In this document: piece by piece, positions 1 to 64,000 of the stretch
Position numbering within the stretch: the first letter of the stretch is position 1
Layout of the letters: each line of letters begins with the position of its first letter
Assembly: GCA_019671135.1 (NCBI GenBank)
Contig: JAHRHY010000003.1
Coordinates: 124,001-188,000 of the forward strand
Length of the DNA: 64,000 nucleotides
Direction: 5' to 3'
Source: Linnemannia hyalina
Taxonomy: Eukaryota > Mortierellomycota > Mortierellomycetes > Mortierellales > Mortierellaceae
Translations under genes and position numbers: made by a program
Notes under the pieces: generated by a model
Seen by the model: only the letters and a program-made list of their open reading frames with translations
What the model was told of the DNA's origin: nothing
Databases searched by the model: none

Positions 1-585
1 GCTCTTTGTCCTGGCGGTCTATATGCTCTACTACCACCTGAACAACCTCTCTTCTCTCTTTGCGTCACGTGTCTTTCTCTGCAGCACCTCGTATATCAAG
101 AACGCCTGTGGTGTTAATCGTGTCATCCAGATCTTTGGCACAGTCGCTGGCTTCTTGATCATGTATGAGAATGCCTTGACCCTCAAAGAGACCGACCCTA
201 GCCCGTCCACCAAAGCAGCGGCAGCAGGAGGGGCTGGAGGAACTGAAGGAACTGGAGGAGCACAGCCGAACCCTAACATTGTCCCTTACAATCCAGGGAT
301 GCAGACCTTTAACCCGACCTATCCGCAGCAGCAACAATTCCAGCAGCAGCAGCAGCAGCTTGTATACTATCCTCAGCAACAGCAACCTTATACACTGGCG
401 CAGCAGCAACCTCTCCAGAACGCGACACATAAGTTTGAGGCCCAAGGACAAGCACAACAGCAACAACAGTTCCAGCCACAACCACTTTACCAGCTGACCC
501 CTCAACAACAGCAACAACAACTGTTCTACCAGCCCCTTCAACCTGGTCAACAACCATTAATACAGCAGCAGCAAAGCCCCTATTC

Positions 586-621
<36 letters not shown>

Positions 622-814
622 GACCGTAGCTGCTCAACCTATGGTTCCTGGATCGTTGGTCACGACAACTCCTCAGCCAGGCGGACAGGCTATTGCCCCT
701 TACACAAGCTCGGGTGGTGCCTCGGTTGCTGTCTCACCGGTGCTTCCTGTTGGAGGGTACTCGACTCCTTCACCCTCTGTCGGTCACCAGTCGCCTGTCC
801 ATCCTCCTCAGTAA
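1..814 (+). CDS. C-terminal part of a MARVEL-like membrane protein with a Q-rich tail (5' end outside window)
   Basis: The frame is open from base 2 to the TAA at 812-814, so this is the 3' part of a gene that starts to the left. The first ~60 residues are hydrophobic, with a segment rich in L, F, Y and a final membrane-like helix (IFGTVAGFLIMYENALTL) after a Cys-containing loop (CSTSYIKNACG). This resembles the last helices of a four-helix MARVEL-type protein, but too little is visible to be sure. A polypyrimidine tract ending in CTGCAG at 72-84 could be a 3' splice site, so the first ~80 bases may be intron rather than coding. The remaining ~200 residues are low complexity: alanine/glycine, then glutamine runs encoded by mixed CAA/CAG with a pure CAA run near 587-620, then S/P/G-rich. 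The tail is probably cytosolic and disordered. Function unknown. Confidence 0.6.
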
Positions 815-1565
815 CGTTTAGGTTGGTTGTTTACCGCTAGTTTCTCCCTTACCATCCACATAATGATTTCCCTCTTTTTTTCTTACCAGGCATTCAAAAT
901 AATAATAATAAACGCATGCTCCTCGTATTTACGGACGTGCAGGGTCGGATAGGAGGAGAATTGTCGCTGTGCCATGTATGTGGAGAAAGGAAGTGGCAGT
1001 AGCACCTCTTCCTTTGTTTTGACCTTTTGCGACAGCACCAACAGAACTTTTATCACAAGAGGAGAAAAGTACCGCGTCAGACGAGAAAAGAAGGAACACC
1101 CTTCCTCTCACTGCTGGGCGAAGCACAACTGATGAACGCCCTATTCTTCGAGAAATGTCTGAAAGAGTTACATAGGAATTGAGTTGGAACGAGTTGGAGA
1201 ACTATGGAAGCGATGATGATGATGCTGATGTTGTGGTGCTTCCGCCCAATTTCATCGATGAGATAGGTTTTGTTGGCAAGGCAACAATGACCGTATCGAT
1301 CAACACCTTTTCCCAGGATTCAGAATCATTCATATCCCGGTAACCAACAACAGCCAAAAAAAAAGAAAATGTCATAATTTCCGAATGTTAAAATGGCCAG
1401 TGCTTGATCAAGGAGATGAGGAGAGAGAGAGAGAGAACCCTTTTATCACTTTTTTTCTTTTTCAACCTCTATCTCTTTCTTACACCTCCTTCATCCTCCT
1501 CGATCATCTCACTCTCCTTCTCTTCTTCCCTCCTCCCTTTACACAAACAGACACACGCGCCAAAC
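815..1565. other. Intergenic, no gene seen
   Basis: No convincing gene on either strand. It has a short AAT repeat at 897-911, a GAGA microsatellite near 1422-1434 and a T/C-rich tract at 1440-1550 that resembles a fungal core promoter leading into the relic that starts at 1566. Confidence 0.5.
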
Positions 1566-1804
1566 ATGGTTAAAATATCCTCAACAGCCCAACTAACAGT
1601 TGTCCGCCCGCGTCCGGATCGCACTATGCATAAATTTCATTCTCATGGTCGCCCTCTACTCCTTCCAAGCCTATCTCAGTAACAACCCTTCCAAAATACC
1701 GCGATGAGCCTCGAATACCGTCCCTCCTCTGGCAAGATTGCATCCTCATCATCTCTTCGGTTTTATTCGTGGCTGTCTGTTACTATGCCTTGAGGGGGTT
1801 CTAG
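1566..1804 (+). pseudogene. Broken small membrane-protein gene, possibly a MARVEL-like relic
   Basis: An ATG at 1566 opens a short frame beginning MVKISSTAQLT. Membrane-helix-like sequence then continues in different frames: VRIALCINFILMVALYSF at about 1605-1665, then, after another shift near 1670-1690, SVTTLPKYRDEPRIPSLLWQ followed by the hydrophobic CILIISSVLFVAVCYYALRG, ending in TAG at 1802-1804. Two frameshifts are needed to read it through and no GT-AG intron of plausible length fits. It could be the N-terminal half of a paralogue of the upstream membrane protein. Membrane-like composition in shifted frames can arise by chance, so confidence is modest. Confidence 0.4.
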
Positions 1805-2167
1805 CTCATACCCAAGACTATACATGTGATTATGTTACTCGTCCCGGCGGTATTGTTAATATACGTCAGTTATATTTTTGATGGTCCAGGCGACGGACAT
1901 AGGATGGCGATGGTTTCTGTGTTCAAATGTGGTGGGATCTATCCAATACAGAAGATTTCTTTACGTCGGTGATAACTCTGGCGGTTGAGTGATCCTCAAG
2001 TAAGGGTGAGAAAAAGGCATTAACAGTAGGGATTACCATCGCTCCAGTTGATCGACTTTGGCAGATCATCAGAGTAACAAGCTCACTCAGACGTATTTCG
2101 GGTCTTGGTGCTCCCTCTTCTTTTTTTTATTTTTTTTTATTTCTTTTAGTTTAATGGAATAAATGAT
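1805..2167. other. Intergenic, no gene seen
   Basis: No gene supported. It ends in an A/T-rich tract (about 2118-2160) that is probably the 3' flank of the minus-strand F-box gene. Confidence 0.5.
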
Positions 2168-3292
2168 CTATAAAGACCACTCGGAGTCGGAATCGGTCCA
2201 TTCGGAGAAGGTCGTATGAGGCAAGAATGGCTTGATATACCGCTCCATCGTCTCATCACAATCATTCGAGTGCCCAACCAAGTACGACAACGTCAACTCC
2301 TTCAATCGAATCGGTCGGTTCCCAATCCTGACCAGCGCGCCTGCTACCGCGTCCTCCGAGGACAACGTCTCGTCGGACGACCGGCAGACCTGATCCAGGA
2401 TCAGTTCTTCGAGATTTGGCAGGAACTCCAAGAGGCTGTAGAATATCGTGAGTGTTGCCTGATCGTAAATGAGTTCTAGTAACGCCAGTTGCGGGAAGGT
2501 GCGCGAGAGTAGGAGGTTTTCGCTCTTTGTACGTCGAAAGCCCCAGGGGAAAAATACGCACGTGTAATGGCGGAGGTTTGGGAGTACCTCCAGGAGTGTT
2601 TGCAACTTGAGGGTCCTGAAGTCGTTCCTAAGTCGAGTGAGGTTGGTCAGAGAGGCGAATGTATCGTACATGAACTGCTCCTGTATGGGATGGTAGCCGA
2701 TCCAGGCATGGTGACCCAAATAGAGATACTCGAGTAATGGATTTGATAGGATAAGGTGCCAGCACCGCTGTGCTGTCATCCAAACCTTGATGCCCTTGCT
2801 ACAGATTTCCCCAACTGAAGGTATGAAGTCCTTGAGCAAAGGGGAAAGCATATGGTTGGAGTATTCCTCTGAGCGTTGGTATCTTGTCAAGACCTCCTCC
2901 GCATGATCACCCATTATTTTCATTTTGGAGGCGTCGATGACAGTTAAGGAGGTTAGGTTCGTGCAGGATCCTGTGGTAACGGCGGCTCTCACGGTGCTGT
3001 CCCAATGTGTCGTGAGGTGTCGAATATGGTGTCCGTGCTTGCTGAAAACGTCTCGAAGCCAGGCCTTGAGAACCTTTTTGGGACTCTGAATGGCGCTCTC
3101 CTCGGTGTGGATGGCGAGTTTCGAAATGTGTTCGTCGTCAAAGATCCTCCAGGCGAATGGAGTGAAGAGGTGGTTCCAGAAACGACAGACTTGAATGCAG
3201 GAGAGCAGGTCATGGCGGTCCAAGTGAGATCCGATGATGATCAGGATCTCGGGAAAGTATGCGAGTGGCGTTTTCTGGTTGTTACCTATCAT
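2168..3292 (-). CDS. F-box protein, tandem copy A
   Basis: Single-exon gene of 374 aa. The start is the ATG at 3290-3292 (MIGNNQKTPLAYFPEIL), because the copy at 4645-5766 starts at the same residue; 22 more codons upstream are open but hydrophobic, not conserved and lie in the promoter. Residues ~8-50 match an F-box (LAYFPEILIIIGSHLDRHDL...CIQVCRFWNHLF), followed by irregular leucine-rich segments (LTSLTVIDASKM, LSNPLLEYLYLG, LTNLTRLRNDF, LLEFLPNLEELIL). The end is acidic (DSDSEWSL). F-box proteins recruit substrates to SCF (Skp1-cullin-F-box) ubiquitin ligases; the target is unknown. It is shorter than the related broken gene at 48.9-50.9 kb, whose extra C-terminal part resembles the debris lying just upstream at 3.5-4.1 kb. 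The N-terminal half is almost identical at DNA level to copy B. Confidence 0.88.
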   Translation of the reverse strand: MIGNNQKTPLAYFPEILIIIGSHLDRHDLLSCIQVCRFWNHLFTPFAWRIFDDEHISKLAIHTEESAIQSPKKVLKAWLRDVFSKHGHHIRHLTTHWDSTVRAAVTTGSCTNLTSLTVIDASKMKIMGDHAEEVLTRYQRSEEYSNHMLSPLLKDFIPSVGEICSKGIKVWMTAQRCWHLILSNPLLEYLYLGHHAWIGYHPIQEQFMYDTFASLTNLTRLRNDFRTLKLQTLLEVLPNLRHYTCVFFPWGFRRTKSENLLLSRTFPQLALLELIYDQATLTIFYSLLEFLPNLEELILDQVCRSSDETLSSEDAVAGALVRIGNRPIRLKELTLSYLVGHSNDCDETMERYIKPFLPHTTFSEWTDSDSEWSL

Positions 3293-3440
3293 GGTGGATG
3301 ATAGAAAAATAGGGAAAGAAGAGTAGAGTGAGAGTGAAATAGTTAAAAAAAAGCGCACCTTTTATTTGACAGTGCATGGATCCATTCCAATGTAATGAAG
3401 AAAGTCCAATGGAGATGTCTTCGCCTCCTGTACAGCCCAC
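2190..3440. repeat. Direct repeat, unit 1 (F-box gene A plus promoter)
   Basis: This stretch is repeated at about 4667-5900 in the same orientation. Similarity covers most of the F-box gene and about 145 bases upstream of its ATG, to the shared CCTCCTGTACAG near 3436 and 5898. Divergence is concentrated towards the 3' end of the gene. Confidence 0.85.
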
Positions 3441-3494
3441 AGCTCTCCCCTTCCATGTGTTTCCAATGGGGGGTTTATTTTATTGCGCAGTAAC

Positions 3495-4145
3495 TCAGAA
3501 GAAAGTGTTGTTATGATGCCGCGACGTCTCATGAACCTCCTCGATCGCCTCATGCTTTACACTTGGACGCAATTTTTCCATATAGTCCTTCAAGATCTGT
3601 ACTTTAACATCATCGTCATACTTCAAGTTAAGAAGTAGCTCTTGAAAACCTCGCATACTCCTCAACCTAGGCCAGCTCGCCGCCATCCACGCCAGCTCCC
3701 TGGTCCCGATCCGGTGTCTGACGCTCTCAAATCCAAACATCTTTTGGCCCTTGAGCGTACTCAATCGACCCATTCCCGACACCAACGTTAGTTCCAAGCT
3801 GTTGCGAATGGGTGGGCTGATATCTGTGTATAACCGACCATTGATTTGCATGATTACAATGTCGCCGGTAATTAGACGTAATACCTCAAAACCTAGTCGA
3901 CTCTCATATCCCAAGTCAAGTACTTTCAGCTGCGTCGTCTCTCCCAGTCGACTATACACTCGTTCGTGCAGTTCATGACTACGCCGCTGCTTCTCACAAT
4001 CTCCATCGCTCTGCCACCCACTCTCCTTCGTATTTTCCCCTTATCGTCCCGATCAGTCGCAACCTCCCAAGCGTTTAGATGTCCTGTTCTCAAAACTCCA
4101 ATCGCTCCATACCGATGATCTGACAACGGAGGGTCTCCAGCCCTC
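3495..4145 (-). pseudogene. Relic of the C-terminal part of a third F-box/LRR gene
   Basis: Minus-strand translation gives stretches typical of the C-terminal half of this F-box family but in several frames. Near 4135 it reads GLETLRCQIIGMERLEF and then meets stop codons. From about 3990 to 3495 another frame reads ELHERVYSRLGETTQLKVLD and later MFGFESVRHRIGTRELAWMA, ending at TTC TTC TAA-type sequence at 3495. The last segment aligns with the end of the broken F-box gene at 50.6-50.8 kb (VFGFRGVDHRVGKEELDWMA). No F-box and no usable start are present. I call it debris of an older duplication rather than a gene. Confidence 0.7.
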
Positions 4146-4644
4146 GACAGACCCAAGGCTCGGCCAGAAGGTGGCCTCTCCATGTGCAAAAGGATATAAA
4201 AAAGCATATAAAGAATATCCAAAGCCCAAGGAATGCACTGTAGACTTCCATATGTGATATATCTCTTCACAGTCGGCAACAGTACTGAGGGTGAGATAGC
4301 AACAGACAGCACAAGATCTTTTAAAAATGTAATCTCTCCCCTGTATTTCACAGCAAAGATACAATTGAGAGCATAAGAGCCTTAGATGATCACGTACAAG
4401 AACTACTCCCCTGAATCTTGTAGGGAGGGGTACAGTTTAATAGTAGATGGACACATTCAAGAAGACTTCGTTGTTTGGAGAATGGGTTGGCGTTTAATAG
4501 GATATTTACATGAGGAGTGTTACAATGGTTGTCTTACATGCTTGGTATCATATATACATTCTCATCTCATAGTCGCTATTGATATCATCGAGATCTACAG
4601 AGATGTAACAAACACCATATGATAATTTGGACGTGAAAGGCCTC

Positions 4645-5766
4645 CTATTCGGTCAACTCGGAGTCGGTCCACTCGGTGAAGGTCGTCTGAGGCAAGAAAG
4701 GCTTGACATACCGCTCCATCGTCTCATCACAATCCTTCGAATGCCCAACAAAGTACCACAACGTCAACTCCTTCAATTGAATCGGTCGGTCCCCAATCCT
4801 GGCCAGTGCGCCTGCTACCGCGTCCTCCGAGGACGACGTCTCGTCGGACGACCGGCAGACCTGATCCAGGATCAGTTCTTCGAGATTTGGCAAGAACTCC
4901 AGGATATTGTAGAATATCGTGGGTGTTGCCTGATCGTAAATGAGTTCTAGTGACGCCAGTTGCGGGAAGGTGCGCGAGAGTAGGAGGTTTTCACTCTTGG
5001 TACGTCGAAAGCCGCAGTGGAAATATGCGCACGTGTAATGGCGGAGGTTTGGGAGTACCTCCAGGAGTGTTTGCAACTTGAGGATTCTGAAGTCGTTCCT
5101 TAGTCGAGTGAGGTTGGTCAGGGAGGCGAATGTATCGTACATGAACTGCTCCTGTATGGGATGGTACCTGTTCCAGGCATAACAATCCAAATAGAGAGAC
5201 TCGAGTAATGGATTTGATAGGATAAGGTGCCAGCACCGCTGTGTTGTCATCCAAAGCTTGATACTGTCCTTGCTGCAGGGTTCCCCAACTGAGGGTATGA
5301 AGTCCTTGAGCAAAGGGGAAAGCATATGGTTGGAGTATTCCTCTGAGCGTTGGTATCTTGTCAAGACCTCCTCCGCATGATCATCCATTATTCTCATTTT
5401 GGAGGCGTCAATGACAGTCAAGGAGGTCAGGCGCGTGCAGGATCCTGTGGTAACGGCGGCTCTCACGGTGCTGTCCCAATGTGTCGTGAGGTGTCGAATA
5501 TGGTGTCCGTGCTTGCTGAAAACGTCTCGAAGCCAGGCCTTGAGAACCTTTTTGGGACTCTGAATGGCGCTCTCCTCGGTGTGGATGGCGAGTTTCGAAA
5601 TGTGTTCGTCGTCAAAGATCCTCCAGGCGAATGGAGTGAAGAGCTGGTTCCAGAAACGACAGACTTGAATGCAAGAGAGCAGGTCATGGCGGTCCAAGTG
5701 AGATCCGATGATGATCAGGATCTCGGGAAAGTATGCGAGTGGCGTTTTCTGGTTGTTACTTATCAT
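4645..5766 (-). CDS. F-box protein, tandem copy B
   Basis: Single-exon gene of 373 aa starting at the ATG at 5764-5766 (MISNNQKTPLAYF). It is the tandem paralogue of the gene at 2168-3292 and shares its F-box (residues ~8-50) and leucine-rich segments. In the first ~290 coding bases only about three differ. The C-terminus has diverged (ends TEWTDSELTE instead of SEWTDSDSEWSL), and it carries a one-residue insertion near the middle (EPCSKDSIKLWM against EICSKGIKVWM). Probably also an SCF substrate receptor of unknown target. The promoter is conserved with copy A for ~145 bases, so the two are likely expressed alike. Both copies keep open frames, which argues for a recent duplication or for gene conversion. 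Confidence 0.88.
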   Translation of the reverse strand: MISNNQKTPLAYFPEILIIIGSHLDRHDLLSCIQVCRFWNQLFTPFAWRIFDDEHISKLAIHTEESAIQSPKKVLKAWLRDVFSKHGHHIRHLTTHWDSTVRAAVTTGSCTRLTSLTVIDASKMRIMDDHAEEVLTRYQRSEEYSNHMLSPLLKDFIPSVGEPCSKDSIKLWMTTQRCWHLILSNPLLESLYLDCYAWNRYHPIQEQFMYDTFASLTNLTRLRNDFRILKLQTLLEVLPNLRHYTCAYFHCGFRRTKSENLLLSRTFPQLASLELIYDQATPTIFYNILEFLPNLEELILDQVCRSSDETSSSEDAVAGALARIGDRPIQLKELTLWYFVGHSKDCDETMERYVKPFLPQTTFTEWTDSELTE

Positions 5767-5900
5767 GGTGGACGATGGAAAAATAGAGAAAGAAGAGTAA
5801 AAAAAAGCGCACCTTTTATTTTACATCTATGCATGGATCCATTCCAATGTAATGAAAAAAAGTCCAATGAAAATGACTTCGCCTCCTGTACAGTCCACAT
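4667..5900. repeat. Direct repeat, unit 2 (F-box gene B plus promoter)
   Basis: Partner of the unit at 2190-3440; offset about 2.47 kb. The region between the units (3441-4645) is not repeated and contains the third F-box relic. Confidence 0.85.
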
Positions 5901-5905
5901 CCCTC

Positions 5906-6449
5906 CACTTTTTATTTATGTTATCTCTCAGCGAGACAGATAGAGTGATCAGTGATGGTGCCCGGATGGAGATCGACCTTCTAGAGATTGTCGATCTTCG
6001 TTTGAAGGCAAGAAGGGATGCCATTATCTGCGAACTGACTTGTACCATAGAGCGCCTACTAACTTATCAATTGCTCCATTCTCTCTCTTGGTTCCTTCTG
6101 ACACGAAATGATTTGACCAAGAAAGTGAGTAGTGATTTGGTTCTGGTTCGGCATTTTCTTGTTAGATTCGTCGTTGGTTTGTCCGGTGGCTCACTTTTCT
6201 TCGATCGTTTTGGTTGCTTTTAGGTTTCCTCTTGCAACGCGTACCCTCTTCTGATAAGAAGAAATGACCAAAGTCAAAAGAATGAGTCGTCAACTCCACT
6301 CTGATAGTTGTTCTTTGTGTCTAGCAAGCATAAACAAGAGTGTGTGTGCGTTATGTATATTAGAAGAAAAGTTAAAATTACAGTCTACGAGACGAAAGCA
6401 AAAAAAGGAGTAAGCGTGGGAGTGTGTCGAATCCAGGCCTCGTTCAGAT
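5906..6449. other. Intergenic, no gene seen
   Basis: No supported gene. It separates the F-box pair from the conserved gene block; T-rich on one strand near 6130-6230. Confidence 0.5.
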
Positions 6450-7058
6450 CTAGTTCTCCTTCTTGGCAGCAGCAGCAGGGGCAGCCTTGGCCTTGTTGTC
6501 CTTCTCGACTTGAGAGAAAGCAAAGTACTTGAGCATAACCAAGAACGCCTCGACGATGAACCAAGCTGCAATCAAGACGCTCAATCCTCCAAGACCGCCC
6601 ATGAAAATAGCCATATGGTTGGCATAAGGGGTATAGAAAATAGCATCTCCTTGCTCCTGACCTTCCTGCTTGTCCTGAACAATAACAGCCTCCTGACCGG
6701 CGTTCCGACGAAGGGTCTTTGTAACCTCCTCCAGAAGGACCTCCTTGGGTGAGAACAAGGATGCGTTACCCTGGAGGGGGAGGAAGATATGGTAGGAGGC
6801 CCAGAGGGCGGCAAAGGTCAACTGAATCGGGAGTTGGTTGCGGAGTTTTGAGAGCGGGCGGGCGGTGTATTCGGCAGGGAAGAAGTAGATGTAGATGAGG
6901 GAGATGATCTCGAGGGCGAAGAAGAGATGGGTGACCATTCCGTCCATGAAGAGGGCGGTGTGGAGGAAGCCGTGGATGACGACGAAGCCGATGATGGTGA
7001 GCTGGTACTGACGGAGGCCGTATTGGGTTGCGATATCGGGGAGGATCTTGGACAACAT
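6450..7058 (-). CDS. Integral membrane protein with about four TM segments, unknown function
   Basis: Single exon, 202 aa, ATG at 7056-7058. Hydrophobic segments lie at about residues 18-38 (LTIIGFVVIHGFLHTALFM), 43-62 (VTHLFFALEIISLIYIYFF), 76-95 (IQLTFAALWASYHIFLPL) and 148-182 (MAIFMGGLGGLSVLIAAWF onward). A hydrophilic loop with dibasic and acidic residues separates the third and fourth. The C-terminus is a lysine/alanine tail ending KKEN, which could be an ER-retrieval-like signal but is not a strict KKXX. There is no obvious N-terminal signal peptide. I do not recognise the family; the clean coding sequence, the G/C-rich third positions and its place in a dense gene block support a real gene. 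A purine-rich 5' flank (7085-7190; pyrimidine-rich on the coding strand) looks like its promoter. Confidence 0.75.
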   Translation of the reverse strand: MLSKILPDIATQYGLRQYQLTIIGFVVIHGFLHTALFMDGMVTHLFFALEIISLIYIYFFPAEYTARPLSKLRNQLPIQLTFAALWASYHIFLPLQGNASLFSPKEVLLEEVTKTLRRNAGQEAVIVQDKQEGQEQGDAIFYTPYANHMAIFMGGLGGLSVLIAAWFIVEAFLVMLKYFAFSQVEKDNKAKAAPAAAAKKEN

Positions 7059-7533
7059 CTTGGGTGGTGGTCTTGTTTGCTGTAGTGTCTTGTTGGCGGA
7101 GGTGGGAAGGACGGTGGAGTGTAAGGAGAAGGGAAGAAAGAAAAGAAGAAAGAAGAAGAAGGAGGAAGGTGAGGGGATGAAGAGTTAAAGAAGGATGATA
7201 GTCGAACGAGCGAATGAGTGTGAACGAACGAAGGGCTCTTTGGAAAGAAGGGACTTGACCACTCGAGGAGATTGAGGCACAAGGACAGCGAGCAAGTTGT
7301 GGCCCAATCAAAAACTACACCAATCATCGTCTCGCCGTTGTGCCGCTGCTCGAATCAAATGCGACTTGGAACAAGGGTTTTTTTGAATGTGGTCGCTCAA
7401 GAAGACTGTTACGTTGGCTACTGCGTCAACCAGAGCTCACACACGCATACACATGCTTCAATTGGACGCGCTAGAAAGGTCTAGGTCTTGGATATCATCG
7501 CTTCTTTTCTTTATTCAACATAGAGAAGAGCTT
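7059..7533. promoter_or_regulatory. 5' flank of the four-TM gene and 3' flank of the DUF952 gene
   Basis: The coding (minus) strand of 7100-7200 is strongly pyrimidine-rich (runs of TTC/CTT), a common feature of fungal promoters. No further gene is seen in these 475 bases. Confidence 0.45.
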
Positions 7534-7953
7534 CTACTTCTGGAGACGGTCCTCCCAGCCAGAAGAAAAGTCCCACGCTTCCGCTTCCTCATCCCACTCA
7601 CACAGAATCGTCCCCACAATCGCCTCCTCCTGTAACAGGTCCCCATACACATGTGGAAAGATTCTACTGACATCCGTCGGATGTTCTCCCTTGGCAGCCT
7701 CCCATTTCACTTGAGGCTTGATGGCCTCAAACTTGATCTTGAGGATGAGAAGGTCGTTGAATTTCGACTTTGGGAAGAACCGGTTGGCGGTGCCGGGGAC
7801 TTGGGCGGATGTCGAGAGGTGGTAGAAGCCGTCGGCCTTGTCGAGGGCCGAGAGGGGGAGGACCTTGTCGGATGGGCTGAAGGTTGAGGCGGGCGAAATC
7901 AGTTTGTAGACGAACGAGGGGTCGACGGAGGGCGCCAGTGGGTGGTTGGACAT
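7534..7953 (-). CDS. DUF952 family protein
   Basis: Single exon, 139 aa, ATG at 7951-7953. The sequence has the DUF952 layout: a start of the type VYKLISPASTF, then DGFYHLSTSAQVPGTANRFF, a beta-strand LLILKIKF, and near the end RIFPHVYGDL. This small cytosolic fold is widespread in bacteria and fungi. Its ADP-ribosyltransferase-like appearance (a Y-K-I start and an H-L-S motif) has been suggested but no reaction is established that I know of. Length agrees with the family (~110-140 aa). The gene is divergent from the methyltransferase gene; the two ATGs are 249 bases apart and probably share a promoter. Confidence 0.85.
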   Translation of the reverse strand: MSNHPLAPSVDPSFVYKLISPASTFSPSDKVLPLSALDKADGFYHLSTSAQVPGTANRFFPKSKFNDLLILKIKFEAIKPQVKWEAAKGEHPTDVSRIFPHVYGDLLQEEAIVGTILCEWDEEAEAWDFSSGWEDRLQK

Positions 7954-8202
7954 TGTGTTATGTGTTTGTTGTTTGTGGAGGGTGGAGTTGAGAGGATTGA
8001 AAAAAAGTGTTTTCCTCTTTCTTGCTCAAGTTGCGCAGACAAGCAAAAAAGTAAAAAAAAAGTGGTGGCGTGTGAATCGCACTTGCGCGTCCTTCAGACT
8101 TTATCTCCGCTTCTTTTCTTTGTCACCTTGCTTTTACTTCTTTCCTCTTCCTTCTTCTTTTTCACACATTCACGCACCACAACCAACAAGCAACATCACA
8201 CA
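7954..8202. promoter_or_regulatory. Shared bidirectional promoter (DUF952 gene / methyltransferase gene)
   Basis: Only 249 bases separate two divergent start codons. The methyltransferase side has a long T/C-rich tract (8100-8165) followed by CACACATTCACGCACC and ATG in an ACA-rich context, a typical fungal initiator arrangement. Confidence 0.55.
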
Positions 8203-9169
8203 ATGGACTCAGTCAGCCTCTCCTCACGGGAATACGAATTCAACAACTACTCCATCGAACCCCTCGAGATCTATGAAGACCCCTCCGGTCTCCTGTAAGC
8301 ACCACTTTTCGACTTCTATTGGCACTTTTTTTCACTTTTACTCACAAACATACGCAAAACAATTACCTAACAACTTTCTTCTTTCGTCATTGAATAGGCA
8401 CGGAGGCGTAGGTTCAACAGTCTGGGATACAGCAATCGTCCTCTCCAAATACCTCGAGAAATCAAACATCCTCGCCACATCTTCCGCAACCGCCTCAAGA
8501 TCAAAACGGACAACCCTCAACATCCTCGAACTCGGATCAGGAACTGGACTCGTCGGTTTGGCAGTCGCTAGGATGTTGAGTGCCACAGGTCAGAAAGCTA
8601 GGATCGTCTTGACGGATAAGGCTAATGTTTTGCCGTTGCTTCAGAGGAACATGGAAAAGAATCCTGCGGAGGGGGTTGAACTGGAGGCGCGGGTCTTGGA
8701 TTGGGAGGCTGTTAGTGGGGTTAGGGCTAAAGCTATCGCAAAGGCACCAGACTCGGAAGCAGACCAATCTTCATCAGAGGAAACAGTGTCTGCGACGGAA
8801 CCAGAAGCAACAACTACATCAGAACCATCATCATCTCCAGTGGCAACAACAACTACAGAATCACCTAACGCGGACGACATAGTATCAACAGAATGGGACC
8901 TAGTCATTCTCAGCGACTGCATCTGGTTCCCGGCACTCTACGCACCCCTCATAGGAACACTCATCCGCCTCCTTGGACCCGAAACCGCATCCTCTTCAAA
9001 ACTGATTGTCGCGTTTGAGAAGCGTAACTTTTCAGAAGAGATGGAATTCTTTGCGACGCTCGGCAAGTCCTTTACGTTCAGGGATGTTAAGCCAGAAGAG
9101 CAGGACCCCAGTTATCAAAGTGACGATATCTTTTTGTTTCTCTGTCAGCGTCGTCCCTTGGATCAATAA
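8203..9169 (+). CDS. Protein-lysine methyltransferase-like protein (methyltransferase family 16, EFM6/METTL21 type)
   Basis: Two exons, 8203-8294 and 8398-9169, intron GTAAGC...AATAG of 103 bases; 287 aa. The short first exon ends within the conserved lead-in, and the join gives a G-G-V-G-S-T-V-W-D-T-A motif. S-adenosylmethionine-binding motif I is ILELGSGTGLVGLAVA (residues ~73-88), an acidic motif II follows in VLTDKA, and the family's post-I motif WDLVILSDCIWFPALY lies at about 190-205. These features fit the seven-beta-strand methyltransferases of the METTL21/EFM group, which methylate lysines on chaperones or elongation factors. The WDxVILSDCIWFP pattern is closest, as I recall it, to fungal EFM6, but the substrate cannot be read from sequence. 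An S/T/E-rich insertion (~145-185) is probably disordered. A longer in-frame ATG upstream (7946) lies in the promoter and is rejected. Confidence 0.85.
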
Positions 9170-9262
9170 AAAAAAAAGACAGTGTGAGTGGAATCGGATG
9201 CAATTTGCAAGAAAAACTGGGATTTTTTGGCCTGCTCAATGTGAGTGCGCCAGTCAGAAGGT

Positions 9263-11711
9263 TTATTTTCTTTTTTCTGGATTGAGCCATTCAAAGTAAT
9301 TACAGCGGTGATCAGGGCTCTGTCCAATCCTATCGCCATTCGGGCCCACTGGTCTGAAGACACACACACAAAGCAGAAATAGGAGAATGGTAAGCATCAG
9401 ATCATACAATCATATCAGCATAACAGCAACGGCAGCAAGTAGCAGGGAAAACCTACAGGGAACATAAAAAAAACCGCCGCCCTTTGTTAGGTCCCTTCTT
9501 GTTAACGGTATACTCTGTACAGGGCTGGTTATGGAACTTGCATTTGGGGACCGTCTTGGGTGTAAACAGCGTCTGCCATTTAGATGTTGTTGTCTCGCCA
9601 TTGATCGAAAAGGGTAGTACATCCTGAGAGCCCGGGATCCAGTCTGCATAGTCCTGAGGCGAGAAAGTTGATGAGGACGAGGACGGTGCTGCGGTAGTGG
9701 TGGATGTTAGCATGGACAAAGACTCCTGTGAGGAACCGATTGAGGACTCCAGTGATGCCGATATCGCCGTGGGTGAAGGTATAGATTGCTGAAAAGCGCC
9801 ATTGACATTGCTACTATCCTGCTGCTGCTGCTCTGGTAGTTTGCCGCTGCTGGGTGTAGCTTCCTTAGCCGGTTTCTTGGTAGATGCACCAAAGAACGAA
9901 TGCATGGTCTGCTGTCCCGACGGGTTGACAGCGGCGGTTGAGGATTTCTTGGTAGTTGCGGCAGATCCAGGTTTGGCGGTTGACTTGATAGTAGGCTTGG
10001 GTATACTGTCAGGGGTGGACGTCCTAGTTAGTGAGCCAGTTCTTGGTGACGGTGGAGTGCTCGGAAGGGTCGGTGTTGTTGATGGGGAGGCAAAGAACGG
10101 TTTCTTTCTCGGCGCATTACTGTCATCCTCGTTTGTCTGCGCGCCTGCTGGTCGTTTGTTGTCCGAGACAAAGGACACACTCGCTGTCGCTGGTTTGACC
10201 GCTGCTGTTAATGAGCCTGTTGTCAGTGAGCCCGTTGTCGAGGACGCAGGTTTCTTGAAGAAGGCGGACAGTTTCTGTTGTTTTCCAGAAAACTCGTCAA
10301 AGAACCTGGCCGCCAGAGGGTGATCCGTCGTCCCGCCATAAGAGTCCAGAATATCCTGCAGGACACGCTTCCCCTCCTTTAGTGGAGCAAGTTGCTGCAG
10401 CGATGATTCCTGTCCTTCTTGTGTCACAGACTGCTCCTCTTCCTTGCCCAGTACCAACTCAGTGGCCATTTCAGCGACGACCGGGCAGTGGTCTGAACCG
10501 ACGATTTGAGGTTGGCGATCGCAGGATGAGAACCAGGGGAGCAAATTTTCTGTCACAAGGATGTAGTCCAGTCTTGTTCCGTAATTTGAAGGCCTATTCG
10601 GAAAAAAAGAAAGTAAATCAGCACGTTAAATGCTCCGACATGTTTTTTCACCGAGCAGAAATACCAATTCAAAATAATTCACAACCTCAGAAATCCATAC
10701 CTGGCATTGATTTTCGTGTTCCAGCAAGTAAAAGCCCCTCTCTCATCCTTATGAAAAACCCTATACAAATCCGTCAACGGTCCCCCCTGCGTCGCCAAGA
10801 ACGCATTAAACCACCTCCTAGGCTCCGTATTCCCAAACTCATTCTCCCCACTCTCCTTCTTCCACCGTTCCGGATCACAATGATCCAACTCTGTCGGTAC
10901 AACATTCATATCACCCACCACAATGACTTCCTTGCCCTGCGCAATCAGATCCCGGACACGTGCCTCGAGGAGGTGGTAGTATGCCATCTTGAAAGGCCGT
11001 CGTTGGTCGTCCGTCTCGTTGGGACAGTAGAGGTTGAAGAGCACAAAGAATCCGAAATCGAGGATCAACCCGCGCCCTTCATTGTCGAGTTCTGGGAACT
11101 GGGTCATTGTTTCTGCCACCGTCTGCTCGAACGACAACTGCCGCCGTACTCCCATCTCATTGGTGCTGCCTGAAAAGTGCTTATCATCATCGTCACCATC
11201 GTCTCCAAAGTCCACCGGATCATCCGGCTCAAAACTCCTACTCGTCACTGGAAGCGCAGGCGCAGGGACATACCCCGAAAGAATTCCCGAAATCCCCTCC
11301 TCCGCACCCAAGAGCTTGATATGATCCTTGATGTAGATGACAACTCCCGAATATCCTGACTTGGTTCGATGAAAGGACCAGTAAGAGTCATAACCAGGGA
11401 CAAGAGCGATATCTGCATCAAGTTTTGACCTTGAGATTTTTGTTTCCTGAAGACAAATGATGTCTGCTCCAAGGTAGTCCAGGATCTCCTATTTTGTGTG
11501 CGTTTGTATAAAACGACATGGCGAAAAGAGGGGTGTCGGTGAGGAATGGAAGTAGTTGGTTACATGCCGAATAAAGACTTTATTCACCAGAGACGTGAGT
11601 GGAAGGAGAGTAGAGAGGCGGTACCTTGTAGTTCTTGTGGAGGTCGTCGCAGTAGGGGTGGTATTGAGTCAAGGTCCTGATCCCGTTGACATTCCAGGTC
11701 ATGAATTTCAT
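9263..11711 (-). CDS. apn2: AP endonuclease 2 (class II apurinic/apyrimidinic endonuclease with GRF zinc finger)
   Basis: Four exons on the minus strand: 11711-11625, 11488-10701, 10593-9457 and 9353-9263; total 700 aa. Exon 1 starts MKFMTWNVNGIRTL. Catalytic motifs of the exonuclease III fold follow in order: CLQETKI (metal-binding Glu), SGYSGVVIY, LYCPNETDD, VVGDMNVVP (Asp and Asn), TRLDYIL and GSDHCPV (His). After a long S/T/P-rich linker, which contains a QxxMHSFF PIP-box-like motif (QQTMHSFFGAS), comes a zf-GRF: CKFHNQPC and GRRFFLC, completed in exon 4 by HRCNYFEWL. Reading straight through the last intron gives a false stop right after FFLCSL at 9453; splicing at GTAGGT restores the missing Cys. 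The protein removes 3' blocks and cleaves AP sites in base-excision repair. It is convergent with the methyltransferase gene, 93 bases apart. Confidence 0.93.
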
Positions 11712-12035
11712 GGTTGATGCAGGGAATGGATGAAAGAAGATTCACCAAGTCAGTCCATCATCACCGAGAAGAAAAAAACGTTAAAGAAAAATTAAATGTT
11801 TTGGCGGCGTTTATTGTCAACCTTATGATATTGTGTATTGTTTTTTATTTATTCAATGAGAGCGCTGCTTGGACATGGTTGTAAGCGACAAGAAACGCAA
11901 ATCACGCAAGAGGAATGAGGGACAAAGAGTGATATGAAAAAAAGAAAAAAGAAAAAAAAGGTATGCAAAATATATTGGTATGTGCTTGTGTTTGTGCTCG
12001 AGAGTAAGTGTCTGTTGTGCGAAGGTCCAGTCGCT
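11712..12035. promoter_or_regulatory. Spacer between ssl2 (3' end) and apn2 (5' end)
   Basis: A 324-base spacer between co-oriented genes. It should hold the apn2 promoter and the ssl2 terminator. A-rich tracts at 11770-11800 and 11935-11960 stand out; no other gene is seen. Confidence 0.4.
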
Positions 12036-15000
12036 TTACTTCTTGTTGTAATACTTCTTGAAGAGTGCATGGTGCTCCCCCTTGTCCCTGTTCTTGTCTT
12101 TATCCTTCATGTTCACCGGCTTGTTGTACTCGATATAGGCCATCTGATCCCCTCCGCTCAAACTCTTGAGGCCTCCAACAGATCGTCTGGCTCCGTTCGA
12201 GCCTCCAGCGACAGAACTGCCAACATGGCTTAGGATCGATCCCCCACCAGCACCAGTGCGCCGGACAGTGTTTCCAGTCAAATCATAGTCATCGTGCTCA
12301 ACATCGGCGTTCATGTCGGCTGCGCTCTCCTGTGCCAGCAATACCGTCTGTAAAAGACTCAGCTGCTCCGCAGGCGTCGAGTAGACCAAGTCCTGCTCCT
12401 GGTCCATTCCATCAAGGTTGGTGATAACCTTGAACGCATATCCCTGGTCAATCAAAAACTGCTGGCGCTTGGTCGAATAATACATCTCCTGCGTGTCCTT
12501 TGAGACCAACGAGTAAAAGAAGGCGTTGAATCCCTCATCGTTCCTGCGCTTGGCTCGCAGAATACGTCCCAAACGCTGTGCTTCCTGACGACGAGATCCG
12601 TAGTGAGACGAGACCTGAATCAAACAGGTGGCCTCGGGCAGATCGATGGACGTATCTCCGACCTTGGACAGGAAGATTGTGTTGATCTGGGGATTGTGTT
12701 GGAAGTTTTGCAGGATACGGACACGCTCCTGCTGACTCGTCTCACCGTAAATAAACGGCTTCTCCAGTTTGCGGGCATAGGCGACCAATGCAAACACATT
12801 ATCCGAGAATACAATAATCTTGTCGCCGCGCTCCTCGTGGTACCGGATCAGATATTGGCAGGCCTGGAACTTGTTGGGGTTCATGACATACAACAGAGCG
12901 CGTTTACGAGAGTTCTCGCGAAGGTACTCGCGGTAGAAAGCAGGGGTCATCGGGCACCAGACTTCGGCACACTGGACGTTCGCAATGTGTCCTCGAGAGG
13001 CCAGATCCATCCAGTTGGCCTCGTACAGTTTAGGTCCGATCAAAAAGTTGAGATCGTCAATCTTTTCATCCTCTCGAACCAGCGTGGCCGTCAGACCGAG
13101 CTTGGCGTGGGCGGCAATCGTTGTCAAGACCTTACGGAACATGTTGGCAGGGACGACGTGCACCTCATCCAGTAACAAGAAGCCCCACTCCTGACTCCTC
13201 AGAAACTTCATCATCTTCTCGGCATCGTGAGATCGGTTTCGTGTGTTGGCAACCATACTGTAGGTCGAGATGACGATTCCGGATGCTCCCAAGAACTTTT
13301 CCTTTTGATCCGCCGTGAACAGTGCAATCTGATGGGGCTTGATGTTGGACCAGAGCAAGAACTGCTGCTTCCACTGCAACACCGACACCGACGACGTGCA
13401 CAGAACAAGCGTGTTCTTCTTGACTGTACACGCTGCAGTGATGCCGACAAGAGTTTTACCGGCACCGCAGGGCAATACAATGATTCCTGAACGAGCACGG
13501 CCGTTACCAAACATCTTGCTTAGAGACTTTTCTTGGTACTGTGTAGCGCAAAAGTAAAAATCAATAATTAGTCGCGTCATTTCTAACTGCTGGCATTGTC
13601 GTCGTGTCACAATGTACTTTCAGAGTAACCTACGGGGCGAATCACGGTGATGGGCTTGAGATCCATCTCCAGGTTAGGGTTTCTGGTGTCGTTCCTGAAG
13701 TCGTACTCTTCAAGCATAGGGTAGTCGAGCTCGTTACATCTCTTCTTGACGATCTATTCTTACAAAAGGTGACGTGACATTTCAGATGTTTAGACACTGC
13801 TTTTCATATACAAAACAGGGTGAGATCCGTTGCAACCGAACGAAAAGTGTTACCTCAACTGAGCTGGAACCAATCTCGAACGAGTGTACATCGTCCGGTT
13901 CAATGTCATCGTCATCCTTGTCCAAACCGACAACAGCAAAGATCTCATCCTCGCTTCGTGCACTTGTACCAGCTCCATTGGCAGGCTTGTTGGGGTCAGG
14001 GACGTCCTTCTTGATTCCTGGAATTGTCAGATCCTTGGCGTTGGGCGCCTTTCCTGTAATCAACCCACCTGCAGCGCTGGCGTCCTCATCGCCAACGACA
14101 CGCGCCTCTCTGATAACCTGATCCCTGAGCAACTTCTGCAACATCTCTGGGTGAGACGACTCGACAAAGTACCGGTTGTGCTTCAGGACCAGTTTCACTT
14201 TTCCGTATGATAATGTGCAATCACGGATGAGTCCCAGGATACTCTCGGGAACAGGAACCTTGGAGAGACGACTCAGCACTTCGATGATATCTTCAGTCTC
14301 CAGTCCGACAGACACGGCAGCATAGAGAGAGTATGGCGTCAATCGGTACTCGTGGATGTGCGAAGGTCTAGATTCAAGTCGAAGGATCATCTTAGTTACT
14401 TGAACAGGCATAATATCGTAATCACATCGCTCGACAATATCAGACGAGATATCGTTTTGATCGTCATACCTGCTAACGGGCTCGGCAATAGTAATCAGAA
14501 AGTCGATAGCCTTTTCCGCGATGGGCGAGAACCCTTCCAGAATAATGTGTCCATCCTCGGTAATCCACAGTGGTCGCGACTCATGGTCTTGTTTGAGAGG
14601 GAGCCAAGTGTAGTCGTGGTTGCCAAAGATTTTAGACACACTGTCCCTTTGGAAGTTGTGCGATTGTGACACGACGTCCATTGTCGCGTGCTTGGGAACT
14701 ATTTCGACATGAATACCAATGATAACGACCCCGTCAGCTTCAATGCCAAGTACAAGGAGTTCACAAGCAGTCTCATCAAGATAACTGTTGTCAAAGAACA
14801 ATAACAACTCAGCCTTTCTTACCATTTAGCATGCTCGAGTAATCTTCATTCGTATCATCGTCCTCCATCTCGGGGTTATCGACATCATGCATAGGCCCTT
14901 GCTCGCGACGACGTCTGCTCGGCTTCTCGCCGTCTGAAAGTTAACGCAAATGAATTAAAGACAAACAAAATAAACGTCGTCAGTGCTGTGTCCACGGCAC

Positions 15001-15180
15001 ACTGGCTCAGCATATAAAATAAAAAATGGTGGCGACACGATTCAACATGAAGGGGGAACACTCAGAGAAGCCAAGAATGCAAAGTGACGAAAGACTAATG
15101 AGGTGCCTTCGGTCAACGATGTCAGCGCAACAGCTACAGCAAACAAGCATACCATCGGATGGTCCTCGCTTGGTAGCCAT
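12036..15180 (-). CDS. ssl2: TFIIH DNA helicase/translocase subunit XPB (Ssl2/Rad25)
   Basis: Six exons: 15180-15153, 14933-14823, 14698-14470, 14367-13854, 13753-13634 and 13538-12036; 834 aa, close to yeast Ssl2 (843). The N-terminal part carries the XPB damage-recognition-like region ([39 protein letters not shown]). Exon 5 gives [20 protein letters not shown]. The helicase core has motif [10 protein letters not shown], motif [12 protein letters not shown] (the XPB-type DEVH box), motif [15 protein letters not shown] including the RED element, and motif [14 protein letters not shown]. The protein is the ATP-dependent translocase of TFIIH, needed for promoter opening and nucleotide-excision repair. 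Exons 1-2 encode a charged leader ([10 protein letters not shown]). The 102-base intron after EPVS is in frame and open, so an unspliced reading would add 34 residues absent from the family. Confidence 0.96.
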
Positions 15181-15518
15181 GGTATGTGTTGCTGTGTGGA
15201 GAAGAGCTTTGGCTCAGAGTCTGAAAAGTAAAAAAAAAAAGGCGTGCTACTATATGTCTCTCTACTCCTTAATAATCCTTGCAGGTGGCTGAAGAGTCCG
15301 TTTGTACAGGGTGAGGAAGGGACGAGTGAAAGAGAGAAAAAGAGGAATGGTTACAAGGAATTGAAAGACGGATCGTGGTCCAATTTATAGCCGTTTTCAA
15401 GCCCCTTAACTTTCATCAAAGCAACTGTCAATCGATGACATATCCAAGCCTCTAAGTGCCGCGCGATTTTGTTTCTTTTTTTTTTTTTATTCCGGTGCTG
15501 AGTTCGGCTCTGTGCACC
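15181..15518. promoter_or_regulatory. ssl2 5' flank and 3' flank of the bromodomain gene
   Basis: A 338-base spacer. No gene seen. It has a poly-T run at 15475-15490 next to the bromodomain gene stop and A-rich sequence close to the ssl2 start. Confidence 0.4.
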
Positions 15519-18249
15519 TCACTCAATGGGGGTTATCTCCATGCCGGAGCTCTTCCTCCGCCTACTCGATGGCTGCCCACTCGAACTTGACGTCGTTCCT
15601 AGTAACCCATCCGATCCTGCTGTCCGAGTCGTAGGTGTAGTCGAACTCGAGGCGTTTCCTGAGCCTCCCGTGCCTCCAGATACGCCAGTTGGCGCAAACG
15701 ACTGCGAGCTCTTGAAGTTCTTGATGATCTGCTCCACCTCCGTCATCATCGCCATTGCCATCTGATACACCTCCGTGTCCTCGCCATTGTACATCAGCGC
15801 ATTCATGAACATCAACAGCACATCCCGGTGGAACTCGTCTGCGTTGGTAATTTGCTATTTGGAACAAGACCCATACAATAAAAACAATCCACATTGTTAG
15901 TAAGTCACTCACGACACAAAACATCTTTGCTATGACCAGCAACTTAAGGTAAGAAATGGTAGAAAGGCGCTTACACCATCCCGGATCCGCTCCTTGATGC
16001 TTTTGAGATCCATTGGCCGCTTGATCATGAGGTAGTATCCGGGTGCATCGTGTTCCTTGATAGGTTGCATAAACACCGCTCCGTATCGGTGGTTAGTAAT
16101 TTCGGTCCAGATGATCATGAGGATCTTTTTCCACTTTTTGTCGTCCATCTGGTTCCGCTGGTCTGACATGTTACTGACACTCTCTGTCGCCTCGCTGTCG
16201 GAGCTGTTGTAGCCATCCTCGACGTCGGCACCGCCTCGTCCGGATCGCCTTTTACGCTTCACAGGGACACTCGTCTTGATTTTCCTTGGCTTTTTGGGTG
16301 ACTTGGTGACCGCCTCCTCTTCCTCTTCCTCTTCCTCGTCCGCACTGGTGGCACCCTCGTCATTTCCATCCTTTGCTGCATCTTCTTCCTCCTCCTCCTC
16401 CTCCTCCTGCTCGGTGTCATTCGTCGGATCCTCAGACTTTACGGCCACATCCTCGTCCATTTTGGAACCGTCGCCAGCTTCGGAAGATCCATCAGGGCTT
16501 CCTCTCGATTCTACTTCCATCTCCCGATCAGCGTTCTCATCCTTATCTGCCTCCTCGTCCTCTTCTTCGTCTGCCTCTTCGTTTGCCTCCTTGTCCACCT
16601 CCTCTTCCTTGACGGAGTCTCCTTCCTTGACCTGATCGCTCTCATCAACCTCGCTATCGTCCTTTGTTTTGTCGCCTGCTGGTGAGGATGAAACTGGCTC
16701 CTTTTTTGGTGTGTCGTCTTCCTCTCCATTCTCCTCGTCCTCATCCTCTTCCTCTTCCATGGCTCCAGGTGGCGACAAATCTGAAGCCGAAGTTGGTGAG
16801 CTTGCGATGGATCCATTGTCGACCTCCACCTTCAAATTGCTTCCTTCATCCTGAACCGTTGTGCTTTTAATGACCTCAACCGGTGTGACCGCTTCCGATA
16901 CAACTGAGGGCGAATCCGTCGAGGTGATATCCTCCATCTCAACGTCTTCATCAACGTCTCCTGCCGCTGGTGTGTTGCTCAAAGCTACTGGCGTCGGAGC
17001 CGAGACGACTGGAGTTTCCGAGGTAGATTCTGGTTCGCCGGCCTCTTCCATCTCCACATCCTTTAGCTCACTTCGTGTCTGATTCTCCAACACCTCTTCT
17101 GTGCTGGATGCTGTTGATGTGACCGGTTGTTCCACCTTTGGGGCGGCCTCCTGCATAGCTTGGCTGGCATCCTCCGGTTTCTCCAATGAGGTTAATGATA
17201 CGGGTGAAGACAGAGGTAAGGGAGCAGCTGTATCGATCTGGAGTGGTTCGCCGTCCTGTTGCGGTTGCTGACTAGTCTCTGCAGACAATGTTGCCGCCTC
17301 GTTGGTAGATGGTTCAGGCTCTTGTTCTGGTTCTGGTGGTGGTGGGTTCTTCTTGAGCTCTTCTTCCAGTTGATTGTCCCATTTTCCCTGCCGAATGTCG
17401 TCCAGCTCAGCCACTAATGCCCTGAACCGTTCCTCGTCCTTGCGGATAAGCGCTTTGATCTCAAGTATCCGTTGGTTATAAAGTTGACCGGCAAGCTTCA
17501 CTACTGTCGGGATGTCTACGTGGCGAGAGTTGAAGAAAAAGCGACAAACGGGTTGGCTATTCAATTCATAACTTCCAGGGGTATTGATTGAGCATACATA
17601 TGCGCAACGTGTCCTCTAATAACAATGAAAATAAAAGTCCAGGAGGTAAACGCACCTGCATCGTTGGCGCGTGTTTGTTTCGACCGACTGCTGGTGCAAT
17701 AGCCATTAAGAAGCAGATGTGATTAGTATGAAGGCTTCGCTGTATTCCTTTTGACTTTTGAAGAATTTCCCAATAAGACGTGTTCGACTGTTGGGGCGGT
17801 CGATCATGCCGTTGCCACTTACGTTTCCGTCTCAAGGTTTTCCAGGAGCAGGGTATATTGAATAGCACAACTCTAATAGCATCAAATCAAGAGGCGACAG
17901 AGAGGTGCGTGAGTATTAGTGCGAAACCAAAGTCGACACGCGTGTGGGGGGTGTATGTGGGTTGAGGTTGAGCGGTATTTGTTTGTGGCTTACACGCCAT
18001 ATGACGGAGAGACACGTAAAAAATGAAGAGAGAAACAAGGGGGGGTACCTTTTGAGAAAAGAAGTTGCTGGAGCGGTGGATTTGTGGGTGTCCTTTGATG
18101 GTGCGCGCGATGGCAACCCAGTTTGTGTCGCCGCACTTGTAGATGGCTTGGGCAAGAATCAGGTTTTCAAGGACGGACCATGGCTCCGAGTCGCTCTTGA
18201 TGTCTGCTGCTGCTGTTATTGATGTTGGTGTTGTGGTTACGTCTGACAT
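15519..18249 (-). CDS. BRD8/Bdc1-like bromodomain protein, probable NuA4 histone acetyltransferase subunit
   Basis: Five exons: 18249-18049, 17872-17823, 17690-17656, 17515-15975 and 15854-15519; 720 aa. The N-terminus has the SANT-like region typical of BRD8 (WSVLENLILAQAIYKCGDTN, WVAIARTIKGHP, NFFSQK, then SCAIQYTLLLENLE), followed by a helical KDEERFRALVAELDDIRQGK coiled-coil-like stretch. The middle (~190-480) is strongly acidic with long E/D runs and S/T. A basic KRKRRSGRGG patch precedes a C-terminal bromodomain (~553-655: WKKILMIIWTEITNHRYGAV, IKRPMDLKSIKERIRDG, EFHRDVLLMFMNALMYN with the acetyl-lysine-reading Asn). The exon 4 donor is set at GTAAGC so that RDG joins QITNADEF in phase. 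In animals and fission yeast such proteins are NuA4/TIP60 subunits; that role is inferred. A (CA)n tract ends 5 bases before the start codon. Confidence 0.87.
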
Positions 18250-18251
18250 GC

Positions 18252-18253
<2 letters not shown>

Positions 18254-18294
<41 letters not shown>
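18254..18294. repeat. (GT)n / (CA)n microsatellite next to a start codon
   Basis: About 20 uninterrupted GT units on the plus strand. On the coding strand this is a (CA)20 tract in the 5' leader of the bromodomain gene, ending just 5 bases before its ATG at 18247-18249. Confidence 0.95.
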
Positions 18295-18297
<3 letters not shown>

Positions 18298-18824
18298 AGA
18301 ATGTATGTTTTTTTGCGTCTATTGTTATTTTAGGCGCTGTACGTGATTATTGTTGCTTGGAGGGGAAAAAGGATTGCACAAAAAAAGCTCGTGTGTTTGG
18401 CTGGCGTCGTCGTAAGAGGGCGGGAAGATGGGTGGGCAAAAAGAAATTAAGAGAAAGAAAACAAAAGGATGAGTTGTTTGATGTGAGTGCACGTCTTTAA
18501 GGATGGCCAGGAGTGTTGGCAAGAGTGGAGTTAGGAAAAAAAAAGAGCAACGTAGTCGCGAGAACAGAAAAGAAAGGAAAGGACAACAAAACGGGAATCA
18601 GCCAAAGAGGGACGAGCAGGGACGGGTAGATGATGACTCGACTCGATAGCACACAGAACACACATAGCAATCGCACAACAAACACCCCACAACGCTCAAC
18701 AAACGACAGCGACTTGAAGCGAAGTGGAAGTCTGTTTACGACATCGAAAAGTGACTGGTGTTTTCTAACTGACGATTAGAGTTCTCTTTATTTGCACACG
18801 GCCCTAGACATCGATCGGACTCGC
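18295..18824. promoter_or_regulatory. Upstream region of the bromodomain gene
   Basis: No gene seen. The coding strand is pyrimidine-rich (18410-18640), as expected for the promoter of the minus-strand bromodomain gene. It also contains the terminator side of the exportin gene. Confidence 0.45.
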
Positions 18825-21800
18825 TCATTCGTCAAACAGAGACGCCAGCCCATCGCCAATATCCTCGTACTGCTCAGAGTCCATAACGTTTTGCGAGGGA
18901 CGCTCGTACGATCCTGCAATGGTTCGAACTGGCACTGGCTTATCGCCTTGCTCCTTTTGCTTGAACCATTCCGACTTGGCGACCTACAAAACAAAGTCAA
19001 CGTGCGCGTGTGTAAATAAGTGAGATCAAAGAGCCAACTTCTATATCATAAAATGACCCAGGCGAGACTCACCCCGATGATGCCTTGCAGAAAGTTGCGG
19101 ACAAGAGCATGCTTCTTGGTTTTGTTCGTAGTCATAGACAGTTCTTGCTCAAATGCCTATTAAATACGTATTCAGGTTAATGAGTTGACACTTGCTACTT
19201 TCCATTAGCATTTTTAGCGGCAGGAAATCATAGTGGCGCTGCAATACCTCAAGTCTGGAAGCGTCGGCACCCGATGCTCGCTGAAAGACGGCCTTGGGTG
19301 CCTCATTAAAGGCTCGCACCTCGACGTACACTTCCGTGATAAGCAAAATCAGCTTCTCTTGTCCTTCTTGATGGTATGGGTCGTGGAGGGCCTCCAAGGC
19401 AGCTTGAAGGACCATGGTCGCAAAGTCACCGATGATGGTCTGCGTCCTTGGATACGACTGCACAAGAGCACCCAAGACACATAACGCTGTCTCTGCAGAG
19501 CGAGTACAGCTCTTGGTGTCCTTGTAGGTGATGATTCGACAGAAAAGAGGGATCACGGACTGAGCGATGGCATTGTTGGACAGGATGTACAAGGCAAGGG
19601 GTGTCAACTCCTTGAGCGTGCCAGATGCGCCGGCGCCCTTTTGACGTCCAAAATCAAGGACGGCAAAGAGAAAGTTGGCCACATAGTACGTCAAGTCCCT
19701 GAGCATCATCTCCTTGACGATCTCGTCAGATACATCCAAGTCCTCTGGATCATCTTGCTCGTCCATAACCAGTCCGTCAGCAGCAGCCGCCTTCCAGTCT
19801 CGTTCAAGTCGTTGGTCAAGGTATGGGAAAAGCACTACCAACAAATGCGAAAGCGTTGAATCCATGTACTCTGCCGGGCAGTTGATCACAATGGGTAGTA
19901 CCGCAGAATTAATAAGCAGCCGCAGTTGTCGGTTAGTGAGATTCTCGACATGCTCAAAGAGGGACTGCTCGAGAATCGTCTGAAGAGAAGGAATCGAGTA
20001 AAACGCGGCGCCAAGGGTAGTGAGCTGAGCCAAGAACTTGTAGCAGTGATCGCGTAGGACCGAGAGCCATGTCTTGAGATCGGCAATAAGTTTGATCACA
20101 GTCAGTGCCGACTCTCCTGAAGTGGATCTTGGAGCTTTCCCTGTCACCATGAATTCCTTCTCCTCCGGAGACAACACCAGCACACGGTTCATCTCAGGAG
20201 AAAGTCCAGCCCAAGCTTGCTCGTCGCATATTGCGTTCAGGCAGCGGATGGTGGAGAGTAGGTTAGGCAACATTGGCCCTAAATACGCAGCCCAGAGTTC
20301 TTTCCTGGTGCTCTCCTTTGAATCCATTGTCTCTCTCATAAATGTCACAAGCGCATCGACAGACCATGACAACAATGCGCGGCGTTGAGCAATGGCTGTC
20401 CCCAGCTGCCCGACCTCTTGTCCCTGAAGATTCTTGCTCGATGCTTCCGACAGCTCCATTGCTCCAATGAATGCCATAAACTTGGCAGGATCAGAAAGAA
20501 TATCCTCTAGTTCTGCCGACTGGAAACCGAGAGCCACTGGACCAACCACTTTTTCGAAAATGGTGCTGCGTTCCAAGGCCATGCCAGCATTAAATCCAAT
20601 GACAAGCTGGAAACTGAGAAGCGTCTTCTTCTCTCCCCCGGAGATGGCGCCCTGTTGAATCAAACGCTGGATTGCTGCGTCGATTTCTCCATAGATCGGG
20701 AAGAGTGTGTTGGGAATGGCCTTGCCAATCTTGACCAAGGTAATTCCAGAACGATGGCGCAACTCGCGGACTTCCAGATATCCTTTGCTTGACACTGGAT
20801 ACTCGACGGATTTGAAGAGCTAAAGATACAAATTGTCATAACGTCAGAGAAACAACTCAGGAACGTGCATATCATGTTGCCTCTGTCACTATCAGAAACA
20901 ACAAGTACCTTGTCCAGGCAACGGAATAAAAGAGTGGAGTTCAACTTGAACATATCGGTGTAGGACGACAGAGATGCGGCAATCCTCTCCAATGCTGCTG
21001 GACACTACATAAACACATGGGGAGACGTGTTAGTCCTACCTATCTGAGTCGTTATCAAAGTGTCAACGGATGAATATAGTGTTTCACTGCATAGACATAC
21101 CTTGCCATCGTACTCAATGAGCAACCCTAGGAGAGCGTTCATAGCCGCTAGAATCTGTGTTTCAAAAAAAAAAAGTTTCTGTCAGCTCATGAAAATATAT
21201 ATGGCGCAAGTTTGTAGCGATCACACTGGTTCCTATCCACATCATACCTCTGCAGACTGTGGGTTGGCGTTGTCGTTGATAATATCGGTAAGACTAGATA
21301 TAGCAACCTCCATCAAGGTGAGTACACCGTCGAATGTCTGGAACTGAATCGTATTCTTGACTATTGATACAGTGGGCAGAACGTGTAAGGTTAGACAAGC
21401 GAACAATTGTCTGAATCAAGAGGCGATACATGGAGCGTGCGTTATGAACTTACCATTCGTGGAAGCTGGAAACTCGATTTTCAATGCGTCCGAGACCTTG
21501 TTGGCTACCCAAACAAAAGCGGGTAGGGGTACGATCGGCACACCAAGGTGGATGACATCGACAGCCTTTTGAAAGATGCTGCCAACTTTGGTACGAAAGT
21601 CGGAGGGGGATTCAAAGTCTTGGGCGACAAAGTGCGCATAGGCTGGATCTGATTCTCTCCTGTACTCAAAATCCTTTGCAAGAACGCCAGAGTAGAGTTC
21701 TAGGAGGGGTGGAATGAACGCATGAACAGTAGGCTCCTACTCGAGACAGCAATGGCATGATCAGAATATTAGTGACAACATCGAACCTGTTGAATCATAT

Positions 21801-23921
21801 CCTTTACATTGCTCGATGATGCCTACCTTGGAGAAGGTGTCGTGACGAAGCAGCGTTGTCCAGAAAAAAGAAACAAACGAAGAGAGGTTGACCGAAGGGT
21901 GAGAGGCCATTGCATATAACAGTTGTAGGAATCTAATTGTACGTGAGTTGGGTTGAAGTGAGTATTGTCGATATTGGAATTTAACGTGGTTCAATACGAC
22001 AATAACAGGTGTCAATCTTACTTTGTCAGTTCCTTTGGCACGCGAGCGTTTCGCTTGGCGCACAGTTGTTGCTCCCCGAGGTTAACGGTGGCCTATAGAA
22101 CATGAAGTTGAATTCCGGGGATGCGTTAATTTCCAGTCCAGACAGTATGTAGCGATAATCTTACATGTGTGATAGCTCTCCTGACCTGCACCATCTTCTG
22201 GAGAAACAAGTACGAGTCACCCTGTAAGGCTTGGTTCGAATGTGTCAGGTACGCCTTGGAGATGAGATCGATTCCGCCGTCGTCCAGCAATGGCCAGATC
22301 ATCTTTTCGCGTTCATGCTCTGACAAATTCCTGCTCGACAGGACATCATAGCACTCTGCACCGGCCTAATTGATGCGAAAGATTTGTGTGTGAGTATCGT
22401 TGCAGCTCGTCTTTGTTCAAGGGGATAGATTCTACACAAGTATATGTACACGATGCTAATTACTAAGCGGATTTTCTCAGAAGGCGACAAGGTAGCTTGA
22501 CAGATCAAAGGGACTACAGAGGTGGAGGAAACAGACCTATGAGTATAGAAAAATTTAGTTAGAGATGGCGCTTTATCCAATAAATAATGTCATCACAGGC
22601 AGGTAGCGAGCTGACAGCGGGATGACACATACGAACTAATAACCCAGTCCAATGTGGCCGACAGCGTCCTCAAAGCGGCGACGGCGATTTTTTCGTCCGC
22701 AGGTGTTTTGGCCTATGAATAGGCAAAGAGAAGAACGTTAGTAAAAACGACAAGCTATTATTTGGTGAGGAGAGAGCTGGACAACTTTACGAATATACAT
22801 ACTTCCGTCTGACATCTAGGTAAGAGCTCCTGGAGTAGAACAGAAAGCCGATTCAGCCAGCCATCGTTGCCTTGTTCGCCCACCATGAGGGTCACTTCGT
22901 CTTTGTGTCCTTTGACGCCGTCAGGGTAGTGCTCACGGAGGATCGCCTCACTTGACATAATGACCAGCAATCCTGCCCTCAGATCCTTCTTTCTTAGTCC
23001 AGCAACGGGGTCGTCGTAGATGCACACGTCTTCACAAAGCGACCTCAAAATGAACAACGACATCTCCCTGGTTGTCTCCTATAAAAGTCCGAAAGAGTTC
23101 GTCATAGTTAGTTCAATTGCCAGATTTGCTGTGCCATATTGAATTCATGATCACGAGGTAGCTTACGTCTTTGTAGAACATCTGTCTCAGGAACACATCC
23201 ATATCGTCCCAAGTACCGGGCCACTCGCGCTTTACTACCTCCACGAACAAGCTGGCCACTTTCTCCTTGATGAATGGCCTCTCCGTCATTAACGGTAGTA
23301 TCCCCTACAAAGTGTTGATCGACAAAAGCAAAATTAATACGCGAAGACATGTCGCCTGGGTCATAACGTCAACATAGAAGGTCATTCTAATGATCGCAAT
23401 CGAGTACCTCTGAGGCTAGGGCCATAACGTTCATTCGTATCTGTCCTTTGAGTTCGGGGGTGAGGCTCGCATCGGACCATTTGTAGCGCGCTGTATTTTC
23501 CATGAGTGAAAGTCCAAAGTGCCTGACGATATCGGGTTGTTGGTTGTCCTTGTGAGCAAGGTAGTAGCCGTAGAGGGGTCCTGCTGGGTCGCGCTTCAGA
23601 GTCTCGCAGTACTATTACAACAATGAACCGTGTGTGCACACGGTGAATGTAGGTTTTGGACGTGTTAGTTTATAAAATAGTGAAGGTTCTCTTATTGTCC
23701 GTGTAATGTCTTGTCGTACATACCTCCTGTGCTTGTTGACGCGCGTTATTAGTTGTTGCCGCATTGTTAATGGTCTCCAAGGCAGAGAGGAGATTCCTCA
23801 AGACTAAACATTGCGTTGAGAACAGGAGTCTAGTTAGCCGAATGTGTTTTCACTGCGTTGACATGATGGAGCAGACGACGTATTGTGTGGCAAAGCGCCA
23901 AGGCATACCTGATTCGTCCAT
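18825..23921 (-). CDS. msn5: Exportin-5 / Msn5 family karyopherin
   Basis: Seventeen exons, minus strand: 23921-23909, 23803-23724, 23611-23408, 23304-23167, 23078-22803, 22712-22633, 22536-22464, 22365-22165, 22092-22022, 21932-21827, 21736-21454, 21360-21248, 21154-21101, 21004-20909, 20819-19248, 19156-19073 and 18983-18825. The joined frame is 1200 aa, matching exportin-5 (~1200). Diagnostic N-terminal sequence is YCETLKRDPAGPLYGYYLAH and MTERPFIKEKVASLFVEVVK followed by REWPGTWDDMD, the importin-beta-type HEAT region that binds Ran-GTP. The long 3' exon (LFKSVEYPVSSKGYLEVREL onward) is the C-terminal HEAT array. Family members export phosphoproteins, tRNA or double-stranded RNA hairpins from the nucleus; which applies here is unknown. 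The last intron was placed at GAG|GTATTG ... AATAG|GCA to keep phase. Gene is divergent from the XMAP215 gene. Confidence 0.93.
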
Positions 23922-25610
23922 GGTGGAATGGGAAGGAGTGTAAAGAGTCGTACTGTCCTAAAAATAAGGACTGTGCACATATTTTTTTTCTGATCACCTC
24001 CATTCTCTGTCCATTGCTCTCTCGTCTTTATTCTTTTCTGCTCCCTATAGCACTCTCCCTTTCTTTGTATACCGCAGTTGTCTCCACCTGGGTATCCATT
24101 CGAGTTGCAAGTGGTGAAGGAGGGTTGTTGCCCAAGTTTTTTCCCCCCTTCCATGGCGACCGTTTTTTGTGTTTTTTCGTTCATGTCAGCTTGGGTGGGG
24201 ATCGACCTTTTGTTCGGTCGTCAATTTTCTTAAGGGTGAACTCTTCTCTTCATTTTTCTCCTTCAAAACCCTTTTCGGATCGTGGCATCAAATATCTTCG
24301 TTTTTCAAGTTGTGTCGACCCTTTCTTACTCGTTGAAGCTCTTCGCAGTGAAGATATGAGTGGAGGGTTGGGGGTTGCACGTTTACCTCGTCCTTATTAT
24401 TTTAAGTTGACTGCAGCGGATACAGCCTTTTTCATGTTGTTTTTTTTGGCCATTTGGACATCCTTTTTTGTTTCGTGTATGATGATGGCACACTAGGATA
24501 TTGTGTTTTCCAAGAACAAGACCCAATTGAGTGCTTGGCCCAATCGTTGTGTTGTGGGAGGATATAAGATATTCACAAACGAATTGAGTGCTATGCTCAG
24601 TTGTAGTATGGAGGAAAGATAGATATATTTTATGATAACAAGAGTGAAATCATGGAGTGAAGGAAAACAGCAAAGAGTCAATGTTCATCTCCTCTTGTCA
24701 CGGCTACAGCATTACAGGGCAAGAGAGACGGTCCATGGCTGTACCTTGGTTGAATTGATATTGATCCATGGCGAGAAAAAAAAATGGACGAACGATATCA
24801 TCATGAGTAGGACCCTCTTCTTTTTCGAACGCGCCGCGATAATCAACCTTTGTACACACCCGGCTTCGCCAGGCGAGCGGATCGTGTGTCAGCGAGACGG
24901 CTTGTAAGGAAAAGGAGTGCAAGAGCGTAAAAATAAAAAAAAGGTGCGAAATCTATCGCCGCCGCCACACATTCCACGTTGGCGTTGGTGGCGCTCTGTG
25001 GGGTTCTTGAACATTTGGCAGAACAAACGTATGACGAGAGCGGAGAGAGATCTCATTTATGTCGTGAACGGGAAGGAAAAGAAAGGGGGAGGAAACAGTC
25101 GCGGGATCTTTTTTGTCACCTGTGCGGTCGGCATTCTGGGTGGATTGAATCGCCTACTCACTTCCACTGATGAGTCGTACGAGTGGTTCGTCCCCTCTTT
25201 TTGTGAGAAGAGACAACAATAACAGTAAAACGACTTGTCGCTGAGCCAAGGCACTTCAAGGGTGCAAGTCGTGTTGAAGAGAAGCTAAAAAATAATGTCT
25301 TGAGGTGCATAAAGTGAGCTCTCTTGTCTCTGGTCTCCGTTCAACTCCACTTTAGCGAAATTGATTTTTTTTTCTTCTATTTTCCTTTCAATCATCTTTC
25401 TCTCTTCACTCTTTCCACTTTTCCCTTATTCCCGCCTCACCCACCTTCTAATTCCTCTCTCACTCACTCTTACCAGCTCACTCTTTCACACCCGGCTCAG
25501 CTCACGACTTCTGTTCACCCCCACCCCCACCATTGCTGTACCACCCCCCCTCACATCCACACACAACCTCACTAAACCACAACTCACATCACACGAGGCT
25601 TTGATTAACC
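23922..25610. other. Intergenic region between divergent exportin and XMAP215 genes
   Basis: 1.69 kb with no firmly supported gene. A 46-codon plus-strand frame at 24356-24496 encodes a short basic start and one membrane-like helix (FFMLFFLAIWTSFFVSC); it could be a small protein but has no other support. 25360-25600 is a strong T/C-rich tract grading into CACCCCCACC and ACACAACC, a typical promoter/5' leader for the XMAP215 gene. Confidence 0.45.
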
Positions 25611-28600
25611 ATGGACGAGTACGGATCCGCTCCAGAGGAAAACTTCACCGCGATCCCCGTCCAAGAGAGACTCGACCACAAGGTAACAATCATCCCACCC
25701 GTTGTTCAACACGGCAATAAAATGGACATGTTCCCTTTTTTGTATGCCTTGTTCCTTGTTCCAACAAAGACTAAAAACCAATTTTGCTTTATTTATTGGT
25801 CCATGCAACACAAACCCCAATATAGAACTGGAAAGCACGCGTCTCAGCATACGAGGAACTGGCAAAGCTTTTCAGGACAAGTGTCGAAGACTCTGACTTT
25901 AGGCGCTATGAAGGCTCGCTAAAAAAGATCGCTCTCGACTCGAATGCAGTTGCCCAGGAGTCAGGATTAACAACTCTCATTCAGTTTGTGGAGAATGCAC
26001 CAGATCCCAACAGGTAGGAAGAGCTTACACGTCCAATTTGCTTGGAGGCGTCTGGTCATGCAAGGCGACAAGAAGAAAAGGACACCGTTCAGAAGAGAAA
26101 TGATGAAACTCATTACAAAAACAACGTTACCTTTTTTTATGCATCGTTTTTTGTAGGACAAAGAACGTTGTTGTCCCCGCAGTTGTCGAAAAATGCCTCT
26201 CCTCCACACGAGCAGGAACCAAAGCTAAAGCACTGGAGCTTATTCTCTTATATGTCGAAGTCGACTCGGCAGACCCGGTGATTGTATGCAGCCCTTTCTC
26301 GTAGCTGAAACTGCCATAACTAGCCTCAGACATCGCTTTGGGAGTACCCGAACACATGACAAACTAACAAGCACGGCTTGTCCTTTAACGATTCAATAGG
26401 AGGATGTGCTACCAGGACTGGACGCCAAGTTGCCCAAGCTAGTAGCCACTACAACCAATGTCCTGACGAACATTGTCCGGTACGACCATCCCTTCGTTGC
26501 GACGTATTGAATCAGGAGTAATTCTCACTCTCCTTATGCTAATCTTTCACCGTTTCTCTTCGCTTTATCGTCGTGACCTTAGCACTTTTGGTATCAAGAA
26601 CCTCAATGTCAAGCCCTTGGTGAAAAAGCTGCCACCACTTTTCGGACATTCGGACAAGAATGTCAGAGCAGAGGCTAACGCCATGACGATAGAGTTGTAC
26701 CGGTGGCTCGGAAAGGCCATCATGCCATCACTCGAGGATCTGAAGCCAGTTCAGCAAAAAGAATTGACAGAGGCATTCGAGAAGCTACCTGACGAACGAC
26801 CAGCCCCACAGCGATACCTCCGATCACAACAAGCAGAAATGGCAGCAGCCGCAGCCGCAGCAGAGGCAGGAGAAGGAGGTGGGGACGATGCCGAAGCAGA
26901 GGATGAGGAGATGGCTGAGGTTGATGCTCTGGATCTCTTTGATCCCGTTGATGTCAACGCCAAGATGGAGAAAAACTTTTATGAGTTACTGGCGTCTAAG
27001 AAATGGCAGGAGAGGAAGGAGGCTTTGGATGCTCTTTTGGTCCTTTGTAAATCTCCAAAGATCCTCGACAGCCATTACTCCGAGCTGGTGGGCGCCCTTG
27101 GCAAGGTAAGGACTTCTTTTTCTTCTTACCTAGGCATCTAGTTGAGACCATTTCTGACATAAGGTTTCTCGTACTCACTGCGATACTACAATTTCACAAT
27201 TCTGTTTTTAGCGCATGGCTGATACCAACATCAATATTGTCATCGTGGCGGCCAATTGCTTGGAAGGTCTTGCTCGTGGATTGCGGGACAGCTTCAACAA
27301 GTACAAGCCTTCTGCTGCGGGATTGATCATGGATCGACTCAAGGAGCGTAAAGTTACTGTCGTGGAGGCACTCGCAGGAGCTCTAAACGCCATGTACAGC
27401 ACAGTAAGGTCAACGTTGATTCTGAGACACACTTGCGCTCGATTTTATTCTTAGCTCAGTAATGCCATTGCTAATGCGTTAACCGGTCCACTTTGTAGAT
27501 ATCATATGCCGAACTACTGGAGGACACAGCTGCGAATGTGGTACACAAGAACCCGCAAATTAGAGCAGAGGTCATCAAATTGCAGATCCATCGGCTGAAG
27601 GAAATCAAGATTGCGCCTTCCAAAGTGGAAATCAAAACTGCTTGTGAGATGCTGATCAAGGCCATCGACGATAGTGATGCTACCGTCCGTGAGGCGACGG
27701 CAGAGGCTCTTGGTACCCTTATGAAGTGCTGTGGCGAGAAACCGCTACTGGTTTACACGGAGAAACTGGACGCTGTCAAGACAGGCAAGGTCAAGGAATA
27801 CTTTGACAAGGCTGTAGTCAAGGCAAAGGCTGCCCCTGTGGTTGCCCCTCCCAAACCCGCTCCAAAGGTCGTGGCAGCCGCCAAATCAGCCCCCAAGGTA
27901 TAATTTATTTATTTTTTTTAGCTGTGCGACGGATCAAGACGCATCATTGTGCTCAATTAATTACTAACATTCTTCTTTGTCTTCGTGAACCTCATAGAAA
28001 GCGGCACCAGCAGCGAAGGAGGCCGAGGCACCAGCGGCCGCCCCAGCAAAGAAGCCTCTAGGAAAGGCACCAGCGTTGTCGTCCGCCAAGAAACCAGTCA
28101 CTAAAGCCCCAGCCGCTGCCGCATCAACCGCCAGCGCAGCAACTAAGAAGGTCGCACCTGTCGCGGGAGGAGGAGCAAAGAAGGAAGAGGAGCCACTGCG
28201 ATACAAGTTCTTGAGTGAAACAGCAGAAGAGCAAGCAGCCGACTTTTTGTCACCTGAGCTGATCGCCGAGTTTGGAGATTCGAGCTGGAAGGTGCGTCTG
28301 GAGGCCATGGAGAAACTGCACGAACTTGTTGACAGCAACCCAGGATTTGAGGCAGAACTGATTACACGTGTTCTCGCCAAGAAGCCAGGTTGGAAGGAGA
28401 GCAATTTCCAGGTTACAACCAAACTCTATGGCATTCTCCAGCTTCAATCGCAGAAGCTCCCCTCTTTTTCCAAGGCGTGCGCTGCCTTGACAATTCCAGG
28501 TGCGCCTCATATGGATATGTATGCGCGATAAACATTATAACAAACACGCGTCATTGCAGGAACTAACTGGCATTTCGCTCTTTTATATTTCCTCATAATA

Positions 28601-31600
28601 GCCATGATTGACAAGATGGGAGACATCAAGTTGAAGAAGGCAGCCGGAGACTGTTTGACAGCGTATGCGGAGGCGCTCTCGCTCCAGTTCGTCCTCAGCC
28701 AATCATACGACCCTCTGAAGAAATTGAAGGCACCCAAGGCTCTCGCCGATTCGCTGGCTTGGATTAACCAACAACTGGAGGACTTTGGCATTGCTGGTCT
28801 CGCTATCCGTGAGCTAATCGATTTTTTGAAGTTTGCGTTGGGAAGCGCAAACGCGGCGGTCCGTACCAACGCCGTCAGTGTTCTTGGGATCCTGAGGCGT
28901 TTCATTGGACCAAGTACAGTTGTCGGTGATTAAGATACATAAGTCAAATGATACATTGGCGATGGGAGTAAATTAGCTGACAATTCCCGGTTTACCATTA
29001 TACATCACTTAGGCATTCGGTCGTTCGTGGAGGACTGCAACTCGGCGCTGTTGGCGGCTATTGACACAGAATTTGCCAAGGTGGCCGACATGGAACCACC
29101 ACAGGTGTCCAAGGGAGCAGCGGAGGAGAGCGCCGGCAGTACTGCCGCGGTCGAGGAACTCTTCCCAAAAGTGGATGTCAGCAATCAGTTCACAACACCA
29201 CTACTGGAGGAGTGTGGTGACGCCAACTGGAAGGTGCGCAAGGAGGGTCTGGAGAAGGTTGCTGCCATTATTGACGCCAACAAACGCATTAAGCCTAACC
29301 TTGGTGGACTTCCAGGAGCATTGAAGCTGAGGCTCGCCGACAGCAACAAGAACCTGCAGATTTTGACGATGGAGATATGTGCCAACCTCGCCGTGGCCAT
29401 GGGCAAGCCTTTTGACAAGTACGCCAGAATCCTGTGCTCCAACGTCGCCAGCTGTCTCACGGATCAGAAAGACAATGTCAGGAACGCATCGATTGCTGCG
29501 TTGGATGCGTTTGCTACACAGTCGGGCTTGGACTCGCTCGTGTCGTCTCTGGCAGTTTCTCTTGTCACCAACTCGCCTACCTTGCGTAAGGATCTCTTGG
29601 TCTGGTTAACTTCGTTCTGCAACGGAGCCAAGGAACGTGATGTCACGCTCCCAGACTTGTCACCTCTGACTCCACCTGTTCTGCAGTGCTTGCAGGACCG
29701 TAGTGTTGACGTTCGCAAGGCTGGCCAGAACTTCCTGCCGATTTTGATGGCTAGTGTCGGATATGATGCTATCGTGTCCAAATGCAGCGACCTCAAGGGT
29801 GCCGCCAAGTCGGCGATCATGCCCATGCTCGAGGCTGCCAAGCCTGCCCCCCCACCCCGCCCTCCATCCGCAGCGGGAGCTGCCAAGGCACCCCCACCCG
29901 AGAGAGGTGCATTGAGCAGTTTGCCTAGTCTGGCGCGCCCGGGAGCGAAACCTGGCGCACGCCCTGCCACTGCCCTACCCGGCGCCCCATCTAAGATCGG
30001 CACCGCAAAGCCGGCAGCAAGCACTCTCCCCACCATGCCTGGACCACCTAGAGAGCAGCAATCATCTCCCATTCCTACCTTGCCCTCGCTTCCTTCGTTG
30101 CCAGGACCCGGACAGCCCTCGGGGCTCATGGCACCACGGTCGCGACTGACGCTCAAGAAACCAGGCCAGGGCATCCCTCAGCCTATGGACTCGGGTATTC
30201 CAGGAGCCCCAGCACCACGTGTGTCGCGACTTCAGGACATGCCCCCAGAGTTCGACGAATTTTCAGTTCCTCCTCCCAGCAACGGCATAGGTATGGGTAT
30301 GGGCATGCAACAACGTTCGTTCGATCCTATGGATGGCGTTGTCCAGACCTCGCAGCCTTTGAACGGATCCCGACCTATGGGTGGTGGTAACATGGGAGGC
30401 ATGGGCAACATGGGAGGCGGCCAGCCGATGGGCAACAGCAGCATAATCCAGTCTTTGCCGACGATCGTTGTCCCTCCATCTGCTCAAATCAAGCGGCTCT
30501 CGGTGTCAGGGGGCGACAGGAGAGGCGAGGCAGCTATGGACTACCTTGTGACCCAGATCACAAGCGACGACGCATCACAGAGTATCGACGCGTTGAAGCA
30601 GCTGGAGAAGGCGCTTCATGGACCTCTGGACCCTATCATCCCTCACATCAACGACCTCGTCAACGCCCACACGCTGCAAATTCGTCTTGCCTACACTGGA
30701 CTCGAGCAGAGAAACAACTCCACGACGCGTGTGTGCAAGCATTTGGTGAACTCGCTCGTAAGCATCTTCTCCAACAAGCAGCTAGCGAGCAAGGTTCAGT
30801 CAGACCCACTCTACAACCTGCTTCACGAATTGGCTAGTCGGCTCCTGGACAAGAACCTGGACAGGGTGGAGAGTGGCCAACAACTTGCCAAGGCTCTGAA
30901 TGTTACGATGGTCAAGGTACTCGAGAACAGTAACCGCAACGCCACCTTCAGCGCTCTGCTGTTGATCTTGGTTCGTTGTGCTCAACCGCTTCGGTCGATG
31001 GAAGATTCCGCCCAGCAGGCCAAGTTTGGTGATCTCATTATGAAGTGCATCTGGAAGCTGACCAAGACGATTAAGGAGTGCGTCGCAGCCGGAACCTTAA
31101 AGCCCAACGAGCTCCTCGCGGACATGAACGACTTTTTGGTCTCGATCTCACCTCCCGACTGGAAGAGACGTGCCCAGGAAGGTGTGCCTCTGGGAGATAT
31201 GCCGTTGAGGACTGTCAAGACCGTCTTGGTCGAGTTGTCTTCGGGAATGGGTGATGAGGTGTTCAACCATCTGGATCTGATTCAGGACCCGACGAAGTCT
31301 GCTATCCATCAATACTTGGTGCATATGACTGGATCCAAGAAGCGCCCCATTACTCAGCTCAGCAACCCTTCGCCTCAACCACTTGCTGCCAATGATCGGA
31401 TGTCGACCATCGGAGCCATGACCAATCAGAACCTGAGCGCCCACAACATGCACCAGCAACAGCAGCAACAGTCGCCCCTGCAGCAGTTCAGGTCATCACC
31501 CCAATCGCCACAATTCCAGCAACAGCAACAACACCAGCAACAGCAACAACAACAACAGCAACAGTTCCAACAGCAGCAGTTTCAACAGCAACAGTTCCAA

Positions 31601-33130
31601 CAACAACAGCAACAGCAACAACAACAGCAACAGTTCCAACAGCAACAGCAGTCGTTGTCGCCAATGTCATCCCACCAGTCAGCGTTCGGAAACCAGGTCC
31701 AGATGCAACAAGGACCTTCGACTGGGTTCGGTATGCAACCTCCGCAAGCTCAAGGTGATTTCGGTGGCGCAGGCCTTAACTCCCATCGCATGAGCATGGC
31801 CATGGCTCCACCACCCACGCCAGGGCTTGGCGGTGGCGCCAAAGGCCTTGGTGAGAACAAGAGCGCCGAGGACCTTTCAGTCGGCAAGTCCGAAACAGAG
31901 ATGAACAGTCGGCTCACTCAAATCTTTACCAAGATCGGAACCAGAGAGGAGACTAAGCAGGCACGCGCATTCACATATTAACTGCATTTTGCGATGCCGC
32001 TATTACAGTGTTTAATGTTTTCATTGATGACTAACACTTAGTTCCTTGTTTTGTTTTGTTTGTGTCTTCTAGGGTATTATTGATCTGTACCAGTTCCAAA
32101 AGATGCACCCCAACATGGAACCCAAGGTTAATGCGCAATTGGCAAAGACAGGAACGTTCTTCCAGAGTTATATCCGTCGTGGACTTGCCAACCTGGATGC
32201 AGAAGCCAATGCAGCCAGTTCTGGTGGCTCAACGGCCAGCTCGATCAGTGGCCTAAGCGGATTCACCGGAAGCTCTGCTTCACCTACAGTGAGGGCACGT
32301 GAGATTGTGGATGCAGCTGCCAGGAAGCGGGAGAGCGTGATGTCGATGGCCAGCAGTGAGAGCAGCGGAGTGGCAGATCCTTCCGAGTCATACAAGGATC
32401 GCCTGGCGCGTTTGCAGCAGATGTTTGGATACAAATCGGTAAGAACTGTTAAAACGGGATGTTTTTGCCAATGGCTTTGCAAATAGGTCAGCAAATCGCA
32501 AGGAACATTTTTCTGACATGGCTCATTTCGGTTTTGTTTGCATTGGTTTTGTAGGAGTCAAAGACACCGTCACCAGTGAATGACCACCACGATACATTGA
32601 GCAGGGCAATGGATGGCCGTAACAGCCCCAGTCTGAGTCTTCGTCAGCAGCAGGAACTGGACTACCAGCAACACCAATTGCAGCAACAGCAAATTTTGGC
32701 CCAGCACAGTCGATCTCGGCCGTCGTCCGTCTATCAAACAAATTTGACGCCATCGAGCACAACACCAACAGCGACCTCCCCTTATCAATCTCACTTTAAT
32801 CTTCATCCCGAGGGGAACAACGGATACTCGTCGCCTCTCAATGGAGGGGGAGTAGGCGGTGGAGGTTCGTCAATGTCGATGGGGGGCATGTCACCCTCGA
32901 CGTCAGCACCGCCACCCTCGTTGCAGTCGCTGCAGGAGTCGATGGCAGCCAAGGAGAGGGCACAGACGGTGGCATTGATGAAGGAGAGACTTGCGCGGAT
33001 GAAGACTCAGACACTGACGTCTTCACAGTTGGCGCTACAGCAGTTCCATCAGCAGCAGGCATCGGGACCTGAGCAAGGACAGGGCAATAATGGCAACGGC
33101 CATGGAGGATCAGGCAACCAGTACTTTTAA
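25611..33130 (+). CDS. stu2: XMAP215/ch-TOG/Stu2 microtubule polymerase with five TOG domains
   Basis: Twelve exons: 25611-25682, 25826-26013, 26157-26283, 26400-26479, 26583-27105, 27212-27403, 27499-27897, 27998-28499, 28602-28913, 29013-31960, 32073-32438 and 32555-33130; 2094 aa. TOG1 spans ~20-230 (NWKARVSAYEELAKLFR), TOG2 ~270-500 (KKWQERKEALDALLVLC), TOG3 ~590-820 (DSSWKVRLEAMEKLHEL), TOG4 ~850-1080 (DANWKVRKEGLEKVAAI), and a TOG5-like array ~1300-1560 after a G/M/P-rich linker. Next come a long glutamine-rich tract (~1610-1690) and the conserved C-terminal block (IFTKIGTREETKQ, FFQSYIRRGL). TOG domains bind tubulin and the protein speeds plus-end growth. Yeast homologues have two TOGs; this one follows the animal/plant plan. 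The intron after exon 10 appears to use a GC donor (AAGCAG|GCACGC), since no GT fits the conserved K-Q|G-I junction. Confidence 0.93.
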
Positions 33131-33563
33131 ACAATCTACACTTGTAACAACACTACCATCACCTAAAGAATACGGACTGCAATAAAAGCGAATGAACTCG
33201 TAACCATTTTCACGAAGTATGGCGATCAAGGTGGGGTGCGAACGGGGAAAGGTAGGGGTGCTTGTTGCAGGATGGATGGAGGGTGAGGGAAAGGAACAGA
33301 GGTGCAAGGGAACCCAAAAAAGAAGGTTTATGTGAGAAGAAAGTTAAGAGTACAAAGGGGAAGTACAAAGGGGAAGTACAAAGGGAGCATCGACCTGTGT
33401 GAGTTTTTACGACTAGTCAGTGTGCTGTTTTTTTGTGCATTGTCCTTTTCTTCTTTTTCTTCGTTCATTTTCCTTCTCTCTCTTTCTTTTTCACACACTC
33501 CAGCTCTATCACATCTCCACCGCCCTCATCCCCAAAGCTACTGGCGACCTATCTCTAATAAGG
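33131..33563. promoter_or_regulatory. Promoter region of the SET-MYND gene
   Basis: 433 bases between two plus-strand genes. It contains three 13-base tandem repeats with AGGGG cores (33349-33387) and, after them, a T/C-rich tract (33425-33500) typical of a fungal core promoter. Confidence 0.5.
33349..33387 (+). repeat. Three tandem 13-base units with STRE-like AGGGG cores
   Basis: Units AGTACAAAGGGGA, AGTACAAAGGGGA and AGTACAAAGGGAG lie head to tail. The first two contain AGGGG, the core of the fungal stress-response element; the third has one change. They sit ~180 bases upstream of the SET-MYND start codon. Confidence 0.8.
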
Positions 33564-35005
33564 ATGATTCTCAAGACGCCACCCAACTCGTCTGTCTGTA
33601 TTGGGAGTAACCAGGCTGGCGAGTCAGTTTCTGCTGTCGGTCAGGAGAATACCACCGCTGTACGCGCTAGGAAACTCACGTCGACAGGGGCGGGAAGTGA
33701 CGAGATTGACGAACAGCAGGACCATAATCAAGGTGGAGATATCTCGCTCAACTCCTACGATGCTACTGCTGCTGCTGCTGCTGCTGCTGACTATGGAAGG
33801 CAGCGACCTACGGCTCTGGACCAAGAGAATTCGAACAAGTCAACGACGACGGCAGTTCGAGCGTCCGGCAGTATTCACGAACACAGTTCTCATATCGGCA
33901 ACGACAGTATTAGCAACGGCCAGGCCGAGGGACAGAAGCAGGCCGCCGCATTCTCGACATCAAGCACACAAGTCAACGACAACAACGACAATAACAACAA
34001 CAACGATAAGGGTTTAGGTCGTCGTGAGGTGAGGAGGATCGGGCGATTGTCGACCCCTGACCGTGGGAGAATTATGGTGGCCTGGTCCATGATTCCCAGG
34101 GGCACATTCTTGTACCGCTTAGCTGCTCAAGCCACTGTCTGTGATACTGATAATCGGACTCGACGGTGTGCTTCTTGTCTCAAGCAGATTGGTTCCCACG
34201 ACCACGACATGGCGGTCGTGAAAGAGGAGAAGGTGGAGGTGGCAAGGAAGGTGAGCGGCGGTGGTCATGGGTGTGAGGGGTGTGGAGAGATTTGGTATTG
34301 TGATCACGCCTGTGCGGATCGGGATTGGGAGGTCTTGCATGCTGCCGAGTGTCGGTTCCTCAAGGCCCTCTACCAAGGCGTTCCTTCTACCACCACCACC
34401 TCCTCCTCTTCCAACGATAACACCAACACCGACGAGGACGAAGTAGCATGGATGACATCAGTTGGAAACCCGCACCGCGAAGCCATCACCCGATTCTCCC
34501 AACAAGGATTCGAACCCTACACCCAAGACTACTGCCGAATCCTCATCCGGATCCTCACCCATCGATTCCACGAATTCACAGACCCTCCTCTCTCGATTCA
34601 ACTCGGTGTTACTCTTACCGACCCACCCTACTTGGAGTCTGCAGATCCGGACCAGTCGAAGGGACCGTTACCGTATTCGGTTGTTGACGATCTAGTGATG
34701 AACAAGGAGAGTTTTTCGAGGGAGAAGGTTGAGGGGGAGTTTCGGGATGTGGTGCGGATCCTGGATGCGTTTCAGAGTCACCTTGAGGCTTCTTACCTGC
34801 CGCGGATGGACCGACGTCATCGTCAGCATAAAGGAACAAAGGCGATGACAGAAGGATCTGGGAAGGCGCTAAAGCCGCCACGGAGACTTTTGGAGACAGA
34901 ATTGATGAACCTGGTCATGAGGGAGGAATGCAACTCCTTTGGAATGTACGAGTACCCTTCCTTCCCCCTTACTCCTCCTCCGACCACTTCCACTTCCACC
35001 ACCAC

Positions 35006-35038
<33 letters not shown>

Positions 35039-35675
35039 AGGCACGGATGCAGGAGAAAAAAGCGAAGGAAAGGACAACTCTAAAATATGCTACGCTCTGG
35101 GCCTCTTCGTCCGCCAACACCTCTACGGATTCAACCACTCCTGTAGCCCCAACTTGTTTCATGTGGCCCACAACAACCAGCTCCTGTTGTACGCTGCGCG
35201 TGATATCCAGCCCGGGGAGGAGATCAATATCACCTACCTCGAGTTTGGACCCCATTACCGGATCCCCCCACCTTCAAGAGCTGAAGCAGGAACAAGGAAG
35301 GGAGTTGAGGAGGAGGAGGAGGAGGAGAAGGAGGGGAGGAAGAAGAAGAAGGAGGCTTTCGAGAATCGGAAGCGGTTTCTGAAGAGCCATTTTTATTTCG
35401 ACTGTAGGTGTGCTCGATGCACCTACGAGGATACCCTCTACTCTTCCTCTGACGATGACGCAAAGGAGGGGGTGAAGGGATTGACAGGGGGGGAGGAGGA
35501 GCGGTTCTTGAGGGAGGGGTTGAGTTGTGAGCGGGAAGGATGTTTTGGATTCTATGCTCCACCTACAGTCCTTCGTGCCCGACAGGACAACAAGGGTAGC
35601 AAGAATGGTTGGGATGATGGATCGAATATGGGCGGACGATGGGGATGTGTTGCCTGTAGTCGTCTCCAATCTTAA
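33564..35675 (+). CDS. SET and MYND domain protein (SMYD-type)
   Basis: Single exon; I start at the ATG at 33564 (MILKTPPNSSVC), giving 703 aa, because the 48 extra codons upstream are a hydrophobic T/C-rich promoter artefact. A disordered N-terminus (~1-150, with a poly-Ala run) precedes the first part of a split SET domain (RGRIMVAWSMIPRGTFLY). A MYND zinc finger (~200-263) has the CxxC pairs CASC, CEGCGEIWYCDHAC and a final HAAEC. The second SET part has the substrate/cofactor motif GFNHSCSPN (~523-530) and GEEINITYLEFG (~551-562). Post-SET cysteines follow (CRCARC, ~613). SMYD proteins methylate lysines on histones or other proteins; the substrate here is unknown. Poly-Ala, S/T-rich and E-rich insertions enlarge it beyond the ~450 aa of animal SMYDs. 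Confidence 0.88.
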
Positions 35676-35838
35676 ATCCTTTCTCTTTTCTTCTTCCTCA
35701 CCGTCCTCACTTCTTTTACACAACATACACAACTTTCCTTGCATGGAGTAGTAAAAAATATGATGTTCGAAATCGTCTGCCACAAGAGCAAAACCCAATA
35801 GTATTTGGTTTGTTAACCTGTCTCTGTCTGTACCTAAA

Positions 35839-37493
35839 TTATGACCGGTAGTCAGCGTTGATAGAGATGTACTCGTGCGAAAGGTCACAAGTCCAGTAGG
35901 CAGTCTTCTCCTCTCCCAAATTCAACTCCACCAGAATCTCCAAATCCTCCATCTTCAAGATCTCGCTCGCTCTAGCCTCATCCACCTGCTCAGGCTCGCC
36001 ATTGACCAGCAACTTCAAGGGCTCCGACTTGTCCTGAGGGATAAAGGAGACAGAGACCTTCTTGGGGTCGATCTCGGAGACGCCCGAGTATCCGACGGCG
36101 CAGAGGATGCGGCCCCAGTTTGCGTCTTGGCCGTAGAGGGCGGTCTTGACGAGGGAGGATGTTGCGATGGTCGAGGCTACTGTCTTTGCAGCCTCGAACG
36201 ATGGTGCTCCCTAATTTTTGATTAGAACAGGAAGAGGAGGGTGATTAGAGTTTTTTTTCCACGAGGGGATAAGAAAAAATGAGCATTGGTGAATGCAAGA
36301 GGAAGAGATAATGGACGTTGAGAGATTTTCTGAGTTGCATGAATTGATTATCGTCCAATCCTCGCTTTTTTTTGGTCCCTGTTTGGTTGTATGTGCGTCA
36401 ATTATGCAGTGAGAATCATAAGACACCCAAGAAAGAAAGAGAACAAAAACACCTCAAAACGGCACAAACAAAAAAAAGCACAAGCGTGTCTTACCTCAAC
36501 GGAAACCTTGACAAACTTGGTAGCTCCCTCGCCATCACGAACAACTAACTGAGAAAGATCCTGCGCAAACTCGGTCAAGTTTTCCCGGAAGGCCTCAAAG
36601 TCCTTACTGGTCACATCCTCGACCACAATCTTTCCGCCGGAAGCACCACCGTTGGCCAAAAGCGCCACAGTATCGTTGGTACTCATATCTCCATCAACAC
36701 TGATCGCATTGAACGACCGATCAACCGCATGAGTCAAAGCATACTGCAACAGACCGGGCGCAACTCCCAGATCGGTAACAATAGTACCCAAAAGCGTCGC
36801 CATGTTGGGGTGGATCATTCCGGCGCCCTTGGTAATACCAGCCATACGGTACTCAACTCCCGAAACAGGCAACTGGAAGGTCTTGCTCCTCAACTTGGGG
36901 AACGTGTCCGTCGTCATATATGCCTCAGCACAGTCCATCCAATGCTTATGGTCTCCTCCCAAAGCCTGCTTCGAATCCTGAATCCCCTTCAAGATCTTAT
37001 CCATCTTCAAGTGCTGTCCAATCACACCGGTCGACATGACAAGCGAACTACGTTGGTGTCCCGTCAAGTCATCCAAGGCCTCCAGCATCTCCTTGGCGTT
37101 CTCGAGTCCCTGCGCTCCCGTGACAGCATTGGCACATCCAGAGTTGGTCACCATTCCATGGATCCCCTTTCCGCCATTATCCTGTAACCGGGTGCGAGAG
37201 GCAACAACGGGCGCGGCCTGGAAGACGTTCTTGGTAAAAACGGCTGCTGCAGAGCAGGGCCAGTCGGGGGAGGTGATCAGGGCCAGATCCTTGGCGCCAG
37301 ACTTCTTGACGGCAGAGGAGATGCCAGAGACGAGGAACCCTTTGGGGTAGGTGCCAGAGGTGGGAATTAGCTTCTGCTTGGAGGCGGGGAGGGAGGCCGA
37401 GGTAGGGGGTGCTTTGGTCGAGTATGCACGCGCCACCGAGAAGGTGTTATTCATACCGCTAAGGACGCGGCGGGGGAGTGCGAGGAAGGACAT
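35839..37493 (-). CDS. argJ: Mitochondrial glutamate N-acetyltransferase / ornithine acetyltransferase (ArgJ family)
   Basis: Two exons, 37493-36495 and 36210-35839, 456 aa. The start is the ATG at 37491-37493 ([16 protein letters not shown]); the R-rich, S/A-rich first ~35 residues look like a mitochondrial targeting peptide. Family motifs include [23 protein letters not shown] (oxyanion region), STGVIGQHL and, most tellingly, [15 protein letters not shown], where self-cleavage between Ala and Thr creates the catalytic Thr of the beta subunit. The C-terminus ([13 protein letters not shown]) matches the family end. The enzyme moves the acetyl group from N-acetylornithine to glutamate, recycling it in arginine synthesis. 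A read-through of the 284-base intron would end the protein early (VRHACAFF...), so splicing is required. Convergent with the SET-MYND gene, 163 bases apart. Confidence 0.95.
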
Positions 37494-37901
37494 TGTACAG
37501 TTTTTGGTCGCGTAGTGGTCGTGATGAGAGGAATGTGATTCAGGAAAAGGGTTGGAAAGAAGAAGATGGTGATGAAGGAAGTAGTGGAAAAGCGAATAAG
37601 GGGTAAGGAGCAAAAATCAAGGGTCCGTCGCGCGGCTCTTATTCGAAAAGAAAGACAGTCTCAAGATGAGGGTGATGATTCCTGAGTCAGAGAATGTGTT
37701 CTGAAAATGAAGATATTATTAAAGATATATGTGCTAGAGAGACTGTTGTTGAACAGGCAGGGTGTTGAGGATGCAGGCATGCATCGGTCGAAATGTGTAC
37801 GAGTGGACAGATGCAACTTGCGCTGCAGGGATCTCTTCCATCCAAAATTGCAAAAAACGATGACGGGGCGGAAAATCCCGTTCCGGCCCCGTCTGGCTGA
37901 T
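37494..37901. promoter_or_regulatory. argJ 5' flank and kinesin 3' flank
   Basis: 408 bases between two minus-strand genes, no gene seen. The coding strand just upstream of argJ is T/C-rich (37540-37600), probably the argJ promoter. Confidence 0.4.
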
Positions 37902-40900
37902 TCAAGCTGGGATCTGCGCCACATTGAAAAACTGGTCGAACTGTTTCAGCCACGCGCACATCTCATCCCGCGAGGGTGCCTGCATCAAGTACGCGTTGTT
38001 CGACGTGAATATCGAAAACACGTACTTTCGCTAATCATCACAACATTAAAGATAAAATAAAGAGTCATGGTAAGCCATTGTGAGCAAGTAGAAGAGGGAA
38101 TACAACCAAGAAAAAAAACAGAGACACGTACGTTGAGCATTTCCTCAAGATCTTGCTTGTAATCAACGCGGACATGGGTCAGATTGACAACAGCAAGCTC
38201 CTCCATCTCAGAATTGGTGGCGTAGATAAACATGTACGGGCGGCGGATCACAAACCATCGCTTCACCCACACATCGTCCTTGAACTCGGGATAGTGCAAA
38301 TATCCTCGCTTCGACATATTCTCGCTAATAAGGACAAAACACACATCAAATGTCTGTGTAAGTTATTATAACGCCTCTGAAAGTTGGTAACAGTCGCCTT
38401 ATCCATTGTCAATCATTCGACTAGCAGTTGGTTACCTTTTGGTGACAAAATTCACCTCAGACTGGAAACGAGCGACAGGTCGCCCCGATTTTGCTGCCTC
38501 CGAATCTTCCTCGTCCGATGGTGGGTCCTGTCGGCGCAACACCTATGTATTGTAGATGAATCACGACACATCTCTGGTGAGAATCCTGAAGAAAACACTC
38601 GGACATCTAACATGAAACTACTTCAAATAAAAGAGCCAAGTTACCTCATCAGCAGTCAGCTCCTTGCGTGTCCAGAGCTGGAGCATCCGTTGCAGCAGAT
38701 CTTGCGAGTGCTGATCCAATGCCTTGTCCTCTCCAGAGTCGTCCACAACTGTCTCTGCTTCATCTCCGCTTGACCCACTGGATGCTTCCTCTGGGTTTAA
38801 AAGTCCTCGCAGTTGCAGGAACTGTCGCGTCTTGGAAACCTCCTCGTGCCGAGCCAAACGTGATGTCCGTGTTTTGAACCCTGTGACTAGAGAGACTCCT
38901 CGGGGTTTCCAGTCAGCCAAAAACTCTGCTCCTCTCACGTAATTTCCCGCCGTGTCCATCCTCCACAACTCAGACACTCTTCTGGGAATAATCGGCTTGA
39001 GGTTCAACAAGAACAGACCACACACACGAGAGAGCATCCTCGTCGACGCAAGGAAAGAAGTCAGCTTGGACGGTGCTCTTGCCTCCCGATCCTGAATCTG
39101 CATTGCAATATCCATCTGGAACCGGACAGGCTCGGGGCATCGATCGGCCTCCACTGTCCATGTCAAGGTGAGAAGAACGCGGGTGCCAGAAGCAGTCACT
39201 CTGTTCAGGAACAGTGAGTCGTGGAGAGTGCTATCCCATGATGCTTGCACAACGAGGTCACTTGTGCCGTCAGTCGGATAGTCCACCTTTTGACCAGGCA
39301 CAAGGTTGAGAGAAATGTCATCCCGAACAGGCGAATCGGTGGTGCGACCCTTGTTGTCAACAAGTCGAACGTTTCCCACTTGAATCCTAGAGACCTTATT
39401 CCACTGAAACTGCCGACCGGAAGTATGCGAGAGAGACAAAATAATGCGCCTCTGCAGTCCTTGGCGAAGCTGGAACGCTCCCGAGTCCATGACTGTGTTC
39501 GAAAGGACTTGGACTGGGACATAGTCGCCCTCGGGTGCAAGCTCACAGACTTGCACAAACGCCAAAACATCGTGCTGCTCCTCCTTCGCGTTCTCCTCCT
39601 CTGATCGCAGGTCCGAAAGTCCACTGGCAGACCCAATACTCTCCAAGGATGATCGGTTGTTAGGTCCATTCACGCCTGATTTTGACGCCGCCAGTCCACT
39701 CTTTCGGGCCTCCTCCTGTTGCTGGATTTGTTGCTGATGAGAAAGTTCTTGCTCAAGATCCCACTTCTCCCACGCCGTCAATGTCGCGGGTCTCGCTTGC
39801 CCAAACACCTCGAAATGGAGACTCCCGCTTGTCAGGACCTCCAACATTGGCTCAGTGACCACCATAGAGATCGTCTGTGTGAAACCAAAAAAGATGGCTT
39901 GATCGTCGAAACCATTGACGGGCTCCGTAGCGAAAATCTTCTCTCCAGCAGTGTTGGGAGCGGCTCCGCCAAAGTTCGAAAGGCGAAACTGGGCGTGGAC
40001 CTGGGTATATTGCTTCTCGGAGAGTCCCTCAATAGCGACTAGCGAGATCTCGAACAGGAGCTGGTCACCAACACCGACAGCCGACTCTGCACCGTCCACC
40101 TTGCCATTGCTGGTTCCAAGACGCGATCGCTCGCGGCTGTGGCCTCTGCTGGGTCCTCGACTCTGACTGAGGGTTGTTGGAGAAGTGGGTGTCGAAGTGA
40201 TGGGTGTAAGGCTGGATCGGACTTTGGCGTCGCTATAACTCAATGGGGTGAGTCCGATCCTGCAGCGGCCCATAGTGTTGCCAGTAGTGCGGCAGACGAT
40301 CGGAATGACGCTCTCCGTGAACTGCATCTTGATCAAACTTTTCAAGGGAACCGAGGCTGTACCGACAAAGGTGAAGCGTGGGCTAGGCGTCTCGTAGAAT
40401 GGATCCTCCATGTTGAAGTGTTTCCTGTACTGCGGCCGGTCGGCAAAGTTGTAAAGGTTCCGCATCCGCTGAAGTCGTACTTTGAGCTTTTCGATAGACC
40501 AGAGATAGATCGAGTGGTGCTTGTTGTCAATCACCTTGATGCCCACGCACGACCGCTTCAGATTCGACAGTGACGGCTCTTCATCTGGGTTGGGGTTGAA
40601 CTGCGACAATCCAGCTGTGCTCTCCCAGAATGACGTTGGGTTGGAAAAGGACCCGGCCTCGAGGATGGTGAACTGGTAAACGACGTCCTTGGAGAGTTCC
40701 CGACTGATGATGTTGGCTTCCTTGATCAGCACCGCGTTCGTCAAAATAGATTCGGCCATCTGCACACTCCGCTCCTCCTTCCAACGCTTCAATGTCTTGT
40801 GGATAATCTTCAGCTCGTAGTCCGAGTAAAGTGGCAACAACTGCCTGCCCTTCAGCTGCGACTCTTCCAGGTGATGGCTGGCAACACTCGTAAGAGAAAG

Positions 40901-43900
40901 ACGCTTCATCTTATCCTCAAACTGCTCCCTCTGCTGGTCTAGTTTCTTCATCAGGTCCTCCTTGGCTTGTCGAAGTCGCTCCTCCATCAATGCCTTCTCC
41001 GCCAAGAGTTCGTCCGATTTAGCCTCTGCCGCCGACAAGTTCTGAATTTTGGCCTCATACTCGGCCTTTTGCTGGTTCATGAGCTGCATCTCCTCTTGCG
41101 CCAATCGCAGCTTCTCCTTCAAGGCCAATGCAGAAGACTCCAAGGGAGGGATAGGACTCTCGCGCCCGTCCTCCGTCATCGTATTCTCGCCGTGCCACCG
41201 TCCGTTGAAAGAAAGACGTGATGATCTCGACTCGGTTTCGTCATCAAAGTTTGATCCTGCGCGACTCTCAGACCTTACGCTCTTCCGCATGTACCGAATT
41301 TTGGCGATGTTGTCAAAGAGAACGTCCAAATCCTGATCCTTAAGCTGGTTGATATTGGACTCGGAGAGCATGTGTGCATGGATGACGGCCTCCTTGCGGG
41401 CATAGTTCCAATCAACAAACTCTGAATGAACTGATCCTGACGACAGAGGCGAGTCTGGACGATCATCGGGACGATCTTCCTCCATGCCGTTTGAGTGCGC
41501 AGCCTGAACTTTGCCGACTGGGGACGAGACCGTGCTGGAATGAGGCGTACTGGCTTGTTGCTGTTGAAGATCCCTCTCCCGTCGAACCTCTTCCGGATGA
41601 TTAAAGCGAAAGACGTGGTAGTCTCCCAAGATGACACGGAATCCTGATCGAAGGCGCTTGGGCTTGCTGATGCGGAGTCCATTCACCATCGTCATCGACG
41701 ACTTTCCTGGGTACAAGGTCACCTTGGAGTTGTTGTTCTCAAAGTAACAATGTGCGTCGTGGATGTTGGTTCCTGATAGCCGGATATCAGCAGGTGCTGA
41801 GGACTCCAGGCGTCCCACAAGCGTCTTGCCAGGTTTGAGGTGATACACCAGACACTCGGACATAAGAGGGTCCTCGTTGAGGTTGACCAAATGGGGCATC
41901 TTTTTTGGCGTGTGAACTCCGACGTGGCCCTTGTCGACAGAGATTCCAAGCTCCTCCAGCGTCTTTTCCCTCTCCTGTTGAATCTCCTGGGTCTTGCGCA
42001 GCTTTTCCTCCCATGTCTCGTTCAGTTCGGCCATAATCTTTTCTGACGCCTTGACTTCATCCTGAAGCTGGTCCTTGGTGAGTGTCCTGGTGTTACCATG
42101 GAGATCGACGATGGTGACGGCGGAGTTGGGAGCCTTCAAGTCGGAGCCAGCCTGTGATGGATCATAGATACTGAGTTTCGATCGTAGGTCCAGCAGCTCC
42201 TCCTTCAATTCTCTAACCAACTTGGCGTTCGGGTCCTCGTTCACGACAGCCTTGTTCTTGATACGCTTAGCCTGATCTGCATAGCGGAGGGTGCTCAGTG
42301 TCTCGTCGTAGTTGACGTCTGCAGGAGAAAGAGCGGCGATGATGGTAGTTTTCGAGTTTCCTCCCAGACAGTCTTTAAGCAGCCATGTCAGAACCTACAA
42401 CATGTCAGCAGCATGACGCGTTAGTCGTAACCCCTAATGCGGCTGAAATCAATTATAGATTGGCATCGTGGAAAGCACAATCCTATAACATACCGAGTCT
42501 CGGTAGGGTATAAAGGCTTCTGCAGGCTTTTTGAGGGACTTTTTGAGTGTGGTTGTGGATGCTGATGACGCGTCGGCAAGGGCCGAGATGACCTTGCCTA
42601 GAGTCGTCAATGATTTGTTGATATTGGCTCCTTCTTTCAAACGTGCTCCCGTGGCTCCTGTGGAATTGGCACGCTCACTTCCAGCAAGATCCACAAGACT
42701 AGCAGTAAAGCATTTAAAAAAGCAGATGGTATTAGCATTGTAATTTTACTTCGGTGAACTGGGTAGACATACGCCTGTACTTTGCAAAGAGTACATCTGA
42801 GGTGATTCCTTACCAAATTCTAGATACTTTTTCCGTCTCCAGCTTTGTCAAGGTGTCATGTCGTCGTTGTGTGAGCAGCACGGTAAAGACTGCGTGAGAT
42901 CGACTTGAAGTCTCGTTCATGTTGGTCGCCGCCACCGTGCGTGCCTATATTCCATACAAGGAAAAAGATAATTGTCCAGTTTAGTCACACATGACCATTG
43001 ACATTGTTCAGGCACGCACAATATGTTTCTCTCCTGCTCTCGGATAGCTGAATAAAATGTTACCTTGTTGCCTTCATCCATCAAGTTCTCGATATCCTTG
43101 AAAGAGGTGACCATCAATTTAGAAAGGTCCTCGACATAGGGTCCTAGTGAAGGGTGCTCTCGAACTTTGAGGTGACCCTTGTTCTTGGGGTTCAAAAGGT
43201 CGCGTACCCTCTCGCAGTAGATTTCCATGTATGAGACCTCGACTCGATAACTAAGGGTTGGATCCGTATTGGCTTCAATCCGGCGGAAAAGTTCGTGGCA
43301 GGAAAGGGGTATAATGCCACGGTCTTCACCATAACCCATCTAACCATGATGAAAGAAGAAGAGATATGAAGGATCCATTTAGCCTTTCTTCCCCCTGCGC
43401 CATGGTTCTTCCCGTCGGGAAAAAAAACGGTTGTATCCCATGTGATCATTCCGCATCAATCATCCCTCATTTTTGTTCAATTTTCACATCTTGATCTTGT
43501 CAGCGACTGAAGTTCATCTGTTCCTTTGACCATGTAAGCTTCCGACTCACCATTGAATAGGACTTGCCACTGCCCGTTTGTCCATCTATAGATGTAGAAT
43601 GAAGACATCAATCAGTCAGGGTCAGTATAATAGATGGCACTGCGGACAGATCCTGTTGCCTCTATCGCGAACGGACGCCATCACTGCGGGCTTTAGATGT
43701 GGACTAATTAAGCTCAGAATGCCCAACCAGCTACAAGACGTCTTTTTATGTATATTTTCTCCCATTCGAGGGATACTTTCCACGGAAAAGGGCAAGGTAT
43801 GACCAGCCTAATCGCAAAGACCCACAAGGACTAAACAAGAGGCGTAAAAGAAAAAGAAAAAGAAAAAGAAAAAGAAAAAGAAAAGAAAAAAAAACAAGAA

Positions 43901-44332
43901 AAACTTACAGGCAACGATGCAGGTGTTGTAGCCGCTGAAAGAGTGATTGAGGAGTTCGACACCCAGATCGTCGTACAAACGTTGTTGGCCTGCGTAGTTT
44001 GGATCGCTCTTATCATAAGACCAGTAGGAGTGGTCAAAGGAGAAGGATTTCGTCCCACCGTCGTCCGGCTTTCGAATAGTAGTCATATCCCCGTCCATTT
44101 GAATGATGCATTCCGCCTGCTTTCCAATCTCTATGTATGCGAGAAAAAGAGTTCCACTTGTTAGTCTGGTCTCATTTAGCGATCCCTCGTGGCATTCCAT
44201 CATAAAGATTGTAAACGAATACAAAGAGGCTCTAGTCCTGCATGACTGATCCTAGATCTCTGTGGTCTCTTTACCTCGACTGTTGAGTGGTCGACATCGG
44301 ACCACGACCTTGATGTTTCCTCCTTTGCTCAT
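37902..44332 (-). CDS. unc104: Kinesin-3 motor, Unc104/KIF1A type (motor, FHA, PH)
   Basis: Ten exons: 44332-44275, 44130-43909, 43585-43551, 43339-43064, 42944-42814, 42698-42494, 42394-38645, 38542-38436, 38324-38132 and 38030-37902; 1701 aa, as for KIF1A. Start [19 protein letters not shown]. The motor has the P-loop [11 protein letters not shown] (~97-107), switch [14 protein letters not shown] and switch [12 protein letters not shown], then the neck [18 protein letters not shown]. The K-loop position (EAFIPYRDS) lacks the long poly-lysine run of animal KIF1A ([11 protein letters not shown]). An FHA domain (~476-580, [19 protein letters not shown]) follows, then coiled coil, KIF1B/DUF3694-type regions, and a C-terminal PH domain (~1597-1695, [20 protein letters not shown]) that binds phosphoinositides on cargo. 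It carries endosomes or vesicles to microtubule plus ends. Intron 2 holds a pyrimidine repeat on the coding strand. Confidence 0.95.
43846..43892. repeat. (AAAAAG)n repeat within kinesin intron 2
   Basis: About seven A4-6G units on the plus strand; on the coding strand this is a (TTTTTC)n pyrimidine tract. It lies in the intron after exon 2, just inside its 5' splice site at 43908, not at the 3' splice site. Confidence 0.9.
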
Positions 44333-47229
44333 GGCAGTTGTTTTGAGTGTGAAAGGTGTTGTTTGAGGAGTGATGTGGTATGTGGTGTAGGTTGGTGAGT
44401 CCTAACTTGACGGTACTACGCCGGTGTTGAAGTATTCCAGTGTGTCCTGCTGCTGCTGTTGTTGTAAGGGTCGAGGAAGAGGTGAGGAAGAGGGTTAGGA
44501 TGAAGACGGGGGAGCTTGCCGAGGATGCGGCTGTGAGATGAGTGTGAAAGGAAAAGTGGTGTCTGAGAGGAGGAAAGGAAGCTGGGGCGATGCAAAGTGT
44601 GTGATGATTAGTGCAATGTGCGGGAGTGAATGTACAAGAAAGGAAGGAGGGATCGGTGATGGAGACAAGGGCGCGTGAGGAGTGTCTCCCAAAGGTCTGA
44701 GTCGAAGGGAAGGAAGAAAGGAGACAAAAGACAAGAAAGAAGGGAAGGAAGGGAAGGGAAGGGAAGGGATGGAAGGGAGGCAAGAAGATAAGCGTGAAGG
44801 GCACAAAGGCAAGTAATAAAAAGGTGCAGCCACAGTGAAACAAAAAGATTGGTCATGGTCCACAAGGTCTCTTCACTTGTCCTTGTGTACTTTGTACTCT
44901 TCTTCTTGTCTTCTCTTCTTCTCGTACACCCCTTCGTCCTGGAGTTGTTCGAAATGAGTCTTTTCTTTTTTTTTGTCGAGAGTGTGGCCCAGTTCACACA
45001 TTCGTCATTGTCGATCGAACACCACTCACCCCTTTGTGAAAAAAACACTACACCGCAACGAGAGACAGACAGAGTGAGATGACAACAACGCTACTCAACC
45101 ACACGAACAAAGAACAGGGGAAGAAGGAAAAGAAGAAGGACAAAGAAGGTGCGCTTGATCAGGCTGTGGAAGAACGAGGCACTATACAGAGTTAGGGACA
45201 AATGGGAAGGAGAAAGAGGGAAGGCTCACTTTTTTTTCTTTTCCTGTTCTAGTATCCTACTACAAAAAAAAAGAGAGAAAGAGATGCGACTTTGTCGGCT
45301 CTGAATGGGTGCGTGGGTATGTTGATAGATGGGACAGAGAGATAGACGAGAAGGAGAGGGAGGAGCCCAAAAGAGGAGGAATGTTTTCTGTGGGTTGACG
45401 GATTGCGGATTGCGTGCGAAGAAGGCGTCGGGTCGTGTTTTTTGTTCCTGAAGACAAAAATGTGAGTAAAGTTGAGTGTGAAAATAGGCAATGAAAGGAT
45501 AGAGTGGTGAACAGGAAGAGGGAGTGGAGAAAGTGAAAGAGAAGAGTTGACACAAACGCTACGTCTTCTTGTTCCTCTTGTTGTTCACCCCTTTGTCATC
45601 CCCCATTCACCCCCCATTCACCCCCCATTCCCCATTCCTCCGAATGGCATCTCTTTTTCTTACACGTCTTTTCATGTTCTCCTACTTGCTGGGTTTGACA
45701 AAAAAGGGGGGAGTCGAGCAGTCAGGGGATGTAGTGTGGTCATACTTTTTCTTGGACTTCGCTGCACAGTTGCGACATGCACGTTGCCACCCCCACATAC
45801 ACTGGCAGTCCCCAGTCATTGTCGTCATGGGACCTCTCTCGTCCTTCCTTCCTCCCTCCTCCTCTTCCTCCAAAGCTCTTTAATCTCTCACTTCTCCAAC
45901 TATTAGCTATGCTATTTTACAGATAAAAAACAACGTGGTTGGGTCCCCTTTTCAAGAGCATCTTGGAAGTCTCGAACCTCTCTTTTCAGGCACCGACCAA
46001 AATTAGTTCTCGATTTACCCCGGAAGCGGTCCACAGCCCCTTTTTAAAACATACCTAAACCCTGCCACGGGATCATACCATGCCCATGCTCCTCCACCCC
46101 TTTTATTCTTGGAGTCCTTGAAGGCGACAAAGCAATTGGATATTAGAAAACATGATCACGTGGAGACTGCCGTGATTTGGTGGCGCATTTCTAACTGATA
46201 AGCTTTTAATTGACAAGATATCTATTTTGTCCGACCGTTATCTTACAACGGTCGTGAAATTCTCTCGCTTCTCTCTACCATCGAATCATCAAGTAACATC
46301 TCAACATGTTGCATGAGTGAGTCTTGGTAACATTGGTAAGAAGTAGCCACTTTCGGTATGAAGAGATGCGTGATAGAGAAAAACGTGACCCGAATGAAGA
46401 ATGAACAGGCAAAATAAACAAGCGAGAGATAGGTAGAGGAAGTAGAGAATAGCCATTGAAAATATGTTCTTTGTTCTTTATTCTATAAGTTGTTGGCGCG
46501 TGGATCGGCAGATTTCTCACATCCCACCCACCTTTATGAAAATTGCGATGTTTGCATATCATTATTGGATTGGTGGAGGATCCGGTTTTGTCAGACCGCA
46601 TTTTGCTTATTATGTCAGTCCCTCTTGAGCCAATTTGACCTTGCTCTCCGTTCCCTTTTCTTCTCTCTTCTTGTTTCGCTCCTTCTTCAGAATCCTCGCG
46701 TCGATTCGAAGTCTCCCTTTCCCTTACTCGCAAATGATCGGCTGTGGAATGTAATTCTCTCTGTTACTGTCCACTTGATCGCTGCCGATAGCTCTACGAT
46801 ATCATTCGCGCAAACGCAAAGAATAGTTGAGGAAACTAACGACATTTACTTAGGATGGAACTCACGGCCCTCGTTTATTGCAAAACAAGAAATAAAGAAA
46901 GAGGAAACAAAGGGGCAAACAAAGAGAGTGGGCGGTAACGATGTCATTCGAACAACGAAGCTCACATTGACAAAGAGAAGAGGAGGCTGATAGGAGATAG
47001 CAATTGAAGTTTGTGAACAATTGGCTATATATCAACGCAAGGCACGAAGGTGAGCGAGAGAGTTCTATGGGTAGGACGGGAATAGAATGAAAAGAAGAGA
47101 AAGAGAAGAATGAGAGAAAACAAAAATAGGGAAAACGAAAAAAGCAAAGCAAGAAGAGAAGGATAAGAAATGATAAAAAGAGAAGAAGAAAATGAAGAGG
47201 AAAACGCGAGACAAGGTTGAGCAAGATAG
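44333..47229. other. Gene-poor 2.9 kb stretch upstream of the kinesin gene
   Basis: No supported gene. 44500-44850 is purine-rich on the plus strand with GGAAG-type repeats (44735-44780), i.e. pyrimidine-rich on the kinesin coding strand. 45595-45640 has short CCCCATTCA tandem units. 46030-46300 is A/T-richer. Long frames here encode only simple Ser/Phe/Leu-rich sequence from these tracts. This marks the change from the dense core to the gene-poor right flank. Confidence 0.5.
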
Positions 47230-47942
47230 CTTATCGATGCGATCAAACCTCATTCGATCGAGCAGGGCCTCAAAACTTTCCCTTTCCCATCGAGCGAGGC
47301 TGAGAAGGAAGTTCTTTTGAGGAACGAGATTCCTGCCTCGGAGATCCAAAGGCTGTCGATCGGAGTGGATGCCGGTGGAATGGATATGATCCATGTGGCA
47401 GAATGGAAGGGCCAGAAGGTCGCCATCAAGGAAGCCTCAGCTCGCGTCATTTCCAAAGAGGCAAGAACACCAACCTTTCTGTCTCTACATCCCTCGGTCA
47501 GGCGCTCCTCTTCTCCGTTCCCTGTTCTTCTCCTTGACGAAATTCATGTATCCCTAATTTATGTCATATTGCAGGGCTTGTGGGACCGTGCGTTGGAGAT
47601 CGAAATCCAGATAGTTTGGCTTGGGTGTGCACCAAAGCTCAAACTCAAGGTGCTGGAGCGTGTGCTGTGTTATTTATTCTTCCGTTCGTACACGACAACA
47701 CCATCTCTCTTTGCCTTCTCGACCCGCCCCCGCCTTCCTTATTTCGCAATACCTTGATTTTTTGTTTGTTCTCCTCGCGGAGCACATCCCCTTGCATATC
47801 AGACTAGGTCGAGATCTATAGCCGCATGAAGGGGTGCGAGAGTGTCGTCAAGTTTTACGGAGTGACTTTCCCTCCTGGCTTGGACAAGATGTGCATTGTG
47901 ACCAAGTTTACCAACAAAGGCTCGCTCACATGGCATCTCAAG
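47230..47942 (+). pseudogene. Truncated protein-kinase gene (N-lobe fragment only)
   Basis: Three exon-like segments can be joined. 47230-47460 encodes LIDAIKPHSIEQGLKTFPFP and later RLSIGVDAGGMDMIHVAEW, then GQKVAIKEASARVISKE, which looks like a kinase glycine-loop region and the VAIK lysine. 47575-47613 encodes LWDRALEIEIQ, where the helix-C Glu would be. 47808-47942 encodes EIYSRMKGCESVVKFYGVTF and MCIVTKFTNKGSLTWHLK, matching strands beta4-beta5 and the hinge. The first junction would use a GC donor (GAG|GCAAGA). After 47942 no catalytic loop (HRD) or DFG motif appears; a scrap at about 48120-48160 (YEEQNRRPRISP) resembles the kinase C-lobe end. No clear start codon exists. I call it a decayed tyrosine-kinase-like gene missing its catalytic centre. 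Confidence 0.6.
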
Positions 47943-48890
47943 GTCGAGTACCATACAATAAGATCATTATTGCAAACGATATCTGTTTTATTTCATCGAG
48001 GTTCAGGAGTTTGTTATTTGTTATTGTTGCAGAAGGCAATGGAGTTGTGACAGCACTGGGGAAGGGTTGTGGATTTTTTTGTACGTTTTTTTTCTTATTG
48101 ATAAAGGAGGGGTTTATCATCACTACCTATGAAGAGCAGAATAGACGACCTCGGATTTCTCCCTGTAAGGTGGGGGTGCAACCACCGAGGTTGAAGCCGA
48201 GGTTGAGGAGGTCATCTCGGAATCGTTGGCAAGAGCGTTGTTATTGGGCCAGGGGGAATCGGCACCGGGGAGGACCTTTTGGCCGTGGACGGGTTTGGGC
48301 TTCTTGAAGAAGCGGATAATTATCTTTGTGCAGAGGCATGTCATTTTTAGGGGGAAAAGGAGGAGGATGTTTTGAATGTTTTGTTGATTTTGATGTGGTC
48401 ACTGGAGTCAAAAGAAAGTATAGGTGTTTGTTAATGAGGAAAACGAAAAAGAAGAAAGAAACACTCTGGTAGTTGGTGTCAAGCTGCACCCTTTTTGTAC
48501 TCATTTGTTTGGCATGTGGCTGCCCTCCCATAGCCCAACGTGAAGGACGACGCCAATCGCCACAAGAACTACCTCAAAGATGACTGCGAAAAATGACCAC
48601 TGAGGGGTCGTGTGTCGACTTTGGTGCCAAAACACCCTCCTTTGTCTACTTTCGCGTCTAACGAACAGTAGTAGATAATAAAAAACGCCCTTTTGCTTTA
48701 TTGCGCAGCCCAAACAAAAAAAGGTGCTAACGCAGATTGCATGCACGGACATTTCTCTTCTCTCTCTTCTTTCTGCCATTTCTCTTTCTCTCACAGACAT
48801 TCTCTCTCTCTCTCCGTTCGTCCACCCGCCCTCAACAACAACAGGAATCCCCTCACACGCCCTCCTTCCCCTTCTCTCACTCACTGAGCC
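47943..48890. other. Spacer with a possible kinase C-lobe scrap; promoter-like tract before the F-box locus
   Basis: Apart from the scrap at 48120-48160 described with the kinase fragment, no gene is seen. 48745-48885 is a T/C-rich tract followed by ACAACAACAGG and CCC/CAC sequence, a good fungal promoter and 5' leader for the F-box locus starting at 48891. Confidence 0.5.
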
Positions 48891-50878
48891 ATGTTAATAA
48901 CCCCCAAGTTGAACCCTGCAGAAGTAGCGCTATCGCTCCCAGAGGTCCTAGATGTCCTGGGTCCTTTATTGACTCTTCAGATATCGGATCCTGTGTCTTG
49001 GTCAACCTTCTCTGGAATGAAGTCTTCAACTCCTGGCTCTGGCACACAATCGACGACAACACCTTTAACTGGTCCAACCTTCTCTCAGTCATAGCTAGCT
49101 CTTGCTATCCGCGTGAGGACGGCACCGTCGTCGAGAAGGACGAAAAGTGGCTTCGGGCGATCTTGGCCAAGAACGGAAGATACATCCGACACCTCAACAT
49201 GACCTGGATCGCTTTACTCCTGAACGCCGGTGCAGCAGGATCAACCATCACTCGACTACGGTCTCTCTCTGCATACCACTTTTCGATGGGTCTCCTTTTC
49301 GAGGAGGAGGCGCCCCTATACGACTTGCCGGTCCTGGCGGGACAACAGGCGGTCATTTCGTCGTATATCCTCTCTCCAGCCTTTGAGGATGCCTTGGAAC
49401 CCACCCCTAATATCAGATTCAACAGGTTCATACGCGGTGTTGTCGCCTCGCAGCGGTTTTGACTCTTGGTCCTGCAGAATCCTGATCTAGAGAGTCTGTA
49501 CCTTGGACAACATTTTAGGTTGAACGGTATGGCATTCAAAATTGAGGCGATGATCAACACCATGCAGTCTCTCTCAAAGCTGACACGGTTGAAAAATGTT
49601 ATCATGCACCGCCCCCTTCAGAAGATTCTAGGAAAGCTTCCAGGACTCCAACATTACACGTATTGTTCGCCTATTAGCTCTGGGAGATATTTCTTCCCTA
49701 ACGACTTGGAACTCGACCAAGCGATCCCCCGTCTCCTGTCGCTCGAGATTCTCAGTCACAGACCTCTACGATTGGCGTCCCTTCTAAACCTCCTGGAGTT
49801 CTTGCCGAGCCTGGAGCAGCTGACGATCAGCGCATTCCTACCGGCATCGAGGTATTTCTCGGGCCTCCAAATGGAAGAGTCTATCGCAAGCATGCAGGAG
49901 TCTCTCAGCAACAAGTCACACAGCCGATTACACATTGTCAAGGAAGACCATGAGATCACGGCAGCCCTGGACGAGACGATTGCCGGAATAGTTCTTCCTG
50001 TGATACCGTTCCTGGCAGAAATTACCCTGAGAGTCTTGCTGCCGGCGACGGTGGTAGCGCTAGTAGAGCACTGTTTGCACCTCGAAACGGTAAAGGCAGT
50101 GGATGATGTTTGTTCGAACAAGGTTAAGGTGACGCTCCCCGAGAATGTGCCGCTGGTCCCCTTACATGGTTATCCGACCCTCAAGCACCTGGACGCCGCG
50201 TGCCATTCTGTGGATTCCCGTCTGTTGCTGGAGAAGCCTATTGTCTGTCGCGAGCTCGAGACGTTTCTGCTGTCAAGTTGTTGGCGTTGATCGCCTGACT
50301 GATGATGAACAAGTTCTCTATGATTCCTGGACGTTGATTGGATAGGCTGAGCAAACAGCCATCGCGAACACGACCACGGACACAACAGAAGACGAGAAGC
50401 GCCGAGTAATAGTAAAGCACAAGGCAAGCCAAGACCTCCACCACCAGATCTACGCCACATTCTCAGGGCTGACCAACCTCCACCGATTGGATTTCGGGCA
50501 CGACCTCCATGTCAGCGGTCGTCATCGAGACCACTGGCTGCCAATGGACCAAGTCTTTGTCCCAGAGACCATCCTCGTCGCTGGACGAGTCTACCACACC
50601 ATGTACCCACCCAACCGCACCACGCTCAAACTGTCTCTCGATGCAGGACTAGACCCGTTGAGGACTCTGTCGAGGTTGAAAGTGTTTGGGTTCCGAGGTG
50701 TCGATCATCGTGTCGGGAAAGAGGAATTGGATTGGATGGCGACCGCTTGGCCGAGGTTAGAGAGGGTGTTGGGAGTTGGAGATGATTTTTGCATTTGAAG
50801 TATTTTAGACTGGGTTGTGAACGGCCGCGGTTGTTGATGGAGTATGTCCTAACGACCTTGCAGATCAAGTACGAGTGA
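48891..50878 (+). pseudogene. F-box/LRR protein gene broken by frameshifts and stops
   Basis: ATG at 48891 opens MLITPKLNPAEVALSLPEVL, an F-box start. The F-box continues in another frame from about 48972 (DIGSCVLVNLLWNEVFNSW), so one base seems lost there. That frame runs to a TGA at 49460-49462 that sits where the paralogues at 2.2-5.8 kb have a Trp (RCWHLIL against RF*LLVL), then continues with NPDLESLYLGQHF and LLEFLPSLEQLTI to 50290. A shift near 50275-50290, a TAG at 50343-50345, and a further shift near 50798 follow, the last segment (YFRLGCERPRLLMEYVL) ending at 50878. The family-typical C-terminal part (RLKVFGFRGVDHRVGKEELD) is present. Five lesions in one locus make sequencing error unlikely. 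It was a longer relative (~660 codons) of the tandem F-box genes. Confidence 0.75.
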
Positions 50879-51604
50879 GTGAGTGGGCGTCTCTAGGTGT
50901 TGTTGATTTTTTTTTGTCGCGAAACAAACATAAGTTGTTCCTTTAAGTTGACTAGGTTTTGAAGTAGGAGGTAGATAAGAGAGGGGATGGATGGTGAAAA
51001 AGCATGAATAGCAACCAAGAAAAAGAGAACACACCGCGACCGGAAAAAAAAATTCAACCAGGCGCTGCGTAAAAAGCATTTGAGAGTTTGTTTCTATTTC
51101 TTGTTTTTTGTTGCCGCCCTTTTTGTTCATGGATGGGTGGTTATATTTGATGAAAGTCAGTGCAATAGGTGAGGGCAGAGGCGGGGAAGTTGGGGATAGG
51201 GTCGAGAGTTGGACTAGTGTTGTTGTTACTATGCTACAGCCATATATGCAAGTAGGACAACTAGATTTCTAGGTGATGTTTCCAAGAAGCGTCAGAAATA
51301 GAAGCAGCAATGATATCTTTGCAATAATTTCTGGTGTCGACTTTGGAGAGACAGGGAAGGATGAGCATCAGCCATTAGGACAATCAAAGGCATGTTATGT
51401 GGAATGATATAGAGATAGATGGTTTATTTCTTGATGGTGTTTGACTATTGACTATGAGTAAACAATGTAAATAAGTATTGGCTGTACTACATGGTATTTA
51501 TGCTGTGTGATGAATGATGATGAATGTGTGTGTGACAAAAAAAAAAAAACAATGAAAATAGAAAAGAGGGTGCATAACGCTCCATGTCAACAAGTGTTTC
51601 CAAT
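50879..51604. other. Intergenic, no gene seen
   Basis: No supported gene on either strand. A poly-A run at 51538-51550 lies near the 3' end of the minus-strand Kazal gene. Confidence 0.5.
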
Positions 51605-52948
51605 CTACTGCAAGAAGCAGCTCTTGTCGTCAACAAACTCCAACCCAGCGGTGGGGTGCGCGCACGTGTACTGGGTCAAAAGGCAGAGGTTGTTGAAACG
51701 ACGCATCTGACCCCGCTTGTCCTTGGCACAGACAGGGTCCACCACCATCGTACACATCGTACCACACTTGTTAAAGTCATTGTCCTCGATGGCCAAGTCG
51801 TCGATTGCACCATCAGCAGCGTCGGCAGAAGCTTCAACGGCGGCAGGGGCAGGAGCATCAGGGGAAAAGGCGTCACTATCGATGGGGCAGAGTTCATGAG
51901 CGACGACATGGAAGGTGTTGTCGGGATTCTGGCAGTTGAAGACCGAGAGGGCGCACTTGTTGCTGAATGTTTGGTAGTGGTTACCATTCTTGGAGGCCGT
52001 GCAGACGGGGGCATACTCCATTGTGCAGACGATGTCGCAGGTTGGGAGCAAGGGGGTAGAACGCTTTTCGGGAACGGTGACCGCGGCGGCGCCGGTTTCA
52101 CAAGCTTCGTCGGAGACGATGGTGAACGAGTTGTCGGGGTTCTGGCAATTGAAAACTGAGAGGGCACATTTGTTGCTGAACGTTTGGAAGTGCTTGCCAT
52201 TCTTGGAGGCCGTGCAGACGGGGGCATACTCCATTGTGCAAACGATATCGCAGACTGGGAGCAATGGAGTTGAGCGCTTCTCGGGTGCAGCGGTCTCGGT
52301 GGCATCGGTTTCACAAGCTTCGTCGGAAACGATGGTGAACGAGTTGTCGGGGTTCTGGCAATTGAAAACTGAGAGGGCGCACTTGTTGCTGAACGTTTGG
52401 AAGTGCTTTCCATTCTTGGAGGCCGTGCAGACGGGAGCATACTCCATTGTGCAAATGATATCGCAGACTGGGAGCATAGGAGTTGAGCGCTTCTCGGGGG
52501 CGGGGACAACGGCGGTATCAGCTCCCTCATCCTCCTCGACCTCACAGGCAGTCTCGGAGACAACACTGAACAAATTATCTGGGTTCTGGCAGTTATGAAC
52601 TCTCAACAGACAGGAGTTACCGAAGGTCTGGCGGGTCTTGCCATCCTTGGAGGTCGCACAGACGGGATCCTCGACCATGGCACACATGATGTCGCAGGTT
52701 GGATACATCTCCTCACAGGCCGACTGAGCGAGGACCTTGGCCTTGGCGTGCGGGTGCTGGCAGTTGTAGACGCCGAGGGTGCAGGCGTTTCCGAAAGTTT
52801 GCTTCTCGCCAGATTTGAGCTGGGCGCAGACAGGCTGGTAAATGAAGGTACAGGCTTTGTTGCAGACCATGGGGGCGGCTTGGACGGATGATGAGTACAT
52901 CAACAGTGTAGCGACGGCTGAAAAGGAAATGAGTTTTGAGAACTGCAT
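51605..52948 (-). CDS. Secreted protein with six Kazal-type domains
   Basis: Single exon, 447 aa. Start at the ATG at 52946-52948 because MQFSKLISFSAVATLLMYSS...VQA-APM is a clear signal peptide; 43 open codons upstream are S/T/H-rich leader. Six cysteine-rich units follow, each with the Kazal pattern C-x3-C-x7-C-x10-C-x6-C-xn-C, e.g. CDIICTMEYAPVC then TFSNKCALSVFNC. The inhibitory loop CTMEYAPVC closely resembles the classical Kazal loop CTLEYRPLC; by that alignment the P1 residue (two after the second Cys) is Phe in unit 1 and Met in units 2-6. Units 3-5 are nearly identical with ~210-base DNA repeats. The linkers before units 3, 4 and 5 contain PEKRSTP, a dibasic KR suited to Kex2. A proline/alanine/acidic linker precedes unit 6. 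Likely role: extracellular serine-protease inhibition. Largest of four Kazal genes here. Confidence 0.9.
   Translation of the reverse strand: MQFSKLISFSAVATLLMYSSSVQAAPMVCNKACTFIYQPVCAQLKSGEKQTFGNACTLGVYNCQHPHAKAKVLAQSACEEMYPTCDIMCAMVEDPVCATSKDGKTRQTFGNSCLLRVHNCQNPDNLFSVVSETACEVEEDEGADTAVVPAPEKRSTPMLPVCDIICTMEYAPVCTASKNGKHFQTFSNKCALSVFNCQNPDNSFTIVSDEACETDATETAAPEKRSTPLLPVCDIVCTMEYAPVCTASKNGKHFQTFSNKCALSVFNCQNPDNSFTIVSDEACETGAAAVTVPEKRSTPLLPTCDIVCTMEYAPVCTASKNGNHYQTFSNKCALSVFNCQNPDNTFHVVAHELCPIDSDAFSPDAPAPAAVEASADAADGAIDDLAIEDNDFNKCGTMCTMVVDPVCAKDKRGQMRRFNNLCLLTQYTCAHPTAGLEFVDDKSCFLQ
52009..52500. repeat. Tandem ~210-base intragenic repeats (Kazal units 3-5)
   Basis: Three copies of a DNA unit beginning at the conserved GGAGGCCGTGCAGACGGG (near 51993, 52206 and 52418) lie in the six-Kazal gene. 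They differ by few bases, so unit number could change by unequal crossing-over. Confidence 0.8.
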
Positions 52949-53081
52949 TGTGGAGAAGGAATGGGGGAATGGAAGGAAGTGCTTGTTTTTTTTTTGGTTA
53001 TGGTTATGTGTTGGTATGGTTTGGTTGGTTGATGATGAAGATGAATGTGAAGATGGAGATGAAAGAGTGGTCATCATCGAT

Positions 53082-53090
53082 GCTTATATA
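53082..53090 (-). promoter_or_regulatory. TATA box of the six-Kazal gene
   Basis: The minus strand reads TATATAAGC here, about 135-140 bases upstream of the start codon. The position and sequence fit a TATA element for a strongly regulated secreted-protein gene. Confidence 0.55.
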
Positions 53091-53092
53091 CC

Positions 53093-54567
53093 TATTTTCA
53101 TCTCTATAGTCAGCGTCACTCTTGCACCAACGAGGACGACTTAACCGATACTTGACGTTGGTACCTACCACTCCAACACCGCAACCCGCATCAGAACCAT
53201 AGGCAAGCATCAGTTGACTCTCAGCGCATACCCAATTTCTCTCCTCTCTCGCTCACCTCTTCGGCCCGGATTCCTTTTGATACCATTAAAACCTAGCAGC
53301 CTCCGATGTACCTTTACCTGGCGTATCGGCTGAAGTCACTTACCGACCTGCCTATACGTATCTGACTGTCTTATTCTTTATGCGCGCTTGATAATACCCC
53401 GACTACAAAACGCACTCTGACGACACTTTTCCACAATTGCCACCTGCAATGGTAGAACAGAGAAGGAACGTGGATCATCCTTCTTCTTGCGCTGGATAGG
53501 GAGAGGACACATACTTCCTGGATTTACTAGTCTTTGCTGGCCTTTGCGGAGTTTATTCTCGTCTTTTCATTCTGCAACGTTTCTTCTCACTACGCACTTG
53601 GCTGCATAATACGCCCAAGACCCGGAAAGAAAGAAGGAAAGAAAGAAGGAAAGAAAGATGGAAAGAACAAAGAAAAGAACGGCCTGAAAGGAACATAATT
53701 CTGAGTTTGGAAAAGAATGAGCAAAGAGATGAAAAACAAGCAGTGCATGGGCCAGCAATGGGTTAACCGACATTTTGTATACGATCCATGTATAATGGCG
53801 GTACATGAATATAGGAAAGGAAGGAAGGAAAAATACAAAAGAGGGAAGCAGGAGGAAGGAGGAATGCGGGGCATGAGAGAGTCGTACCTAAAAATGGATG
53901 GGTGAGTAAGTAATGCGTACATGTATCTTGGAGCTAATTCAATAGAGGAGGATGCATATTTTGAGTTCATTGCGAAGTATGTTTTTGGCCCGGGATCTGA
54001 CTATGTTTGTTAGTGCCCATGAAGGATGAATGAAAAGAAAAGTACTTTTGGTCGAGTACTTGTGCCAAACGCCTAAAACATGGAACACGTTTTTCTTTTG
54101 TTCCATGCTCCCAATGGATGGCGATGTATGACGACAGAATGGACATACGATATGCTCTCTGTTGTTGTCAGCGTTCTGGCTGTAGACATGGGTTGGTCAT
54201 AGCCTGGTAAAGGGACATCCATCGGAAGGAAGAAAAAAAGAGAACGCGAAATAGTAGCGCCGATACCTGCGCTAAAGTAGACAAAGGGATCACTGCGACA
54301 TATAGGGTTTTAATCCCTCAATGGTCAAGTTTCTTACGGGCCAAGGCTATTGTCAGTTCTCATGATACTTGTTCCTTTTTACGCCTAACGTGATGATGTC
54401 TATCCAAGACTTGTCGATAAGTTAAGATCGTATCTCGAGCCTTTAAAGGTTGACCCAGCTGGTTTCTAGAAAAAAAATCAAAGGATGAATGTATGCTACT
54501 GCGACAGTCATCGAAGGAAGGGAGGGTTTTGCCCGTCATCCCTCACTTTTCTTTGCTTTGATATAGA
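53093..54567. other. Intergenic, no gene seen
   Basis: About 1.5 kb without a supported gene. 53625-53665 has GAAAGAAAGAAGG-type tandem units. The frames found here are short and of simple composition. Confidence 0.5.
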
Positions 54568-55731
54568 TCAAAACCTTCCTTGAACAAACTGACCTAAACA
54601 AGACACATCCCGCATATTCTTTCTTCCTCCTTTCTGGGTAGTGCTTGCGGTTGGCTTCATTTGTTTTATTCTCGCGAGAACCGCTTTTTTAAATTCGGTT
54701 GAGGCGAGCAGAGCGTGTGATAAGATGGCAGGAGGAGGAGAAGGAGAAGGAGAAGAGGAATAAAGAGTGTTCGTTTTATTTCTTCTTCTTTGCATTGGGC
54801 TCTTGGTAGGGGTTCTTCCCACCATTGCGAGATATCGCTCAGGAGTTCGAGGTGTTGGAAATGACCAAGCATCAAGAGGAATCGCCCTACGGTCCAGAGT
54901 CTTGGCGTTGGCGATCATGACCAATTTGCGTACTTGAAAGAGGGTATAGAGCATCTCCTCATGAACGTCAAGTTGACTCAGTTGTGATGGTAGGGTGATG
55001 ATGCTCAACTTGGAATGAACAATTACGTTGCCAACTTTGGCTCTTAAATAGAACGTTACAACTCCACCAATGGCCTGAAAGGATATCACCGGTGGAGGAC
55101 TGGCGAGCTTCCGATCCAGTTGGTCAAGAGAGTCCTTTATGAAAATTGCAATCCTGAGACGGTCGGTATTGCTGTCTTCCATCCGCGGATTCTTGGACTT
55201 GAGTTCGCCATAATACAGCTCGAAGGGCGCCGCGCAACTACTGATAACATCTGGTTGCCTTGCTTGGCCGTCCTGGTTCAAGTTGGCCTTTCGTTCCTGA
55301 CCTGCAAGTGTCGTTGAGTTCGTGCTAAGTAATAAATGCTATTTATTAGCACGACCTTGAGTTGGTGGTCCTGGAAAACCTCCAGCATTCCCTGTTTGTA
55401 TTTTTTGGTGATATGCTCATCCTTTGCTTGTTCCATTGGTTCCAGTAAACGGCGCCTATCAGACTTCAATGCCTTTTCAAGCCGCGCCCCAGTTTCTCGA
55501 AGACATTTGTCCTTGCTCTCTTTCAGTTTCGGTATAAGTTTGTCTTGCCACTCGTTCCGCAGTCGCTTCTCCGCGGAATCGTCCTGCACAATTGGGCCTC
55601 GACAAGAAATGAAATATCCTTCCGCGCTGTACTCTCCTGGACTTGTATCAAAAAATACTGCGAATTAGACAATAGCGCTGGCGTCTCCTTGACTGCGTCC
55701 AACAGGGATTCCTTCATGCTTCCTATTATCG
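54568..55731 (-). pseudogene. Broken gene of an unrecognised family
   Basis: The minus strand gives one protein in three pieces. From 55717: MKESLLDAVKETPALLSNSQ to ISFLVEA. Then, in another frame, PIVQDDSAEKRLRNEWQDKL and a charged coiled-coil-like run to about 55350 (MLEVFQDHQLK). Then, from about 55300, QERKANLNQDGQARQPDVIS followed by AAPFELYYGELKSK, VISFQAIGGVVTFYLRAKVG, HEEMLYTLFQVRKLV and a basic S/P-rich tail to the TAA at 54568. A 51-base GT-AG segment lies between pieces two and three, but it does not restore the frame, and pieces one and two overlap in different frames. I do not recognise the family. The beta-rich ISFQAIGGVVTFYL block suggests a folded domain. It may belong to a lineage-specific multigene family; no mobile-element ends were found. 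Confidence 0.5.
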
Positions 55732-56616
55732 AAAGTTATACCACATTACTATCAGATTACGTTTGCTTTATAGTAAGCATTAAGCCATCATGCAGACATA
55801 CCAGCACCGGGAGTTAAATAGGGATGCAACACGGTTGTTTGGGTCAGGCCATAACAATAAAAGGAGATATTTAGGTGTTATTAAATCGATGGCATGATAG
55901 TGCGGAATGGATAACAGAAAAAGAATAGGAAAAGCACTCTAAAAGCGCAATCAGTTGCCCCCTTTGCTAGAGAGGCGCCGCTGACATGTGTTGTCCAACC
56001 ACTGTGCCACACACCAATCACAAATCCTCGCATAACGGTTATGTGATCGGCTGATGAGAATTTTCATCCTCACCCGCACGCACAACGAGAGCTCTTTAAT
56101 CCATAGCGAATATCCCAGCCAGTGTTGGGGGGATGATCCAAATATGGTGAGTCCACAACCACATCTTTCACTTCTGGCACATTTAAAGAGATGAAATGAC
56201 AAGACGCACAACAGAATATTACCTATGCAAGAACGAATGAGACAGGCAGGAGAAACACGCGGGCAGTGATCAGGGAAAGGCGGTGGTGAAGGAAAAGAGT
56301 GATGATGGAAACGAGTGATGAAGGAAACGAGTGAAAGGAGCGATGGACAAGACGTGTTAACGTCCTGGAAACAAGACATGAGCGAGAAAACAGGACAATT
56401 GGCGCGAAAATTACGTCACCGAAGTGAGTAAATCGCCCGCCCCGAATCCGGAACTACACTCCTTTTTACCTTATCATATCTTTTCGCAAAAGAGAGTACA
56501 TAAAAGGGCTACTCTCTAGTTCGATTGACTTAACTGTGCTCCCTTACACCCGGCCTTTCGCTTTGACCCTTCTGCCTACCATACCCTCCGAGGCGTGGCC
56601 CGGAACTGTACCTACA
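55732..56616. other. Spacer between two decayed genes
   Basis: No supported gene. It contains a plus-strand TACATAAAAGGG TATA-like element near 56498 with no coding sequence of its own downstream (the downstream plus-strand frame is antisense to the relic at 56617-57990). Confidence 0.45.
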
Positions 56617-57990
56617 CTACATCCAGGGATAATTTCTGTCACTGTCCTGGGGCTGGAGGTAGAGTGGCCACTGTTGCTCGAGCAATTATCCTCGAATGGC
56701 ACTACAAATGTTGTGGCCGGTTATGATATCTCTGTGAATAAGGACTTGCAGTTCTTGCAGCACAGCCGCCGAGTGATGACCTGGCAAACGATCTGCTCGC
56801 ATATGAGACACTTCTTGGAGGTGCAGAATTCGTTGATACCGACAACAATATAGCCGAGAAACATTGCCTACAAGGCGAACAAAGCGATAGATAGGGGATG
56901 ATTATAAATGAAGTATTCGAAACTTACGAGCTAGACAAAGTACGCCAGAAAGGATCCATGAAGGGATGTAAGGCCAGAGCTCGACTTGAACTGGCTGAGA
57001 TCAATTCCGATCACCATCTTATTCTCCTCCTTCCTCTTTGCACCCACCGATCCTTTGATGGCATTCAACAGACAGTTGGCCGTTGTCCTGAATTCTTCCT
57101 CCTTGGCGTGCTCTGCATCTCACGCATAACGATTGCAGAGCATTTTGTTACCCTGGCAGTCGTTCAGTGGTTCTTGCACCTGCTCCAACTCTTCAAGATA
57201 CTTGATAACGCTTGCACCTTCACTGCAAAGTGGGGGCAAGCTTGACTCGAGATCCTTGATGGAGATTCCACCACCTTTGGGAACTATCGTCTTAGCCTCC
57301 TCCATCCAGCGTCGACGCGTCAGTGTGGGTTGCAATACCGCTTTCTGTGACACAGCGACAACGACATTGTGGAACGTTTGGCTTGATGAGGTCAAATTAG
57401 AGAATGCTGAAGGTGGTGTAAGGGCGGTCGAGGCACTTGAGAAAGTCATTGGGGTAACATACTCACTGGAAGTGAACTCGGCTTTCTTGTCAATAGAACC
57501 CCTGATGCGAACAGTCTTGTGCAGTTTCATGTTCTCCGACCTCATAATGAATCTGTTGACCATGGTGCCGATTCCAGTGTTCCTTGGATAGTTGTTTGAG
57601 TAGATATATCTCATGAACCATCCAATAAACTGAACCTGTCTGTCAAAGGTGTCGTCGTCATCACCTAAGGTAATGCTGTCCTGGCTCGGCAGTGTGTTGG
57701 AGGTGGCGTCTTCAGTCATCTCTCGGGGAATAGGAAGGCAGATCTCCTTTAGAAACTCTTTGTCGTCGGAAGTAGCGCCACCTATGTTGACTCATTCAAA
57801 GTATGCACCGAAAGACCTTGACATTGAGAGCACTCTTGTTTGCCGCCAGCGTTCCAATGTCAAGAGTAGCCATGGAGTGTTCCCACGTAAAAACCTTAAC
57901 CAGTTGTACCTTTGTCATTCGGTCAATCGAGGGGAGACGGGGACCTCGACGTGGGGCATTCCTCTTGGACGAGACATTTTGATTCCTAAA
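56617..57990 (-). pseudogene. Decayed TnpB/Fanzor-like gene (zinc ribbon and RuvC-III region recognisable)
   Basis: Minus-strand pieces, 5' to 3'. About 57965-57800: RRGPRLPSIDRMTK and VFTWEHSMATLDIGTLAANK, ending at a stop. 57780-57120: a shifted frame with GGATSDDKEFLKEICLPIPR and on through WMEEAKTIVPKGGGISIKDL to LNDCQ at a GTAACA donor. About 57115-56935: EEEFRTTANCLLNAI, ENKMVIGIDLSQFKSSSGL, SLHGSFLAYFV, then a stop just before a GTAAGT. About 56858-56617: GYIVVGINEFCTSKKCLICE, VITRRLCCKNCKSL, then after a one-base slip HRDIITGHNICSAIRG, a TAA, and LLEQQWPLYLQPQ. The C-CxxC...C-CxxC ribbon, preceded by NEF-TSKKC and followed by HRDxxxGHN, has the layout of the OrfB zinc ribbon and RuvC-III of TnpB and its eukaryotic relatives, the Fanzors (RNA-guided nucleases of mobile elements). 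Assignment is from motif layout only; at least four disabling lesions are visible. Confidence 0.5.
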
Positions 57991-58825
57991 TGAAAAGAGA
58001 TGCCTCCAAGCGACCTACTGCAACTTTTCACCTCCAGTGTGATATGGCCTTCTGAACACTTTTCTGTCGTGTACGTGCCCCTATAATATGTTGCAGATGA
58101 GGGAGTCGTTGTAGGTTAAAGGACCCACCGAACCCATCAGTCTTTCCCACTCATCAGTTTTTCCTATCCCCGTGGTATGAGAACGATTTCAGCGACATAA
58201 AACTCTTTTGAGTCAAATCACGTATGATAACAGGCAAAAAAGAGGAAAACTTGAGGAATGCCCCCGAATCCAGATACCAGGCTTACTTTCACCTCTTCCT
58301 CTTCCAAATCTCCATTCAGAGTAATGGGGAGCAGATCATGCACTCCAATTCTTCTCCCTCCTCCTCCTCCTCCTCCTCCTTAACATGGTCAGGCGTCTCC
58401 TCGACGATCTTACGACGGCTTTGGGGGCATGGGAGTTAGGAGTTAGACAAAGTGGATGTGAACAAGGTTTGGGTGATGAATGAGTGAGATAAATGAGAGG
58501 GAATGAATGCAATTGCTTTTGACAAAAAAAAGTCACAACAGTTGGTCAGCAACGCTGTTTTGGGTTATTAGCGCTACCAAAGGGGGTCTCCAAGCCTGTT
58601 TAAGAGATCTCGCTGTGTAATCAGAAAGTTCTGTCGAGGCTCGAGGGAACACCCATTTGATTGTGCTCGCGTCTTATGTTCACGTATCGTTTCAGATCGC
58701 GTCAATCATGGCGTGTGACGAACTTTATTTTCGCATCGAAGAGCCAAAGGAAACAAAAAGCTCGACCAGTCAATGATAAAACAAACTTGGCGAAATTAGG
58801 GAGGAGTGAGAAGGGTACTATTCAT
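57991..58825. other. Intergenic, no gene seen
   Basis: No supported gene. A CTC/TCC trinucleotide run lies at 58358-58381. The 3' end of the two-Kazal gene adjoins at 58826. Confidence 0.5.
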
Positions 58826-59284
58826 CTATGACTTAGGACATCTGCCCTTGGTCACCTTGACGTTTTCCTTGGGACGTTCGCACATGGCGTTATCCAGCTC
58901 GCACTGGTTGCCAAAGGTTTTGGTCCTGCCATCATGGAACTTTGCACAGACAGGGTGGTACATCTTGATGCAGACCTTTTCACAGGTTGAAGGGGGGGCC
59001 GTTGTAGGCTGTTCTGGACAGGCGGTCTTGGAGATGAGCTTGACTTTCTCCTTGGGATGCTTACAGACGTAAGCTTCGTAGGCGCACTGGTTGCCAAAGG
59101 TCTGGTACCTGCCGCATTCTAGCTTCATGCACCTTGGGTCATACTCTCCGGTGCAGATTGTCTCGCACTTGGGAGGCTTGGGCTTGTTGTTGGCGGCTTC
59201 GACGGCAGGAGCGGCGGAAGAGATTGTGACCACGGTGGACAGGATGGCGATAAAGGCCAAGGAGACGATGGTGGAGAATTTCAT
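58826..59284 (-). CDS. Secreted protein with two Kazal-type domains
   Basis: Single exon, 152 aa, ATG at 59282-59284. A signal peptide (MKFSTIVSLAFIAILSTVVT...SSAAPAVEA) leads to a K/P-rich spacer and two Kazal units: CETICTGEYDPRC...GNQCAYEAYVC...AC and, after a TTAPPST linker, CEKVCIKMYHPVC...GNQCELDNAMC...RC. All six cysteines are present in both. By alignment with classical Kazal loops the P1 residues are Gly (unit 1) and Lys (unit 2), so only unit 2 looks like a trypsin-type inhibitor. There is no dibasic Kex2 site in the linker, unlike the six-domain gene. A/T-rich GATAAAAAG on the coding strand ~75-85 bases upstream (59359-59375) may act as a TATA element. Likely extracellular. Confidence 0.9.
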   Translation of the reverse strand: MKFSTIVSLAFIAILSTVVTISSAAPAVEAANNKPKPPKCETICTGEYDPRCMKLECGRYQTFGNQCAYEAYVCKHPKEKVKLISKTACPEQPTTAPPSTCEKVCIKMYHPVCAKFHDGRTKTFGNQCELDNAMCERPKENVKVTKGRCPKS

Positions 59285-59716
59285 ATTGGGACGGTGTTGT
59301 ATGTGTGTTTTTGTTACTTGTGATGCGTGATGGAAGGGGAAAAGGGGGAGTGCGCCCTTTTTATCGCTTTTTATTGTTGACTCCTTGATCTTTAATCCTC
59401 CTTGAACAATTCTTTATTCTCGTTTGACCCCCTTACGTGTGGGCTTTTATTCTTGTCTTTTCTCCCTCTCCCTTCCTGTCAAGAGTATATAAAAGGTCAC
59501 TGGGCGCGCCTCTCCTGGAGCATTCATGCGTAAGGCGCCATGCTGTACATGCAACCTCCTGGTGGTCAAAAATAAAGTGGGTCATTACTGTAAAGTGGTT
59601 TATTTTAGTGCTACAAGATCGGCGGCGTCTCTCATCTAGTCAAGGAACCGAAAGAAGGGAGAGGCATGATATGAAACGTAGGGAAAGAAGTAGGGTAAAC
59701 GACCTCATAGCTTCCG
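59285..59716. other. Spacer between Kazal genes, with an orphan plus-strand TATA element
   Basis: No gene seen. The plus strand carries TATATAAAAGG at 59486-59496, a near-perfect TATA box, but no open frame follows. It could drive a noncoding or antisense transcript into the 59717-59977 gene. Confidence 0.45.
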
Positions 59717-59977
59717 CTAACATCTGCCTTGATGGACAAGCTGGTAATAGGAATCGGTCCGACAGTTCCTGAGGGTCATAAAACACTCGTTATCAAATGT
59801 GTTGTACTTACCATTATCCACTGCACAGATAGGTCTTGAGTCGGGAGGGCAGTTCTTTGGGCAAACGGCGATGGGTTGACCGTCTGTTCCGATGGTAGTC
59901 CCAGGGCTTGTGTTTGTTGACCCCATTGAGAGGAGGAAGGTCATGAAAAATGTGAATGTGGGGTATGAGGAACGCAT
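59717..59977 (-). CDS. Small secreted single-Kazal protein
   Basis: Single exon, 86 aa, ATG at 59975-59977. The signal-peptide-like start is MRSSYPTFTFFMTFLLSMGS, then a short T/G-rich spacer and one Kazal unit: CPKNCPPDSRPIC...TFDNECFMTLRNC and a final HQGRC. All six cysteines are present. The P1 position by alignment is Pro, which would be unusual for a working inhibitor, so this copy may have changed function. A GTAAGT occurs inside the domain (coding for GKY); I keep it as coding because the Kazal spacing is only right without splicing. A TATATA element lies ~88 bases upstream. The C-terminal YQLVHQGRC matches YKFVHQGKC of the neighbouring 60564-60830 gene, so the two are closely related. 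Confidence 0.85.
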   Translation of the reverse strand: MRSSYPTFTFFMTFLLSMGSTNTSPGTTIGTDGQPIAVCPKNCPPDSRPICAVDNGKYNTFDNECFMTLRNCRTDSYYQLVHQGRC

Positions 59978-60563
59978 TCTATCTTGATTTTGGGGTGTTG
60001 TTGAGTAAAATGCGTATGTGTGTGGATTTGAATGTACGAGCGTGAAAGGGAAGCGAGTGATGAGTATATATCGCTTTTTTCGGCTCGCGATTGAAATGGA
60101 ACTGATAACCGATGGATAACAAGACGGGTGAGAGAGGAGAGGCCTCCTTTATTCTGACCAATCGCACGTTCCCTCCTTTTTCGATGTGTGCTAAAAGGGC
60201 AGCAAGCAAACAGACGAAGAGCATTGAAGGCGATGCATTCCATTGTTTTTATTTGAGTGCCAGCCAAAGACAGCCCCTTCTCCTCCTCCTGTTCTATCTG
60301 CGTATCATCACAATGTGGGGGGTGATCCCACGAAAGCTATTTTAAGTCCATCAACGCATGTACACAAACCACCTCGATGACTGTTGATCAGTTTCACGAG
60401 AAAAAAAAATTGATGCGATTGTTTGCTTGTACACAAGGAACAGCCCTCTAACAATGTAAATTTTATTGCAAAGAAGAGAAATGAGGATAGCCGACATGTG
60501 GGGGAAGAGAGACACAAGTAGTAGAAAAGAGAGCGAGAAAGAGGGAGAGACGCAAACAGGACT
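59978..60563. other. Spacer between the two small Kazal genes
   Basis: It contains the TATA element at 60065-60070 and T/C-rich sequence; no further gene. The minus-strand frames here are short and not conserved with anything else in the window. Confidence 0.45.
60065..60070 (-). promoter_or_regulatory. TATA box of the small Kazal gene
   Basis: TATATA on the coding strand about 88 bases upstream of the ATG at 59977. Confidence 0.5.
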
Positions 60564-60830
60564 CTACTGGTCCTCGCACTTGCCCTGGTGGACGAACTTG
60601 TACCGGTCATTGGGGAGGCTGCAGTTATGAGTCTCAAGGAGGCATTTGTTAGTGAACGTCTTTTGACAGCCTTTCTTGTTTTGACCGCAGACAGGTAGGT
60701 AGAGCCGCGAACAGCGCATCTGGCACTTGCTGCTTGGGAGAACGTCGGGCGCAGGTACTGGGCTCGCGTTGGCAGACAGGATGCCCATCGAGAGGACGAC
60801 CATCAGCAGGGTCAATGGGGAGGAGCGCAT
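60564..60830 (-). CDS. Small secreted single-Kazal protein
   Basis: Single exon, 88 aa. Start at the ATG at 60828-60830 (MRSSPLTLLMVVLSMGILSA...NA-SP), a clean signal peptide; the frame is open for 27 codons upstream but that part is a promoter-like leader. One Kazal unit follows: CQMRCSRLYLPVC...KTFTNKCLLETHNC and a final HQGKC. By alignment the P1 residue is Arg, predicting trypsin-like protease specificity. The start MRSSP and the end FVHQGKC resemble the neighbour at 59717-59977, pointing to a tandem duplication followed by change at the reactive site. Probably an extracellular protease inhibitor. Confidence 0.88.
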   Translation of the reverse strand: MRSSPLTLLMVVLSMGILSANASPVPAPDVLPSSKCQMRCSRLYLPVCGQNKKGCQKTFTNKCLLETHNCSLPNDRYKFVHQGKCEDQ

Positions 60831-61478
60831 TTTTACGTATTCAGGTAGTAGTAGTATTGTGTGTGTATTGAAGGGTAAGTGGGGTGTGGGCGTATGTGGA
60901 AGAAGGGACAATGAGGGCGGCGAAAGAATCCCATTTATCCCTTCCTTCGTTTTTGGGCCGAAATCGGCACGAAATAGCGGGAGGATACCCTCAACTCCTT
61001 ATTTGCAAAAAAAAACACTAATGCTCACCCCCCCTATTCTTAAGCAAAAATGAGAGACTTCACCGAGACCCTCATCAGCATCCACCTTTTTTCCCTTCCC
61101 TCATCATTCGCATTAAGTGAATGCTGCAATGAAAAAAACTCAATTAGTTCTGAGGCCTCCCAGTCATTGAAGCATTAGACAATGACAATGATGTCGTATC
61201 CCAAAAAAAAGTGGATGGGCATGTTCCGTATTCTCTTCCCTCTCTTTTGCGTTTAAGACGCAACACCAAAAAAATTGGAAAAAAGCGGTTCAAGGGTTAC
61301 CCTTCATAAATGAAAAAAGTTGAAAAAGTCTGACGGAGGAAGGGATACTTACGAACCAAAGATTGCTCTCGCAAGCTCGATGACCATAAGTGTCCTCGAG
61401 GTCTGCGATAGTTTTTTAGGCGCGCTCCTTGGGTTCGGATAGAGGTTGCATACTTGGCGTCGCGGGACGAAGGATGGT
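60831..61478. other. Intergenic, no gene seen
   Basis: Promoter side of the 60564-60830 gene and A-rich stretches (61005-61018, 61202-61210); nothing coding is supported. Confidence 0.45.
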
Positions 61479-61717
61479 TAGTAATGACTAGGGCGGGCAG
61501 AATACGCCCGCTCAGTGCGCCCATCACGTTTGAGCAGCACAATCTGGTCAATGATCCGTCTGTTGATTGGGGGCTGACATCGGGAGGTGATGGTGACATC
61601 TTGATGGTGGATGTTGATGTTGGGGAGTGTTTCGAGCTCAAAGAAATTTGCGGACGTTGCAGACTTGGCCTAGATTGGCGTCGTGACGAGTTCAGTCAGC
61701 TTGATAAAGGCGGACAT
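61479..61717 (-). pseudogene. Apparent relic of an Argonaute N-terminal region
   Basis: ATG at 61715-61717 opens MSAFIKLTELVTTPI, meets a TAG at 61670-61672, then continues in the same frame as AKSATSANFFELETLPNINI, HHQDVTITSRCQPPINRRII and DQIVLLKRDG before a stop at 61479. The pattern N-F-F-x-(L/V)-(x)n-I-x-H-H/Y-x-D-V-x-I-T-(x)n-N-R-R/K-I-x-(D/E)-Q is that of the start of Argonaute proteins (ArgoN domain). No PAZ, MID or PIWI sequence follows in the window. Either a tiny fragment left by deletion, or the frame continues through changes I cannot follow. Similarity rests on about 50 residues. Confidence 0.5.
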
Positions 61718-61859
61718 GGTTGACGCTATTGTTCCAGGAGAGTGTAGAGTGATGAGTGTGCAAATGTGTGGTTGACTTAAGGTTCGTTATTAGTTTACTG
61801 TGTGTGCTTTTGTATATGGGCGAGAGATAATAGGGGCTCAAAGGGCCAACAAGAGAAGC
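61718..61859. other. Short spacer upstream of the Argonaute-like relic
   Basis: Its coding-strand sequence contains CA-rich leader-like sequence that might have been the promoter of the relic. Confidence 0.3.
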
Positions 61860-62420
61860 AGAGGTACAATGAGAGAGGCAAAACGAGACATGAAAGAGAT
61901 AAAGAAAGAACCAAAAAGAGAAAGGAATGAGACAAAGAGAGTACCAAAAAGAGAAGAAAAGAAGAGAATATGGTTTGCGATGTTGACCATCACCCAAGGT
62001 GCGAATAAAACAGGCCTTATTTTTTGTTTTTTTTTGAAGCAAAACCATAGCCCTGCCATTTCCACAATAAACTCTTGGGTTATTGTTTTGGTGACTTCAT
62101 GCTGCATGGTGTGGAAACAAAGAGAGAGAGAGAGAGGCAAAAGGAAAAAAGAAAGGGACAATGAGAGAACAAAAGGTGTTTGTGATGGTGACCATCATCC
62201 ACGGTATACATGAAGCAGGTTATTGTGGAAATGGTTTCTTGCTGTATGATATGGAAACAAAGAGGGAGAGAGAGAGGCAAAAAGAAAAAAGAGAGGGACA
62301 ATGAGAGAACCAAAAAGAGACATGAAAGAGACATGAAGGAGATATGAAAGAGACAAAAGGTGTTTGTGATGGTGACCATCATCCACGGTATGCATGAAGC
62401 AAGTTATCGTGGAAATGTCA
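61860..62420. repeat. Diverged tandem repeat, about three units of 185-205 bases
   Basis: Each unit has a purine-rich part (GAGAGAGAGGCAAAA..., GGGACAATGAGAGAAC, AAAGAGACATGAAAGAGAC) followed by a conserved GATGGTGACCATCATCCACGG block and then GAAGCAGGTTATTGTGGAAATG. The conserved blocks begin near 62184 and 62368, with a weaker copy near 61981 (TGTTGACCATCACCCAAGG). No coding sequence is supported; frames through it are Ser/Leu/Phe or Arg/Lys/Glu simple sequence. Confidence 0.75.
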
Positions 62421-62843
62421 GGTTATTTTTGGGCTTTTGTTTTGGCGATTTGTTCCTGAATGGTATAGATTATATCGCTTGTGTGTGATGATTGAGTGAT
62501 AGTGGTCTCGACATGTAAGCCTTTGTCCTTTCCACTGCCCACTTTTCCTATAAAATCCCGCTTCCATTTTCCTTCTTCCCTCTTTCTTTCTTCCTCTCTA
62601 ACCACACTCTCCTCAGCACACCTCACATCTCACACTCTCCTCCACATCCACCTATTCCTCCACATCCACCTACATACTACTTTACATATATCTTCGCCAC
62701 ACCCTTTCGAAGCAACCCACAACAGCCATTCTGTAAGGCCGATGCTGGATGTGATTGCGAACAGTACTCATTATACCCTTTCACAACTTATCAAGCAAGA
62801 AGACTCACACTAGCTCTCACACTTTTCTTAACATAGTTCAAGA
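62421..62843 (+). promoter_or_regulatory. Promoter of the XPG/PIN-like gene
   Basis: TATAAAA at 62549-62555 lies ~295 bases upstream of the start codon, followed by a long C/T/A-rich, purine-poor leader (62570-62710) with CCTCCACATCCACCTA repeats typical of fungal 5' leaders. Confidence 0.5.
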
Positions 62844-64000
62844 ATGGGAATCAGTGTCCTTCCTTCATGGATCAAGGAGGCCTCCGACGGAATCGAGGAA
62901 GATCTCACCCAAAAAACATGCCATGTGGACTTTCCGGCGATGTTTTTCGCCCTGTTGAACTCGCGTGCATTTTACGGAACCGTCAGCATCGAAGCCAGGC
63001 AGGCCCGACTGCACTACTCACTAAAAACAACTGTCGCTACCAACGTACCAGGCGAACAAAAACATCCACATTCGCCATCTGGGTCTGAGGGGACCGAGTC
63101 GGGGAGTCCATCCATCAAACATGCTCGCCTCACATTGGGAGCTCCCTCAGGCACAAGTACATCGACCGGTCCTGTGTTTGTTGCGATCCCTCCTGGCTCG
63201 GTTCCGACAACCCTTATGACACAGGTCCAACACCTACTGCAAGGAGGACCAGCTCAGATCTTTCTCGACAGCAATGGTACTCTCACAACAACACGTACCG
63301 AAAACAAAGGCATTGTAAGTACATTCGATTTTCAAATACAACCGGCAAAGACAAAGCTGCTGTAAGAAATATACCTAATACTATCTCATTGCTTTGTGTT
63401 TTCAATAGGACTATGGCCACATAGGCCAGGTTATTCACGACATCCTCACGAAAAAAGTCTCACAGGGGCGCACAACAATCCATGCCGACGGTCCCCGTTC
63501 GGTCGAGAAAGAGCACGCCCATCAGAAACGGGACCGTGATCTAACAACGCGGATGAGAAAACTCATGGAGGACTACGACGAAGACAAGATCAAAGGGACG
63601 AAACGGCTATACCGGCGCCTAAAGTCTGTTTATCGGGCACCACCCGATGCCGCGAGACAAGTGCTGGATGCTCTTCAGAATCTGGGGTGGACAATATGTC
63701 GCTGCCCCCACCAAGCCGACTGCTGTATTGCCCGTTGTCTCAATAATGCCGTCAAGCCGGAGGATGTACGAATCATCACCAAAGACTCTGACTTGTTGGT
63801 CTATGAGGCCTCTACATCGATCACTATTCCTGTCGGCAGTCAGTGGAAAACATTCCAGAAGCAGGACCTTATGGATCGACACCAGCTCCCCACTCCAGCC
63901 CACCTTCTTCTTCTTGGTATATTAACAACAAACGACTATACCGACGGCGTTCCTTACTATGGCTTGGTGTCGAACGCTGACATTGTTCGGACGTTTACAT
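62844..64000 (+). CDS. XPG/FEN1-type PIN-like nuclease family protein (3' end outside window)
   Basis: Two exons visible, 62844-63314 and 63409-64000, intron GTAAGT...AATAG of 94 bases; at least 354 aa, running off the right edge. The start MGISVLPSWIKEAS resembles the MGIxxL start of FEN1/XPG nucleases, with an early acid in CHVDFPAMFFALLNS. Exon 2 contains a DxDEDKIKGTKRLYRRLKSV stretch, a cysteine/histidine-rich segment (ICRCPHQADCCIARC), then IITKDSDLLVYEAS and LLLLGILTTNDYTDGVPYYG, which match the XPG-I DSDLL and the GxxxxNDY helix-hairpin acids. So key metal-binding acids appear to be kept. Function of this divergent form is unknown: a DNA flap nuclease or an RNA-binding Mkt1-like protein are both possible. 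The segment around 63010-63130 is S/G/P-rich and probably disordered. Such genes seem to be multicopy in Mortierella-type fungi, which I recall but cannot check. Confidence 0.72.

What the first reader, a model, noticed from the sequence alone, without database searches (positions are those of the whole stretch)
56617..57990. Decayed TnpB/Fanzor-like RNA-guided nuclease gene
Seen: a CxxC...CxxC ribbon preceded by NEF-TSKKC and followed, after a one-base slip, by HRDIITGHN and LYLQP. In TnpB and Fanzor proteins the zinc ribbon sits just before the RuvC-III Asp (xRDxxAxxN), and Fanzors carry a catalytic Glu near the ribbon (here the E in NEF). Upstream pieces look like several exons of one large protein. 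If right, a eukaryotic homolog of transposon-encoded RNA-guided nucleases was once active here, and intact copies with element ends and guide RNA may exist elsewhere in the genome.
Basis: partly seen in the sequence, partly recalled or inferred. Interest (0 to 1): 0.75.

Follow-up and report, generated by a model that had tools for sequence, protein, structure and literature searches.

The report
Relic of a two-nuclease Fanzor transposon
The decayed gene is a broken copy of a fungal transposon gene whose better-preserved relatives join two predicted DNA cutters, a flap-endonuclease-like part and an RNA-guided (Fanzor) part, in one protein, a pairing I did not find described.

Summary
Window 56386-58071 (-) is a 5'-truncated, internally deleted, frameshifted Fanzor (TnpB-like) gene in a Linnemannia hyalina genome. 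It keeps the Fanzor-type glutamate, zinc ribbon, HRD..N and a 3' hairpin; it has lost the RuvC-I Asp and exons 1-2. Bare window pieces have no credible Pfam hit; identity comes from paralogues.

No activity, expression or RNA was tested. I found no publication describing the fusion; one main paper was not held.

The parts
56386..58071 (-). whole relic: 5'-truncated, internally deleted XPG-Fanzor element copy (no XPG part left)
   Evidence: tblastn of family sequences; 3' end set by the conserved terminal motif shared with paralogues
57838..58071 (-). exon 3 remnant, first part (NAPRRGPRLPSIDRMTKVQLVKVFTWEHSMATL)
   Evidence: 43% to L029 frame 2514 (58071-57856), E 5.6e-13; L037 model reaches 57838
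57456..57812 (-). exon 3 remnant, second part
   Evidence: 77% identity to L029 frame 2951, E 8e-59
57455..57456 (.). junction of an internal deletion of about 1.28 kb relative to L029; it removed the rest of exon 3 and most of exon 4 including the RuvC-I Asp
   Evidence: L029 oriented nt about 3535 joined to 4813; RuvC-I Asp of L029 at nt 4672
56898..57455 (-). exon 4 remnant (RuvC middle part, VIGIDLSQFKSSSGLTSLHGSFLAYF), with in-frame TGA at 57122-57120
   Evidence: 52% to L029 frame 4012, E 8.8e-54
56739..56858 (-). exon 5 remnant: alternative-position Glu (NEF) and CxxC...CxxC zinc ribbon
   Evidence: 68% to L029 frame 5452
56578..56748 (-). exon 5 remnant after a frameshift: RuvC-III HRDIITGHN and LYLQP tail
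56386..56458 (-). 3'-terminal hairpin with UUCG loop, the predicted omega-RNA (guide RNA) scaffold end; a guide would lie beyond 56386
   Evidence: energy reached by 2 of 300 control windows; z -1.98, 8 of 200 shuffles as low; 132 nt, z -1.56
62844..63314 (+). related, not part of the relic: exon 1 of a near-intact clade-2 XPG-Fanzor gene (MGISVLPSWIKEASDG)
63409..64000 (+). exon 2 of the same gene (XPG/FEN1-like active-site motifs), running off the window; zinc ribbon at C23:191094-191258

Best explanation
The relic is a dead copy of a fungal DNA-transposon gene that, in intact copies, encodes one protein with an N-terminal XPG/FEN1/EXO1-like 5' nuclease and a C-terminal Fanzor RNA-guided nuclease. 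Shown by computation: homology, fused gene models, fold, conserved catalytic residues, element ends, terminal hairpin. Inferred: the Fanzor part loads an RNA made from the element's 3' end plus flanking DNA as guide, cuts the matching site (such as a chromosome copy lacking the element), and the fused XPG-like part trims or resects the 5' ends of that break, so that repair copies the element in or keeps it. I put the identity at about 0.9 and this division of labour at about 0.4. What moves the elements is open: two clade-1 copies show 8-bp target duplications, and many clade-2 copies lie next to a piggyBac-type transposase domain.
Against: No transcript, protein, RNA or cleavage data. XPG_I is below Pfam's cut-off in four of seven annotated fusions and absent from P0012; searched over the whole genome, PF00867 finds only 7 places, 3 of them at Fanzor loci. 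29 of 91 ribbons have no XPG hit by my criterion and 36 of the 107 XPG rows used are not linked to a ribbon. Many of the 38 aligned proteins lack the XPG start (8 to 23 gap rows at the seven positions). dS in the distant pairs is saturated (1.7-2.7); in the close pair L037/L038 exon 4 has 1 synonymous and 4 nonsynonymous differences and exon 5 has 0 and 6. RNAalifold finds no covariation on MAFFT alignments of the 3' ends. Clade 2 carries Gln in place of the E158-equivalent, so its XPG site may be weakened. Clade 1 has D-L-G, not the D-P-G said to be near exclusive in Fanzors.
Confidence: 0.82

Rival explanations
1. The XPG part is a catalytically dispensable DNA-binding module: it holds the displaced strand, flaps or transposon ends for the Fanzor (or for a transposase), and the Fanzor alone cuts.
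For: Clade 2 has Gln at the E158-equivalent (0 of 10 proteins with that motif have Glu); SpuFz1 was reported to cut DNA with its guide RNA and no such domain is described in the passages seen (PMC10432273).
Against: In clade 1 all seven acidic positions are kept in nearly every row with letters, and the XPG exon shows the same constraint as exon 4 in the distant pairs.
Confidence: 0.25
2. Two neighbouring genes, an XPG-like nuclease and a Fanzor, are carried by the same element and joined only by gene prediction.
For: In L037, L040 and L043 the unspliced exon 2 frame ends in a stop codon overlapping the donor site; no transcript was seen; P0045/P0046 show that predictors can join neighbouring frames here.
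Against: Compatible frames and introns at corresponding places in L040, L037 and L050; exon 3 lacks a start codon before its conserved beginning in four of five copies printed; proteins of several genera are annotated as one chain.
Confidence: 0.12
3. The 3' hairpin is only a subterminal inverted repeat used as a DNA element by a transposase, not an RNA scaffold.
For: Its 3' arm is the terminal inverted repeat; RNAalifold reports no covariation.
Against: It closes at the last bases of the element in 10 of 14 clade-1 loci at 73 nt and in the clade-2 end, where a published study of insect-virus Fanzor1s places the reRNA scaffold, TIR and TSD included (PMC10711439, passages); own arms pair better than swapped arms, permutation P 0.006 and 0.002 for eight families.
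Confidence: 0.25
4. The relic derives from an ordinary TnpB-like gene without an XPG part.
For: No XPG remnant was found upstream of it in the window; matches stop at 58071.
Against: Its closest paralogue L029 (77% and 52%) has an XPG match ending about 0.6 kb upstream of the part shared with the relic.
Confidence: 0.07

Closest known systems
Fanzor1 (SpuFz1, GtFz1, PpFz1)
   Different: Extra N-terminal XPG/FEN1-like nuclease and about twice the length (SPu-1-1p is 633 aa); clade 1 has DLG instead of DPG; SpuFz1, GtFz1 and PpFz1 are not among the 38 chains found by the PDB profile search.
Rad2/XPG/FEN1/EXO1 nucleases
   Different: Part of a transposon-borne protein next to an RNA-guided nuclease; clade 2 has Gln at one catalytic position.
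PpFz1 FRI domain
   Same: A Fanzor of a Mucorales fungus with an added domain (PMC11423790, passages).
   Different: FRI is a ~100-residue insertion inside RuvC that binds cyclophilin; here a ~310-residue nuclease-like domain sits at the N terminus.
IS4-type Fanzor1 elements of Ectocarpus (ESvi-1B)
   Same: TIRs and perfect 8-bp TSDs (PMC3627910, passages).
   Different: Ectocarpus and its virus; no XPG domain mentioned in the passages seen; the transposase of clade 1 here is unknown.

Membership tests
Fanzor1 | Cas12f1-like TNB zinc ribbon (PF07282) | tested here: met
   Two paralogue exon 5 frames and 7 of 7 annotated clade-1 fusions above cut-off; clade 2: 4 of 6 proteins scanned. The window relic itself has no such hit.
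Fanzor1 | Alternative RuvC-II glutamate six residues before the ribbon (ExxxxxxCxxC) | tested here: met
   Relic NEFCTSKKCLIC; 26 of 27 rows with letters have E; a regular expression, wider in its middle gap than the published one, is met by 23 of 40 and 5 of 14 proteins, some of the rest being annotated as partial.
Fanzor1 | D-P-G at RuvC-I | tested here: not met
   Clade 1: DLG in 30 of 40, P in 1, M in 1, G in 1, no match in 7. Clade 2: DPG in 9 of 14, no match in 5. In the relic the site is deleted. PMC10711439 calls DPG near exclusive, not absolute (passage).
Fanzor1 | RuvC fold with REC/WED and TNB | tested here: met
   Predicted model only: GtFz, SpuFz, PpFz matches.
Fanzor1 | Carried by a eukaryotic transposon with defined ends | tested here: met
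   TIR-like 5' end in 4 of 15 clade-1 loci and perfect 8-bp TSD in 2 of these (in some loci the 5' end may lie outside the stretch held); one 3' end in 10 of 10 clade-2 copies.
Fanzor1 | Guide RNA from the element's right end, RNA-guided DNA cleavage | not testable with these tools
   Only a stable terminal hairpin is shown.
XPG/FEN1/EXO1 family | Seven catalytic acidic residues | tested here: met
   Clade 1. Clade 2 has 6 of 7 by eye (Q for the E158-equivalent). Residue numbers of FEN1 are recalled.
XPG/FEN1/EXO1 family | XPG_I profile above Pfam cut-off | tested here: inconclusive
   Above in P0019 and P0029, below in P0005, P0017, P0023, P0032, absent in P0012; below in exon 1 frames of L037 and L040; whole genome 7 places, 3 at Fanzor loci; profile of the family against PDB chains gives Rad2 2.1e-12.
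XPG/FEN1/EXO1 family | Present in the window relic | tested here: not met
   No XPG match between 58.1 and 63.4 kb.

The most novel reading that the evidence does not exclude
One eukaryotic protein couples RNA-guided cutting with 5'-end resection: the Fanzor part makes the break and the XPG/EXO1-like part chews or trims it, so that recombination copies the element into the cut chromosome. In addition, some clade-1 copies sit at one fixed register inside the 3' terminal hairpin of another family member (3 of 15 3' flanks at <= 2 mismatches, background <= 1.7e-4 each). Such a copy would carry, as its guide, the end sequence of its siblings, giving a transposon that targets its own relatives.
Probability: 0.25. 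Interest if true: 0.92.

Novelty: new variant of a known kind. Interest (0 to 1): 0.77.

Why it matters
In the passages I read, Fanzors are described by one RuvC nuclease domain and little is said to be known about their biological function (PMC10711439). A naturally fused flap/exonuclease-like domain would point to what happens after the cut (end processing and recombination), and gives a direct way to test the homing or retention model in eukaryotes. It would also be a natural precedent for RNA-guided nucleases joined to an end-resecting enzyme. The genome holds dozens of copies from fresh (99.98% identical) to decayed, which makes the history of the family readable.

Tried and rejected
Pfam scan of the bare window pieces: nothing credible, so homology to paralogues was used instead. 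RNAalifold on two MAFFT alignments of the 3' ends: five pairs each, invariant or changed on one side, no covariation; I attribute this to misalignment of the 5' arm, which is an inference, and used single-sequence folds with control windows and an arm-swap test. In the full-arm swap only 3 of 8 families rank their own arm first and L044 ranks it last; with the terminal 16 nt 2 of 8 rank it first. Within 73 nt the fold does not close at the element's end in L032, L037, L038 and L044; in 132 nt L037, L038 and L044 do close there, L037 and L038 with a duplicated inner hairpin. Energies against shuffles range from z -0.93 (L045) to -5.82 (L040). Terminal inverted repeat of clade 2: the reverse complement of its 3' end is not found in the window; its 5' end was not reached. 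A search for the clade-1 TIR in the window gave 13 matches against 5.8 expected, none with fewer than 2 mismatches and none at the relic. Phage records: no match. The viral structure library returned separate Fanzors and separate flap endonucleases among the 50 of 222 rows shown; no fused viral protein is named there. The piggyBac linkage was counted without a control. PMC11071296 mentions 'Fanzor flap endonuclease homologs (Fendons)' in two animal-virus contigs (passages); I cannot tell whether a fusion is meant. Print searches for the fusion: (82 papers hold the word Fanzor, 40 were listed, five were opened by passages or sections); Jiang et al. 2023, a main Fanzor paper, is not held, so absence from print is not shown. 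One alignment (A5) contained a stray two-residue piece and was replaced by A7; neither carries a claim. I considered a second structure prediction for clade 2, but the full-length annotated clade-2 proteins I looked at (P0043, P0046, P0048) exceed the length limit.

Full report
Where it is. The window lies in a 51.5 Mb assembly of 50 contigs (C23:124001-188000).

The observation. Paralogous sequences align to 58071-57456 (exon 3), 57455-56898 (exon 4) and 56858-56578 (exon 5). The nearest paralogue is L029 at C5 (43% and 77% over the two exon 3 pieces, 52% over exon 4). Relative to it about 1.28 kb is missing at 57456/57455, with the RuvC-I Asp inside the gap. There are in-frame stops and a frameshift between the ribbon and HRD. 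Nothing of the first two exons was found. The bare pieces give no credible Pfam hit. It is a dead copy.

The intact relatives. Six-frame search for the TNB zinc ribbon gives 91 matches in this genome, and the relic's largest frame gives 58, itself included. I fetched 20 longer stretches. Several have long open frames in a row with GT-AG introns; two diverged copies give single spliced frames of 1348 aa (L040) and 1295 aa (L037), and a second clade gives 1351 aa (L050). These are models from my splice-site scoring, without transcripts. They are backed by annotated proteins: 40 homologues of the L037 model, named from Linnemannia, Mortierella, Entomortierella, Podila, Dissophora, Benniella, Actinomortierella and Haplosporangium (that these are Mortierellaceae I recall, only Linnemannia was looked up), and 14 of the clade-2 model, 13 of them named. 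A search with the C-terminal half gave 158 homologues, 120 listed; those listed with an organism name are, as far as I recall, from the same group, and others come from unnamed metagenomes. In all three searches only the roughly 8000 candidates sharing most words were scored.

How common. Of 91 ribbons, 62 have an XPG match 1.4-3.9 kb upstream on the same strand; 3 have one downstream and 2 on the other strand within 7 kb (XPG places were typed from all 100 rows, 6 of 68 and 1 of 84). 36 of these 107 XPG rows are not linked to a ribbon. The searches themselves call their counts lower bounds.

Two clades. Clade 1, to which the relic belongs, mostly has D-L-G at RuvC-I; clade 2 has D-P-G where the motif was found. 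Clade 2 has Gln for Glu at one XPG position in 10 of 10 proteins with the motif, out of 14. A clade-2 gene begins in the window at 62844 (+) and runs out of it; its copy on C50 is 99.98% identical over 4405 bp. Of 43 XPG places that I took from the 68 rows, 27 have a piggyBac-type DDE domain 0.5-4.5 kb upstream on the same strand (37 of 67 piggyBac rows used; no control). The 12 copies of the window's own subfamily (94-100% identical) are all among the 16 without. Two annotated proteins (P0045, P0046) even join a piggyBac piece to the Fanzor, which I read as gene-prediction error.

Element ends. In clade 1 the 3' end reads CTTCGGTGACGTAATTT-NGGCGCCCATTGTCC-TGCAGCC with variations. Four of 15 loci have a matching 5' TIR-like end, and two of these (L035 AGGCATCC, L040 ATTTGCAT) have perfect 8-bp duplications at the predicted ends; the other two (L032, L042) do not. 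In clade 2 ten of ten copies share GACGGACGAAGGGATA as last bases before ten different flanks; 5' ends lie further upstream than the stretches I compared.

Predicted guide RNA. The last 73 nt of clade-1 elements fold into a long hairpin with a UUCG-type loop that in 10 of 14 loci closes at the last bases of the element. In 11 of 14 loci the energy is reached by at most 5 of the control windows from the same locus (253-300 each); the exceptions are L044 (43), L037 and L038 (11 each). The window copy keeps it (2 of 300; z -1.98, 8 of 200 shuffles as low; z -1.56 for 132 nt). The clade-2 end also closes at its last base (z -3.40, 1 of 200 shuffles). RNAalifold shows no covariation; swapping arms between eight families weakens pairing (P 0.006 and 0.002; relatedness of families not corrected). 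A published study found Fanzor1 reRNAs of insect viruses reaching about 15 nt beyond the TSD, with TIR and TSD predicted as part of the scaffold (PMC10711439, passages). This is consistent with, but does not show, an omega-RNA.

Insertion into siblings. The DNA right after the 3' end matches the family's own 3'-end motif in the same register in L032, L035 (1 mismatch of 15 each) and L033 (2), weaker in L045 (4); the other 11 do not. In L035 both flanks show it, so that copy seems to lie inside another copy's terminal hairpin.

Reading. Shown here by computation: relic, family, fusion models, folds, conserved sites, ends, hairpin. Inferred: that the RNA guides, that both nucleases act, and that the XPG part processes the cut ends to favour copying of the element. 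An artefact of one assembly is unlikely, since the fusion is annotated in several genera. In four Fanzor papers the searched words XPG and FEN1 (FEN in the first) do not occur in the main text (PMC3627910, PMC10432273, PMC10711439, PMC11423790), and combined searches found no description; one large Fanzor paper is not held.

Noticed in passing
window 62844-64000 (+), continuing to C23:191404: Start of a near-intact clade-2 XPG-Fanzor element, 99.98% identical over 4405 bp to a copy on C50, one of ten copies with one 3' end: a recently mobile family.
   Followed up: yes
genome-wide, e.g. C4:124244-125395 (upstream of L051) and C15:575940-576308 (upstream of L052): piggyBac-type DDE domains lie just upstream of many clade-2 XPG-Fanzor genes (27 of 43 tested, no control), so some elements may be piggyBac transposons carrying a two-nuclease Fanzor.
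   Followed up: partly
L032, L033, L035 3' flanks: Clade-1 elements inserted at one register into what looks like the 3' terminal hairpin of other family members.
   Followed up: partly
window 51605-53083, 58826-59413, 59717-60148, 60564-60998 (all -): Cluster of open frames with signal-peptide-like starts and cysteine-rich units (pattern like PVC...QTF.N.C); they look like Kazal-type inhibitors by recalled motif, not tested.
   Followed up: no
window 61328-61347 (+): GTCTGACGGAGGAAGGGATA resembles the 3' end of the clade-2 element (GACGGACGAAGGGATA) and lies 1.5 kb upstream of that element's start codon; possibly its 5' terminal repeat in direct orientation or an older copy's end.
   Followed up: no
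L037/L038 3' ends: The inner UUCG hairpin is duplicated in this subfamily.
   Followed up: no
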